From contig JAQBQJ010000042.1 of assembly GCA_028287065.1 (NCBI GenBank), positions 1 through 40,769 on the forward strand: a stretch of 40,769 nucleotides of DNA, in the 5' to 3' direction. The notes beneath the pieces are model-generated. The model was not told where the DNA came from. It was given only the letters and a program-made list of their open reading frames with translations, and made no database searches. Below, piece after piece: positions 1 through 40,769 of the stretch. How positions within the stretch are numbered: position 1 is the stretch's first letter; each line of letters begins with the position of its first letter. A program made the translations under genes and the position numbers. The DNA comes from Labilithrix sp. Lineage in GTDB: Bacteria > Myxococcota_A > Polyangia > Polyangiales > Polyangiaceae.

Positions 1-145
1 CGCTCTCGTCGTGCGCAGCACGACTTCGCCGCAGGCGATGGGGGAGGATCGTTGCGGAGCAACGAGGGGGCCTCCGGCCCCACCTGAGTAGAAGCTAAAG
101 GGACGAGCACGATTCGAGGGACGAGAATCCTGCTCGTCCATTTAG
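1..145 (+). repeat. Right part of a composite palindromic repeat element (copy A)
   Basis: Positions about 5-145 closely match 19073-19213, with scattered substitutions. Reading left to right there are four small hairpins: GTCGTGC-GCA-GCACGAC (8-24), TCGCC-GCA-GGCGA (26-38), CGTTGC-GGA-GCAACG (50-64) and GGGGCC-TCC-GGCCCC (67-81). A 51-nt hairpin follows at 95-145. Two of the triloops differ from the second copy while all stems are kept. The left half of this copy lies outside the window. No open reading frame here looks real. Positions 146-302 hold nothing I recognise apart from the likely 5' leader of the next gene. I do not recognise the family; it is probably a non-autonomous, MITE-like or REP-like element. 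Confidence 0.8.
95..145 (+). repeat. 51-nt hairpin with invariant GAGGGACGA loop (copy 1)
   Basis: Two 21-nt arms (95-115 and 125-145) flank the 9-nt loop GAGGGACGA (116-124). The arms pair with two mismatches. The outer end reads CTAAAG/CATTTAG and the inner end GATTC/GAATC. The other two copies in the window (18915-18965 and 19163-19213) have the same loop and inner end but different mid-stem bases that still pair. Confidence 0.85.
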
Positions 146-302
146 CGCGCTCCGTGCTGGACGCACCCCTCGCTGGAGTGCGGGCCAAAGGCCGCAGCAA
201 CGCAGGCCATGAGCCGCATGCACGGCGCGATAAGCCGGCGATTTTCGCGTTTTCGCGCGGGCCGGGACCTTGCACAGCAAGTCCGCCGAGAGGGCGCACA
301 GC

Positions 303-818
303 ATGACGATGGTATTTGCATCGCCGCCGCCTAGGCGCCGGTTGCGCGATCCGGAAGAAGACGTCGAGACGGAGATCTACGTGCGGCAAGGACCGCACGC
401 GTGGGACCGCCAGATGGTCCTGCAGATCATGCAAGACCTCGGCACGCGCACGCGCGCGGTCGCGGCACGGCGTGCGAGGCCGAAGGTCCCCGCGCCGGGA
501 GAGCCGAACGTGTTCCTCACGTCGCTGCCGAGCGATCCGCCTCCGCCGTGGGCGAAGAGCGCGCTCGCGAGCGGAGTCGTCCGTGCAGGCGCGCCGGCGA
601 TCCCCGACGAGACGCTCGTGCGCGCAGGCAAACGCCGTCGGACGACGATGCCGTGGCTCCTGTTCTTCATGGCGTTCGGCATCGCCTTCGGCGTCGCGCA
701 AGATCGTCCGCTGCGTGCCGAGCTCGCATCGAAGACGCGCTCTGCCGCCGTATCTGCTCTGACGGTCGTCGAGTCTTCCGCGATGCGGCTAGGCCGGCAT
801 GTCTCGGGCTCGCACTGA
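303..818 (+). CDS. Hypothetical single-pass membrane protein
   Basis: A 171-residue protein of unknown function. The N-terminal ~110 residues are hydrophilic, Arg/Pro-rich and probably cytoplasmic. A basic patch (GKRRR, 109-113) precedes a single membrane segment of about residues 116-132 (PWLLFFMAFGIAFGVA), and a short Arg/Ser-containing tail follows. The positive-inside rule suggests an N-in topology. I chose the ATG at 303 because GAGAGG lies about 8 nt upstream; an in-frame start at 270 would add 11 residues but has no ribosome-binding site. A 10-bp tandem duplication (CTCGCACTGA, 809-828) overlaps the stop codon. I recognise no family. Confidence 0.6.
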   Translation: MTMVFASPPPRRRLRDPEEDVETEIYVRQGPHAWDRQMVLQIMQDLGTRTRAVAARRARPKVPAPGEPNVFLTSLPSDPPPPWAKSALASGVVRAGAPAIPDETLVRAGKRRRTTMPWLLFFMAFGIAFGVAQDRPLRAELASKTRSAAVSALTVVESSAMRLGRHVSGSH

Positions 819-838
819 CTCGCACTGACCTTTCACGC

Positions 839-904
839 GAATCGAGTCGCACGGATTCACCGGCGCGCCCTTGCGAGCGACGCCGGTGATCCGGACTTCG
901 ATTC
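839..904. terminator. Long imperfect inverted repeat between convergent genes
   Basis: GAATCGA (839-845) pairs with TCGATTC (898-904). Inside it, CACCGGCG (858-865) pairs with CGCCGGTG (881-888), extended by CGGAT/ATCCG with one bulged T. The loop is 15 nt. It lies between the stop of the membrane-protein gene (818) and the stop of the cold-shock gene (905), so it is well placed to end both transcripts. There is no T-run on either side, so intrinsic termination is an inference. Confidence 0.5.
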
Positions 905-1100
905 AGGCCGGCTTGACGTTCTCGGCGCGCGGTCCCTTGGGGCCCTCGCCTTCGGTGAACGTGACGCGCTGACCCTGCTTCAGATCCTCGAAGCGGACGC
1001 CTTCGCACGCGGACATGTGGAAGAAGAGGTCCTTGCCGGTGCCGGTCTCGATGAAACCGAAACCCTAGTCCGTCAACCGCTTGATGGTGCCTTCAGCCAT
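903..1100 (-). pseudogene. Cold-shock protein (CspA family) with one in-frame amber codon
   Basis: Translation from the ATG at 1100 gives 11 residues (MAEGTIKRLTD), a TAG (1067-1065), then 53 uninterrupted residues beginning GFGFIETGTG and containing KDLFFH, to a TGA at 903. These are the RNP1-like (K/R-GFGFI) and RNP2-like (DLFFH) nucleic-acid-binding motifs of the CspA OB fold. The amber sits where the family usually has Lys or Arg before GFGFI; a single A-to-T change (AAG to TAG) would explain it. The length (65 sense plus stop codons) is normal and AAGGA lies about 8 nt before the ATG. There is no other damage, so this may be a fresh nonsense mutation, an assembly or sequencing error, or read-through. 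An intact product would be a single-strand nucleic-acid-binding RNA chaperone. Confidence 0.85.
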
Positions 1101-1213
1101 TTGATTCATCCTTGGAGCAGAGAAAAAGCGGTCGTTCGAGCGAAACCGAAGTGTTCAGACGAAACTCGCCGCACGTAGGCCCCCAGTAGGACCCCATAGG
1201 GTGCCGCTGTCAA

Positions 1214-2512
1214 TCACTCCTCATGGATGCGGCTGTGACGGCGGGTGTCTCGCATCCGTGCGTAGACGACCAGGGAGACGCCAATCAGCGCGGTTACATA
1301 CACATAAAAGCCGCTCTCGAGGCCGTGGGCCTTGAACCACAGCGCCACATATTCGGCGGTTCCGCCGAAGACCGTGTTCGCGACGGCATAGGGGAGGGCA
1401 ACCCCGAGCGTCCGGATCTCGGCGGGAAAGAGCTCGGCTTTCACCACGGCGTTGATGGCCGTGTATCCCGACACGATTACGAGCGCCGCGAGGACGAGGA
1501 CGAACGCGACCCACGGATCGCGCGTCCGCGCGATGGCCGTGAGGATCGGATACGTGAAGAGGGTCCCGAGGACGCCGAAGCCGATCATGATCGGCTTGCG
1601 GCCGATGCGATCCGAGAGCGCTCCGACCGCAGGCTGGAGGAACATGAAGAGGAGGAGCGCGGACGCGGTGATGCGCGTCGCGGTCTCCTTCGTGAAGCCC
1701 GACGTGTTGACGAGGAACTTCTGCATGTACGTCGTGTACGCGTAGAACGCGAGCGTCCCACCGGCCGTGAGGCCGACGACGATCGCGGTCTCGCGCGGAT
1801 GCTCGCGGAGCAGACGCCATGCGCTCGAGCGGCCCTCTCCCCGCGCCTTCACCGCCGCGAACGCGCTCGTCTCGATCAAGCCGCGACGCAGCCAGAACAC
1901 GGCGACCGAGAGGACGCCGCCGAGCGCGAACGGGATCCGCCAGCCCCACGCCTCGAGATCGGCGCGCGGCAGGACGGCCTGGAGCACGATGAGCACCGAC
2001 AGCGCGAGGAGCTGACCGGCGATCAGCGTCACGTACTGCAGGCTCGACCAGAAGCCGCGGCGCGACGCATGAGCGACCTCGGACAGGTAGGTCGCGCTCG
2101 CGCCGTATTCGCCGCCGACGCTGAGGCCCTGCAGGAGACGAGCGAGCACGAGGATCGCCGGTGAAGCGACACCGATACGCGCATGGCCGGGCGTGATCGC
2201 GATGACGAGCGAGCCCGCGCACATGAGGAGCACCGAGAGCGTGAGCGCCGCCTTGCGACCGTGGCGATCGGCGTAGATCCCCATGAGCCACGCGCCGAGC
2301 GGACGCATGAGGAAGCCCACCGCGAACACCGCGGCGGCGCCGAGCAGCTCCGCGGTAGGGTCGCTCGACGGAAAGAACTTCGGCGCGAAATAGAGCGAGA
2401 ACGCCGAGTAGACGTACCAGTCGTACCATTCGACGAGGTTGCCCGCGGAGCCCGCGAGCATCGAGCGCACGCGCGACCATGAGCTCACGTCGCCGTCGCC
2501 GCGCTTCGACAT
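1214..2512 (-). CDS. MFS transporter, metabolite:H+ symporter (MHS/KgtP-like) family
   Basis: A 432-residue, 12-helix inner-membrane secondary transporter. The MHS subfamily is indicated by the early NLVEWYDWYVYS segment, the loop motif ADRHGRK, the signature RLLQGLSVGGEYGA, and the second-half loop motif SDRIGRKP. Relatives such as KgtP, ProP and ShiA move organic acids or osmolytes with protons; the substrate cannot be read from sequence. I chose the ATG at 2512 (MSKRGDG) because the upstream in-frame extension to 2791 is Arg-rich, overlaps the divergent transporter gene and does not resemble a transporter N-terminus. It is transcribed away from the next MFS gene across an 80-bp gap. Confidence 0.9.
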   Translation of the reverse strand: MSKRGDGDVSSWSRVRSMLAGSAGNLVEWYDWYVYSAFSLYFAPKFFPSSDPTAELLGAAAVFAVGFLMRPLGAWLMGIYADRHGRKAALTLSVLLMCAGSLVIAITPGHARIGVASPAILVLARLLQGLSVGGEYGASATYLSEVAHASRRGFWSSLQYVTLIAGQLLALSVLIVLQAVLPRADLEAWGWRIPFALGGVLSVAVFWLRRGLIETSAFAAVKARGEGRSSAWRLLREHPRETAIVVGLTAGGTLAFYAYTTYMQKFLVNTSGFTKETATRITASALLLFMFLQPAVGALSDRIGRKPIMIGFGVLGTLFTYPILTAIARTRDPWVAFVLVLAALVIVSGYTAINAVVKAELFPAEIRTLGVALPYAVANTVFGGTAEYVALWFKAHGLESGFYVYVTALIGVSLVVYARMRDTRRHSRIHEE

Positions 2513-2592
2513 CGCGCGGGCACTATAGGCGCGATCGCAACTGCGGCGAACCTCCACTGGCCCGTGCGTCGGCGCGTCGCTAAGGATCTCGC

Positions 2593-3918
2593 GTGGCCGG
2601 TTTCGCCGATCTCGGTCGCGCGCTGAAACATCGCAACTACCGCCTGTTCTTCGCGGGGCAGCTCGTCTCGCTGGTCGGAACGTGGATGCAGTCGGTGGCG
2701 CAGTCGTGGCTCGTGTACCGGCTGACCGGCTCGACCGTCCTGCTCGGGCTCGTCGGCTTCTTCGGACAGATCCCGGTGCTCCTGGTCGCACCTCTCGGCG
2801 GTGCGCTCGCCGATCGCTTCCGGCGCCATCGCATCCTCCTCTGCACGCAGTCGGCGGCGATGCTGCTCGCGGCGATCCTCGCGGCGCTCACGCTTACGGG
2901 CCGCGTGCAGGTGGCACACGTGTTCGTGCTCGCGGCGTCACTCGGGATCGTCAACGCGTTCGACATCCCCGCACGCCAGTCGTTCGTGGTCGAGATGGTG
3001 GGCCGCGAGGACATGGTCAACGCGATCGCGCTCAACTCGTCGATGGTGAACGGCGCACGCATCATCGGGCCTGCGATCGCGGGCATCACGCTCGCGGCGG
3101 TGGGCGAGGGATGGTGCTTCTTCGTGAACGCGGTGAGCTTCTTGGCGGTGATCGCGTCGCTCCTCGCGATGCGCGATCTGCCGCCGAAGAAGGAGGCTCC
3201 GCAAGGCTCGCCGCTCGCGAACATCGTCGAAGGCTTCCGCTTCGCGCTCCGCACGAAGCCGATCCTCGCGCTCCTCTTGTTCCTCGGTCTCGTGAGCATC
3301 ACGGGCATGCCGTACGCAGTGCTCATGCCGGTGTTCGCGAGCGACGTGCTGCACGGCGGTCCTCGTGCGCTCGGCATCTTGATGGGCGCGTCCGGTGCAG
3401 GCGCCCTGACCGGCGCCCTGCTCCTGGCGGCGCGCACCGGCTTCAAGGGCCTCGGCACGTGGGTCGTCGCGTCGGCGGCGCTCTTCGGCGTGAGCATCGT
3501 CGCGTTCGCGTTCTCGGAATCGTTCTCGTTCTCCGTCGTGCTCCTCGTGCCCGCGGGCGCAGGCATGATGGTGCAGATGGCGGCGTCGAACACGCTCGTC
3601 CAAGCGATGACGCCTGACGTGATGCGTGGCCGCGTGATGGCGCTCTACTCGATGATGTTCATGGGCACGGCGCCGATCGGTGCGCTGCTCGCCGGCGTGC
3701 TCGCGGGCCACATCGGCCCGGCACGAACGGTCGCGCTCGGCGGCGCGTGGTGCATCGCGGGCGCGATCGTCTTCGCGTGGCGCTTGCCGAAGCTGCGGCC
3801 GATCGCGCGCGAGATCATCCTCGGGATGCCGCTGGTCGGCGGGGACCCGGACGGCGCGTCGACGCCGCCTCCTTGTCCGGATGCTCCGGACGACGCGAGC
3901 GCGACCGCGGAGGCGTGA
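2593..3918 (+). CDS. MFS transporter, MFS_3 (EntS-like) exporter
   Basis: A 441-residue, 12-helix efflux-type permease starting at GTG. Features of the MFS_3/enterobactin-exporter group include the N-terminal ALKHRNYRLFFAGQLVSLVGTWMQ, the loop ALADRFRRHR, and the NAFDIPARQSFVVEMV segment after TM4. The second half keeps the PAGAGMMVQMAASNTLVQ and MRGRVMALYSMMF segments. A Pro/Asp/Ala-rich tail of about 30 residues is probably cytoplasmic. In related bacteria these proteins export siderophores or drugs, but no siderophore genes are nearby, so the substrate is open. It diverges from the MHS transporter, and the GNAT-like gene follows 61 bp downstream on the same strand. Confidence 0.88.
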   Translation: MAGFADLGRALKHRNYRLFFAGQLVSLVGTWMQSVAQSWLVYRLTGSTVLLGLVGFFGQIPVLLVAPLGGALADRFRRHRILLCTQSAAMLLAAILAALTLTGRVQVAHVFVLAASLGIVNAFDIPARQSFVVEMVGREDMVNAIALNSSMVNGARIIGPAIAGITLAAVGEGWCFFVNAVSFLAVIASLLAMRDLPPKKEAPQGSPLANIVEGFRFALRTKPILALLLFLGLVSITGMPYAVLMPVFASDVLHGGPRALGILMGASGAGALTGALLLAARTGFKGLGTWVVASAALFGVSIVAFAFSESFSFSVVLLVPAGAGMMVQMAASNTLVQAMTPDVMRGRVMALYSMMFMGTAPIGALLAGVLAGHIGPARTVALGGAWCIAGAIVFAWRLPKLRPIAREIILGMPLVGGDPDGASTPPPCPDAPDDASATAEA

Positions 3919-3979
3919 CGGCGCCGCTCTATCGTTTCGGCTCGACCGCGCGCGCGGTGATCGCTAGAGGCTGTCAGGC

Positions 3980-4759
3980 ATGAACGCGAGTCCACACGCC
4001 CTCCGGCCGATGCGATTCGGCGGCGAGCGCCGTTACGCGCTCGCGCTCGGGAGCGACGCCACCGTGGAGAGCGCGCGCGAAGCGTGTGCGCGTGCGAAGG
4101 CGGAGGGCGCGGTGCTCGGGTACGGCTTCCTTCCCGCGCGGGAGGCGGAAGCGATCTTCGGCGCGCTCGGATGGGAGTCGCTCGGGCCTGCGCCGTTGCT
4201 CGTACGCCCGCTCCGGTTCGCGAAGGTGCCGCTCGTCGCGCCATTCGGCCGGAGGCGTCGCACGGGCTTTCGTGAGATCGCCGTGAAGGAGCCGCGGATC
4301 TCGCGGCTGTGGGATCGGTTCTCGATCGACATCGGCGTGGGCATCGAGCGCACCGCGAGCACGTTCGACCGTCGCGTGTTCGATCGGCTCGACCAGGGCT
4401 ATCGCGTCTTCATCGTCGAGGATGGCGACCGCTACGCGATTCGTGCCATGTGCATCTTCGACGGCGTGCGCGGACACGTCCTCGAGCTGCTGCACGATCG
4501 GAGCGTGACGGGCCTGCGCGCGGCCTCGCATCTCCTCGGCCTCGCCGTTCGCGAGATGCTCGACGCGGGCGCGGAGACGGCGACCGCGTGGTCGCTCCCT
4601 CATTCGGGCAGCTATCCGATCTTCGCGCGCCATGCCTTCTTCGCTTCCCGCACGATCGACCTCCGCTTCGGCGCCGGCGCGTTCGATCCGGATCTCGAAG
4701 ACGTGGTGACGGCGCGTGACCGCTGGTACGTCAGCTATCTCGATCTCGACACGGTCTGA
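3980..4759 (+). CDS. GNAT-like acyltransferase (hypothetical)
   Basis: A 259-residue soluble protein. The N-terminal half (about 1-100) ends in basic linker sequence. The C-terminal half looks like a GNAT fold: a beta-rich segment (YRVFIVEDGDRYAIRAMCIFDGVRG), then a helix-containing HLLGLAVREMLDAGAETATAW and SGSYPIFARHAFFASR, similar to the 'xxxFYxrxGF' region near the acyl-CoA site. The ending DRWYVSYLDLDTV resembles the short C-terminal strand of GNAT proteins encoded in envelope-polysaccharide loci. There is no clear Q/RxxGxG/A acyl-CoA loop, so the assignment is tentative. A weak GC hairpin with TTTT (about 4762-4780) follows the stop. Confidence 0.5.
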   Translation: MNASPHALRPMRFGGERRYALALGSDATVESAREACARAKAEGAVLGYGFLPAREAEAIFGALGWESLGPAPLLVRPLRFAKVPLVAPFGRRRRTGFREIAVKEPRISRLWDRFSIDIGVGIERTASTFDRRVFDRLDQGYRVFIVEDGDRYAIRAMCIFDGVRGHVLELLHDRSVTGLRAASHLLGLAVREMLDAGAETATAWSLPHSGSYPIFARHAFFASRTIDLRFGAGAFDPDLEDVVTARDRWYVSYLDLDTV

Positions 4760-4780
4760 GACGCGCTCTGCGCGCGTTTT

Positions 4781-4815
4781 CCGGAACTAAGGACGGCGTC
4801 CGGAACTAAGGACGG
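4781..4815 (+). repeat. Two tandem copies of the 19-bp-period repeat CCGGAACTAAGGACGG
   Basis: Two identical 16-bp copies lie at 4781-4796 and 4800-4815, spaced by 19 bp. The same core and spacing recur at 13374-13443, just upstream of the RAYT transposase gene. Here no transposase is adjacent. The copies lie between the GNAT-like gene and the leader of the GPL-repeat lipoprotein gene. Confidence 0.9.
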
Positions 4816-4819
4816 GTGG

Positions 4820-4882
4820 GAGTTACCTCGGGGTAACTCGCGGGGCCCGGGAGGGGCTCCGGCAGGCGACTCGAGGTAACTC
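4820..4882 (+). promoter_or_regulatory. Alternative stem-loops upstream of the GPL lipoprotein gene
   Basis: GAGTTACC (4820-4827) can pair with GGTAACTC (4832-4839) around a TCGG loop as a perfect 8-bp hairpin. It can also pair, as GAGTTACCTCG (4820-4830), with CGAGGTAACTC (4872-4882) as an 11-bp long-range stem. The two structures exclude each other. GGTAACTCGCGGG also occurs as a perfect direct repeat (4832-4844 and 4875-4887). A poor promoter-like pair, TTGTTC (4892-4897) and TACATA (4915-4920) with a 17-nt spacer, lies just downstream. The region could be an operator with repeated half-sites, or part of a terminator for the gene upstream. Its function is inference. Confidence 0.4.
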
Positions 4883-4963
4883 GCGGGTAGTTTGTTCAAC
4901 GATTACGGCGTGCTTACATAGGGCACAACAGGTGCTGAAGAGGTCTCCGAAATGGAGGCCTCG

Positions 4964-6085
<1,122 letters not shown>

Positions 6086-6092
6086 TCGCAGC

Positions 6093-6701
6093 TCAGGGAG
6101 CCGGGACCTTGATGCGGAGTCGCTCGGGCTCGATCTTCCACGTGAGCGCCGCTTCTCCGGCGACGTTGTCGACACGAACGACCCCGCGGTAACCAAGCTT
6201 GGTGAAGTGCACGCGTCGCTTGCCCGCATCGAGGTAGAGCGGTCCGCCGAGCGGCGTCGTGCCCGTGACCTCGCCGTCGACGGTGACCGTCACGCCGGGT
6301 GGAGCCTCGAGGGCAACGGTCGCGACGAACCGCTTCGCAGCCGTACGGAAACGCTTCGCTTGCTCGCGGTCTCGATCGGAGAGGAGCGCCGCACCGCTGT
6401 CGACGTAGCGATCCACGAGCGTCATCGCGCGGGCCCAGTGCTTGAGCGATGCCTCGCACGCCGCCATGTTCCACAGCAGGCGAGGATCCGACGAGCGCTC
6501 GTATGCTCTCTGGAAATTCGCGAGCGCAGCAGCAGCGTCGCCGGCGCGGAACGACGACCGCCCGATGTCGTAGAGCGCCTTCGCCTCGCCGCTGAGCGCC
6601 TGTGCGAGCGAGCTGTCGTCGGGCTGCTCCGCCGTCTGCGCGTGAGCCGTGCCTGCTGCGGCGACGATGATCGCCACGACGAGCGGCCGTAACGCCCTCA
6701 T
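6093..6701 (-). CDS. Exported TPR protein with C-terminal PEGA domain
   Basis: A 202-residue protein with a signal peptide (LVVAIIVAAAGTAHA|QT). A TPR-like helical region follows (about 35-100: ALYDIGRSSFRAGDAAAALANFQRAYE, then LLWNMAACEASLKHWARAMTL). The C-terminal ~70 residues carry a PEGA-type beta repeat (APPGVTVTVDGEVTGTTPLG). Such proteins are usually periplasmic or envelope scaffolds; PEGA domains may contact surface structures. Its ATG overlaps the stop of the upstream kinase gene in an ATGA-type junction (6698-6701), implying co-transcription and translational coupling. This makes it a likely partner or target of that kinase pathway, although it acts across the membrane. Confidence 0.78.
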   Translation of the reverse strand: MRALRPLVVAIIVAAAGTAHAQTAEQPDDSSLAQALSGEAKALYDIGRSSFRAGDAAAALANFQRAYERSSDPRLLWNMAACEASLKHWARAMTLVDRYVDSGAALLSDRDREQAKRFRTAAKRFVATVALEAPPGVTVTVDGEVTGTTPLGGPLYLDAGKRRVHFTKLGYRGVVRVDNVAGEAALTWKIEPERLRIKVPAP

Positions 6702-8128
6702 TTGATGTCCAGCTTCAGTGGGTCGTCACTCGCCGCGGGCTTGGCGCTCCCGGCGTCGCTCTTCGGCTTCACGACGCCGACCTTCGTGCTGGTGCTCGTG
6801 CTCGGGCTCGGTTGCACCGTTGCGCTCGCGCTCGCCGTCGCAGCGGCGCTCGCTTGCGCCGCCGCTTCCGCGACGCCCGTCTCTGCGACCGGCGCCGTCA
6901 CCACCGACGCGCTCGGCAGGTCCACGATCGCCTTCGGGCGGCTCGGCTCTCGCGTCGCGAGCAGCGCAATCCCACCTGCCGCCACGAGCACCGCGATCGC
7001 GACGGCGATCTTCCGCGCTCGCGCTCCGCCGCTTGCACCGTCGGGCGCCTCGTCGACCGAGGCCTCCTTCGCGGCCGGGAGGATCCCGACGGACACGGGC
7101 CCGGGCGCGTCGAGCGATGCGGTCAGCTTGTCGGGCGCCGGCGGCGGCTCGAGCCCTTCGAGCGACGCCGTGACCGGACCCGCGGCGCGCGACAGGGCCG
7201 ACGTCGCGGACGACGTCGCCGGCGCGACCGGAAGGCGGAGCAAGCTCGACACGCGCGCCGCCGCGCTCTCTCCGGCCGGCGCGAACGGAGCGAGCCCATG
7301 CGCGAGCTCGGCGACGGTCGCGAACCGACCCTCGCGATCTTTCGTCAGACATCGCGTCACGACCGCGACCAGCTCCGCGGGCAGGTCCGGCACGAGCTCT
7401 GCGAGCGACGCCGGCGGCTCCGATGCGATGCACGCTGCCACCGCCGTCGCCGAGTCCCCGTCGAACGGCAGCGTGCCCGAGAGCAAGAAGTGGAGCACGA
7501 CGCCGATCGACCACACGTCGCTGCGCGCGTCGACGTCGCGCGCGGCCTTCACCTGCTCGGGCGACATGAACGCAGGCGAGCCGAGCATGCGATCACCGTC
7601 CGTGATGGTCGGATCGCGATCGTCGAGCGCCTTCGAGATGCCGAAGTCGAGGATCTTCACGATCTCGCCCCCGCGCGGGGTCTTCGCGAGGAAGATGTTC
7701 GCGGGCTTCACGTCGCGATGCACGATGCCGAGCGCATGGGCTTCGGCCAGCCCGGCGCATGCCTGCATGACGTACTCGACGGCGCGTTCGATCGGCAGTG
7801 GACCGTCGTGACGAACGAGGCGATCGAGATCGCTTCCCTCGAGATGCTCCATGACGAGGAACGGCGCGCCGCCCTCGTCGTCGACGTCGAGGATGCGAAC
7901 CGCGTGCTCGCCACGTAGGCGCGCTGCGGCGCGCGCCTCGCGTGCGAAACGCTCGACGACGTTCGGCTTCGCGGCGCCCTCTTCGCGCAGCATCTTGATC
8001 GCGACGTCCTGCTCGAGGCGAAGATGCGTGGCGCGCACGACGACGCCCATGCCTCCCTCGCCGAGCACACGCTTGATCTTGTATTTCCCGCGGAGGACGT
8101 CCCCCGGCGAGAAGCGGACGGTTGCCAT
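6698..8128 (-). CDS. Transmembrane eukaryotic-like Ser/Thr protein kinase
   Basis: A 476-residue Hanks-type kinase. Visible landmarks are the glycine loop GEGGMG (23-28), catalytic Lys45 in VAIKM, HRDVKPAN (137-144), DFG (161-163) and MSPEQ (188-192). A Pro/Ala/Ser linker leads to one membrane helix (about 373-391) and a Thr/Ser-rich periplasmic tail ending KLDIK. All catalytic residues are present. The ATG at 8128 (MATVRFSPGD) is preferred over an in-frame extension to 8299, which is Arg-rich and overlaps the divergent activator gene. It is the first gene of a two-gene operon with the TPR/PEGA gene. The FHA-containing activator starts 78 bp away on the other strand, so this kinase is a plausible source of the phosphothreonine that FHA domain reads. 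Confidence 0.93.
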   Translation of the reverse strand: MATVRFSPGDVLRGKYKIKRVLGEGGMGVVVRATHLRLEQDVAIKMLREEGAAKPNVVERFAREARAAARLRGEHAVRILDVDDEGGAPFLVMEHLEGSDLDRLVRHDGPLPIERAVEYVMQACAGLAEAHALGIVHRDVKPANIFLAKTPRGGEIVKILDFGISKALDDRDPTITDGDRMLGSPAFMSPEQVKAARDVDARSDVWSIGVVLHFLLSGTLPFDGDSATAVAACIASEPPASLAELVPDLPAELVAVVTRCLTKDREGRFATVAELAHGLAPFAPAGESAAARVSSLLRLPVAPATSSATSALSRAAGPVTASLEGLEPPPAPDKLTASLDAPGPVSVGILPAAKEASVDEAPDGASGGARARKIAVAIAVLVAAGGIALLATREPSRPKAIVDLPSASVVTAPVAETGVAEAAAQASAAATASASATVQPSPSTSTSTKVGVVKPKSDAGSAKPAASDDPLKLDIK

Positions 8129-8136
8129 GGACCCCT

Positions 8137-8160
8137 TCGTACCCCTGCTGAATGGTACGA
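8137..8160. promoter_or_regulatory. Inverted repeat in the kinase/activator divergent promoter region
   Basis: TCGTACC (8137-8143) and GGTACGA (8154-8160) form a perfect 7-bp inverted repeat with a 10-bp spacer, so the half-site centres lie 17 bp apart. It sits in the 77-bp gap between divergent genes, where a shared operator would be expected. I found no clear sigma-54 (TGGCAC-N5-TTGC) site in this gap. Confidence 0.35.
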
Positions 8161-8205
8161 CTCGAACCGTTATCGACGACACAAATGTGACACAATGACC
8201 AGGCC

Positions 8206-9618
8206 TTGAGCGCCGGACCCGGCCCGATTCACACCGTCGACATCGCAGGCCCGGACGGGCCCGGAGGAACGGGTGAACGCGGAGGCAAACCGGTCGCACT
8301 CAAGGTCGTCGTCGTCGCCGGGCCGGACGAAGGGCGCGAGGTCTCTCTCGACGCGACGATCACCATCGGCAGCGACCCCGGATGCCAGCTCGTGCTCACG
8401 GATCCGGCGGTCTCGCGCAAGCACGTGACCCTCTCCGTCGAGCGATCCGGGGTGGTGGTACGCGATCTCGGCAGTCGCAACGGAACGTTCCTCGCGAGCA
8501 CGAAGATCAAGGAGGTCGTGCTGCCGACCGGCGCCGTGCTCACGGTCGGCCAGTCGGCGATCACGGTGCAGCCGCGCTGGTACGTCCGCGAGCTGCCGCC
8601 CTCTCCGAAGAGGAGCTTCGGCGAGCTGCTCGGCGAGTCGCTCGCGATGCGCGAGATCTTCGCGGTGCTCGAGCGCGTCGCGCCCACCGACGTGACGGTG
8701 CTCGTCGAAGGCGAGAGCGGCACGGGCAAGGAGCTCGTCGCGCGCTCGATCCACGCGGCGTCGTCGCGTGCTTCGAAGCCGTACGTCGTCTTCGACTGCG
8801 GTGCGGTCCCGGCCGAGCTCGCCGAGAGCGAGCTCTTCGGACACAAGCGCGGCGCGTTCTCGGGCGCCGTGGCCGATCGCGTCGGAGCCTTCGCGCGCGC
8901 CGACGGCGGAACGCTCTGCCTCGACGAGCTCGGTGAGCTGCCGCTCGATCTCCAGCCGAAGCTCCTTCGCGTGCTCGAGAGCGGCGAGATCAAGCCGGTG
9001 GGCTCAGACGCGCCGAAGAAGGTCGACGTGCGTCTCGTCGCGTCGACGAACCGCGAGCTGCATGCCGAGGTGCGCCGCGGTCGATTCCGTGCAGACCTCA
9101 TGTATCGGCTCGAGGTCGTGAAGCTCCGCCTCCCGCCGCTCCGGCAGCGTCCCGAGGACGTGTCTGCGCTCGTCGCGAAGCTGCTCGAAGGGCAGATCGC
9201 GGCAGGCGAGCCGATAGGCGGCGAGAACCTCCGCAAGCTGGTCGGCTACGGATGGCCGGGCAACGTGCGCGAGCTGCGGAACACGCTCGCGCGCGCCGTT
9301 GCGCTCGCGACCGTGCCAGGGAAGCCTCCGCCGCGCTTCGCCGATCTGGTGCTCAACCTCGGGCCCGCGTCGAGCGCACCGTCGACGATCGGCGCGGAGT
9401 ACCCGGGAGTGTCTTCGCCGGTGACGTACAAGGAAGCGAAGGAGCAAGTGCTCTACAGCTTCCATCGCGCGTTCGTCACCGCGCTCCTCGATCGACACAA
9501 GGGCAACGTGCGCAATGCGGCAGAGGCGGCGGGCCTGAGCCGCAAGCACCTCTACGAGCTGATACGCCGCGTCGAAGGCGAGGACGCGCGCACCAGGGAC
9601 GACGATGACGAGGCGTGA
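8206..9618 (+). CDS. FHA-domain sigma-54-dependent transcriptional activator
   Basis: A 470-residue bacterial enhancer-binding protein with a TTG start. An N-terminal FHA domain spans about 31-120, with phosphothreonine-binding residues SRKH (70-73) and RNG (91-93); the usual first-loop Gly-Arg reads Gly-Ser (55-56). The AAA+ domain has Walker A GESGTGKE (169-176), Walker B TLCLDELG (236-243), the arginine-containing RGRFRADLMYRL, and WPGNVREL (350-357). A Fis-type helix-turn-helix lies at about 441-460 (NAAEAAGLSRKHLYELIRR). The sigma-54 contact loop reads GAFSGA (216-221) rather than GAFTGA. It likely activates sigma-54 promoters after binding a phosphorylated partner. It overlaps the next gene by 14 bp. 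Confidence 0.92.
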   Translation: MSAGPGPIHTVDIAGPDGPGGTGERGGKPVALKVVVVAGPDEGREVSLDATITIGSDPGCQLVLTDPAVSRKHVTLSVERSGVVVRDLGSRNGTFLASTKIKEVVLPTGAVLTVGQSAITVQPRWYVRELPPSPKRSFGELLGESLAMREIFAVLERVAPTDVTVLVEGESGTGKELVARSIHAASSRASKPYVVFDCGAVPAELAESELFGHKRGAFSGAVADRVGAFARADGGTLCLDELGELPLDLQPKLLRVLESGEIKPVGSDAPKKVDVRLVASTNRELHAEVRRGRFRADLMYRLEVVKLRLPPLRQRPEDVSALVAKLLEGQIAAGEPIGGENLRKLVGYGWPGNVRELRNTLARAVALATVPGKPPPRFADLVLNLGPASSAPSTIGAEYPGVSSPVTYKEAKEQVLYSFHRAFVTALLDRHKGNVRNAAEAAGLSRKHLYELIRRVEGEDARTRDDDDEA

Positions 9619-10387
9619 TCGCACGTCTCTCGTGCGTGTGAGCGCCTTCGCAGCCGCGCTCGCGATCCTGAGCGCGGCGCCGAGCGCGCGCGCGGACGAC
9701 GAGGTCGACGCGACCACGCTTCGCGTCGAGAGGCTCGCCGACCAAGCCTTCGCGAACGTCGAGCGCGGCGCGTTCGCGGAAGCGCTTGCGCTCTACATGC
9801 AAGCCATCGAGGTCGCGCCGTCGTCCGCGATCGCCTTCGACATCGCGTGGCTCTACGACCACCATCTCGGGTCTCCCGCGCTCGCGCTCGACTACTACCG
9901 GCGCGCCGTTGCCGCGCCCGACGTGACCGACGAGCTCGCCGCGCGCGCACGCGGGCGGATCAAGGCGCTCGAGGCTGCGCAGGAAGCACGCACCCTCGCA
10001 GCTTCGCCGGCGACTCCGGCGCGTGGGCCGAACGCGGATCGCGGCGCGTCGTGGTCGCCGCTCCGCACGTGGGCGCTCTTCACTGGAGGCACGGGCCTCG
10101 TCGCGCTCGGTGTGGGCGCGGCGTTCGCGATCGTCGCGAAGAACAAGGACGATCAGGCCGGTCGCTACTGTGACGGCGATCGGTGCAGCGACGCACGTGC
10201 GCTGACGCTGACCGACGAAGCGACGTCTGCGGCGACGGTCGCGAACGTCGCGATCGTCACCGGCGCGGTGCTCGTCGCCGGCGGCGTGACGTTGTGGCTC
10301 ATCGCTCCGAAGCGCGGCGCGGTCGACGTGAGCGTTCGAGCGTCGGCCGGCGCGCCGTCGTTCGTGCTCGGGGGTACGCTCCCATGA
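9605..10387 (+). CDS. Exported TPR-like protein with two C-terminal membrane helices
   Basis: A 260-residue protein with an N-terminal signal sequence (SAFAAALAILSAAPSARA|DD). A TPR-like helical region covers about 40-125 (GAFAEALALYMQAIEVAPSSAIAFDIAWLYDH...ALDYYRRAV). Two hydrophobic helices follow, about 156-178 (TWALFTGGTGLVALGVGAAFAIV) and 212-234 (VANVAIVTGAVLVAGGVTLWLIA), separated by a short Cys-containing loop. The same TPR-then-two-helix plan recurs in the partial gene at 39951. The start overlaps the activator gene and its stop overlaps the next start, so the three genes are probably one operon. It may be a scaffold or sensor subunit; function unknown. Confidence 0.72.
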   Translation: MTRRDRTSLVRVSAFAAALAILSAAPSARADDEVDATTLRVERLADQAFANVERGAFAEALALYMQAIEVAPSSAIAFDIAWLYDHHLGSPALALDYYRRAVAAPDVTDELAARARGRIKALEAAQEARTLAASPATPARGPNADRGASWSPLRTWALFTGGTGLVALGVGAAFAIVAKNKDDQAGRYCDGDRCSDARALTLTDEATSAATVANVAIVTGAVLVAGGVTLWLIAPKRGAVDVSVRASAGAPSFVLGGTLP

Positions 10388-11811
10388 GCGGCGCTTTTTC
10401 GCGCGCGCGCGCCGTCGTTGCCGGTGCGGCGTTGTTCGCTTCCGTGGGCGTGTGGGGTTGTGCCGACGTCCTCGACATCCGCACGTCGAGGTTCCTCGCC
10501 GAGGCGGGCCCGAACGACGGCAAGTGCGAGGGCACCTTGCGCGTCCGCGTGCTCTACGACATGACGGGAAGCACGCGTGACGTCGGCGTGCCGGCGGGCA
10601 AGGGCGTCGTCGATCATCTGCGCGCGATCGACGCGGCCGGCGGCATCCGTGGCTGCCGGCTCGACATCGTCGAAGGCGACACGCACTACGACGTCGAGAG
10701 CACGCTGGCCGTGTATCGCGACTGGGCGAAGCGCCCCGAATGGAACGAGGTCTCGACGCTCTTCGGCCAGGGGACGCCGATGACGCAGGCGCTCGGCCCG
10801 CTCGCCGCCGGCGAGAAGAAGCTCTTCATGACGACGGCGTTCAACGGCGAGCTCGCCACGCCGGTATCGTCCGATCACGACGTCGGCGTTCCTTCGGTGA
10901 ACAGCAGCTTCGCCGAGGCGACCGTCCCGACGCGCAAGCGTTCGCCCGGCTATCCGTTCGTGTTCTTCCAGGGCACCGACTACACGACGGCCGCGCGCAT
11001 CGCGATGAACTTCATCTGGAAGCTCGGCGCGAAGCGCGTCGGGTTCTTCGCTTGCTCGACGAGTGCATTCTGCACGGACCCCGTCGACGGCGGAAAGACG
11101 TTCCTCGGCGTGCTCGGCAACACGAAGGTGGGCCGCGACCTCGCGATCGAGCTCGACGAGGACGAGGCGAGCATCGAGCAGAAGGTCGAGGCGTATCTCC
11201 GCGAAGAGGTCGCGCATGCCGCTGCGGACGCGACGTACGTGCCGGTCGACTGGATCTGGTTCGGGAACACGCGCGCCACGCTGGCGCGGCTCGGTCGGGC
11301 GCTCGCGCGCATTCACCAGCGCGTGCCGCTGGCTCCGAAGATCGTCACCGACAACTGGGGCCTCGACGAGGTCCTCTTCGCCGACTGCGGCGAGGCATGC
11401 GTCGGCATCCACGGCGTGCAGCCCTACCCGGTGTTCGGCGACGGCTCCGCGTCGGGTATGGCGAGGCTCGTCGAGATCCACGACTCGTTCCGCGCGATGG
11501 AGGGGCTGCCCGCGAGCACGTACGCGACGGTGCAGTACGTCTACGGCTACGTCGCGGTCGCGACGTGGCGCGCGGCGGTCGAGGCGGCGCTCGACGCGGG
11601 GCTTCCCGTCGACGGTGAGAACCTGCGCGTCGTGCTCGAGCAACGGTTCCAGCAGCGCTCGATCGACGGTCTCGCGACGCTCTCGTACTCGGGCCTCGAT
11701 CGCAGGCCGCAGTCGACCGCGCGCGTGTACATGCTCGGCGCGAGCGGTCGCCTCGAGCAGGTCGGGCAGCCGATCTCGATCTCGCTGCAGGGCGACTGGC
11801 TCGGCTGGTAG
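10384..11811 (+). CDS. LivK-like periplasmic binding lipoprotein
   Basis: A 475-residue protein with a signal sequence and lipobox (SVGVWG-C26). The mature part resembles type I periplasmic binding proteins of the branched-chain amino acid/amide group (Peripla_BP_6): LRVRVLYDMTGSTRD near the start, GKGVVDHLRAIDAAGGIRGCRLDIVEGD, the central GAKRVGFFA, and a long second lobe ending in the beta-strand YMLGASGRLEQV. No ABC permease or ATPase genes are in the window, so a sensory rather than transport role is inferred. The ATG overlaps the preceding stop (ATGA, 10384-10387). The operon partner activator suggests ligand-linked control of sigma-54 genes. The next gene converges 6 bp away. Confidence 0.8.
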   Translation: MSGAFSRARAVVAGAALFASVGVWGCADVLDIRTSRFLAEAGPNDGKCEGTLRVRVLYDMTGSTRDVGVPAGKGVVDHLRAIDAAGGIRGCRLDIVEGDTHYDVESTLAVYRDWAKRPEWNEVSTLFGQGTPMTQALGPLAAGEKKLFMTTAFNGELATPVSSDHDVGVPSVNSSFAEATVPTRKRSPGYPFVFFQGTDYTTAARIAMNFIWKLGAKRVGFFACSTSAFCTDPVDGGKTFLGVLGNTKVGRDLAIELDEDEASIEQKVEAYLREEVAHAAADATYVPVDWIWFGNTRATLARLGRALARIHQRVPLAPKIVTDNWGLDEVLFADCGEACVGIHGVQPYPVFGDGSASGMARLVEIHDSFRAMEGLPASTYATVQYVYGYVAVATWRAAVEAALDAGLPVDGENLRVVLEQRFQQRSIDGLATLSYSGLDRRPQSTARVYMLGASGRLEQVGQPISISLQGDWLGW

Positions 11812-11817
11812 GCGAGG

Positions 11818-12465
11818 CTACTTCCGTTCGTTCCGCCACACCGTCGCGAGCCACGGTTGCTGGTCGCGCGGCTTGCCGGTGGGGCGATAGTAGTGATCGA
11901 TCTCGGTGAAGCCCGCAGCGGTCAGGTAGCCGCGCCAGCTCTCGAGCGTGTGATACGCGCCGTAGCGATCGCCGGACCAGCCCTCGTCGTCACGACCGCG
12001 AGGGTTCGACGAGAAGAGGACGCCGCGAGGACGAAGCGCATCGCGAAGCGCGACGAGCACGCGCGGCAGCTCCTGGCTCGGCACGTGGAACAGTGACGCG
12101 TTCGCGAAGATGCCGTCGAAGCGTGCGCTCGGAAGCGAGAGCTCGAGGAAGCTCTGGTGGAGCACCTCGCAGCCCGTCGCAGCGCGGGCCATCTCGACGA
12201 AGCGGAGCGAGCCGTCGAGACCGACCGCCTCGTGCCCTTGCGACGTGAAGTACGCGAGGTCGCGCCCCGGCCCGCAGCCGAAATCGAGAATGGTGAAGGG
12301 CGGCGTGCCCTCGATCGCGCCGAGGAGCGCGGCGTAGTTCTGCGACACGTCGTGATCGCGCGTGGCGGCGGCGAACGAGGTCGCGGAGTCGTCGTAGTGG
12401 GCGATGGTCGTTGCGGCGAGCGCGTCGAGCTCGCCTTTCGTGAGCGGTGTCTTCGTCACGGACAC
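11818..12465 (-). CDS. Class I SAM-dependent methyltransferase
   Basis: A 215-residue soluble enzyme of the Methyltransf_11/25 type. Motif I is ILDFGCGPGRDL (about residues 59-70). The acidic residue ending beta2 is in AVGLDGS, and post-motifs include FDGIFANASLFHV and LRPRGVLFSSNPRG. The last 40 residues (YHTLESWRGYLTAAGFTEIDHYYRP) match the usual closing helix-strand pair. The substrate cannot be inferred. It lies downstream of the small acidic-protein gene on the same strand (103-bp gap) and converges with the binding-protein gene. Confidence 0.88.
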   Translation of the reverse strand: MSVTKTPLTKGELDALAATTIAHYDDSATSFAAATRDHDVSQNYAALLGAIEGTPPFTILDFGCGPGRDLAYFTSQGHEAVGLDGSLRFVEMARAATGCEVLHQSFLELSLPSARFDGIFANASLFHVPSQELPRVLVALRDALRPRGVLFSSNPRGRDDEGWSGDRYGAYHTLESWRGYLTAAGFTEIDHYYRPTGKPRDQQPWLATVWRNERK

Positions 12466-12568
12466 ACCATAGCGGGCGAGGGGCCACGCATGCTCGTCGT
12501 ATGCGCTGGGTCACGCATGGGTCTGCGCAACGTGCCGCGATCGAGGTGAGCGAGGTCGCTCGCGCGCG

Positions 12569-12811
12569 TCAGTCGGGTCGTTCGTCGTCGGTCTTGGACG
12601 CGCGGAGGAGGACGGCTGCGACGTCGATTGGGATCTTCGGCGTCTCCATCTCGGCGTAGTCGACGACCTCGATCTCGGTGGCGGTGGCCTCTTCGGCGAC
12701 GGCGGCTGCCGCGGCGGCAGCGGCAACGGGCATGGCTTTCGAGGTCGGCGCGGGGCGCTGGAGCGTCGGGTGATCGTCGTCGTCATCGTACGGATCGGTA
12801 TTGGTCTGCAC
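12569..12811 (-). CDS. Small acidic hypothetical protein
   Basis: An 80-residue product from the GTG at 12811, with a purine-rich GGGGGG tract a few bases upstream. It begins with a run of Asp (PYDDDDDHP), has a nine-Ala run in the middle (PVAAAAAAAAVAEE), and ends with a more regular segment (VVDYAEMETPKIPIDVAAVLLRASKTD). It has no Cys, signal peptide or membrane helix, so a small cytosolic protein is likely. I do not recognise it. It diverges from the Cys-rich lipoprotein gene at 12886, and the methyltransferase gene follows it. The much longer in-frame reading to 13252 is antisense to that lipoprotein and was discarded. Confidence 0.5.
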   Translation of the reverse strand: MQTNTDPYDDDDDHPTLQRPAPTSKAMPVAAAAAAAAVAEEATATEIEVVDYAEMETPKIPIDVAAVLLRASKTDDERPD

Positions 12812-12885
12812 GTCGTCCCCCCCGGAACAGGTTCGTACAGGCCGTGAATCCGCACAAGCGTCGTTCTGATAGATTCGACGACCGC

Positions 12886-13311
12886 ATGAAAACGACGTCC
12901 ATGGTGACAACGGCAGCAGTGTTGATCTTCGTAGAGGTCGCATGCGGCCAAGCGGCGCCGCCGCCGTCGACCGAACCGCCTTCGCGCGTGTGTCCGACGA
13001 CGGGCGCGCGCGAGTGCAAGGACGCGACGGATTGCGGTGGCCCGTCGCTGCATTGCACGGGCGGGCGGTGCTTCGCGAACCAGGCTCCGTGTCCATGCTC
13101 GGAGACGGCTGACTGCGGAGCGTCTGCGCACTGCACGAAGGGGACGTGTTACCCGAATGCGGCGGGCGTCCCGTGCACGGCGGCAGAGGACTGCGGCCCG
13201 CGCGCGCACTGCACGGCGGGCGGATGTTATGCGAACGACACGGGCTCGCCATGCTCGGCGGCGACGGACTGCGGAGCGGGGTCGAGTTGCGTGAGCGGCA
13301 CGTGCAATTGA
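12886..13311 (+). CDS. Cys-rich repeat lipoprotein
   Basis: A 141-residue lipoprotein. MKTTSMVTTAAVLIFVEVA precedes the lipobox Cys20. After a Pro/Ser linker there are four repeats of a short disulfide motif, each of the form C-x(5)-DCG-x(5-6)-C-x-x-G-x-C (for example CTAAEDCGPRAHCTAGGC and CSAATDCGAGSSCVSGTC). This pattern is common in outer-surface proteins of myxobacteria. It probably sits on the outer membrane and is rigidified by disulfides. The molecular function is unknown. It diverges from the small acidic-protein gene, 74 bp away. Confidence 0.75.
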   Translation: MKTTSMVTTAAVLIFVEVACGQAAPPPSTEPPSRVCPTTGARECKDATDCGGPSLHCTGGRCFANQAPCPCSETADCGASAHCTKGTCYPNAAGVPCTAAEDCGPRAHCTAGGCYANDTGSPCSAATDCGAGSSCVSGTCN

Positions 13312-13357
13312 GGTCGGTCCCCCCCGCGTTCGAAGCTTGGTTCGTTTCGGCCGCACG

Positions 13358-13463
13358 GCACCAAGGACAGCCACCGGAACCAAGGACGGTTGCCGGAACT
13401 AAGGACGGTTGCCGGAACTACGGGTCGCCGGAACTAAGGACGGTCGGCGGACCTAGGCACGGG
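13358..13463 (+). repeat. Array of 19-bp-period repeats (CCGGAACTAAGGACGG core)
   Basis: Near-perfect cores lie at 13374-13389 (one T-to-C), 13393-13408 and 13428-13443. Degenerate units lie at about 13358-13370, 13412-13427 and 13447-13463. Start-to-start distances are 19, 19, 16 and 19 bp. The core and period match the pair at 4781-4815. The rest of the gene-free stretch 13312-13626 holds only a short direct repeat (GGGGTCGA at 13552 and 13570). The RAYT transposase gene follows, so the array may be that family's cognate repeat; this link is inference. Confidence 0.88.
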
Positions 13464-13626
13464 AAGGCGGACGCGGCGGGCTGAAGCGACGCCGTGCGGG
13501 GCCGGCGCGAGGCGGACGGGCAGGGGGCCCCGGGCGAGCCTTGGCGGATCGGGGGTCGACAACGAACCAGGGGTCGAAAACGGGTTGCGTTCTCCCCACT
13601 CGAGATTATTGTCTGCCCTTACCAAG

Positions 13627-14364
13627 ATGGCGAATGCGAGGGAGCGAGCTTGGGGGGCGGATCGGGCGCCGAAGGACGGTGCCCGGACGGAGCAGCTGTC
13701 GTTCGCGGATCGGCCGTCTTGGGGAGGGCCTCGCCCCCGGTCAGGGCGAAAGGCGGCGCCGCGTGCGAACGTGCGGCATCGCGCGCGACCGGTGCACCGC
13801 CATTACGATGCGGTTCACGTGACGATGCGTCGCGCGAAGGGGCTGCCGAGCCTCCGTAGCGAGCTGATCCACAACGAGCTGCGCGAAGCCGTGCGCCTCA
13901 CCCGGCGTGACGATTTTCGCATCGTCGAGTACTCGATCCAGCGCGATCACGTGCACATGCTCGTCGAGGCGGACGACGCCGCGGCCCTCGCCGCCGGCAT
14001 GAAGAGCTTCTCCGTGCGAGCGGCGCGACGCATCAACACGCGGGCGCTGCGTCGTCGCGGCGGCGTGTGGGGCGATCGCTATCACCGCCGCGATCTCGAC
14101 AACCCGAGCGACGTCCGCAACGTCATCGTCTACGTGATGAACAACCACCTGAAGCACCACGAGTGGGACGACGGCCTGATCGACCCGTGCTCGTCCGCGC
14201 CGTGGTTCACCGGTTGGATGCACAAGCCCGAGCCTCCAGCGGAACCAAGCCCGGTGGAACGCGCGCGGACGTGGCTGTTGCGGAAGGGATGGCACGGCGA
14301 CGTGCGCTTCTTGAATCGGGGCGAGCTCCCGCGGGCGTTGAGAGAAGCGACGCGGATGGTGTGA
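13627..14364 (+). CDS. REP-associated tyrosine transposase (RAYT, Y1 HUH family)
   Basis: A 245-residue transposase of the IS200/TnpA-REP type, which nicks and rejoins single-stranded DNA at hairpins using one tyrosine. It has a conserved N-terminal linker (SWGGPRPRSGRKAAPR), then HRARPVHRHYDAVHVTMR, the metal-binding HUH motif HVH in QRDHVHMLVEAD, and the likely catalytic Tyr in NVIVYVMNNHLKHH. The C-terminal DPCSSAPWFTGW is typical of the delta-proteobacterial group. All key residues are present, so it may be active. I prefer the ATG at 13627; a TTG at 13585 is also possible, and neither has a good ribosome-binding site. The 19-bp repeat array lies just upstream, and a broken FN3 fragment lies downstream on the opposite strand. 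Confidence 0.88.
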   Translation: MANARERAWGADRAPKDGARTEQLSFADRPSWGGPRPRSGRKAAPRANVRHRARPVHRHYDAVHVTMRRAKGLPSLRSELIHNELREAVRLTRRDDFRIVEYSIQRDHVHMLVEADDAAALAAGMKSFSVRAARRINTRALRRRGGVWGDRYHRRDLDNPSDVRNVIVYVMNNHLKHHEWDDGLIDPCSSAPWFTGWMHKPEPPAEPSPVERARTWLLRKGWHGDVRFLNRGELPRALREATRMV

Positions 14365-14403
14365 GCGTTCGCGCGGGGAGACGTCGATCAGCTCGCGAGC
14401 GGC

Positions 14404-14658
14404 CGCGCAGTTCGGCGTCGCTGGCACCGAGGCGGAAGGCGCGCTCGGGCCCGCTGCGTTGCTCGCAGTGACCGACACGGTGTACGCGACCCCGCTCGCC
14501 AGCCCGTGGATCGTGCAGGACGTGACGCCAGACGCGGTGCAGGTCCGCGAACCGTGGCCGGCCGCGCTCGCCGACGCCGTGTAGGACGAAACGCCGGAGC
14601 TTTCTGCGCTGCTCGGCGGGCTCCAGGCGACTGCGAGCTCGCCGACACCTGTCGCGCG
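14404..14658 (-). pseudogene. Fibronectin type III domain fragment (gene remnant)
   Basis: The minus strand encodes about 85 residues of a clear FN3 domain. An early strand (VGELAVAWSPPSSAESS) is followed by VSSYTASASA, then CTIHGLASGVAYTVSVTASN and AAGPSAPSASVPATPNC. The frame is closed upstream by TGA (14661-14659), there is no start codon or signal sequence, and downstream it runs into DNA antisense to the transposase. It therefore looks like the last FN3 repeat of a secreted multi-domain protein whose remainder was lost, possibly when the RAYT unit arrived. Confidence 0.7.
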
Positions 14659-14674
14659 TCAGTACCGCAGCGCA

Positions 14675-14938
14675 TCACGAACGGGACCGGGGCGAGAATC
14701 GCCGCAAGCCGTTCGCGAGCAGCGCACCAGCGACACGGAGCGCCTCGAGCTCCGACCGTCGGTCCTCGAGCGGGACGAACGGATCGTCTTCGTGCACTGC
14801 GCACGCCACGCCCGAGAGCTCGACCTCGCCATCGGAGGCAGGCAGGGCCGCGACCGCCAGGTCGACGTCCACCGATCGCCCGCCGGCGACTCTGTAGGGC
14901 GACGCGGAGCTCATCGTCATGCGTGTAGAAGAATACAT
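14675..14938 (-). CDS. Small hypothetical ORF (doubtful)
   Basis: An 87-residue reading from the ATG at 14938. The sequence is well mixed rather than Arg-rich (SVDVDLAVAALPASDGEVEL, then DDPFVPLEDRRSELEALRVA), which is unlike most antisense shadows here. However, there is no Shine-Dalgarno sequence and I recognise no family. It lies directly upstream of the FN3 fragment on the same strand but in a different frame. It may be another decayed piece. Without it, 14365-15167 contains only the FN3 remnant and the pyrimidine-rich leader. Confidence 0.3.
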   Translation of the reverse strand: MYSSTRMTMSSASPYRVAGGRSVDVDLAVAALPASDGEVELSGVACAVHEDDPFVPLEDRRSELEALRVAGALLANGLRRFSPRSRS

Positions 14939-15020
14939 ATCTAGGAGGGCTGCCGGACACACCGCTTCGGGGAGCGTCCCCCGTAGCGCACGCCGCCCTG
15001 CATCCCTCGAAAATCCAGAT

Positions 15021-15167
15021 CCCCATCCCTGTTCCTGTTCCTGTCCTCTGGTCTCCTTTCCTCCTCCGCCCGCGCCAGCCTGTGCCACCGCGCCGACCGC
15101 TCCCCCCGCCCACCCCGTAAATCCCCGCGCATCCCGATCGGCGTACCGCTTGCTTCCTCTCCTCTCC
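15021..15167 (+). other. Pyrimidine-rich leader before a lipoprotein gene
   Basis: About 15021-15070 is a strongly C/T-biased tract on the plus strand, including repeats such as CCTGTTCCTGTTCCTG. The 19 bases before the ATG at 15168 (CTTGCTTCCTCTCCTCTCC) contain one purine and no Shine-Dalgarno sequence. The opposite strand is correspondingly purine-rich. Nothing else is recognisable here. Confidence 0.6.
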
Positions 15168-15854
15168 ATGCGTCGCGCCTCCCTCCTCTTCGCGTTCCTC
15201 CTCGCCGCGCTCGCTCTCCCCGCCGCCTGCGGAGGCACCGCCACCTCGATCTCCGACGCCGACGCTTCGCCCGACGCCGCCTCGGCCAACGCCCCGGACG
15301 CCTCCAGCGCCGACAGCTCGAGCCCCGACGCCTCCACTGACGCCGCCAAGATCACCACCCACGCCCCCGCCGTCCACCGCCCCGCGCCCGTCTCCTGCAC
15401 GCACACGCGCGGGGCCGGCGACTTCGACGTCACCCTCCAGTTCGCTGCCTGCAAGAGCGACGCGGAGTGCATCAACGGCGACAACGGCCGATGCCTCTCG
15501 TCGAAGGGCGGCGCGCAGACCAACACCTGCTCCTACGACACCTGCTTCGACGACTCCGCATGCAGCGGCAAGGTCTGCACGTGCCGCGAGTCTCCCGCCA
15601 GCAACGCCGCCAACCGATGCTCCGCCGGCAACTGCACCATCGACGCAAACTGCGGCGCCGGCGGGTACTGCTCGCCGTCCGTCGATCCCGACAAGACCAA
15701 CTACGGCATCACCGGATGGTGGTGCCACACCAGGAAAGACACCTGCGCCGACGACGCCGATTGCACGTCCTCCACCAACACCAACGCGAAGTGCGCGTAC
15801 GATCCGAGCTCCGCGCACTGGGCCTGCTCCAGCACGCTGTTTCTCCCGCCGTGA
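15168..15854 (+). CDS. Cys-rich lipoprotein
   Basis: A 228-residue lipoprotein. The signal MRRASLLFAFLLAALALPAA leads to lipobox Cys21 (PAACGG), followed by an Asp/Ala/Ser linker (DASPDAASANAPDASSADSS). The mature domain (about 80-228) has roughly 16 cysteines in units such as CKSDAECINGDNGRC, CTIDANCGAGGYC and CADDADCTSS, suggesting disulfide-knotted repeats. It is probably anchored in the outer membrane; function unknown. It has no Shine-Dalgarno sequence, only a pyrimidine leader. Its TGA directly abuts the stop of the convergent gene within the palindrome TGATCA (15852-15857). Confidence 0.72.
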   Translation: MRRASLLFAFLLAALALPAACGGTATSISDADASPDAASANAPDASSADSSSPDASTDAAKITTHAPAVHRPAPVSCTHTRGAGDFDVTLQFAACKSDAECINGDNGRCLSSKGGAQTNTCSYDTCFDDSACSGKVCTCRESPASNAANRCSAGNCTIDANCGAGGYCSPSVDPDKTNYGITGWWCHTRKDTCADDADCTSSTNTNAKCAYDPSSAHWACSSTLFLPP

Positions 15855-16565
15855 TCAGCGACTCGACGACGCCGTCTTTCCGTAACGCTTCCGGATCGAC
15901 CGCACCGCCGCCTCGAGCTCCTCTTGCTCCGCTTCCTCGCTGAAGCCGTCCGCGCTCGAGTCCCGTGCCGGCGCCTCGCAGTACGCGTCCCATCCGCAGC
16001 GCTGTTTCCCCGCGCAGTCGCGGTCCGTGCGACACGACTTGCGACGCATCGCATACGCCGGGCAGCCCGGGAAATCAGGCGGGCAGTCGGCCGGATCGTG
16101 ACAGCGCATCGGGATCACGCCGCCCGGAAGCGACTGCGCGCCCTCCTGCAGCTTGCCGACGATCGTCGCGACATGCGGCCAGTCCGGCGAGCCGCTCCCG
16201 CCCACCGGATTGCCCTCCGCATCGAGCGCCACGAAGAAATATTTCGTGTCGCCCGTCACGGTGCTCACCTCGCGACACGACACCTCGCCCTCCCACGTCT
16301 GTCCCGTGCGCGCGAGCTCCATCGGATGCCAGCCGCGCGAGCCCCACGTCCGCACCAGCACGACCACGTGCTCCGTCCCCGACGCGAGCGGCATGCGCAC
16401 GCGAAGCGGCAACGGCGTGAGCACCTCCTGCCGCGTCACGAACTCGACGCTCGGCGCCGCCGGTCCGAGCTCCTGCGGAGCGACGGTCGCGCACGAGAGC
16501 GCAGCGAACGAGAGCACGCCACAGGCGACAGCGCCGAACCACGAGAAGCAAGACGATGAGCGCAT
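15855..16565 (-). CDS. Hypothetical lipoprotein with Cys-rich C-terminus
   Basis: A 236-residue lipoprotein. The ATG at 16565 (MRSSSCFSWF) is preceded by GGAGG at ideal spacing, so I prefer it to the in-frame ATG at 16607. The lipobox is AALSC (about residue 25). A beta-rich central domain (about 40-150: EHVVVLVRTWGSRGWHPMEL...YFFVALDAEGNPVGG) is followed by six or more closely spaced cysteines (MRCHDPADCPPDFPGCPAY...SCRTDRDCAGKQRCGWDAYC) and a charged helical tail. Proteins of this plan are common next to envelope signalling genes in myxobacteria. It lies 136 bp downstream of the histidine kinase gene on the same strand and may be co-transcribed. Confidence 0.68.
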   Translation of the reverse strand: MRSSSCFSWFGAVACGVLSFAALSCATVAPQELGPAAPSVEFVTRQEVLTPLPLRVRMPLASGTEHVVVLVRTWGSRGWHPMELARTGQTWEGEVSCREVSTVTGDTKYFFVALDAEGNPVGGSGSPDWPHVATIVGKLQEGAQSLPGGVIPMRCHDPADCPPDFPGCPAYAMRRKSCRTDRDCAGKQRCGWDAYCEAPARDSSADGFSEEAEQEELEAAVRSIRKRYGKTASSSR

Positions 16566-16701
16566 GAATCCTCCGAGACGAAAGCCGAGCCGCGCCAACG
16601 CTTCCACCGGAGTTGGCGCGCCGCAAGAGGTGGAACCGACCGCCCATGGCCGGCTTGGGCGCTTTCCGTCAGTCCGTTGCGATGCCGCCGGGCGATGGCG
16701 C

Positions 16702-18930
16702 TCACGATCCCAGCGGCGGCGGGGGGATCGGCTCGATCACGAACTTCGTTCCGTTGCCCTTCTCGGTCACGAAGTGAACGGCGTATCCGGCCTCGCGCAC
16801 GTAGGCCCGCACCGCATCGAGCCCGATGCCGCGTCCCGCGAGCCCGTCGCTCGCATCGCGCGTCGACAGACCCGGCATGAACACGACCTCCGCCCCATCC
16901 ACCTCCGCGCCGTCTTCGACCAGACCGAGCGCACGCGCACGCGCGACGATGCGCCCGAGGTCCATCCCCGCACCGTCGTCCTCGACGACGATCACGGGAC
17001 CGTGCTCGCCCTCCTGCGCCGAAGCCCAGATGCTTCCGACCTCGTTCTTGCCGGCGCGCGCACGCTCCTCCTCCGGTTCGATGCCATGCGCGACCGAGTT
17101 CCGTACGAGATGCGTCATCACTCCCGCGAGCACGTCGGAGAGAGCCGCCGGGATCCGCACCTCGCGCCCCTCGACGACCAGCTCGACGCGCTTGCCTTCA
17201 CGCGCCGCCCAGTCGGGCGCGCGCTCCGCGATGGTCGCGAGCGCCTCGCCGAACGGCCGTGCAGCGAGCCGCTTGATCGCCCGCGTCAGCTCGTCGTCGT
17301 GATCGCCGGCGAGGGCGAGCACCGACTCGAGATCCGACCGCTGCACCGAGGCTTGCTCGAGCGCCGCGCTGCCGATCGGCGACGCCGCGACGAAGTCCTG
17401 GCGGGTCCGATCGACCGCGGAGTCCACGCGGAACAGGCGCGCGCGGATGGCCGAGGCCGCGTCGCCCGCCACGTCGCGATCGGCGAGCGCGGCTCCGTTC
17501 TTGCGGAGGGCGGCGAGCGTCTCCTCGAGCTCCTCGAACGCGGCCTCGAGCTCGGGGAGATCGAACGCGCGCGCCTCTCCCTTCATCGTGTGCACGTGAC
17601 GGAAGATCTCCTCGACCGTGGCCATGTCCAGCGGCTCGATCGACAGCGCATCGCCGTCGAGCCGCTCGAAGAAGCGCGCCACCCGCTCGCGCGCCGTCGC
17701 GATGTAACGCACGAAGAGCTGCGCTCCGCCCGCGACGAGCCTGCGCATCGCCGCCATCCGCTTCGCGTGCTCTTCCTCTTGCGTCGCGACGGCCTGTTCG
17801 AGCTTTCGCTTCTCGCTCACGTCGGTCGCGAGCACCATCACGCGATCGACCTTCCCGTCCTTCGCGACCGGACGGAACTCGAGCTCGAGCGGCAGCAGGG
17901 CGCGCTCTCCGTCCTTGCCGCGCTGGAGCGTGACCTCCTTCGGCGCGAGCTCCGCGAACGACGACCAATCGTCGAGCGCGATGTCGAACGCGCTCTCCTG
18001 CCATTCGACGAAGGCCTGTGCCTCGACCTCGGTCTCCGCCTTCGGCCCGAACAGGAGCTGCCGGATCGGTCGGCCCTCGAGCTCGGCCGTCGCGAAGATC
18101 TTCGAGGCTTGACGCGAGACCGCGCCGCGCACCTTGCCCTCGCGATCGAACGCGACGATCGCCTGGCCCATGTGATCGAACAGGTCGCGCAGGTTCTGCG
18201 TGGCCGCTGCGAGGCGCCGTTCCCGATCTCCGATCTCCTCGCTCATGCGATTGAACGCGCCGGCGAGCTGCCCGAGCTCGTCGGTCGAGTGCACGTCGAC
18301 GCGCGTCGCGAGATCGCCGCCGCCGACGCGACGCGCAGCATCCGAGAGGCGCCGCAGCGGGCTCACGATCTGCGTGCGTGAAATCACGATGAGCACCAAA
18401 GCCGTGCCCGCCGCGAGCAGGAACGTGAGCCAGAAGATCTGGCGCCGGCTCTCCGCGAAGGCCGCGTTCTCGCGCGCCAGCGAGAACACGATCCGCGCGC
18501 GCCCCACGTTCGCGTCTCCACGCCCGACGACGAGCCTCGCGACCTCGACGCGATCGTCGTGGAACACACCGCGCCCTACCTGCGCGCCGTCGATGGGCGC
18601 GGACGCGTCACACCCGCGCTCGATCTTCGCGACCGGCTTCGTCTCCTCCTTCAGGAACACCGCCGCGCACTGCACTTCGCCGTTCCTCTCGAGGTGCCGC
18701 AGCTCGGTCTCGATCGCCTCGGTGTCCGCGAAATCCAGGGGCGCCGCGAGCGATGCCGCGAACAGATCGGCGACCATCATCGCCGCCGTCTCCTTCGACG
18801 CGAGCAGCGACTGCCGCTCGCGTCGGGTCAGCTCGCGATAGAGGAGCACCGAGACGAGGAGGAGCACCGCCAACGTGGCGATGGTCAGCTTCGTCCCGAT
18901 CGAGACTCCGCGACCTAAATCGCCGAGCAC
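16702..18930 (-). CDS. Membrane histidine kinase with CheA-like HPt domain
   Basis: A 742-residue kinase. TM1 (about 15-30) and TM2 (about 166-184) enclose a periplasmic sensor of about 135 residues. HAMP (185-240) and a PAS-like region (245-375, ending in VMVLATDVSEKRKLE) follow, then a coiled segment. An HPt-type phosphotransfer domain has the phospho-accepting His447 in HTMKG. The HATPase_c domain has N611 (HLVRNSVAHGIE), the G1 box DDGAGMD and the G2 box GRGIGL. It resembles CheA P1-P4 but lacks P2 and the CheW-like P5. The only usable start is the GTG at 18930, inside a palindromic repeat. It diverges from the YfiR-family and TonB receptor genes, a common sensing trio. No response regulator is adjacent. 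Confidence 0.9.
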   Translation of the reverse strand: MLGDLGRGVSIGTKLTIATLAVLLLVSVLLYRELTRRERQSLLASKETAAMMVADLFAASLAAPLDFADTEAIETELRHLERNGEVQCAAVFLKEETKPVAKIERGCDASAPIDGAQVGRGVFHDDRVEVARLVVGRGDANVGRARIVFSLARENAAFAESRRQIFWLTFLLAAGTALVLIVISRTQIVSPLRRLSDAARRVGGGDLATRVDVHSTDELGQLAGAFNRMSEEIGDRERRLAAATQNLRDLFDHMGQAIVAFDREGKVRGAVSRQASKIFATAELEGRPIRQLLFGPKAETEVEAQAFVEWQESAFDIALDDWSSFAELAPKEVTLQRGKDGERALLPLELEFRPVAKDGKVDRVMVLATDVSEKRKLEQAVATQEEEHAKRMAAMRRLVAGGAQLFVRYIATARERVARFFERLDGDALSIEPLDMATVEEIFRHVHTMKGEARAFDLPELEAAFEELEETLAALRKNGAALADRDVAGDAASAIRARLFRVDSAVDRTRQDFVAASPIGSAALEQASVQRSDLESVLALAGDHDDELTRAIKRLAARPFGEALATIAERAPDWAAREGKRVELVVEGREVRIPAALSDVLAGVMTHLVRNSVAHGIEPEEERARAGKNEVGSIWASAQEGEHGPVIVVEDDGAGMDLGRIVARARALGLVEDGAEVDGAEVVFMPGLSTRDASDGLAGRGIGLDAVRAYVREAGYAVHFVTEKGNGTKFVIEPIPPPPLGS

Positions 18931-18965
18931 GATTCTCGTCCCTCGAATCGCGCGCGGCGATTTAG
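18915..18965 (-). repeat. 51-nt hairpin with invariant loop (copy 2, inverted)
   Basis: The 21-nt arms are 18915-18935 and 18945-18965; the loop at 18936-18944 reads GAGGGACGA on the minus strand. There are two mismatches in the stem. Outer ends are CTAAATCGCCG/CGGCGATTTAG, different from the GGA-type stems of copies 1 and 3 but fully paired. The histidine kinase start codon (GTG, 18930-18928) lies in its left arm. Confidence 0.85.
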
Positions 18966-19162
18966 TTCCACCCTAGTGGGGACTTCGTCCCCCTCGCTCG
19001 CGGGCTCGCGAGCCTCCCCGACTCGCCTTCGGCGAACCGTGCTTCGCACGGGAAGAGCCCAAATCGTGGCCTCCTGTCGTGCGCAGCACGACTTCGCCGA
19101 AGGCGATGGGGGAGGATCGTTGCGCAGCAACGAGGGGGCCTCCGGCCCCACCTGAGTGGAAG

Positions 19163-19213
19163 CTAAATGGAGAAGCATGAGTCGAGGGACGAGAATCACG
19201 CTCCTCCATTTAG
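19163..19213 (+). repeat. 51-nt hairpin with invariant loop (copy 3)
   Basis: The 21-nt arms are 19163-19183 and 19193-19213, with loop GAGGGACGA at 19184-19192. Three stem mismatches; on the minus strand at least one would be a G-U wobble. Outer ends are CTAAATGGAG/CTCCATTTAG. It forms the right end of copy B and lies 56 bp before the preferred start of the YfiR-family gene. Confidence 0.85.
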
Positions 19214-19268
19214 GCGTGGGTTCTTCACGAGGTTCCCCGCCCGGCATGGTAAACCGCGGGCCGTAGCA

Positions 19269-19859
19269 GTGGGGTGCCGTTCGATCATAGGGCGTTTCGC
19301 GCTCGCGATGAGCGTCGTCGCCTGCGTCCTCCTCGCGCCGCGCAAGAGCCTCGGTGACGAGGTCGCGGTGCCGGTCGCTCTGCAGGCAGAGCTCCTCGCG
19401 AAGGTCGCCTCGTACGATCGCAACCTCGCCACGCGCGCCGGCGATCGCGTTCACGTCCTCATCGTCGTCAACGCGAAGAACGACGCGTCGAACAGCTTCG
19501 CGAAGCACATCACGAGCGCGCTCGGCGGCGTCGACAAGATCGGCGGCCTCCCGCACGACGAGACCACCGCGCCGTTCGGCGGCGCGAAGGCGCTCGCCGA
19601 GACCTGCCGCGAAAGGCGCATCGCGATCGTGTATCTCGCGCCGGGCCTCGCCGACGAGGTGCCGGGGATCCGCTCGGCGCTCGACGGCGTGAACGTGCTG
19701 AGCGTCGCGGCCGACGCCGCCGAGGTCGCGAAGGGCATCGTGCTCGGGTTCGACCTCGTGTCCGGCAAGCCGAAGATCGTCGTGCATCTCGGACAGGCGA
19801 AGCGCCAGGAAGTCTCGTTCAAGGCGGAGCTCCTCAAGCTCGCGAAGGTGCTCGAATGA
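19269..19859 (+). CDS. YfiR-family (DUF4154) periplasmic protein
   Basis: A 196-residue exported protein. From the GTG at 19269 the N-terminus is a good signal peptide (IIGRFALAMSVVACVLLAPRKSLG). The mature domain matches the YfiR/DUF4154 pattern: LLAKVASYDRNLATRAGDRVHVLIVVN, a central ALAETCRERRIAIVYLAPGL, then VPGIRSALDGVNVLSVAAD and the closing VSGKPKIVVHLGQAKRQEVSFKAELLKLAKVLE. YfiR proteins are periplasmic regulators of membrane sensor enzymes. Starts at 19167 (inside hairpin copy 3) and 19308 are alternatives; the first adds a non-signal, repeat-derived extension. Its stop overlaps the TonB receptor start (ATGA, 19856-19859), so the two are coupled. It probably relays signal between the receptor and the divergent histidine kinase. 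Confidence 0.8.
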   Translation: MGCRSIIGRFALAMSVVACVLLAPRKSLGDEVAVPVALQAELLAKVASYDRNLATRAGDRVHVLIVVNAKNDASNSFAKHITSALGGVDKIGGLPHDETTAPFGGAKALAETCRERRIAIVYLAPGLADEVPGIRSALDGVNVLSVAADAAEVAKGIVLGFDLVSGKPKIVVHLGQAKRQEVSFKAELLKLAKVLE

Positions 19860-22111
19860 GCGCGCGCACGAAGCATTTCCTCGTCGCGCTGCTCGGCGCC
19901 GCGTCGCTCCTCGCGGCGTCGCCGGCGCGCGCCGACGACGCCGACACGAGCACGAGCACGAGCGACCTCGAAGGCCTGCTCAACGAGAACGTCGTCCAGG
20001 CCGCGTCGAAGACCTCCGAGGTCGGAACGACCGCACCGGCGACCGTGACGACCGTCACCGCCGAGGACCTGCGTCGCTACGGCATCCGCACGCTCGCCGA
20101 GGCGATCGACTTCCTCTCGCTCGGCGCGGTCACGTCGGACTCGCAGCACGTCGTCGACATCGGCGCGCGCGGCGTGATGATCCCGAACGACAACGGCGAC
20201 CACATGCTGTTGCTCGTGAACGGGCACACGCAGAACGAGCCGCTCTTCGGCCGCGCCGTGTTCGGTCGCGGCGCGTCGATTCCGCTCGAGATGATCGACC
20301 ACATCGAGGTCATCCTCGGTCCGGGCTCGGTCCTCTACGGCTCGAACGCGATGCTCGGCGTCATCAACGTCGTCACGAAGCGCGCGAAGGACTGGTCCGG
20401 CGTGCACGGCGTCGCGGAGGTCGAGCCCGGCAAGTCGTGGCGCGGCCTCGTCGGCGCCGGCGTCCTGTTCCAGACGCCGCTGGCGAAGGACCCCGCGGAC
20501 CTCACCGTCGCGCTCGAGTACTACAAGCACGACGGCCCTGCGTTCTTCTACGAATACCGCTACGGCGGCATCGACGGCGCCAGCGGGCGCCCGTACCGCT
20601 ACTCGCGCAACGGGCCGGAGAACGGCTACTGGGGCGGCGTCGCGAACGATGGATACTACACGCGTCTTCCGTCGGGGTTCCTGCGCCTCGCGCTCGGCGA
20701 CTTCGAGCTCAACGTGCAGGCGAGCTCGTTCGATCACGCCGCGCCGTACCGATCGCGCTACACGAAGGTCTTCCAGGACTTCGACGATCCCGACTCGCAC
20801 GAGCGCGATCGCCGCCTCGGCATCGACCTCACGCACCGCGCGCGCCTCTCGTCGATCGCGCGGGTCACGTCGCGCGCCTATGTCGACGGCTGGGACTGGT
20901 TCGCGGACGTCAACGTCTCGTCGAAGGCAGCATGCCTCGGCGCCGGCGACACCAGCGCGAACACGTGCACGCTCGGCGGCCGCGGTCGCTCGCGCTGGGC
21001 GGGCCTCGAGCTCCGCACCGATCTCGACTGGCTCCAGACGTCGGAGCTCGTGACGACGATCGGCGTCGACGGTCGTCTCCGCGAGATCAAGTCGAAGGTC
21101 GACTTCTTCGACTTCGACACGGGGCGTCCGCTGCAATCGAGCCAGGGCCTCATCGATCGCAACGACACGCTCATCGGCGCGTATCTCCAGCAGACGATCC
21201 TCCCCACGCGCTGGCTAAGCTTCAACCTCGGCGCGCGGCTCGACAAGGAGACGCGCTTCGACGGCGTCATCTCGCCTCGCTTCGCCGCGGCGGTGCGCAC
21301 GTGGCAGGGCGGCACGCTGAAGGGCAGCTACGCGGAGGCGTTCCGCTCGCCGTCGTTCGCCGAGACCGACTACGTGAGCACGCTGCAGCTCCCCGTCGCC
21401 GGCACGCTGCGGCCCGAGCGCGTGCGCTCCGTCGAGGGCTCGTTCGAGCAGAAGCTCGGCGCGCAGCGGCTCCTCTTCGGCGTCTTCCGATCGTGGTGGC
21501 AAGACATCGTCGAGAACCACATCCTCTCGGTCGCCGAGCAGCGCGAGGCGGTACGGCTCGGGCAGGTCACGCTGAACACCTTCGGCGTGGGACAGTTCCG
21601 CAACGTCTCGCAGATCGACAACTGGGGCCTGAACGGCACGTTCGAGGGCACCGCAGGGACGGACCAGCAGCTCCACTACGGGCTCAACGTCACGGCGGCC
21701 ATCGCGCGGCGCGACGAGAGCGGCGTGCAGCGCGTCCCGCTCGCCGTCGCTCCGCAGCTCTTCGGCAACGCGCGCATCGCCTACGACATCCCGGGTGACT
21801 GGCCGACGCTCGCGCTCGCGACGCACTACATCGGCAAGCGCCCGATCGATCGCGCGTACGACGGCGGCTGGCCGAGCGGCAACTACGCACCGCCGCAGCT
21901 CGAGACGCGCGCTACGATCTCCGGACCGCTCCCGTTCGTGCGCGGGCTCTCGTATCGTCTCACGGCGACGTACGCGATCGCCGATCGTGGTGCTTACGTC
22001 GTCGGCGCGCAGCAGGTGTACGAAGGCATCACGCCGGATCGGTCTCCGCAGCTGCTGCCGCTCGATCAGTTCCGGACGTCCATCGGTCTCCAGTACGATC
22101 TCCTTCCCTGA
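19856..22111 (+). CDS. TonB-dependent outer-membrane receptor
   Basis: A 751-residue receptor. A signal peptide (LVALLGAASLLAASPARA|DD) precedes a plug domain (about 35-175) with VVQAASKTSEVGTTAPATVTT, RTLAEAIDFL, the VNGHTQNEPLFG segment and the characteristic IEVILGPGSVLYGSNAMLGVINVVTK. The rest is a 22-strand type barrel with YAEAFRSPSFAETDY and PERVRSVEGSFEQKL late in the sequence; the C-terminal strand is SIGLQYDLLP. Such receptors import siderophores, cobalamin or oligosaccharides using TonB energy, or act as signal transducers. The substrate is unknown. Pairing with a YfiR gene and divergent sensor kinase favours a sensing role. No N-terminal FecA-type signalling domain is present. Confidence 0.92.
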   Translation: MSARTKHFLVALLGAASLLAASPARADDADTSTSTSDLEGLLNENVVQAASKTSEVGTTAPATVTTVTAEDLRRYGIRTLAEAIDFLSLGAVTSDSQHVVDIGARGVMIPNDNGDHMLLLVNGHTQNEPLFGRAVFGRGASIPLEMIDHIEVILGPGSVLYGSNAMLGVINVVTKRAKDWSGVHGVAEVEPGKSWRGLVGAGVLFQTPLAKDPADLTVALEYYKHDGPAFFYEYRYGGIDGASGRPYRYSRNGPENGYWGGVANDGYYTRLPSGFLRLALGDFELNVQASSFDHAAPYRSRYTKVFQDFDDPDSHERDRRLGIDLTHRARLSSIARVTSRAYVDGWDWFADVNVSSKAACLGAGDTSANTCTLGGRGRSRWAGLELRTDLDWLQTSELVTTIGVDGRLREIKSKVDFFDFDTGRPLQSSQGLIDRNDTLIGAYLQQTILPTRWLSFNLGARLDKETRFDGVISPRFAAAVRTWQGGTLKGSYAEAFRSPSFAETDYVSTLQLPVAGTLRPERVRSVEGSFEQKLGAQRLLFGVFRSWWQDIVENHILSVAEQREAVRLGQVTLNTFGVGQFRNVSQIDNWGLNGTFEGTAGTDQQLHYGLNVTAAIARRDESGVQRVPLAVAPQLFGNARIAYDIPGDWPTLALATHYIGKRPIDRAYDGGWPSGNYAPPQLETRATISGPLPFVRGLSYRLTATYAIADRGAYVVGAQQVYEGITPDRSPQLLPLDQFRTSIGLQYDLLP

Positions 22112-22114
22112 GTC

Positions 22115-22528
22115 ATGCGTCGCGCCCTCGTCCTCCTCATGATGTTCGCGGTGCTCGGCGCCGGCTTCCGCCTGCTGTCGGCATGCCTGACCGTCACGCC
22201 GATCATCGTCGAGCGCGATGCCTTCGGCGGGCCGGACGCGGGGTGCCTCAAGTGTCTGCAGGGACCCGAGGCGTGCGCCGGCCTCATCGAGGACTGCGAG
22301 GGCGACCCGCGCTGCAAGCCGATTTACGCGTGCATGGTGCGCGAGACCTGCCTCGATCTCCTCACCTTGGACGACAAGATCAAGTGCGGCTTGCCCTGCG
22401 CGCAAGACGCGGGAATCCAGAGCGCATCCGACCCGGTCATCACTACGTACCTCGTGGGACTGGTCGCATGTGGACAGGAGAAGTGCGCAGGCCCCTGCAA
22501 TCTTTCGGACGCCGGCGTGGGCCTCTGA
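22115..22528 (+). CDS. Small Cys-rich lipoprotein
   Basis: A 137-residue lipoprotein starting 3 bp after the receptor stop. The signal MRRALVLLMMFAVLGAGFRL leads to the lipobox LLSAC (Cys24). The mature part has about 11 cysteines in spaced pairs (CLKCLQG, CAGLIEDCEGDPRCKPIYAC, CGLPCAQDAG, CGQEKCAGPC), so it is probably disulfide-stabilised in the periplasm or at the outer membrane. The tight spacing suggests co-transcription with the receptor, though it also begins the following lipoprotein-kinase cluster. Function unknown. Confidence 0.7.
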   Translation: MRRALVLLMMFAVLGAGFRLLSACLTVTPIIVERDAFGGPDAGCLKCLQGPEACAGLIEDCEGDPRCKPIYACMVRETCLDLLTLDDKIKCGLPCAQDAGIQSASDPVITTYLVGLVACGQEKCAGPCNLSDAGVGL

Positions 22529-22565
22529 CGACGTTCACTACGCTCTCGACTGTTATCGTCATGAC

Positions 22566-24638
22566 GTGGGGAGGAGCGTGCGCGATACATCCATCGGGCG
22601 TGTCCTGACCTCTTCGGTCATCCTGGGCATCGTCGTCGCCGTGGTGCACATCGGCTGTGGCGCTCCCGAGGATCCCGGCGCTCCCGATGCGCCCGATGCC
22701 GCGATGGACATCGACGGCACCTCCGCATGTTTCGGCATCGCCGACGGCGCGCCGTGCAGCAACGGCACGAAGCTGTGCGTGCGTGGCGTGTGCTCCGATC
22801 CTTCGTGCGGCGACGGCATCGTCACGGCCCCGGAGGAATGCGATCGCGGCGCGCTGAACGCTCCTGGATCGGGCTGCGAGACGACGTGCAAGCACACCTG
22901 CGTCTCGACGGACGCTGCACGCAACTGCCAGACGAGCGACTCGTGCGCGACGAGCGGCTCGTGCGACGACGCCACGCACATCTGCAAGCTCGGCGGACCG
23001 AAGCCGACCGGCGCGAGCTGCGGTCAGGGAAAGTTCTGCAAGGGCGCCGAGTGTGTCGACGCTCTCTGCGGTGACGCGGTCGTCACGCCGCCCGAGACCT
23101 GTGACAACGGCGACGCGAACGGGCCCGGCACGGGCTGCGAGAAGACGTGCAAGCAGACGTGCGTGAATCCGCTGACGGACTGTCCGGCCACGCCGTGCAA
23201 CATCGCGACGTGCACCGCCGATCATCGCTGCGCGACCACGCCGGACGCGACGAAGAACGGTCAGGCCTGCGCCGCGAGTCTCGTGTGCAAGGCAGGAGCG
23301 TGCATCGCTCCGGGCGCGACGTGCGGAAACGGCATCCTCGAAGGCGGAGAGGAATGCGATGCCGGCGCGAGCAACGGTCCGGGCAGCGGCTGCGAGACGA
23401 TCTGCAAGTTCTCGTGCAGCGGTCCGGGCACGCAGGGCTCGTGCGTCGACATGAACGCGTGTCACGCCGCGCCGACGTGCACCGCCGTGACGATAGGCGG
23501 CAACCCCGGTCAGAAGTGCGTGACCGGTGCGAACAAGGCCGACGGCGTCACGTGCGGCGTTGGCAGCATCTGCCTCGCATCCGTGTGCAAGCCTTCGGTC
23601 TGCGGCGACGGATATCGCGACGCCGCGAAGAACGAGCAGTGCGACGACGGCAACGTGACCAAGCTCGATGCGTGCGACAACACGTGCAAGTTCGAGCAGA
23701 GCCACCGCGTCATCGGCATGAGGATGCAGTTCGGTACGGACGCGTATTGCACGACGAACGCGCTCGGCAGCGCCATCGCGGGCGTCGCGCGCACCTCGTT
23801 CCAGGACAGCCTCGATGCCGGCATCAAGGACGGCTCGGTGTCCGCGCTGTTCACGTTCGCCGGCGACCTCGCCGGCGCGACCGGACCGGTGACGGTCGGC
23901 AACATCTCCGGGGCTCCTCCGAGCAACGCGGCTCCGTACGACGGCGTGAGCGATCTCGACTGGTGGTACGCGCCCACGCCGTCGTCGATCGACGCGACGC
24001 GCACGGCTCGAGCGAAGCTCACGGGCACGTACGCGGGCGGCGCGCTCGATGCGACCGGTCACCTCAACCTCATCACGTCCGTCGGTGGCTCGCTGGCGAG
24101 CCTCGCGGTGTCCGGCGCGAAGATCACCATCCCGATCGGGGCCGCCAACGTGCCGACGACGGCGGCCGCTGCCGCGCCGCCCGGTCACGTCGCCTCCGAG
24201 CATCTCGTCTCCACGCTCCAGAGCTTCAGCTCGGCCGGCGGAACGGCGGGCGCGCCGACCGGACAGATGTGCGGGAACATCGCGGCGACGTCGCTCGATC
24301 AGACCGCGGCTCCGCTCTCGTTCCTCCCCGGAGGCGCGAATCCGTGCTTCGAGAAGTACACGACGGCCAACCGCTTGATCGACATCATCGTCTCTGGCTG
24401 CAAGGTGACGGCCCTCAAGATCACGGCGATAAAGCCGACCCAGCCTGACCAGGCGGACCCCGACGTCACGCCCGCCGGTGCAGGCGCGCCGTATGCGCTG
24501 TCCGCCGACCCGACCACGAAACGCGTGACGGGCTGCAAGGACAAGAACGGGGCCGTCGTACCGCTCCAGGCGTGTCTCAATGCCGCCGCCTATTCGATGT
24601 CGTTCAAGTACGCCACCGATCGTGTGATCATTAGATAA
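22566..24638 (+). CDS. Lipoprotein with four myxobacterial disulfide repeats
   Basis: About 690 residues from the GTG at 22566. The signal (SSVILGIVVAVVHIG-C) gives a lipobox at about residue 35. Four repeats of the myxobacterial Cys-rich type (TIGR02232-like) follow: CGDGIVTAPEECDRG, CGDAVVTPPETCDNG, CGNGILEGGEECDAG and CGDGYRDAAKNEQCDDGN, each ending in a C-x(2-3)-C cluster. From about residue 380 there is a large beta-rich domain without these repeats (HRVIGMRMQFGTDAYC... to the end). GTG at 22578 is an alternative start but sits only 1 nt from the purine-rich GGAGGAG. It is probably surface-exposed, with unknown ligand. It ends 13 bp before the kinase-receiver gene, suggesting an operon. 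Confidence 0.75.
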   Translation: MGRSVRDTSIGRVLTSSVILGIVVAVVHIGCGAPEDPGAPDAPDAAMDIDGTSACFGIADGAPCSNGTKLCVRGVCSDPSCGDGIVTAPEECDRGALNAPGSGCETTCKHTCVSTDAARNCQTSDSCATSGSCDDATHICKLGGPKPTGASCGQGKFCKGAECVDALCGDAVVTPPETCDNGDANGPGTGCEKTCKQTCVNPLTDCPATPCNIATCTADHRCATTPDATKNGQACAASLVCKAGACIAPGATCGNGILEGGEECDAGASNGPGSGCETICKFSCSGPGTQGSCVDMNACHAAPTCTAVTIGGNPGQKCVTGANKADGVTCGVGSICLASVCKPSVCGDGYRDAAKNEQCDDGNVTKLDACDNTCKFEQSHRVIGMRMQFGTDAYCTTNALGSAIAGVARTSFQDSLDAGIKDGSVSALFTFAGDLAGATGPVTVGNISGAPPSNAAPYDGVSDLDWWYAPTPSSIDATRTARAKLTGTYAGGALDATGHLNLITSVGGSLASLAVSGAKITIPIGAANVPTTAAAAAPPGHVASEHLVSTLQSFSSAGGTAGAPTGQMCGNIAATSLDQTAAPLSFLPGGANPCFEKYTTANRLIDIIVSGCKVTALKITAIKPTQPDQADPDVTPAGAGAPYALSADPTTKRVTGCKDKNGAVVPLQACLNAAAYSMSFKYATDRVIIR

Positions 24639-24651
24639 GAGGCTCCGGCCC

Positions 24652-26181
24652 GTGCGTGACGGCCCCACCACCATCGGCAATTACATGCTCTGCGGCGAGC
24701 TCGCCAAGGGCGGCATGGCCACGATCTACATCGGCCATGCGATCGGCTCGACGCGCCCGCTCGCCATCAAGAAGATGGACGTGCACGGCTCGAGCGCCGA
24801 GCTCGTGACCATGTTCCTCGACGAGCTCGCGCTCGCGGGCAGCGTGAAGCACCGGAACATCGTCCAGACCATCGACGTGGTCAGCACGGAGGACGACCTC
24901 TGTCTCGTCATGGAGTACATCGAGGGCGAGACGGTCAGCAAGCTCTTGCGCGCGTGCCGCGAGCAGGCACTCTCGATGCCGATAGCGATCGTCGCGGGCG
25001 TCGTGTGCGCCGCGCTCCAGGCGCTGCATGCGGTGCACGAGGCCACCGGCGCCGACGGCAAGCCGCTCGAGATCGTTCATCGCGACGTGTCTCCGCAGAA
25101 CATCGTCGTCGGCGTCGACGGCGTGACGCGGCTGCTCGACTTCGGCGTCGCGAAGGCTGCCGTGCGCCTCCAGCAGACGCGCACCGGCGAGCTCAAAGGC
25201 AAGGTCGCCTACATGGCGCCCGAGCAGCTCGAACGCCACGAGGTCACGAAGCTCACGGATCTCTATGCGATGGCGGTCGTGCTCTGGGAGGCGCTCGCGG
25301 GCCAGCGCCTCTTCGAAGCGGAGACGGAGGGACAGCTCGTTCGCAAGGTCATGATGGGCACGAGCGATCCTCCGAGCTCCATGCGCCCGGGGATCCCGCC
25401 GGAGCTCGACGCCGTCGTCATGCGCGCGCTCGCGAAGGAGACGGGCGATCGCTATCAGTCCGCGCGTCACTTCGCGGGCGCGATCGAGAACGCGACGACG
25501 ATCGCCCGCGCGCCCGAGATCTCCGAGTGGGTGCAGACGGTCGCGAAGAAGACGCTGGAGGGGCGCGCTCGTCGCGTCGCCGGCATGCTGTCGGGGGTGC
25601 GCACCCCGGGAGGCGCAGCGTCGCCGCCCAGCTCCTCGCGCATGAGCGTGGCCGCCGCCTCGGCGCCGTCGTTCGTGCCATCGGTGCCGTCAGCCACGCC
25701 CTCGGTGGGCACGGGGCTTCGGTCGCGCGTCATGGCCGAGGACGCGACGTCTCCGGGCACGAGCCGCATGGCGGTCACCGGTACGACGAAGGCGACGGGC
25801 AAGCACGTGCTGATCATCGACGACAGCGCGGTCATCCTCGAGAACGCCCGCCGCGTGCTGGAGGCCGACGGCTATCGCGTGACGACGACGACGCAGACCG
25901 TCGGCGCCGCGAAGCACCTCGTCGACTGCGACCTTGCGCTCATCGACTTCCACATGCCCGGGTTCAACGGCGCCGCGGTCATCGAGTCGCTGCGAGGTGC
26001 ATCGACCGCGAGCGGGAAGACGTGTCTCTTCTACCTGTTCACGTCGGACCAGGAGATCGCGAAGGACTACGGGCGCATGGGCTTCGACGGATCGCTCACG
26101 GGCAAGGGCGACGACGGAGCGCTGCTCCGCGGCGTGCGCGCGGCGTTCCGCGTGCTCCAGATGCGAGCGATGAAGAAATGA
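24652..26181 (+). CDS. Ser/Thr protein kinase fused to a response-regulator receiver
   Basis: A 509-residue soluble protein with a GTG start. The N-terminal Hanks kinase has a glycine loop AKGGMA (18-23), catalytic Lys40 (LAIKK), HRDVSPQN (143-150), DFG (163-165) and MAPEQ (188-192). A Ser/Pro linker (about 315-383) follows with no membrane helix. The C-terminal receiver (384-509) has acidic pocket D390-D391 (LIIDDS), phospho-acceptor D432 (LALIDFHMPG), Ser465 in LFTS and Lys485 in LTGKGD, so all phosphorylation residues are present. The design lets a His-Asp phosphorelay control, or be controlled by, Ser/Thr kinase activity. No histidine kinase is adjacent; the nearest is at 16702. Its stop overlaps the next lipoprotein start (26178-26181). 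Confidence 0.92.
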   Translation: MRDGPTTIGNYMLCGELAKGGMATIYIGHAIGSTRPLAIKKMDVHGSSAELVTMFLDELALAGSVKHRNIVQTIDVVSTEDDLCLVMEYIEGETVSKLLRACREQALSMPIAIVAGVVCAALQALHAVHEATGADGKPLEIVHRDVSPQNIVVGVDGVTRLLDFGVAKAAVRLQQTRTGELKGKVAYMAPEQLERHEVTKLTDLYAMAVVLWEALAGQRLFEAETEGQLVRKVMMGTSDPPSSMRPGIPPELDAVVMRALAKETGDRYQSARHFAGAIENATTIARAPEISEWVQTVAKKTLEGRARRVAGMLSGVRTPGGAASPPSSSRMSVAAASAPSFVPSVPSATPSVGTGLRSRVMAEDATSPGTSRMAVTGTTKATGKHVLIIDDSAVILENARRVLEADGYRVTTTTQTVGAAKHLVDCDLALIDFHMPGFNGAAVIESLRGASTASGKTCLFYLFTSDQEIAKDYGRMGFDGSLTGKGDDGALLRGVRAAFRVLQMRAMKK

Positions 26182-27098
26182 GGTCGACCTCGCGACGCCG
26201 CACGGTGACCGGGTCTGCGCTGCTCTCGGCGGTGCTCGTCGCGGGCGCATTCGCGTGCGGGTTCGACGGCGTCGGCTCGCTCGACGCGCCCGGCCCGGGC
26301 GGACCCGCCGGCGAGGCTGGCGTCGGACCGGGCTCCGAAGGCGGCGGCCCGGAAGGGCAGGACGGCGCCACGACCGGTGAAGGCGGCTCGACGTCCGGCG
26401 ACGCCGGCGACGCTTCGACCGCATGCACGCGCGACGGCGGCGGCGCCGGCGTGACGTGCGGAGCGGAATGCGTGGATACTGCACACAATCGGCTGCACTG
26501 CGGCGGTTGCAGCGTCGCTTGCGACGAGACGTCCGCGTGCGAAGGAAGCTGCGTCTCGGTAGCGAGCGCGCTCCACGGTCTGCGCTACGAGCTGCCGTGT
26601 CTCGACGGCAATTCGCCGTACTGCAACGCGGGCAACACGCCGGCCGCGAAGGTGGTCACCATCGCCGGTACGGCGGGGAAGAGCTACACGGTGACGATCC
26701 GCGTCCGCGGAGTCGTCGAGCAGAAGACGTACAACGGCGAGATGACCGGCAACGCGCAAGGGACGAACGCAGCGTTCTTCGTCGCGGGCGGCTCTCCTGC
26801 GAACGACCTCTGGAACGCGTACTCCTTCAAGATCGCGACGCCGTCGAAGACGTTCTATCTGAACGGCGGATCGTCAGGCCACGACTACGTGGACGCGGTC
26901 GACTACACGGCGGCGATCATCGCAGCCGCGGGGACGAGCGTGACCCTCGACGCGTCATCGTCCGACAGCAACATCGCGAGAAACCGCGATCAGGCGAACG
27001 GCACCGCCATCATCATCCCGTCGATCAAGCCCGCGCCGCAGGCCTTCAACGGGCAGTTCGTGCAGATCGACGTTCTGACCGTCGCGCCGGCGCCCTGA
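26178..27098 (+). CDS. Lipoprotein with Gly-rich linker and beta-rich domain
   Basis: A 306-residue lipoprotein. The signal (ALLSAVLVAGAFA-C27) is followed by a long Gly/Ser/Asp/Glu linker (28-82) and a small Cys cluster (CGAECVDTAHNRLHCGGCSVAC, residues about 94-115). That cluster resembles the 'C...DNCGGCG..C' stigma-type motif of myxobacterial proteins. The C-terminal ~170 residues form a beta-rich domain (AKVVTIAGTAGKSYTVTIRVRGVVEQKTY ... GHDYVDAVDYTAAIIAAAGTSVTLDASS). The ATGA overlap with the kinase-receiver gene indicates coupling. Ligand and function are unknown. A 204-bp gap with no recognisable signal other than AGGAGAGAAGAGGAGG-type purine sequence follows. Confidence 0.72.
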   Translation: MRSTSRRRTVTGSALLSAVLVAGAFACGFDGVGSLDAPGPGGPAGEAGVGPGSEGGGPEGQDGATTGEGGSTSGDAGDASTACTRDGGGAGVTCGAECVDTAHNRLHCGGCSVACDETSACEGSCVSVASALHGLRYELPCLDGNSPYCNAGNTPAAKVVTIAGTAGKSYTVTIRVRGVVEQKTYNGEMTGNAQGTNAAFFVAGGSPANDLWNAYSFKIATPSKTFYLNGGSSGHDYVDAVDYTAAIIAAAGTSVTLDASSSDSNIARNRDQANGTAIIIPSIKPAPQAFNGQFVQIDVLTVAPAP

Positions 27099-27302
27099 CC
27101 CGGGTCGCGTGAGCCGGGTGGGTCGGACGCTCGCCGTCCGCGCCGCGAAGCTCGATCTTCCGCGCCGGGCTGGTGGATCGCCCGGGGCCCGTCACAGGAC
27201 AGAACAGGAGAGAAGAGGAGGGGACTTAGCGTCGCTTTTCCCGTGAAACTGCACGTTTACACCAGTGACGGTGTTGGTCTCACCTTTGCACACACTGGGA
27301 CC

Positions 27303-28733
27303 ATGCGCTCCTTCCAGCCCCTCGCCCGTGTCGGTCTCGCCTCTCTGCTCGGCGCCCTCGCGACGTTCGGCGCCTCGCGCGCGGAGGCCGCAACGGCCTG
27401 CGACGCGAGCTCCGTGACCTGCGCCGTCGGGTCCGCGGCGCTGAAGGCGGAGATCAAGAACCAGCTGCCGACCACGATCGACAGCGGAATGATGGACAAG
27501 GGGCTCATCAAGATCCGAACGCGCTTCACGATCGATCCCGTCGGAGCCGACCCGCTCCTCACGATCGACATGCCGAAGGGCGCGCTCGTCGAGGCCTCGT
27601 GGTCCGAGAAGGGCTTCGTCGTCGTCAAGCCGATCACCGAGCAAGGCACGCAGGGCACCATGAAGGTGCACTACACGCTCACGCCGAGCCTCGAGGCTTC
27701 GATCTACGGCATCGGCGTGAACTACAACGCGTCGCAGCTGATCAACAAGATCCCCGGCGCGAAGTTCAACTACGACGCGAAGGCCGAGATGCCGATCCTG
27801 CCGTGGGGCTTCCAGGCCGCCGCGCTGAAGGTGCCGGCACCCTCGCTCGATCAGTCGACCATCTTCTCGATCCCGTTCTCGCAGATCGGCGTCGACACCG
27901 GCATCGTGACGGGGACGCTCTCCATCCAGGCCGCCGCGAACCCGACGTTCAACTACGTCACGAAGGACGTTCGCCTCGACTCGGGCTCCGTCACGACGGC
28001 CGACGGCTCCGCGAAGCTCGCGATCGGCGACGACGACTTCCTCGACATCAGCGCGTCGGTCGCCGGCGAGCTCACGCTCGGCGGAACGCTCGACGTCCGC
28101 CCCGTCATCAAGGTCGACACCGTCGACGGGTACCCGACGTTCGGCCTCGTGAAGTACAGCTTCAACGCCGTCAGCAAGGCGATCGGCGGCGGCGCCCCGA
28201 TGCCCGTCTCGTTCGAGCAGACGCAGATCCACATCCCGCTCCCCAACTTGAAGGTGCCGAGCGCCACGCTCGCGATGGGCAGCGCGAAGGCCGGCCAGCA
28301 GGTCGAGAAGACCGTGACCATCGACAGCACCGGCGAGCTCGGTGGCACGCTGAAGTTCGAGAGCTCGGATCCGCAGTTCATCGTCCCGAGCGGCGAAGTC
28401 CGCGTCGCGGCGAAGAGCAAGCATGACCTGAAGGTCGTCTTCAAGCCGTCTGGCGACGGCGCGGCGTCGGCGACGATCACGGTGCGCTCGAACGACCCCG
28501 GCTCGCCCGAGCAGACCTTCCGCGTCGCTGCGAACGGCGCATCCCTCGACCCCAAGGGCGAGGACGACGGCGAAGGCAGCAGCCGCACGGGCGGCGTGAA
28601 GGATCTCGAGCCGCCTCCGGCCGACGACGGCTGCTCCACGGCGGTCGTCGGCGCGGGCTCCACGAGCGGCTATGCGGCGCTCCTCCTCGGCCTCGGGCTC
28701 GCGGTCGCGTCGCGCCGCCGCCGGACCCGCTGA
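27303..28733 (+). CDS. Exported protein with ASH-like domain and MYXO-CTERM-like tail
   Basis: A 476-residue protein from the ATG at 27303 (MRSFQPLARVGLASLLGALATFGASRAEA|AT gives a good signal; an ATG at 27243 adds 20 residues of poor signal). The body is beta-rich. Residues about 330-420 (LAMGSAKAGQQVEKTVTIDSTGELGGTLKFESSDPQFIV...KVVFKPSGDGAASATITVRSNDP) match the immunoglobulin-like ASH/choice-of-anchor-D fold. After an acidic linker the C-terminus is DDGCSTAVVGAG..., a hydrophobic helix, and RRRRTR. This is the MYXO-CTERM layout (Cys, membrane helix, Arg cluster) that marks proteins for processing and surface anchoring in Myxococcota. Function unknown. Confidence 0.78.
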   Translation: MRSFQPLARVGLASLLGALATFGASRAEAATACDASSVTCAVGSAALKAEIKNQLPTTIDSGMMDKGLIKIRTRFTIDPVGADPLLTIDMPKGALVEASWSEKGFVVVKPITEQGTQGTMKVHYTLTPSLEASIYGIGVNYNASQLINKIPGAKFNYDAKAEMPILPWGFQAAALKVPAPSLDQSTIFSIPFSQIGVDTGIVTGTLSIQAAANPTFNYVTKDVRLDSGSVTTADGSAKLAIGDDDFLDISASVAGELTLGGTLDVRPVIKVDTVDGYPTFGLVKYSFNAVSKAIGGGAPMPVSFEQTQIHIPLPNLKVPSATLAMGSAKAGQQVEKTVTIDSTGELGGTLKFESSDPQFIVPSGEVRVAAKSKHDLKVVFKPSGDGAASATITVRSNDPGSPEQTFRVAANGASLDPKGEDDGEGSSRTGGVKDLEPPPADDGCSTAVVGAGSTSGYAALLLGLGLAVASRRRRTR

Positions 28734-28792
28734 GCGCTCCGTCTGCTAGGCTCGGCCCCCCTCGAGACGCAGGGCCAGGGGCGTCGGTGTAG

Positions 28793-31700
28793 ATGGTGTT
28801 GGCGGCCGAAGGTTTTCGCGGAACCAAGAGATTCGTCGTGGAAGGCCGCCTCGGGGCGGGCGGAATGGGCGTCGTCCATCGCGCGCGCGACCTCGATCGC
28901 GGCGAGGTCGTCGCGCTGAAGACGATGGTGCGCGTCGAGCCGGAGGCGCTCCTCCGGTTCAAGAAGGAGTTCCGCGCGCTCGCGGACATCAGCCACCCGA
29001 ACGTGGTGCAGCTCTACGAGCTGTTCAGCGAAGGCGAGCAGTGGTTCTTCACGATGGAGCTGCTCGACGGCGTCGATCTGCTCACGTGGGTGCAGTCGTC
29101 GCTCACGCTGCCGCCGCCATCTCTTCCGAATGATCCGGGACCGGGCGTCGATGCGACGCAGCCCGCCGGGACCGCGTTCTTCGACTCGCTACGCCCGCCC
29201 GCGGCCTCGGCGGCGACGGCCACGGCGATCAGCGAGCTCGACACGCCCGTCGTCCCGATGATGCAGCGATTTCCGATCCGCGACGTCGGCCGACTTCGCG
29301 AGGCGTTTCGCCAGCTCGCCGCGGGTCTGTCCGCGATCCATTCCGCAGGCAAGCTCCATCGCGACGTGAAGCCGCCGAACGTGATCGTGACGCGGTCGGG
29401 CCGAGTCGTGTTGCTCGACTTCGGAGTCGCGTACGACCTCGAAGACCGCAAGGGTCACGGCGTCGAGTACGCCATGGCCGGCACGCCCGCGTACATGGCA
29501 CCGGAGCAGGCGACGCTCGCGCGCGCGACACCGGCGTCCGATTGGTATGCCGTGGGGGTCGTGCTGTACGAGGCGCTCACCGGTCGACTGCCGTTCGAGG
29601 GCTCTGCGCCGGCCATTCTCTTCGGCAAGCAGCAGCGCGCGCCGATGCCGCCCTCGACCCTCGTCGAGGGCATCCCGGAGGACCTCGAGCAGCTCGCGAT
29701 GGACCTCCTGAAGGCCGATCCGCGCGAGCGGCCGTCGGGCGACGAGATCCTCGCGCGGCTCGAAGGCGATCGTGCGGCGGCGATCTCGTCGCCGGGCGAG
29801 GTCTCGTTCGTCGGGAGGCGCACGCAGCTCGAGGAGCTCCGGACCGCGTATCGCGCGAGCAAGACGTCCCTGGGCGTCGTGATGCTGCACGGGCGTTCGG
29901 GCATGGGCAAGACCGCGCTCGCGACGCGCTTCCTCGGCGAGCTCGCGGGCGAGGACGCGCTCGTCCTCTCGGGGCGCTGCTACGAGCGCGAGGCGGTGCC
30001 GTTCAAGGCCGTGGACTCGGTCGTCGACGAGCTCCGCCACTGGCTGTCGAGGCTGCCGGAGAGCGACGTCGCCGCGTATCTCCCGCCGGACCTGAGCGCT
30101 CTCACCCGGGTTTTTCCGGTGCTCGGCGATATCGACGATCGCGAGGGCCACGCGCGCAAATACACGCGCGACGACGATCACATCGAGCCGCACGAGCTGC
30201 GACGACGCGCGTTCGCGGCGATGAAGGAGCTGCTCGCCAACATCGCGCGCGAGCATCGGCTCGTCGTGCACATCGACGACCTGCAGTGGTGTGATGCCGA
30301 CAGCGTGCAGCTCCTCGAAGCGTTGTTCGCGCCGCCCACGCCGCCCTGGCTGCTCGTGTGTACGTATCGCAGCGAGCTCTCGCGTTCGTCGGCGCCGCTG
30401 GCGGAGCTCCGCCGCGCGATCGACGTGCTCGGCAGCCAGTGCGTGTTCCGCGAGGTCGAGCTGAGCGAGCTCGCGCCGCACGAGGCCGAGGAGCTCGCGC
30501 GCACCCTCGTCGGGTCGACGCGGGTGGGCGGCGCGGAGATCGCCGCGCTCGTCACCGCCGAGGCTCGAGGCAACCCGCTCTTCCTCGGCGAGCTCGCGCG
30601 ATGGGCGAACGAGCGGCGTGGCGGCGCGCAAGGGACCGGCGGTCTCTCGCTCGAGCAGGTCATCCTGGACCGCGTGTCTCGGCTGTCGGACGACGCACGC
30701 GCGCTCCTCGAGACCCTGAGCGTCGCCGGAGGTCCGCTGACGCATGCCGTGGCTGCGCGGGCCGCCGATCTCGCATCGCGGCTCCGCACGCCGGCGCTCG
30801 CGTTGCGCAGCGCGAGGCTCGTCGTCACGCGAGGCCTCGGCGACGACGACGCGATCGAGCCCGCGCACGATCGCGTGCGCGAGACGATCGCGCAGAGCCT
30901 CGACGACGCCCGCCGTCGCGCGTGCCATGCGGGGATCGCGCGCGCGCTGGCGGCGGTCGAGCCGCAGTGCGATGCGGAGGCCGTCTTCGAGCATTTTCGC
31001 GCAGCCGGCGACGCGGAGAGCGCGAAGGGCTTCGTCCTGGCGGCGGCGAGCGCCGCGGATCGCGCGCTCGCTTTCTTGCGCGCCGCGGCGCTGTACAAGG
31101 CCGCGATCGAGCTGCGTGCCGGTCCGCTCGACGTGCTTCATCGGCGTCTCGGCGACGCGTTCGCGAACGCGGGTCACCTGGCGGAGGCCGCCGACGCCTA
31201 CCTCGCCGGGTCGCGCCACGCGAACGCCTCCGAGGGGCTCGAGCTGCGCCGGCTGGCGGCCGAGGACTACTTGAAGAGCGGCCGTGATGCGCGCGGCCTC
31301 GAGGTGATGCGCTCCGTCCTCGAGGAGGTCGATCTGCCGTATCCCCGCTCGAAGCAGCGCGCGCTGGCGTCGCTGATGGTGAGCGAGGCGAAGCTGCGGG
31401 TCGCGCCGCTGCGTCGCCGGTTGCGTACGGCGCAGAGCGTCGACGTCGCCCATCTCGCGCGCATCGACGTCGCATTCGCGGCCGCGACGGGGATCGCGCT
31501 GAGCGATCCGCTGCGCGGCGCGGATTACGCTTCGCGCGGCCTGTTGCTCGCGCTCGAGGCCAGCGAGCCGGTGCGTCTCTGCCGAGCGCTCGCGGTGGCG
31601 GCAAGCAACGCCGCGACGCGCGGCGAGCGCTCGCGTTCGCGCGCGGAGGACCTGGTTCGCACCGCCGAGCGCATCGCGACCGAGATCGACGACCCGCGCG

Positions 31701-32590
31701 TGCAGGCGCTGGCGTTGCTCGGCGGCGGCACGGTGCACTTCCTCCTCGGCGAGTGGCGGAGCGCGCGCTCGAAGCTCGAACGCGCGGACCGCCTGCTCCG
31801 CGAGAGCTGTCGCGCGGTCGCGTGGGAGCTCGCGAACACGCAGAGCTGGACGTGCAACGTCCTCATCCTGAGCGGCGAGCTCTCGGAGGCCTCGCGGCGG
31901 GTGCCGGCGCTCATGGACGAGGCCCGCGGCCGCGAGGATCTCTTCGCGATGATGCACCTCGCGTATCCCGCATGCATCGCGCGCATCGTGGCGGACGACG
32001 TCTCGGGCGCCCTCGAGATCGTGAGCGCCTCCGAGACGGGCGATCCCGAGGTGCTCACGGCGGGCCGCTGGGGCGCGTTCATCTCGGCGTGCTCGGTCGA
32101 TCGCTATCGCGGCGACGGCGCGTCGGCATGGCGAAAGGTCCTCGCGCAGTCGCGCGCGCTCGAGTCGTCGATGCTCTGGCAATCGGCGATGGTCCGCGTC
32201 TTCTCGTCGTACGAGCGCGGTCTTTCGGCGCTCGCCGCGGCGAACCTGAAGCACGACCGCCGATCGGCGCTGAAGCACGCGGAGCGCTGGGCGAAGGCGC
32301 TCGCGAAGGAGAAGCTCCGCTACGCGCCGGCGCTCGGCCACCTGCTTCAAGCGGGCGTGAGCGCATCGTCCGGTGAAAAGAGCGCCGCGCTCGATGCGCT
32401 CGACGCCGCGATCCCGAAGCTCGACGACGCCGATCTTGGTTACCTCGCGGCGTGCGCGCGCCATCGCAAGGGTGAGCTGGTCGGCGGCGCAACCGGCCGC
32501 GAGCTCCTCGAACGAAGCCGCGCGTTCTTCACGGCCCAGGGCATCGTGAGCACGGAGCGCTGCCTGGCAATGAGCGCACCGGGGTTCTAG
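28793..32590 (+). CDS. Large Ser/Thr kinase with AAA-type ATPase and TPR-like region
   Basis: A 1265-residue cytosolic signalling protein. The N-terminal kinase has GAGGMG (21-26), Lys43 (VALKT), HRDVKPPN (189-196) and DFG (209-211). A Pro/Ala-rich insertion of about 60 residues (about 103-162) lies between the hinge and the catalytic loop. An AAA_16/STAND-like ATPase follows: FVGRRTQLEEL (339-349), Walker A GRSGMGKT (367-374) and Walker B LVVHIDDLQWCD. The remaining ~550 residues are Ala/Arg/Leu-rich helical repeats, TPR-like. The plan resembles the PknK group of kinase-regulators but lacks a LuxR helix-turn-helix. It ends in CTAG, shared with the stop of the convergent peroxidase gene. Confidence 0.9.
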   Translation: MVLAAEGFRGTKRFVVEGRLGAGGMGVVHRARDLDRGEVVALKTMVRVEPEALLRFKKEFRALADISHPNVVQLYELFSEGEQWFFTMELLDGVDLLTWVQSSLTLPPPSLPNDPGPGVDATQPAGTAFFDSLRPPAASAATATAISELDTPVVPMMQRFPIRDVGRLREAFRQLAAGLSAIHSAGKLHRDVKPPNVIVTRSGRVVLLDFGVAYDLEDRKGHGVEYAMAGTPAYMAPEQATLARATPASDWYAVGVVLYEALTGRLPFEGSAPAILFGKQQRAPMPPSTLVEGIPEDLEQLAMDLLKADPRERPSGDEILARLEGDRAAAISSPGEVSFVGRRTQLEELRTAYRASKTSLGVVMLHGRSGMGKTALATRFLGELAGEDALVLSGRCYEREAVPFKAVDSVVDELRHWLSRLPESDVAAYLPPDLSALTRVFPVLGDIDDREGHARKYTRDDDHIEPHELRRRAFAAMKELLANIAREHRLVVHIDDLQWCDADSVQLLEALFAPPTPPWLLVCTYRSELSRSSAPLAELRRAIDVLGSQCVFREVELSELAPHEAEELARTLVGSTRVGGAEIAALVTAEARGNPLFLGELARWANERRGGAQGTGGLSLEQVILDRVSRLSDDARALLETLSVAGGPLTHAVAARAADLASRLRTPALALRSARLVVTRGLGDDDAIEPAHDRVRETIAQSLDDARRRACHAGIARALAAVEPQCDAEAVFEHFRAAGDAESAKGFVLAAASAADRALAFLRAAALYKAAIELRAGPLDVLHRRLGDAFANAGHLAEAADAYLAGSRHANASEGLELRRLAAEDYLKSGRDARGLEVMRSVLEEVDLPYPRSKQRALASLMVSEAKLRVAPLRRRLRTAQSVDVAHLARIDVAFAAATGIALSDPLRGADYASRGLLLALEASEPVRLCRALAVAASNAATRGERSRSRAEDLVRTAERIATEIDDPRVQALALLGGGTVHFLLGEWRSARSKLERADRLLRESCRAVAWELANTQSWTCNVLILSGELSEASRRVPALMDEARGREDLFAMMHLAYPACIARIVADDVSGALEIVSASETGDPEVLTAGRWGAFISACSVDRYRGDGASAWRKVLAQSRALESSMLWQSAMVRVFSSYERGLSALAAANLKHDRRSALKHAERWAKALAKEKLRYAPALGHLLQAGVSASSGEKSAALDALDAAIPKLDDADLGYLAACARHRKGELVGGATGRELLERSRAFFTAQGIVSTERCLAMSAPGF

Positions 32591-33975
32591 GGCGGCCGCG
32601 CGGCGTCGCGCTTCGTCGCGCGCGACGCGAGCCACGCCAGCGCGCGCAGGCTCGGGACGAAGAAGTAGCCGCCGCCGCGCAGCGTGACGAACTGCGGCAG
32701 GCACGCGAGGCGACGGCGCACCGGGACGCTCGGGATCGAGAAGTGCTGGCCACGTTCGTCCATGACGCTCGCCGTGATCGGATCGCGCTCGTCGTACAGG
32801 CCCGCGAATTTCGGGTTGTTCAGCCATGTCTGCTGCACGAACTCGAACTGCCGGCGGAAGCTCGCGTTCAGCGCGATGAAGACGAGGCCGCGGTCTGCGC
32901 CGTCCGGCGTCGCGCGCTGCGCGGGCGTGCCCTTCGAGATCGGGCCGTACGGACGGCCACGCCGCAGAAGCCGATGCCGGCCGACGGCTCTTCGCGACTC
33001 GTTCGCGCTCGGCGCGAGCATGTCTCGCGGGTTCGCGCGGCGGATGTGTGCGCCGAGCGGGCACTTCGTGCCGGCGGGATCGGCATCGTGGAACGCGAAC
33101 GCCTCCTTCTCCGCGCCGGGGCCCGGATCGTGATCCGGATAGTTCACGAGGGGCGCGCCGCTCGGCCACCGACCGACGAGGCTCGAGGCGAGCTTCGTCG
33201 CCGCCTTCGCGTCGCCGTTCGGACGCGCGCGGTCGAGCATGCATTGCCAGAAGCCCGCCGTGTCTTGCTGCAGCTTGCGATACACGAGGTACGAGCCGTT
33301 CGACCCGATGTCGAAGCCGTCGGTGCCTTGCGGCGAAGGAGGAAATTCGTCGTACGCGTTGCGGTAACCGAGGACGAACTCGCCCGCGGGGACCTCGTCC
33401 TCGTGGGGATCGCGCGGGCGGGGGCTGCCCGTGACGTGCGGCTGCGTGATGCCGTCACGGAAACCGAACGGCTCGTGGAGCGGATCGCGGAGCTCACCGG
33501 AATCCTCGTGGACGACCACGCCTCCGAGCGCGGCGATCCGGCCCACGACGCGATCGCGGAGCGCGGCGATCGCGTCGACGTTCTTCGCGTACAGCATGAC
33601 GAGCGCATGGATCGGCCCATTCGACGGGCCGCCGAGCTCCCACGCCTTCGGATCGTTTTCGTCGACGTCGCCGAGCACGTGCGAGCGGAGCTGATCGCTC
33701 ATTCCTTGCTGCAGCTCGCGCGGGAACGACGCGAGCTCGCTCTCGGCGAGGCCAAGGCGCGCGAGGCCGGTGTGCGTGAACGCGACATTGATGCGCTCTT
33801 CCTGCCGGCGCTTGCCGCGCGCCGAGGCATGGACCTCGTGCCGGAGCTCGGACAGCCATGTTCCCGGCTCGCTCTCGTCGTTCTCGAACGACACGTGCAC
33901 CCAACGCGCGTGCGGAAGCGACCCATACCCGAAGAGGACGATGCCCTGGATGTCGGACAGCTCGAGCTGGGTCAC
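32587..33975 (-). CDS. Dyp-type haem peroxidase
   Basis: A 462-residue dye-decolorizing peroxidase homologue, with a GTG start and GGAG 6 nt upstream. It shows the family motif GFRDG (171-175, catalytic Asp174, then ITQP) and the proximal haem ligand His310 in CPLGAHIRRANPRD. The second ferredoxin-like domain continues with RGLVFIALNASFRRQFEFVQQTWLNNPKF. Dyp enzymes use H2O2 to oxidise dyes, phenols or Mn. There is no Tat or Sec signal (MTQLELSDIQGIV), so it is cytosolic or exported by a partner. Its start lies 10 bp after the stop of the tandem-domain gene, so the two are probably one operon (35209 to 32587). Confidence 0.93.
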   Translation of the reverse strand: MTQLELSDIQGIVLFGYGSLPHARWVHVSFENDESEPGTWLSELRHEVHASARGKRRQEERINVAFTHTGLARLGLAESELASFPRELQQGMSDQLRSHVLGDVDENDPKAWELGGPSNGPIHALVMLYAKNVDAIAALRDRVVGRIAALGGVVVHEDSGELRDPLHEPFGFRDGITQPHVTGSPRPRDPHEDEVPAGEFVLGYRNAYDEFPPSPQGTDGFDIGSNGSYLVYRKLQQDTAGFWQCMLDRARPNGDAKAATKLASSLVGRWPSGAPLVNYPDHDPGPGAEKEAFAFHDADPAGTKCPLGAHIRRANPRDMLAPSANESRRAVGRHRLLRRGRPYGPISKGTPAQRATPDGADRGLVFIALNASFRRQFEFVQQTWLNNPKFAGLYDERDPITASVMDERGQHFSIPSVPVRRRLACLPQFVTLRGGGYFFVPSLRALAWLASRATKRDAARPP

Positions 33976-33985
33976 GTTCGCTCCA

Positions 33986-35209
33986 TCACAAGCGCGCCAG
34001 CCACGCGCGGGCTTGCGCTTCCGTCATGTCGCCGCTCGCGCCCTCGCGGACGAGGGCATTGCGCAGCACGTCCGAGACGGTGAGGTTCTTGTACGCGCTG
34101 TACCAGATGCGGTTCTCGATCTGGAACGTGCGCGTCCATCGCTTGAAGGCGTTCTCCTTCGACGCGCCGCCGAAGATCAGCGCATTCGTGTCCGGGAACC
34201 ACTTCGTGTTGCTCCATACCGCGGTGAGATAGATGTGCGCCTTGTCGACGAAGTCGCCGAGATACGCCTCCCAGCTGCCGTCGTAGTTGCTGAAGAAGAG
34301 CACGGTGTCGTCGTCGAGCATCACCCACCTCGCGAAATGGATGCTCGAGATGCCGCCGAGCGTGCCCTCGTAGGCAATCCGCCGGCGCGCGTTCTCCAGG
34401 AACCAGAGCACGATGCGCATCACGCGGGCCCGTACGACGCCCGGCCGCATCGGGACGTGGTGCGTGAGCCCGTTCTGCGTGATCGCGTCCTCGCGGCGGT
34501 TGATGGGGTCGAGCTTCGGGTCGTCCTCGGCGACCAGCTCGCGCGGGCTCTCCGAGCGGCGCTCGCGACTCTCCACCCAAAGCGCGAACGGCAACCCCAG
34601 GAGCGCCGCCGGCACGACGACGAAGACGACCAGCACGTAGAAGACGATCGTCGACGACGGCTGGGCCGGGAAACCTCGGTCGACCGGGCCGGTCACGAGC
34701 CCCGCGCCCGCGAGGCGATCGAGCAGTCGATTGCGGATCACGACCGCGCTCTCTCCCTCGAGGCCGAGATCGGCGACGTCGTCGTCGAGCAACGCCTCGA
34801 GCCGAAGGCGCACGTCGCGATCGTTCAGGATCTGCGCGACCGAGAGACCAGGGTGCCCGAGGTAGAACGTCGACGCCGGGAGCGCGTTCTTCGCGACGAA
34901 TCCCGCCAGATCGCCGGTGTGATAGCCCTCCCACGACCCGAACAAAAGCTCCTCGAACGGCGCCAGCGCGGTCGCGAGCGCCGCCAGGTGATCGGCCTGC
35001 TCGCCGTCGTGGTTGCTCTCGAACGCGAGTCGCGACGCGACTCCATCGGGACCGTCGATCAGGACGAAACGTGCAAAATGCAGCGAGGTCACGCTCACGA
35101 GCGCGTCTTGCACATCGCTCTCGACGGCATCGAGCCGTGCGGACAGGCCGTGCCGCGCGCTGGGGCGAACCGGCGCGACGATGGTGAGCGCGTGCTGCCG
35201 AACGGCCAC
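33986..35209 (-). CDS. Unrecognised tandem-domain protein linked to the Dyp peroxidase
   Basis: A 407-residue protein of unknown function. Two halves share a motif: SLHFARFVLIDGPDG...AFESNHDGEQADHL near the start and SIHFARWVMLDDDTVLFFSNYDGSWEAYLGDF in the second half. This suggests a duplicated ferredoxin-like (dimeric alpha/beta barrel) fold, the same general fold as Dyp peroxidases. A hydrophobic helix (TIVFYVLVVFVVVPAALLGLPFALWV) separates them, so it is probably membrane-anchored. I chose the GTG at 35209, about 11 nt from GAGGA; a TTG at 35245 would overlap the divergent caleosin gene. It is co-directional with the peroxidase gene 10 bp away, so a functional pairing is likely. Confidence 0.65.
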   Translation of the reverse strand: MAVRQHALTIVAPVRPSARHGLSARLDAVESDVQDALVSVTSLHFARFVLIDGPDGVASRLAFESNHDGEQADHLAALATALAPFEELLFGSWEGYHTGDLAGFVAKNALPASTFYLGHPGLSVAQILNDRDVRLRLEALLDDDVADLGLEGESAVVIRNRLLDRLAGAGLVTGPVDRGFPAQPSSTIVFYVLVVFVVVPAALLGLPFALWVESRERRSESPRELVAEDDPKLDPINRREDAITQNGLTHHVPMRPGVVRARVMRIVLWFLENARRRIAYEGTLGGISSIHFARWVMLDDDTVLFFSNYDGSWEAYLGDFVDKAHIYLTAVWSNTKWFPDTNALIFGGASKENAFKRWTRTFQIENRIWYSAYKNLTVSDVLRNALVREGASGDMTEAQARAWLARL

Positions 35210-35232
35210 GAAGGGAATATCCTCGGAGTCGC

Positions 35233-35841
35233 ATGGCGGTTGCAACCACGCTCGGCGTCGAAACGAAGGTTCCTCGTCCGAAGAGCGCGCTCGAGCGTCA
35301 CGCCGCCTTCTTCGACCCCGAAGGCACGGGTCGCGTGACGATCGGGCAGACCTGGGCGGGCCTCGGGCGACTCGGGATCGGCCTCGTGTGGCGCCTCTTG
35401 CTCACGCCGATCATCAACGGCTTTCTCGGCTATCTCACGCAGCGCAAGGTGTCGTTCGTGATCGTCGTCGCCAAGATCGCCGACGGCAAGCACCCGTTCG
35501 ACACCGGCACGTTCGCCGATGACGGCGAGATCGACGAGAGCGCGCTCGCCGAGGTCGTGAAGGCCGGCGCCGGCGGCTCGCTCAGCGCGAAGGAGATGCG
35601 CGCGCTGATCCTCGCACGCGGGAACCGACGTCCCGCGATGGGCAAGCTCGCCGGCACGCTGGGCAGCTGGTTCTCGGGCAAGGAGGTGAAGCTGCTCTTC
35701 TGCCTCGCCGCAGACACGACGAAACGCGAGGACGACAGGATCGTCCCCGCGGTCACGCCGCGAACGCTGCGCCGCCTCTACGACGGGACGCTGTTCCACC
35801 TGCTCGCGCGGCGACGACGCATGCGCGCATGCCGCGGCTGA
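35233..35841 (+). CDS. Caleosin-family protein (possible haem peroxygenase)
   Basis: A 202-residue protein matching plant and fungal caleosins along most of its length. LERHAAFFDPEGTGRV (20-35) corresponds to the conserved His plus EF-hand. A hydrophobic segment (LVWRLLLTPIINGFLGYL, 51-68) stands where caleosins have their membrane/proline-knot region. KIADGKHPFDTGTFADDGEI (81-100) contains the second conserved His, and the C-terminus has RRLYDGTLFHLL (180-191). H23 and H87 fit the haem-ligand histidines of peroxygenase caleosins, which use hydroperoxides to oxygenate fatty acids. The EF-hand loop is altered (Thr32 at position 5, Gln39 at position 12), so calcium binding may be weak. GGAG lies 5 nt before the ATG. 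It is divergent from the Dyp operon, 23 bp away. Confidence 0.82.
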   Translation: MAVATTLGVETKVPRPKSALERHAAFFDPEGTGRVTIGQTWAGLGRLGIGLVWRLLLTPIINGFLGYLTQRKVSFVIVVAKIADGKHPFDTGTFADDGEIDESALAEVVKAGAGGSLSAKEMRALILARGNRRPAMGKLAGTLGSWFSGKEVKLLFCLAADTTKREDDRIVPAVTPRTLRRLYDGTLFHLLARRRRMRACRG

Positions 35842-35850
35842 GAGGTCGAG

Positions 35851-35893
35851 CGGCGAAAGAGCTGCGACTGCCCAGGTCGCAGCTCTTTCGCCG
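35851..35893. terminator. Perfect 18-bp inverted repeat, probable bidirectional terminator
   Basis: CGGCGAAAGAGCTGCGAC (35851-35868), a 7-nt loop (TGCCCAG), and the exact complement at 35876-35893, followed by TCGTTTT on the plus strand. It begins 10 bp after the caleosin stop and ends 7 bp before the stop of the convergent cytochrome gene, the expected place for a shared intrinsic terminator. The plus direction has the better T-tract. Confidence 0.85.
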
Positions 35894-35899
35894 TCGTTT

Positions 35900-36859
35900 T
35901 CAGGGAGCCATTACACGACCCGGAGCGCCATTGACGCCCGTGACGGTGTGGCAAGAGTTGCAGTCACCGGCCGTGAGAGCGCTGGCCATCGCGCGCTCCT
36001 TCACGCCGTTCGTGACCTTCACCGTGAACGGAGGGGCGATCTGACCGCCGAGCGAGAAGTTACCGACGCTGTTGACGGGGATGTTCTTCACGACGCCGTT
36101 CTTGTCCGTCACCACCACGGTGAGCGCGCCGTTGACGCCGTTGCAGTCGTTGGGCTCGTGCGCGGTCGGATAGACCGTGCCCGCGACCGTGTAGTTCGGC
36201 CCGCCTCGCTGCGAGTGGCACGTGATGCACGCGCCGCCGGGACGCATCTTCGACGAGCCGTCGTTGCCGTTGTTCCACGTCTGCTTGCTCGTGCACACGA
36301 GCGGCGTGTTCGTGTTCGTTCCGCCCGTGGCGCCGCCGTCGGCGCCTCCGTCGGCGCCGCCCGGCGGTGGCGTGCAGACTGCACCTTTCGGCGTGCCGGC
36401 CTTGATCCACGCGTCGAGCACGGCGATCTCCGCCGGCGTCGGCGCGACCGCCGGCTTCGGCGGCATCGGGCTCGCGGTGTCCTTCAGCCGCGCGAGCGAT
36501 CGCTCCGCGTAGCTCTTCGTCGGATCGGCTGCCGACTTCTTCGTGAGATCGTCGTAGGACAGCAGCGCGACGGGGTTGGGACCGAGGTGGCAACCGATGC
36601 AGCGGTTCTCGAAGAGCTGCTGCACGTCGCAAGGTAGGCCGGTGACGGCGCCGGTTCCGGCGCCCTTGCCCGACGCGTTGATCCCGTCGTCGGAAGGATT
36701 GGTGCTGCCGCTCGGCGGCAGCACTGCACCGCCGCCGTCACCGTCGGCTCCGGGAATCTCCGCGTTGTCGCTGAGGTTCGCCGTATCGCCGCCGCCGCAG
36801 GCGACGGCCGTACCCGCGGCCGCCGCTACACCAAGAAACAGAATGAGGAGTGATCGCAT
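35900..36859 (-). CDS. Triheme c-type cytochrome lipoprotein
   Basis: A 319-residue lipoprotein. The signal MRSLLILFLGVAAAAGTAVA precedes lipobox Cys21, then a Gly/Asp linker. Three CxxCH haem-attachment motifs are visible: CIGCH (87-91), CITCH (211-215) and CNSCH (300-304). The first sits in a cytochrome-like unit (CDVQQLFENRCIGCH ... SPMPPKPAVAPTPAEIAVLDAWIKAG) typical of periplasmic mono-haem domains. The region 220-290 is beta-rich with VTDKNGVVKNIPVNSVGNF. It is probably anchored in the outer membrane and transfers electrons. It starts 3 bp after the stop of the Asp/Ser-rich lipoprotein gene, so the two are co-transcribed. Confidence 0.85.
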   Translation of the reverse strand: MRSLLILFLGVAAAAGTAVACGGGDTANLSDNAEIPGADGDGGGAVLPPSGSTNPSDDGINASGKGAGTGAVTGLPCDVQQLFENRCIGCHLGPNPVALLSYDDLTKKSAADPTKSYAERSLARLKDTASPMPPKPAVAPTPAEIAVLDAWIKAGTPKGAVCTPPPGGADGGADGGATGGTNTNTPLVCTSKQTWNNGNDGSSKMRPGGACITCHSQRGGPNYTVAGTVYPTAHEPNDCNGVNGALTVVVTDKNGVVKNIPVNSVGNFSLGGQIAPPFTVKVTNGVKERAMASALTAGDCNSCHTVTGVNGAPGRVMAP

Positions 36860-36862
36860 CGG

Positions 36863-37750
36863 TCACTTCGCCGGCGGGACGAAGCCGCTGCTGCTGCTGC
36901 TGCTGCTGCTGGTGCCGTCGGCGCTGCCGCTGCCGTCCGGCGTGCACTTCGACGCGACGCACGATGCGCCGGCGCCACACTGCTTGCTGCACGTGCACGA
37001 GGACGAGGACGTGTCGCTGCTGGAATCGGAGCCGGCCTTGTCGCCGTCGCCGTCGTCGTCATCCTTGCCGTCGTGATTGTCGTCCTTCGAAGAGCACGAC
37101 TTCTTCGAGGGCTTCGGCGCGTCCTTGTCATTGCTGTCCTTCGCGCACTTGTCGCCCGGTCCGTTCTCCGCCTCGAGCTCGACGTCCGACGAGTCCTCGC
37201 AGAGCCGATCCTCGTCGCCGTCCTTGCCCTTGCTCTCGAAGTCGCCGTCGTTGCCCTCGCTCTTGTCGTCGTCGTCGTCCGCCTCGGAGTCGCTCTTGTC
37301 GGAGTCGCTCGACTCGCCGCTGCCGGTGCTCCCGCAGTTGCACGCCGTCTTGAGCGAGCTCGCAGACGTGCCGACCGGGCGCACGGTGCCGAGGTACAGC
37401 GTGCCGCCGTCCTTCACGGCGATCTCGTCGAACTTGCCGGCCGACGTGCTGTTGACGAGGTGACCGATCGTGCGGAGCTCACCTGCCATCGTCGAGTTCG
37501 CGAAGATGATGCGGTAGACGTTTCCCACCGGGAGCTCGAGGCGGAACGCGCCGTTCTTCTGGAGGTACGCAGAATACGTGCGGCCGTCCGAGCCGATGGC
37601 CAGCGCCGACGCGTTGTCGAGGGTCCGCAGCTGCGTGTCGACCTTGCCCGTCACTTCGAGCGTCGACGACGACGGCTCTGCGGCCTTGCCGCAAGCCACT
37701 GCCGCCAGCGCAAGCGCGATCACCGTGCCGAGACCGAACATCGTCTTCAT
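36863..37750 (-). CDS. Asp/Ser/Lys-rich lipoprotein
   Basis: A 295-residue lipoprotein. MKTMFGLGTVIALALAAVA leads to lipobox Cys20. The first ~115 mature residues look folded (LEVTGKVDTQLRTLDNASALAIGSDGRTYSAYLQKNGAFRLELPVG...). The region about 140-255 is a highly charged low-complexity tract (DSEADDDDDKSEGNDGD, KDDNHDGKDDDDGDGDKAG) with several Cys, and the tail has CTCSKQCGAGASC and an eight-Ser run. The acidic tract could bind divalent cations, but there is no clear EF-hand. It lies directly upstream of the triheme cytochrome gene (3-bp gap), so it may be an accessory of that cytochrome. Function unknown. Confidence 0.7.
   Translation of the reverse strand: MKTMFGLGTVIALALAAVACGKAAEPSSSTLEVTGKVDTQLRTLDNASALAIGSDGRTYSAYLQKNGAFRLELPVGNVYRIIFANSTMAGELRTIGHLVNSTSAGKFDEIAVKDGGTLYLGTVRPVGTSASSLKTACNCGSTGSGESSDSDKSDSEADDDDDKSEGNDGDFESKGKDGDEDRLCEDSSDVELEAENGPGDKCAKDSNDKDAPKPSKKSCSSKDDNHDGKDDDDGDGDKAGSDSSSDTSSSSCTCSKQCGAGASCVASKCTPDGSGSADGTSSSSSSSSGFVPPAK
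36887..36910 (+). repeat. (GCT)8 trinucleotide microsatellite
   Basis: Eight perfect GCT units on the plus strand encode eight consecutive AGC serines near the C-terminus of the minus-strand lipoprotein. Slippage would change length in-frame. Confidence 0.95.
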
Positions 37751-37934
37751 GGGGGGTAAGTCTCCGAGGGGGGTGACGGACGTCGGTGCACCCTCGGTGC
37801 CACACCGAAACGGATCCCTGGATCGCGCTAACGCGTGGAAATTCCCCGCGTCCGCCGCGCCGAGGTCACGCGCCTGCTGTCGAGAGCCGATCAGAGTGAT
37901 CGGGAAGATCAGACCCCCCGCGCTCCGGCGACCG

Positions 37935-39380
37935 CTACAGATCCGCAGGCATGAAAGGACGTCCGGCGGCCGAGGGGCCGCCCTTGGCCGGAACGCGCTT
38001 CTTGTCGGGCGGGTGCGTGACGCGCGCGGGGCCCGGGCCCGGTGCTCGCGGCGCCGCGGCTTGTCCGGCGCCCGGCGTCGACGCCGGCAGCTCCATCATC
38101 ACGCCGGCGTCCGCGTCTGCCGCCGGAGCCGCGATCGGAGCGATGGCAGCAACGGTCGGCGACGCGGCGGACTGGACGGTCGTCGACGTGATGCCGAGAT
38201 CCGCGGGCGGCGCAGCGCTCGCACCCGCACCTGCGAACCGTACGCCGAGACCGCCGATGACCAGCGATACCGCCGCGACCGCGACGAGCGCGAGCTTGCT
38301 CCCACGCGGCGCCGGTGGAGGCGCGACCGGCTCCGGAGGCAGGGACGCGACGGCGAGCGCGAAGCGCGCGGGCAGGACGACGGGCGCGGTCGGCCCGCTC
38401 TCGAACGCGTCGCGTCGCTTCATGAGCGCATCGCCGTCGACGTCGAGAACGAGCCGCCCGATCTCCTGCGGTGATGCAGCAATCACTTCGCTCTCGTTCT
38501 CGAGCGCATCGGCGAAATCCGCTGCCGTCTGGAAGCGCCGTGCCGGGTCGCGCTCGAGCGCGCGCAAGCAGACGTCGTCGAGACCGAGCGGCACGTCGGA
38601 TCGCAGCGTGCTCGGCGGCGGGATCGATGCGCGGAGCGTCTCGGCGATCGTCTCGGCCTCGGTACCCGCGTCGAACAAGCGACGCCCCGTGAGGCACTCC
38701 CAGAGCACGAGCCCGGCGGCCCACACGTCGACACGCCGATCCGGTTTCTTGCGATGGATCTGCTCCGGCGCGAGGTACTGGAGCTTCCCGCGGACGCCTC
38801 CATCGGTGCGCGTCTGCGCGAGGCGCCCGACCGACGTGGCGATGCCGAAGTCGGTCACGCGCGCGACGCCGTCCGTGCCGACGAGCACGTTGTGAGGCGA
38901 CACGTCGCGATGCACGATGTGCATCGGCTGGCCTTCGTCGTCGGTCAGCTCGTGCGCGGCGTGCAGGCCGCGCAGCATCTCGACGAGGATGCTCACGGCG
39001 GTCGCGATCGGTATCGCCGAGCCTCGCTCGCGCAGCGTACGGATCATCGCGCTCAACGCTGCGCCCTCGACGTACTCCATGATGATGACGAGGTCCTCGC
39101 CGACCATGTCGACGTCGCGGACCTCGACGATGTTCGGGTGACGGATGCGCGTCGCGACGCGCGCCTCGTCGAGGAAGAGCGCGACGACCTCGGGATCCTG
39201 CGCGAGGTGCGGATGGAGGATCTTGACCGCGACGGGCGCCGGATCGGGAGCGGCGGCGCCCTTGCGGGCCCGGCCGAGATACACGCGCGCCATGCCGCCG
39301 GACGCGATCGTGTCGACGAGCTCGTAGCGAGCTGCTCGCGAGGCGACGACGGGCGTCGGTACGGCGCTCACTTGCCGCAT
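37935..39380 (-). CDS. Transmembrane Ser/Thr protein kinase
   Basis: A 481-residue Hanks kinase. The glycine loop is ASGGMA (about 26-31). The catalytic Lys is in PVAVKILHPH, and HRDVSPHN, DFGIA and LAPEQ are all present. The juxtamembrane Pro-rich region leads to one helix (about 384-402: LALVAVAAVSLVIGGLGVRFA) and an Ala/Pro-rich tail. The N-terminus is cytosolic. Its start overlaps the end of the Cys-rich lipoprotein gene by 13 bp (39368-39380), so the two form an operon. There is no PASTA or other recognised sensor in the short tail, so the lipoprotein may supply sensing; that is inference. Confidence 0.92.
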   Translation of the reverse strand: MRQVSAVPTPVVASRAARYELVDTIASGGMARVYLGRARKGAAAPDPAPVAVKILHPHLAQDPEVVALFLDEARVATRIRHPNIVEVRDVDMVGEDLVIIMEYVEGAALSAMIRTLRERGSAIPIATAVSILVEMLRGLHAAHELTDDEGQPMHIVHRDVSPHNVLVGTDGVARVTDFGIATSVGRLAQTRTDGGVRGKLQYLAPEQIHRKKPDRRVDVWAAGLVLWECLTGRRLFDAGTEAETIAETLRASIPPPSTLRSDVPLGLDDVCLRALERDPARRFQTAADFADALENESEVIAASPQEIGRLVLDVDGDALMKRRDAFESGPTAPVVLPARFALAVASLPPEPVAPPPAPRGSKLALVAVAAVSLVIGGLGVRFAGAGASAAPPADLGITSTTVQSAASPTVAAIAPIAAPAADADAGVMMELPASTPGAGQAAAPRAPGPGPARVTHPPDKKRVPAKGGPSAAGRPFMPADL

Positions 39381-39871
39381 TCGCGGTTACACGACACGCG
39401 CTCGCCGTCGCACGAGTGCTTCTCGCCTTCGGCGCACGTGAGAGAGCAGCCCTCGCCCACGCACAGACACTGCGCGCCCTCCTCGCAGGAGACGCCGCAG
39501 CTCGCGTTGTCCGGGCACGTCACCTCGCAGGACGTTCCGGCGGCGCAGTCGACCTTGCAGCTCTGGCCGGGAGGGCAGGCGAACGTGTCGCACGCGCACG
39601 ACGCGCAGCCCTTGGGACACGTGAGGTCGCACGACGTTCCCTTGCATGCGGGACACGCGCAGGCCGCACCGCCGGACGCGCCGCTCGTTCCACTCGTTCC
39701 GCTTGTTCCTCCGGAGCCGCTCGCGTTCGAGCCGGAGCTGTTGTCCGGAGCCTGAGTGAAGAGCCCGTCGAAGTCGCGGCCGCATGCGGTACCCGCAAGC
39801 GCCAGCGCGATCGCGACCGCAGCGCGCGCGCGGAACGACGAAGACGACGGCGTTCTCGGATCGACGGCCAA
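39368..39871 (-). CDS. Cys-rich lipoprotein upstream of kinase
   Basis: A 167-residue lipoprotein with a TTG start, supported by GGAGG 9 nt upstream. The signal (ARAAVAIALALAGTA-C30) is followed by a Ser/Gly/Thr linker (about 43-68) and a run of about 22 cysteines in repeated units of the type C-x(3)-SC-x-x-xC-x(2-3)-G-x-x-C (CKVDCAAGTSCEVTCPDNASCGVSC). It probably folds by disulfides on the periplasmic face or cell surface. Coupled with the kinase gene by overlap, it is a candidate sensor or target. It diverges from the TPR gene at 39951 (79-bp gap). Confidence 0.72.
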   Translation of the reverse strand: MAVDPRTPSSSSFRARAAVAIALALAGTACGRDFDGLFTQAPDNSSGSNASGSGGTSGTSGTSGASGGAACACPACKGTSCDLTCPKGCASCACDTFACPPGQSCKVDCAAGTSCEVTCPDNASCGVSCEEGAQCLCVGEGCSLTCAEGEKHSCDGERVSCNRECGK

Positions 39872-39950
39872 CGCGGCGTACCTCCACGGTCAGATTAGCA
39901 CGCCGATTCGCGCGGGCCCGGCGCACGGTTTCGGCTAGGATCGCGCGGGG

Positions 39951-40769
39951 ATGGCGAGGACGGCATCGGCGAAGCTCCGCTCGCGCGCGCTTCCGGCCAC
40001 GATCGCAGTCGCGCTCGGATGCATGGCTCCGGTCCTCGCGGCGCCGAGCGCCGCCCGCGCCGACACCGAGGAGACGCGCGAGGAGGCGAAGCGGCTCTTC
40101 GCGCAGGGATCGTCGGAGTTCCTCGCGAAACGCTATGCGGAGGCGCTCGAGGATCTCCGTGCATCGTACAAGCTCGTGCCGAGCCCGAACTCCGGGCTGC
40201 TCATCGCACGTTGTCTCCGCGAGCTGAATCGTCGCGTCGAGGCGGTCGACATGTACGCGACGGTGACCGCCGATGCGCGCCGGCGCGCGACCGAAGGCGA
40301 TGCGAAGTACGGCCAGACCGCGGACGTCTCGGCCGCCGAAGGAGCTGCGCTGCGCGCGACGCTCGGCATGCTGCGCGTCCGCGTCGCGCATCCGCCGCCG
40401 GGATCGCACGTCGAGATCGACGGCGTCGCGACGCCCGTGACCGACGACGAGATCGTGCTGCTCCATCCGCCCGGAGAGGTCGCGGTGAAGTTCAAGCCGC
40501 GGACCGGCGCCGAGCAGAGCCAGCGCGCGACGCTCGCGGCAGGCGGCGACGTGCGCATGGAGTTCACGCCGGCCGTCGGCGAAGCGCCGTCGCGCCCGCC
40601 GGCCGAGGCGATCGCGCCCACGCCTCCGCCGCCTCGTGCGCATGAAGGAGGGGCCGCGCCCGCGTGGACCGTGCCCGCGGCGATCGTGTCGAGCGGCGTC
40701 GCGCTCGCAGGTGCCGGCGTGTTCATCGGGTTCGGCTTGAAGTCGGGCGCGATCTACGACGACCTGAAG
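39951..40769 (+). CDS. Exported TPR protein, 3' end cut by the window
   Basis: 273 codons are visible with no stop before the window end. The signal peptide (TIAVALGCMAPVLAAPSAARA|DT) is followed by TPR-like helices (about 45-100: AKRLFAQGSSEFLAKRYAEALEDLRASYKLV). A beta-rich PEGA-like segment follows (RVRVAHPPPGSHVEIDGVATPV...LLHPPGEVAVKFKPR), then a Pro linker and a C-terminal hydrophobic helix (AAIVSSGVALAGAGVFIGFGL). The plan is close to the 9605-10387 gene and to the 6093-6701 gene, suggesting a family of paralogues associated with kinases. The ATG is preceded by GCGGGG. Partial at the right edge. Confidence 0.75.
   Translation, partial: MARTASAKLRSRALPATIAVALGCMAPVLAAPSAARADTEETREEAKRLFAQGSSEFLAKRYAEALEDLRASYKLVPSPNSGLLIARCLRELNRRVEAVDMYATVTADARRRATEGDAKYGQTADVSAAEGAALRATLGMLRVRVAHPPPGSHVEIDGVATPVTDDEIVLLHPPGEVAVKFKPRTGAEQSQRATLAAGGDVRMEFTPAVGEAPSRPPAEAIAPTPPPPRAHEGGAAPAWTVPAAIVSSGVALAGAGVFIGFGLKSGAIYDDLK

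Follow-up and report, generated by a model that had tools for sequence, protein, structure and literature searches.

The 299 bp element at positions 18915–19213 of the window (the whole stretch of 40,769 nucleotides analyzed here) is very probably a non-autonomous IS630 (Tc1/mariner) transposon, that is, a MITE, with a putative partner transposase made elsewhere. Two features of this non-autonomous IS630 element are new: the cargo, and the hairpin ends that hold the repeat twice. In the 7.09 Mb, 577-contig, 72%-complete assembly (G000), the window is contig 321; the assembly is of Labilithrix, a genus of the Polyangiales to which the genomes G007 and G009 also belong; genes were called with a home-made codon-usage finder, not taken from annotation.

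The limits of the element, including the flanking C/TA and TA/G (18915–19213, no strand assigned), follow from an empty orthologous site, from a reading frame that is restored with CTAG, and from other copies. The transposon proper would comprise the 293 bp at 18918–19210, between two TA copies (18916–18917 and 19211–19212, no strand assigned) that empty sites and frame restoration suggest to be the duplicated target within CTAG. The left outer terminal repeat, CTAAATCGCCGAGCACGATTC (18915–18935, plus strand), matches the end of an IS630 copy from genome G071 at 18 of 21 positions and, after a spacer (18936–18944), meets an inner inverted copy (18945–18965, minus strand; 18 of 21), the two arms forming a 51-nt hairpin. 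The left array follows (18966–19051, plus strand), an array also known at other loci, and consists of a TTCCAC foot (18966–18971), hairpins H1 (18978–18992) and H2 (18993–19012), the sequence GAGCCTCCCC (19010–19019), and hairpins H3 (19023–19035) and H4 (19037–19051). The right array (19076–19161, minus strand) runs inverted through H4' (19076–19092), H3' (19094–19106), GGGGGAGG (19108–19115), H2' (19118–19132), H1' (19135–19149), and a GTGGAA foot (19156–19161), and leads into the right terminal hairpin (19163–19213, plus strand), composed of an inner arm (19163–19183; 12 of 21 against the IS630 end), a spacer (19184–19192), and an outer arm (19193–19213; 15 of 21). Compared with its own reverse complement, the element is 72% identical, and the whole is thus a palindrome made of palindromes. 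Positions 3–145 (plus strand; terminal hairpin at 95–145) are 91% identical to 19071–19213 and by this likeness are the right part of another copy, cut by the contig start.

The results confirm what an earlier note on this DNA had observed, with small corrections, and support its interpretation, which included a framed element, in part. The three 51-nt hairpins (95–145, 18915–18965, and 19163–19213) lie where it placed them and have the loop GAGGGACGA in common; their inner GATTC/GAATC pairing holds in general, but the hairpin at 19163–19213 reads GAGTC in place of GATTC, and in that at 95–145 one outer position is unpaired (G opposite A). The hairpins at 19163–19213 and 95–145 have one sense and that at 18915–18965 the opposite sense, so that the outer pair is inverted, and the eight mini-hairpins between them are present at 18978–19149, with loops TTC, a longer one, TTC, TTC, GCA, GAA, GCA, and TCC. 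Fold z-scores were −11.7 (RNA, plus strand), −12.8 (RNA, minus strand), and −11.4 (DNA, plus strand), with none of 200 shuffles as low in each case. No open reading frame of 100 amino acids is contained in 18915–19213; a minus-strand open frame (18915–19787) that was not called as a gene crosses the element from the flank. As a separate feature of the window, runs of a 9-base repeat (CTCGGCCCG) occur in a called gene at 5204–5547.

The element is one of many. The outcome that would have spoken against the earlier proposal, namely that only the copies in the window exist, was not what a genome-wide covariance-model search returned: the 51-nt hairpin occurs at E ≤ 0.01 in at least 35 distinct places (one of them partial) on 23 of the 577 contigs, a hand count that is a lower bound because only 150 of 17516 candidates were scored, and one made with a model built from some of these same copies. 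BLAST gave at least 54 matches in the same genome (both strands counted, E ≤ 0.001, 40 of 110 candidates scored). The copies are dispersed, with unrelated flanks (flanks of 19 copies). Across genomes, element-like sequence was present in eight of 58 searched by BLAST and the 51-nt hairpin in eight of 38 searched by covariance model, and nine stretches that fit the pattern of the inner motif were located in four metagenome-assembled genomes, two of Labilithrix and two named 'Myxococcales bacterium'.

Comparison with G007 establishes that the element is an insertion. At the orthologous site, which has no element, the window flanks joined by CTAG agree at 843 of 1034 alignment columns (82%); near the junction there are three gap runs of 13, 3, and 8 columns, 24 in all. 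The element lies near the 5' end, at about codon 6, of a histidine kinase gene (16702–18930, minus strand; HAMP, Hpt, and HATPase_c by Pfam), which it splits, and removal of all but CTAG restores the kinase frame, giving VKNPRLGRGVSIGTK, comparable with VNNKRL...SIGTK in G007. The neighbor on the right (19308–19859, plus strand) encodes a YfiR/HmsC-like protein (DUF4154; gene call and Pfam). A second empty site, at pdxA in G007, has two convergent genes that meet directly with no element. The check for empty sites in relatives that had been proposed at the outset thus succeeded at two loci, both in this one genome. The occupied site reads C-TA-[element]-TA-G, and CTAG once the element is removed. 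The G007 junctions themselves differ from CTAG, so the target is deduced from the window's own flanks; both empty sites fit a CTAG target in which TA was duplicated, and CTAG would have been the ancestral sequence. IS630 itself reportedly prefers the TA of CTAG, to judge by the title of a 1991 paper by Tenzen and Ohtsubo. This tetranucleotide is rare in the window's genome, with 47 occurrences in 219 kb, or 0.21 per kb vs. 2.87 expected from base composition; 10 of the 47 are at gene stops, eight within genes, and 29 elsewhere, and three of the 47 lie inside element copies.

The insertion also altered the start of the kinase gene, the open frame of which (window 16702–18930) now begins at a GTG within the left hairpin; this in-frame GTG, with GAGG upstream, is supplied by the element. 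The idea that terminal hairpins in general provide an outward start codon (GAGG, then ATG or GTG CTC) was considered and dropped, since only one of seven other close outward genes is in frame (hand arithmetic).

The ends of the element copies are, by sequence match, IS630 terminal repeats. In G071, a genome of another genus of the same family, two IS630 copies with different flanks are equal at 1187 of 1190 compared bases, have ends CTAAATCACCGAGCGCGATCC and CTAAATCACCGCGCGGGAACC, and share a 373-codon open frame; the translated copy scores 205 bits as an IS630 transposase (cut-off 100) and matches DDE_3 with an E-value of 3.9e-29. The first of these two 21-mers occurs, with up to three mismatches, at 25 sites in the window's genome, and its backward control at none; the best arm, on contig 191, matches at all 21 positions, but the outer arms of the window copy match at only 18 and 15. 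Each 51-nt hairpin thus reads as two transposon ends facing each other. The path to this IS630 subgroup was a truncated IS630 in G012, which stops 11 nt inside CTAAATCACCGAGCGCGATCC, the elements' end sequence; the IS630 ends of G003 and G009 had been set aside as too different to be those of the partner. Relatives of the G012 transposase occur in eight of 108 genomes of the family at E ≤ 1e-20, the window's genome not being among them. It counts against the IS630 reading that no IS630 (DDE_3) transposase was found in the window's own assembly, which is 72% complete. Among the eight hairpin-bearing genomes (38 searched), six carry some IS630 transposase, and only G012 carries the partner subgroup, with a truncated close relative of the partner transposase (E ≤ 1e-20). 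We conclude that mobilization was most likely by an IS630-type transposase encoded elsewhere.

According to the mechanism that we propose, a putative IS630 transposase supplied in trans would bind the outer arms, excise the element, and paste it into the TA of a CTAG. Each end bears the terminal repeat twice, the inner one inverted, and so is a 51-nt hairpin; as cargo the element carries a local hairpin array of gene ends, in duplicate and in inverted orientation.

Other short elements with IS630-type ends were seen in the family. Near-identical pairs are present in G071 (L419 and L420, with differing flanks) and G014 (L431 and L432), and further short elements or fragments occur in G115 (L426–L430) and G128 (L421–L425). 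All have similar ends, whereas their interiors are different and often palindromic; MITEs of this kind may be widespread in the family. Six related elements in G003, G006, and G009 (L073, L076, L081, L084, L085, and L087) carry a 43–44-nt CTRAAT/ATTYAG hairpin at one end and have different GC-hairpins as interiors.

The arrays that form the cargo also occur apart from the element. The pattern of CCCCTC, stem, and GAGCCTCCCC was found 15 times in the window's genome, 35 times in G007, 21 times in G009, 16 times in G012, and 21 times in G020, with 0–1 occurrences in the backward controls there; in the others of the 56 genomes its frequency is background or close to it. A set of 97 arrays was analyzed (29 of 35 from G007, 21 of 21 from G009, 20 of 21 from G020, 16 of 16 from G012, 7 of 15 from G000, 2 of 3 from G030, and 2 of 3 from G011), in which most arrays inside full G000 elements were left out. 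In this set 454 of 493 stem positions pair, compared with 59% for shuffled partners, and there are 72 distinct stems. Pairing at the outer positions reached 87 of 90 in G012 (15 arrays, L330 being left out; shuffle mean 61.8, maximum 78) and 107 of 120 in G020 (20 arrays with 19 distinct stems; shuffle mean 45.1, maximum 70), and G009 has a tandem pair of arrays with 94% identity in the 85 nt that follow the stem but with three of six stem pairs different in both arms. Of the 97 arrays, 80 have a co-directional gene as their nearest upstream neighbor, with 70 arrays within 90 nt of its stop and 10 distant; for 14 that gene is opposite, and three have no gene in the compared sequence. Between genomes, five pairs of upstream genes show homology that extends to the C-terminus, one pair being from a single genus and the other four each spanning two genera (one weak local match was not counted); they include, each in two genera, an ssb pair (both SSB, PF00436) and an Omp85/POTRA, BamA-like pair (the G000 member being the one tested). 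The gene-end arrays (loci L317–L414), present in five or more genomes, combine constant flanks with matched stems that are hypervariable; they may form a separate class of RNA or DNA elements, of which literature searches returned no description. At four G020 loci (L339, L340, L345, and L347), a long gene-specific hairpin spans the stop codon and lies between stop and array; by reading, some are T-rich afterwards, like an intrinsic terminator.

The compensatory change that the earlier note had seen in the stems of the terminal hairpins is real. In an alignment of 23 distinct 51-nt hairpins from the window's genome, without duplicates, cut, 49/50-nt, or degenerate hairpins, or later-fetched copies, two-sided changes occur in 9 of 21 pairs (mean 6.0 in shuffles, of which 2 of 500 reached 9) and in 46 cells (shuffled mean 16.1; 0 of 500 as high), compared with 3–13 cells in slid controls; the weakest measure, further pair types, gave 17 (shuffled mean 14.7; 32 of 500 as high). 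Across seven variable columns, the arms of one hairpin agree in 6.5 on average, vs. 4.3 for random partners, and the two ends of one element agree in only 2–4 (five complete elements), which indicates that the matching is local to each hairpin. Stem mismatches comprise 4 G.T, 5 A.C, and 9 others among 437 cells, few cells in all and counted without columns 15–16, which are mostly unpaired. By reading, two solo hairpins (L403 and L406) are poorly paired and join an arm of one end type to an arm of the other, a structure that deletion between the two ends would produce. Since the covariation is local and free of wobble bias, copying from arm to arm accounts for it no less well than selection does. 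A change in one arm would be copied to the other during replication, by quasipalindrome template switching, a process in which single copying events create or restore matched stems (PMC8794818); in the part of that account consulted, it was shown on RNA genes, and its authors call the evidence for short-stem maintenance there circumstantial, whereas here it is proposed for transposon-end hairpins. We infer that the matched changes reflect DNA copying between arms and not necessarily a need for folded RNA or DNA. The further step of the earlier note, from compensatory change to selection on folded DNA or RNA, is therefore not supported, the arms being transposon ends, with G.T about as frequent as A.C and arm-to-arm copying enough: selection on the hairpin may also act, and the covariation is real, but alone it is no evidence of a functional fold. 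An extension of this proposal, possible but held at less than even confidence, is that the element's palindromes are self-renewing, with arm copying at the DNA level keeping the pairing and leaving the sequence free, most strikingly in the inner array with its kept flanks and many different matched stems, and with the gene-end class inheriting that pairing and being picked up and spread by IS630 elements.

The hypothesis that the element is instead a structured RNA, either an ncRNA or a 3'-UTR element, that has its fold under selection and merely happens to be repeated, would account for the very low folding energies, the two-sided stem changes, the position of 70 of the 97 inner arrays no more than 90 nt downstream of a co-directional stop, and the five homologous upstream-gene pairs. 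It is nevertheless unlikely. None of five Rfam matches in 18600–19500 reached the gathering score, and G.U pairs are not in excess over A.C (4 vs. 5 in the terminal hairpins; 6 vs. 6 in the array stems, for 67 distinct stems left after five not pairing in register were dropped; small numbers in both cases). Moreover, full elements lie beside convergent, tandem, and divergent genes alike, and the element reads as an insertion with transposon ends. Far less probable still is that it belongs to the REP/REPIN type and owes its mobility to a Y1 (RAYT) transposase: its ends are hairpins and the genome has 13 Y1_Tnp matches, one of them in the window (13804–14145), but four genomes (G003, G006, G012, and G020) carry the hairpins with no Y1_Tnp match at E ≤ 0.001, and the ends match IS630 repeats with TA duplication. 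A REP/RAYT partner was rejected because Y1_Tnp does not track the hairpins across genomes. The IS200-like (Y1_Tnp) gene of the window (13792–14364) has tandem CCGGAACTAAGGACGG repeats upstream (13355–13465), and the repeat occurs also at 4781–4818.

The relation of the element to stop codons bears on one further alternative. Element ends in the window's genome were listed by hand from copies, one degenerate end (C114 left) being left out, and 23 of the 37 ends face an incoming gene, 12 an outgoing gene, and two have no gene in the compared sequence; all three window ends are among the 12 with genes running away. In 17 of the 23 facing genes the stop (TAA, TGA, or TAG) is within the element's terminal tetranucleotide, five stop 2–24 nt before the element, and one reads 50 nt into it. 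This coincidence could mean that the element is a stop-codon module, or a transcription terminator acting in both directions, and that selection and not transposition has spread it, a reading that we consider very unlikely and rejected, given that genes point away from 12 of 37 ends, that the window copy splits a gene, and that no terminator-like site was present in 18700–19500 on either strand (0.6 expected; criterion, a G+C-rich hairpin and then a T run), a scan for promoters and terminators over that interval having found neither. Because CTAG is rare and 10 of 47 are gene stops, target choice together with loss of harmful insertions can yield the stop pattern. The element begins C-TAA, so that a gene ending in the TAG of CTAG keeps a stop (C-TAG to C-TAA) and its protein is unchanged, which makes insertion at such stops harmless to the protein; the excess of stop positions over the 10 of 47 CTAGs probably reflects loss of harmful insertions.

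A non-autonomous IS630 transposon belongs to a known class, and the earlier statement that no described family has this layout is accordingly right only in part: IS630-mobilized MITEs such as RUP are described, and for the layout itself literature searches returned no description. RUP, of Streptococcus pneumoniae, for which mobilization by IS630-Spn1 has been proposed (PMC2229807, PMC3049150), is, in the portions of these accounts compared, like the element short and non-coding, with IS630-like terminal repeats, a TA target, and a partner proposed to act in trans. RUP, however, is 107 bp, vs. 299 bp for an element with repeat-spacer-repeat hairpin ends and an inverted array cargo, and its proposed partner is in the same genome, unlike here, where the putative partner was found in a related genus. 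IS630 and ISY100, autonomous elements of the IS630-Tc1-mariner group, have TA as their target, which is duplicated on insertion, according to the part of the account consulted (PMC2170065); terminal repeats and TA duplication are common to them and to the element, which, unlike them, has no transposase gene. Correia/NEMIS and ERIC are likewise palindromic MITE-like repeats with TA at their ends (PMC2229807), but have other sequences and, in the account compared, neither hairpin-doubled ends nor an array cargo. REP, BIME, and REPIN sequences, in the descriptions compared, resemble the element as small palindromic intergenic repeats, but use a tyrosine transposase, a partner that here does not track the hairpins.

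The results have three implications. The ends of this transposon double as stop codons, and so would permit low-cost residence at gene ends. Textbook covariation, which many accept as proving that an RNA is functional, here occurs in the transposon ends of a bacterium, where arm copying explains it at least equally well, so that covariation alone could mislead a search for RNAs. Finally, the element points to a numerous class of variable-stem gene-end arrays in Labilithrix-like bacteria.
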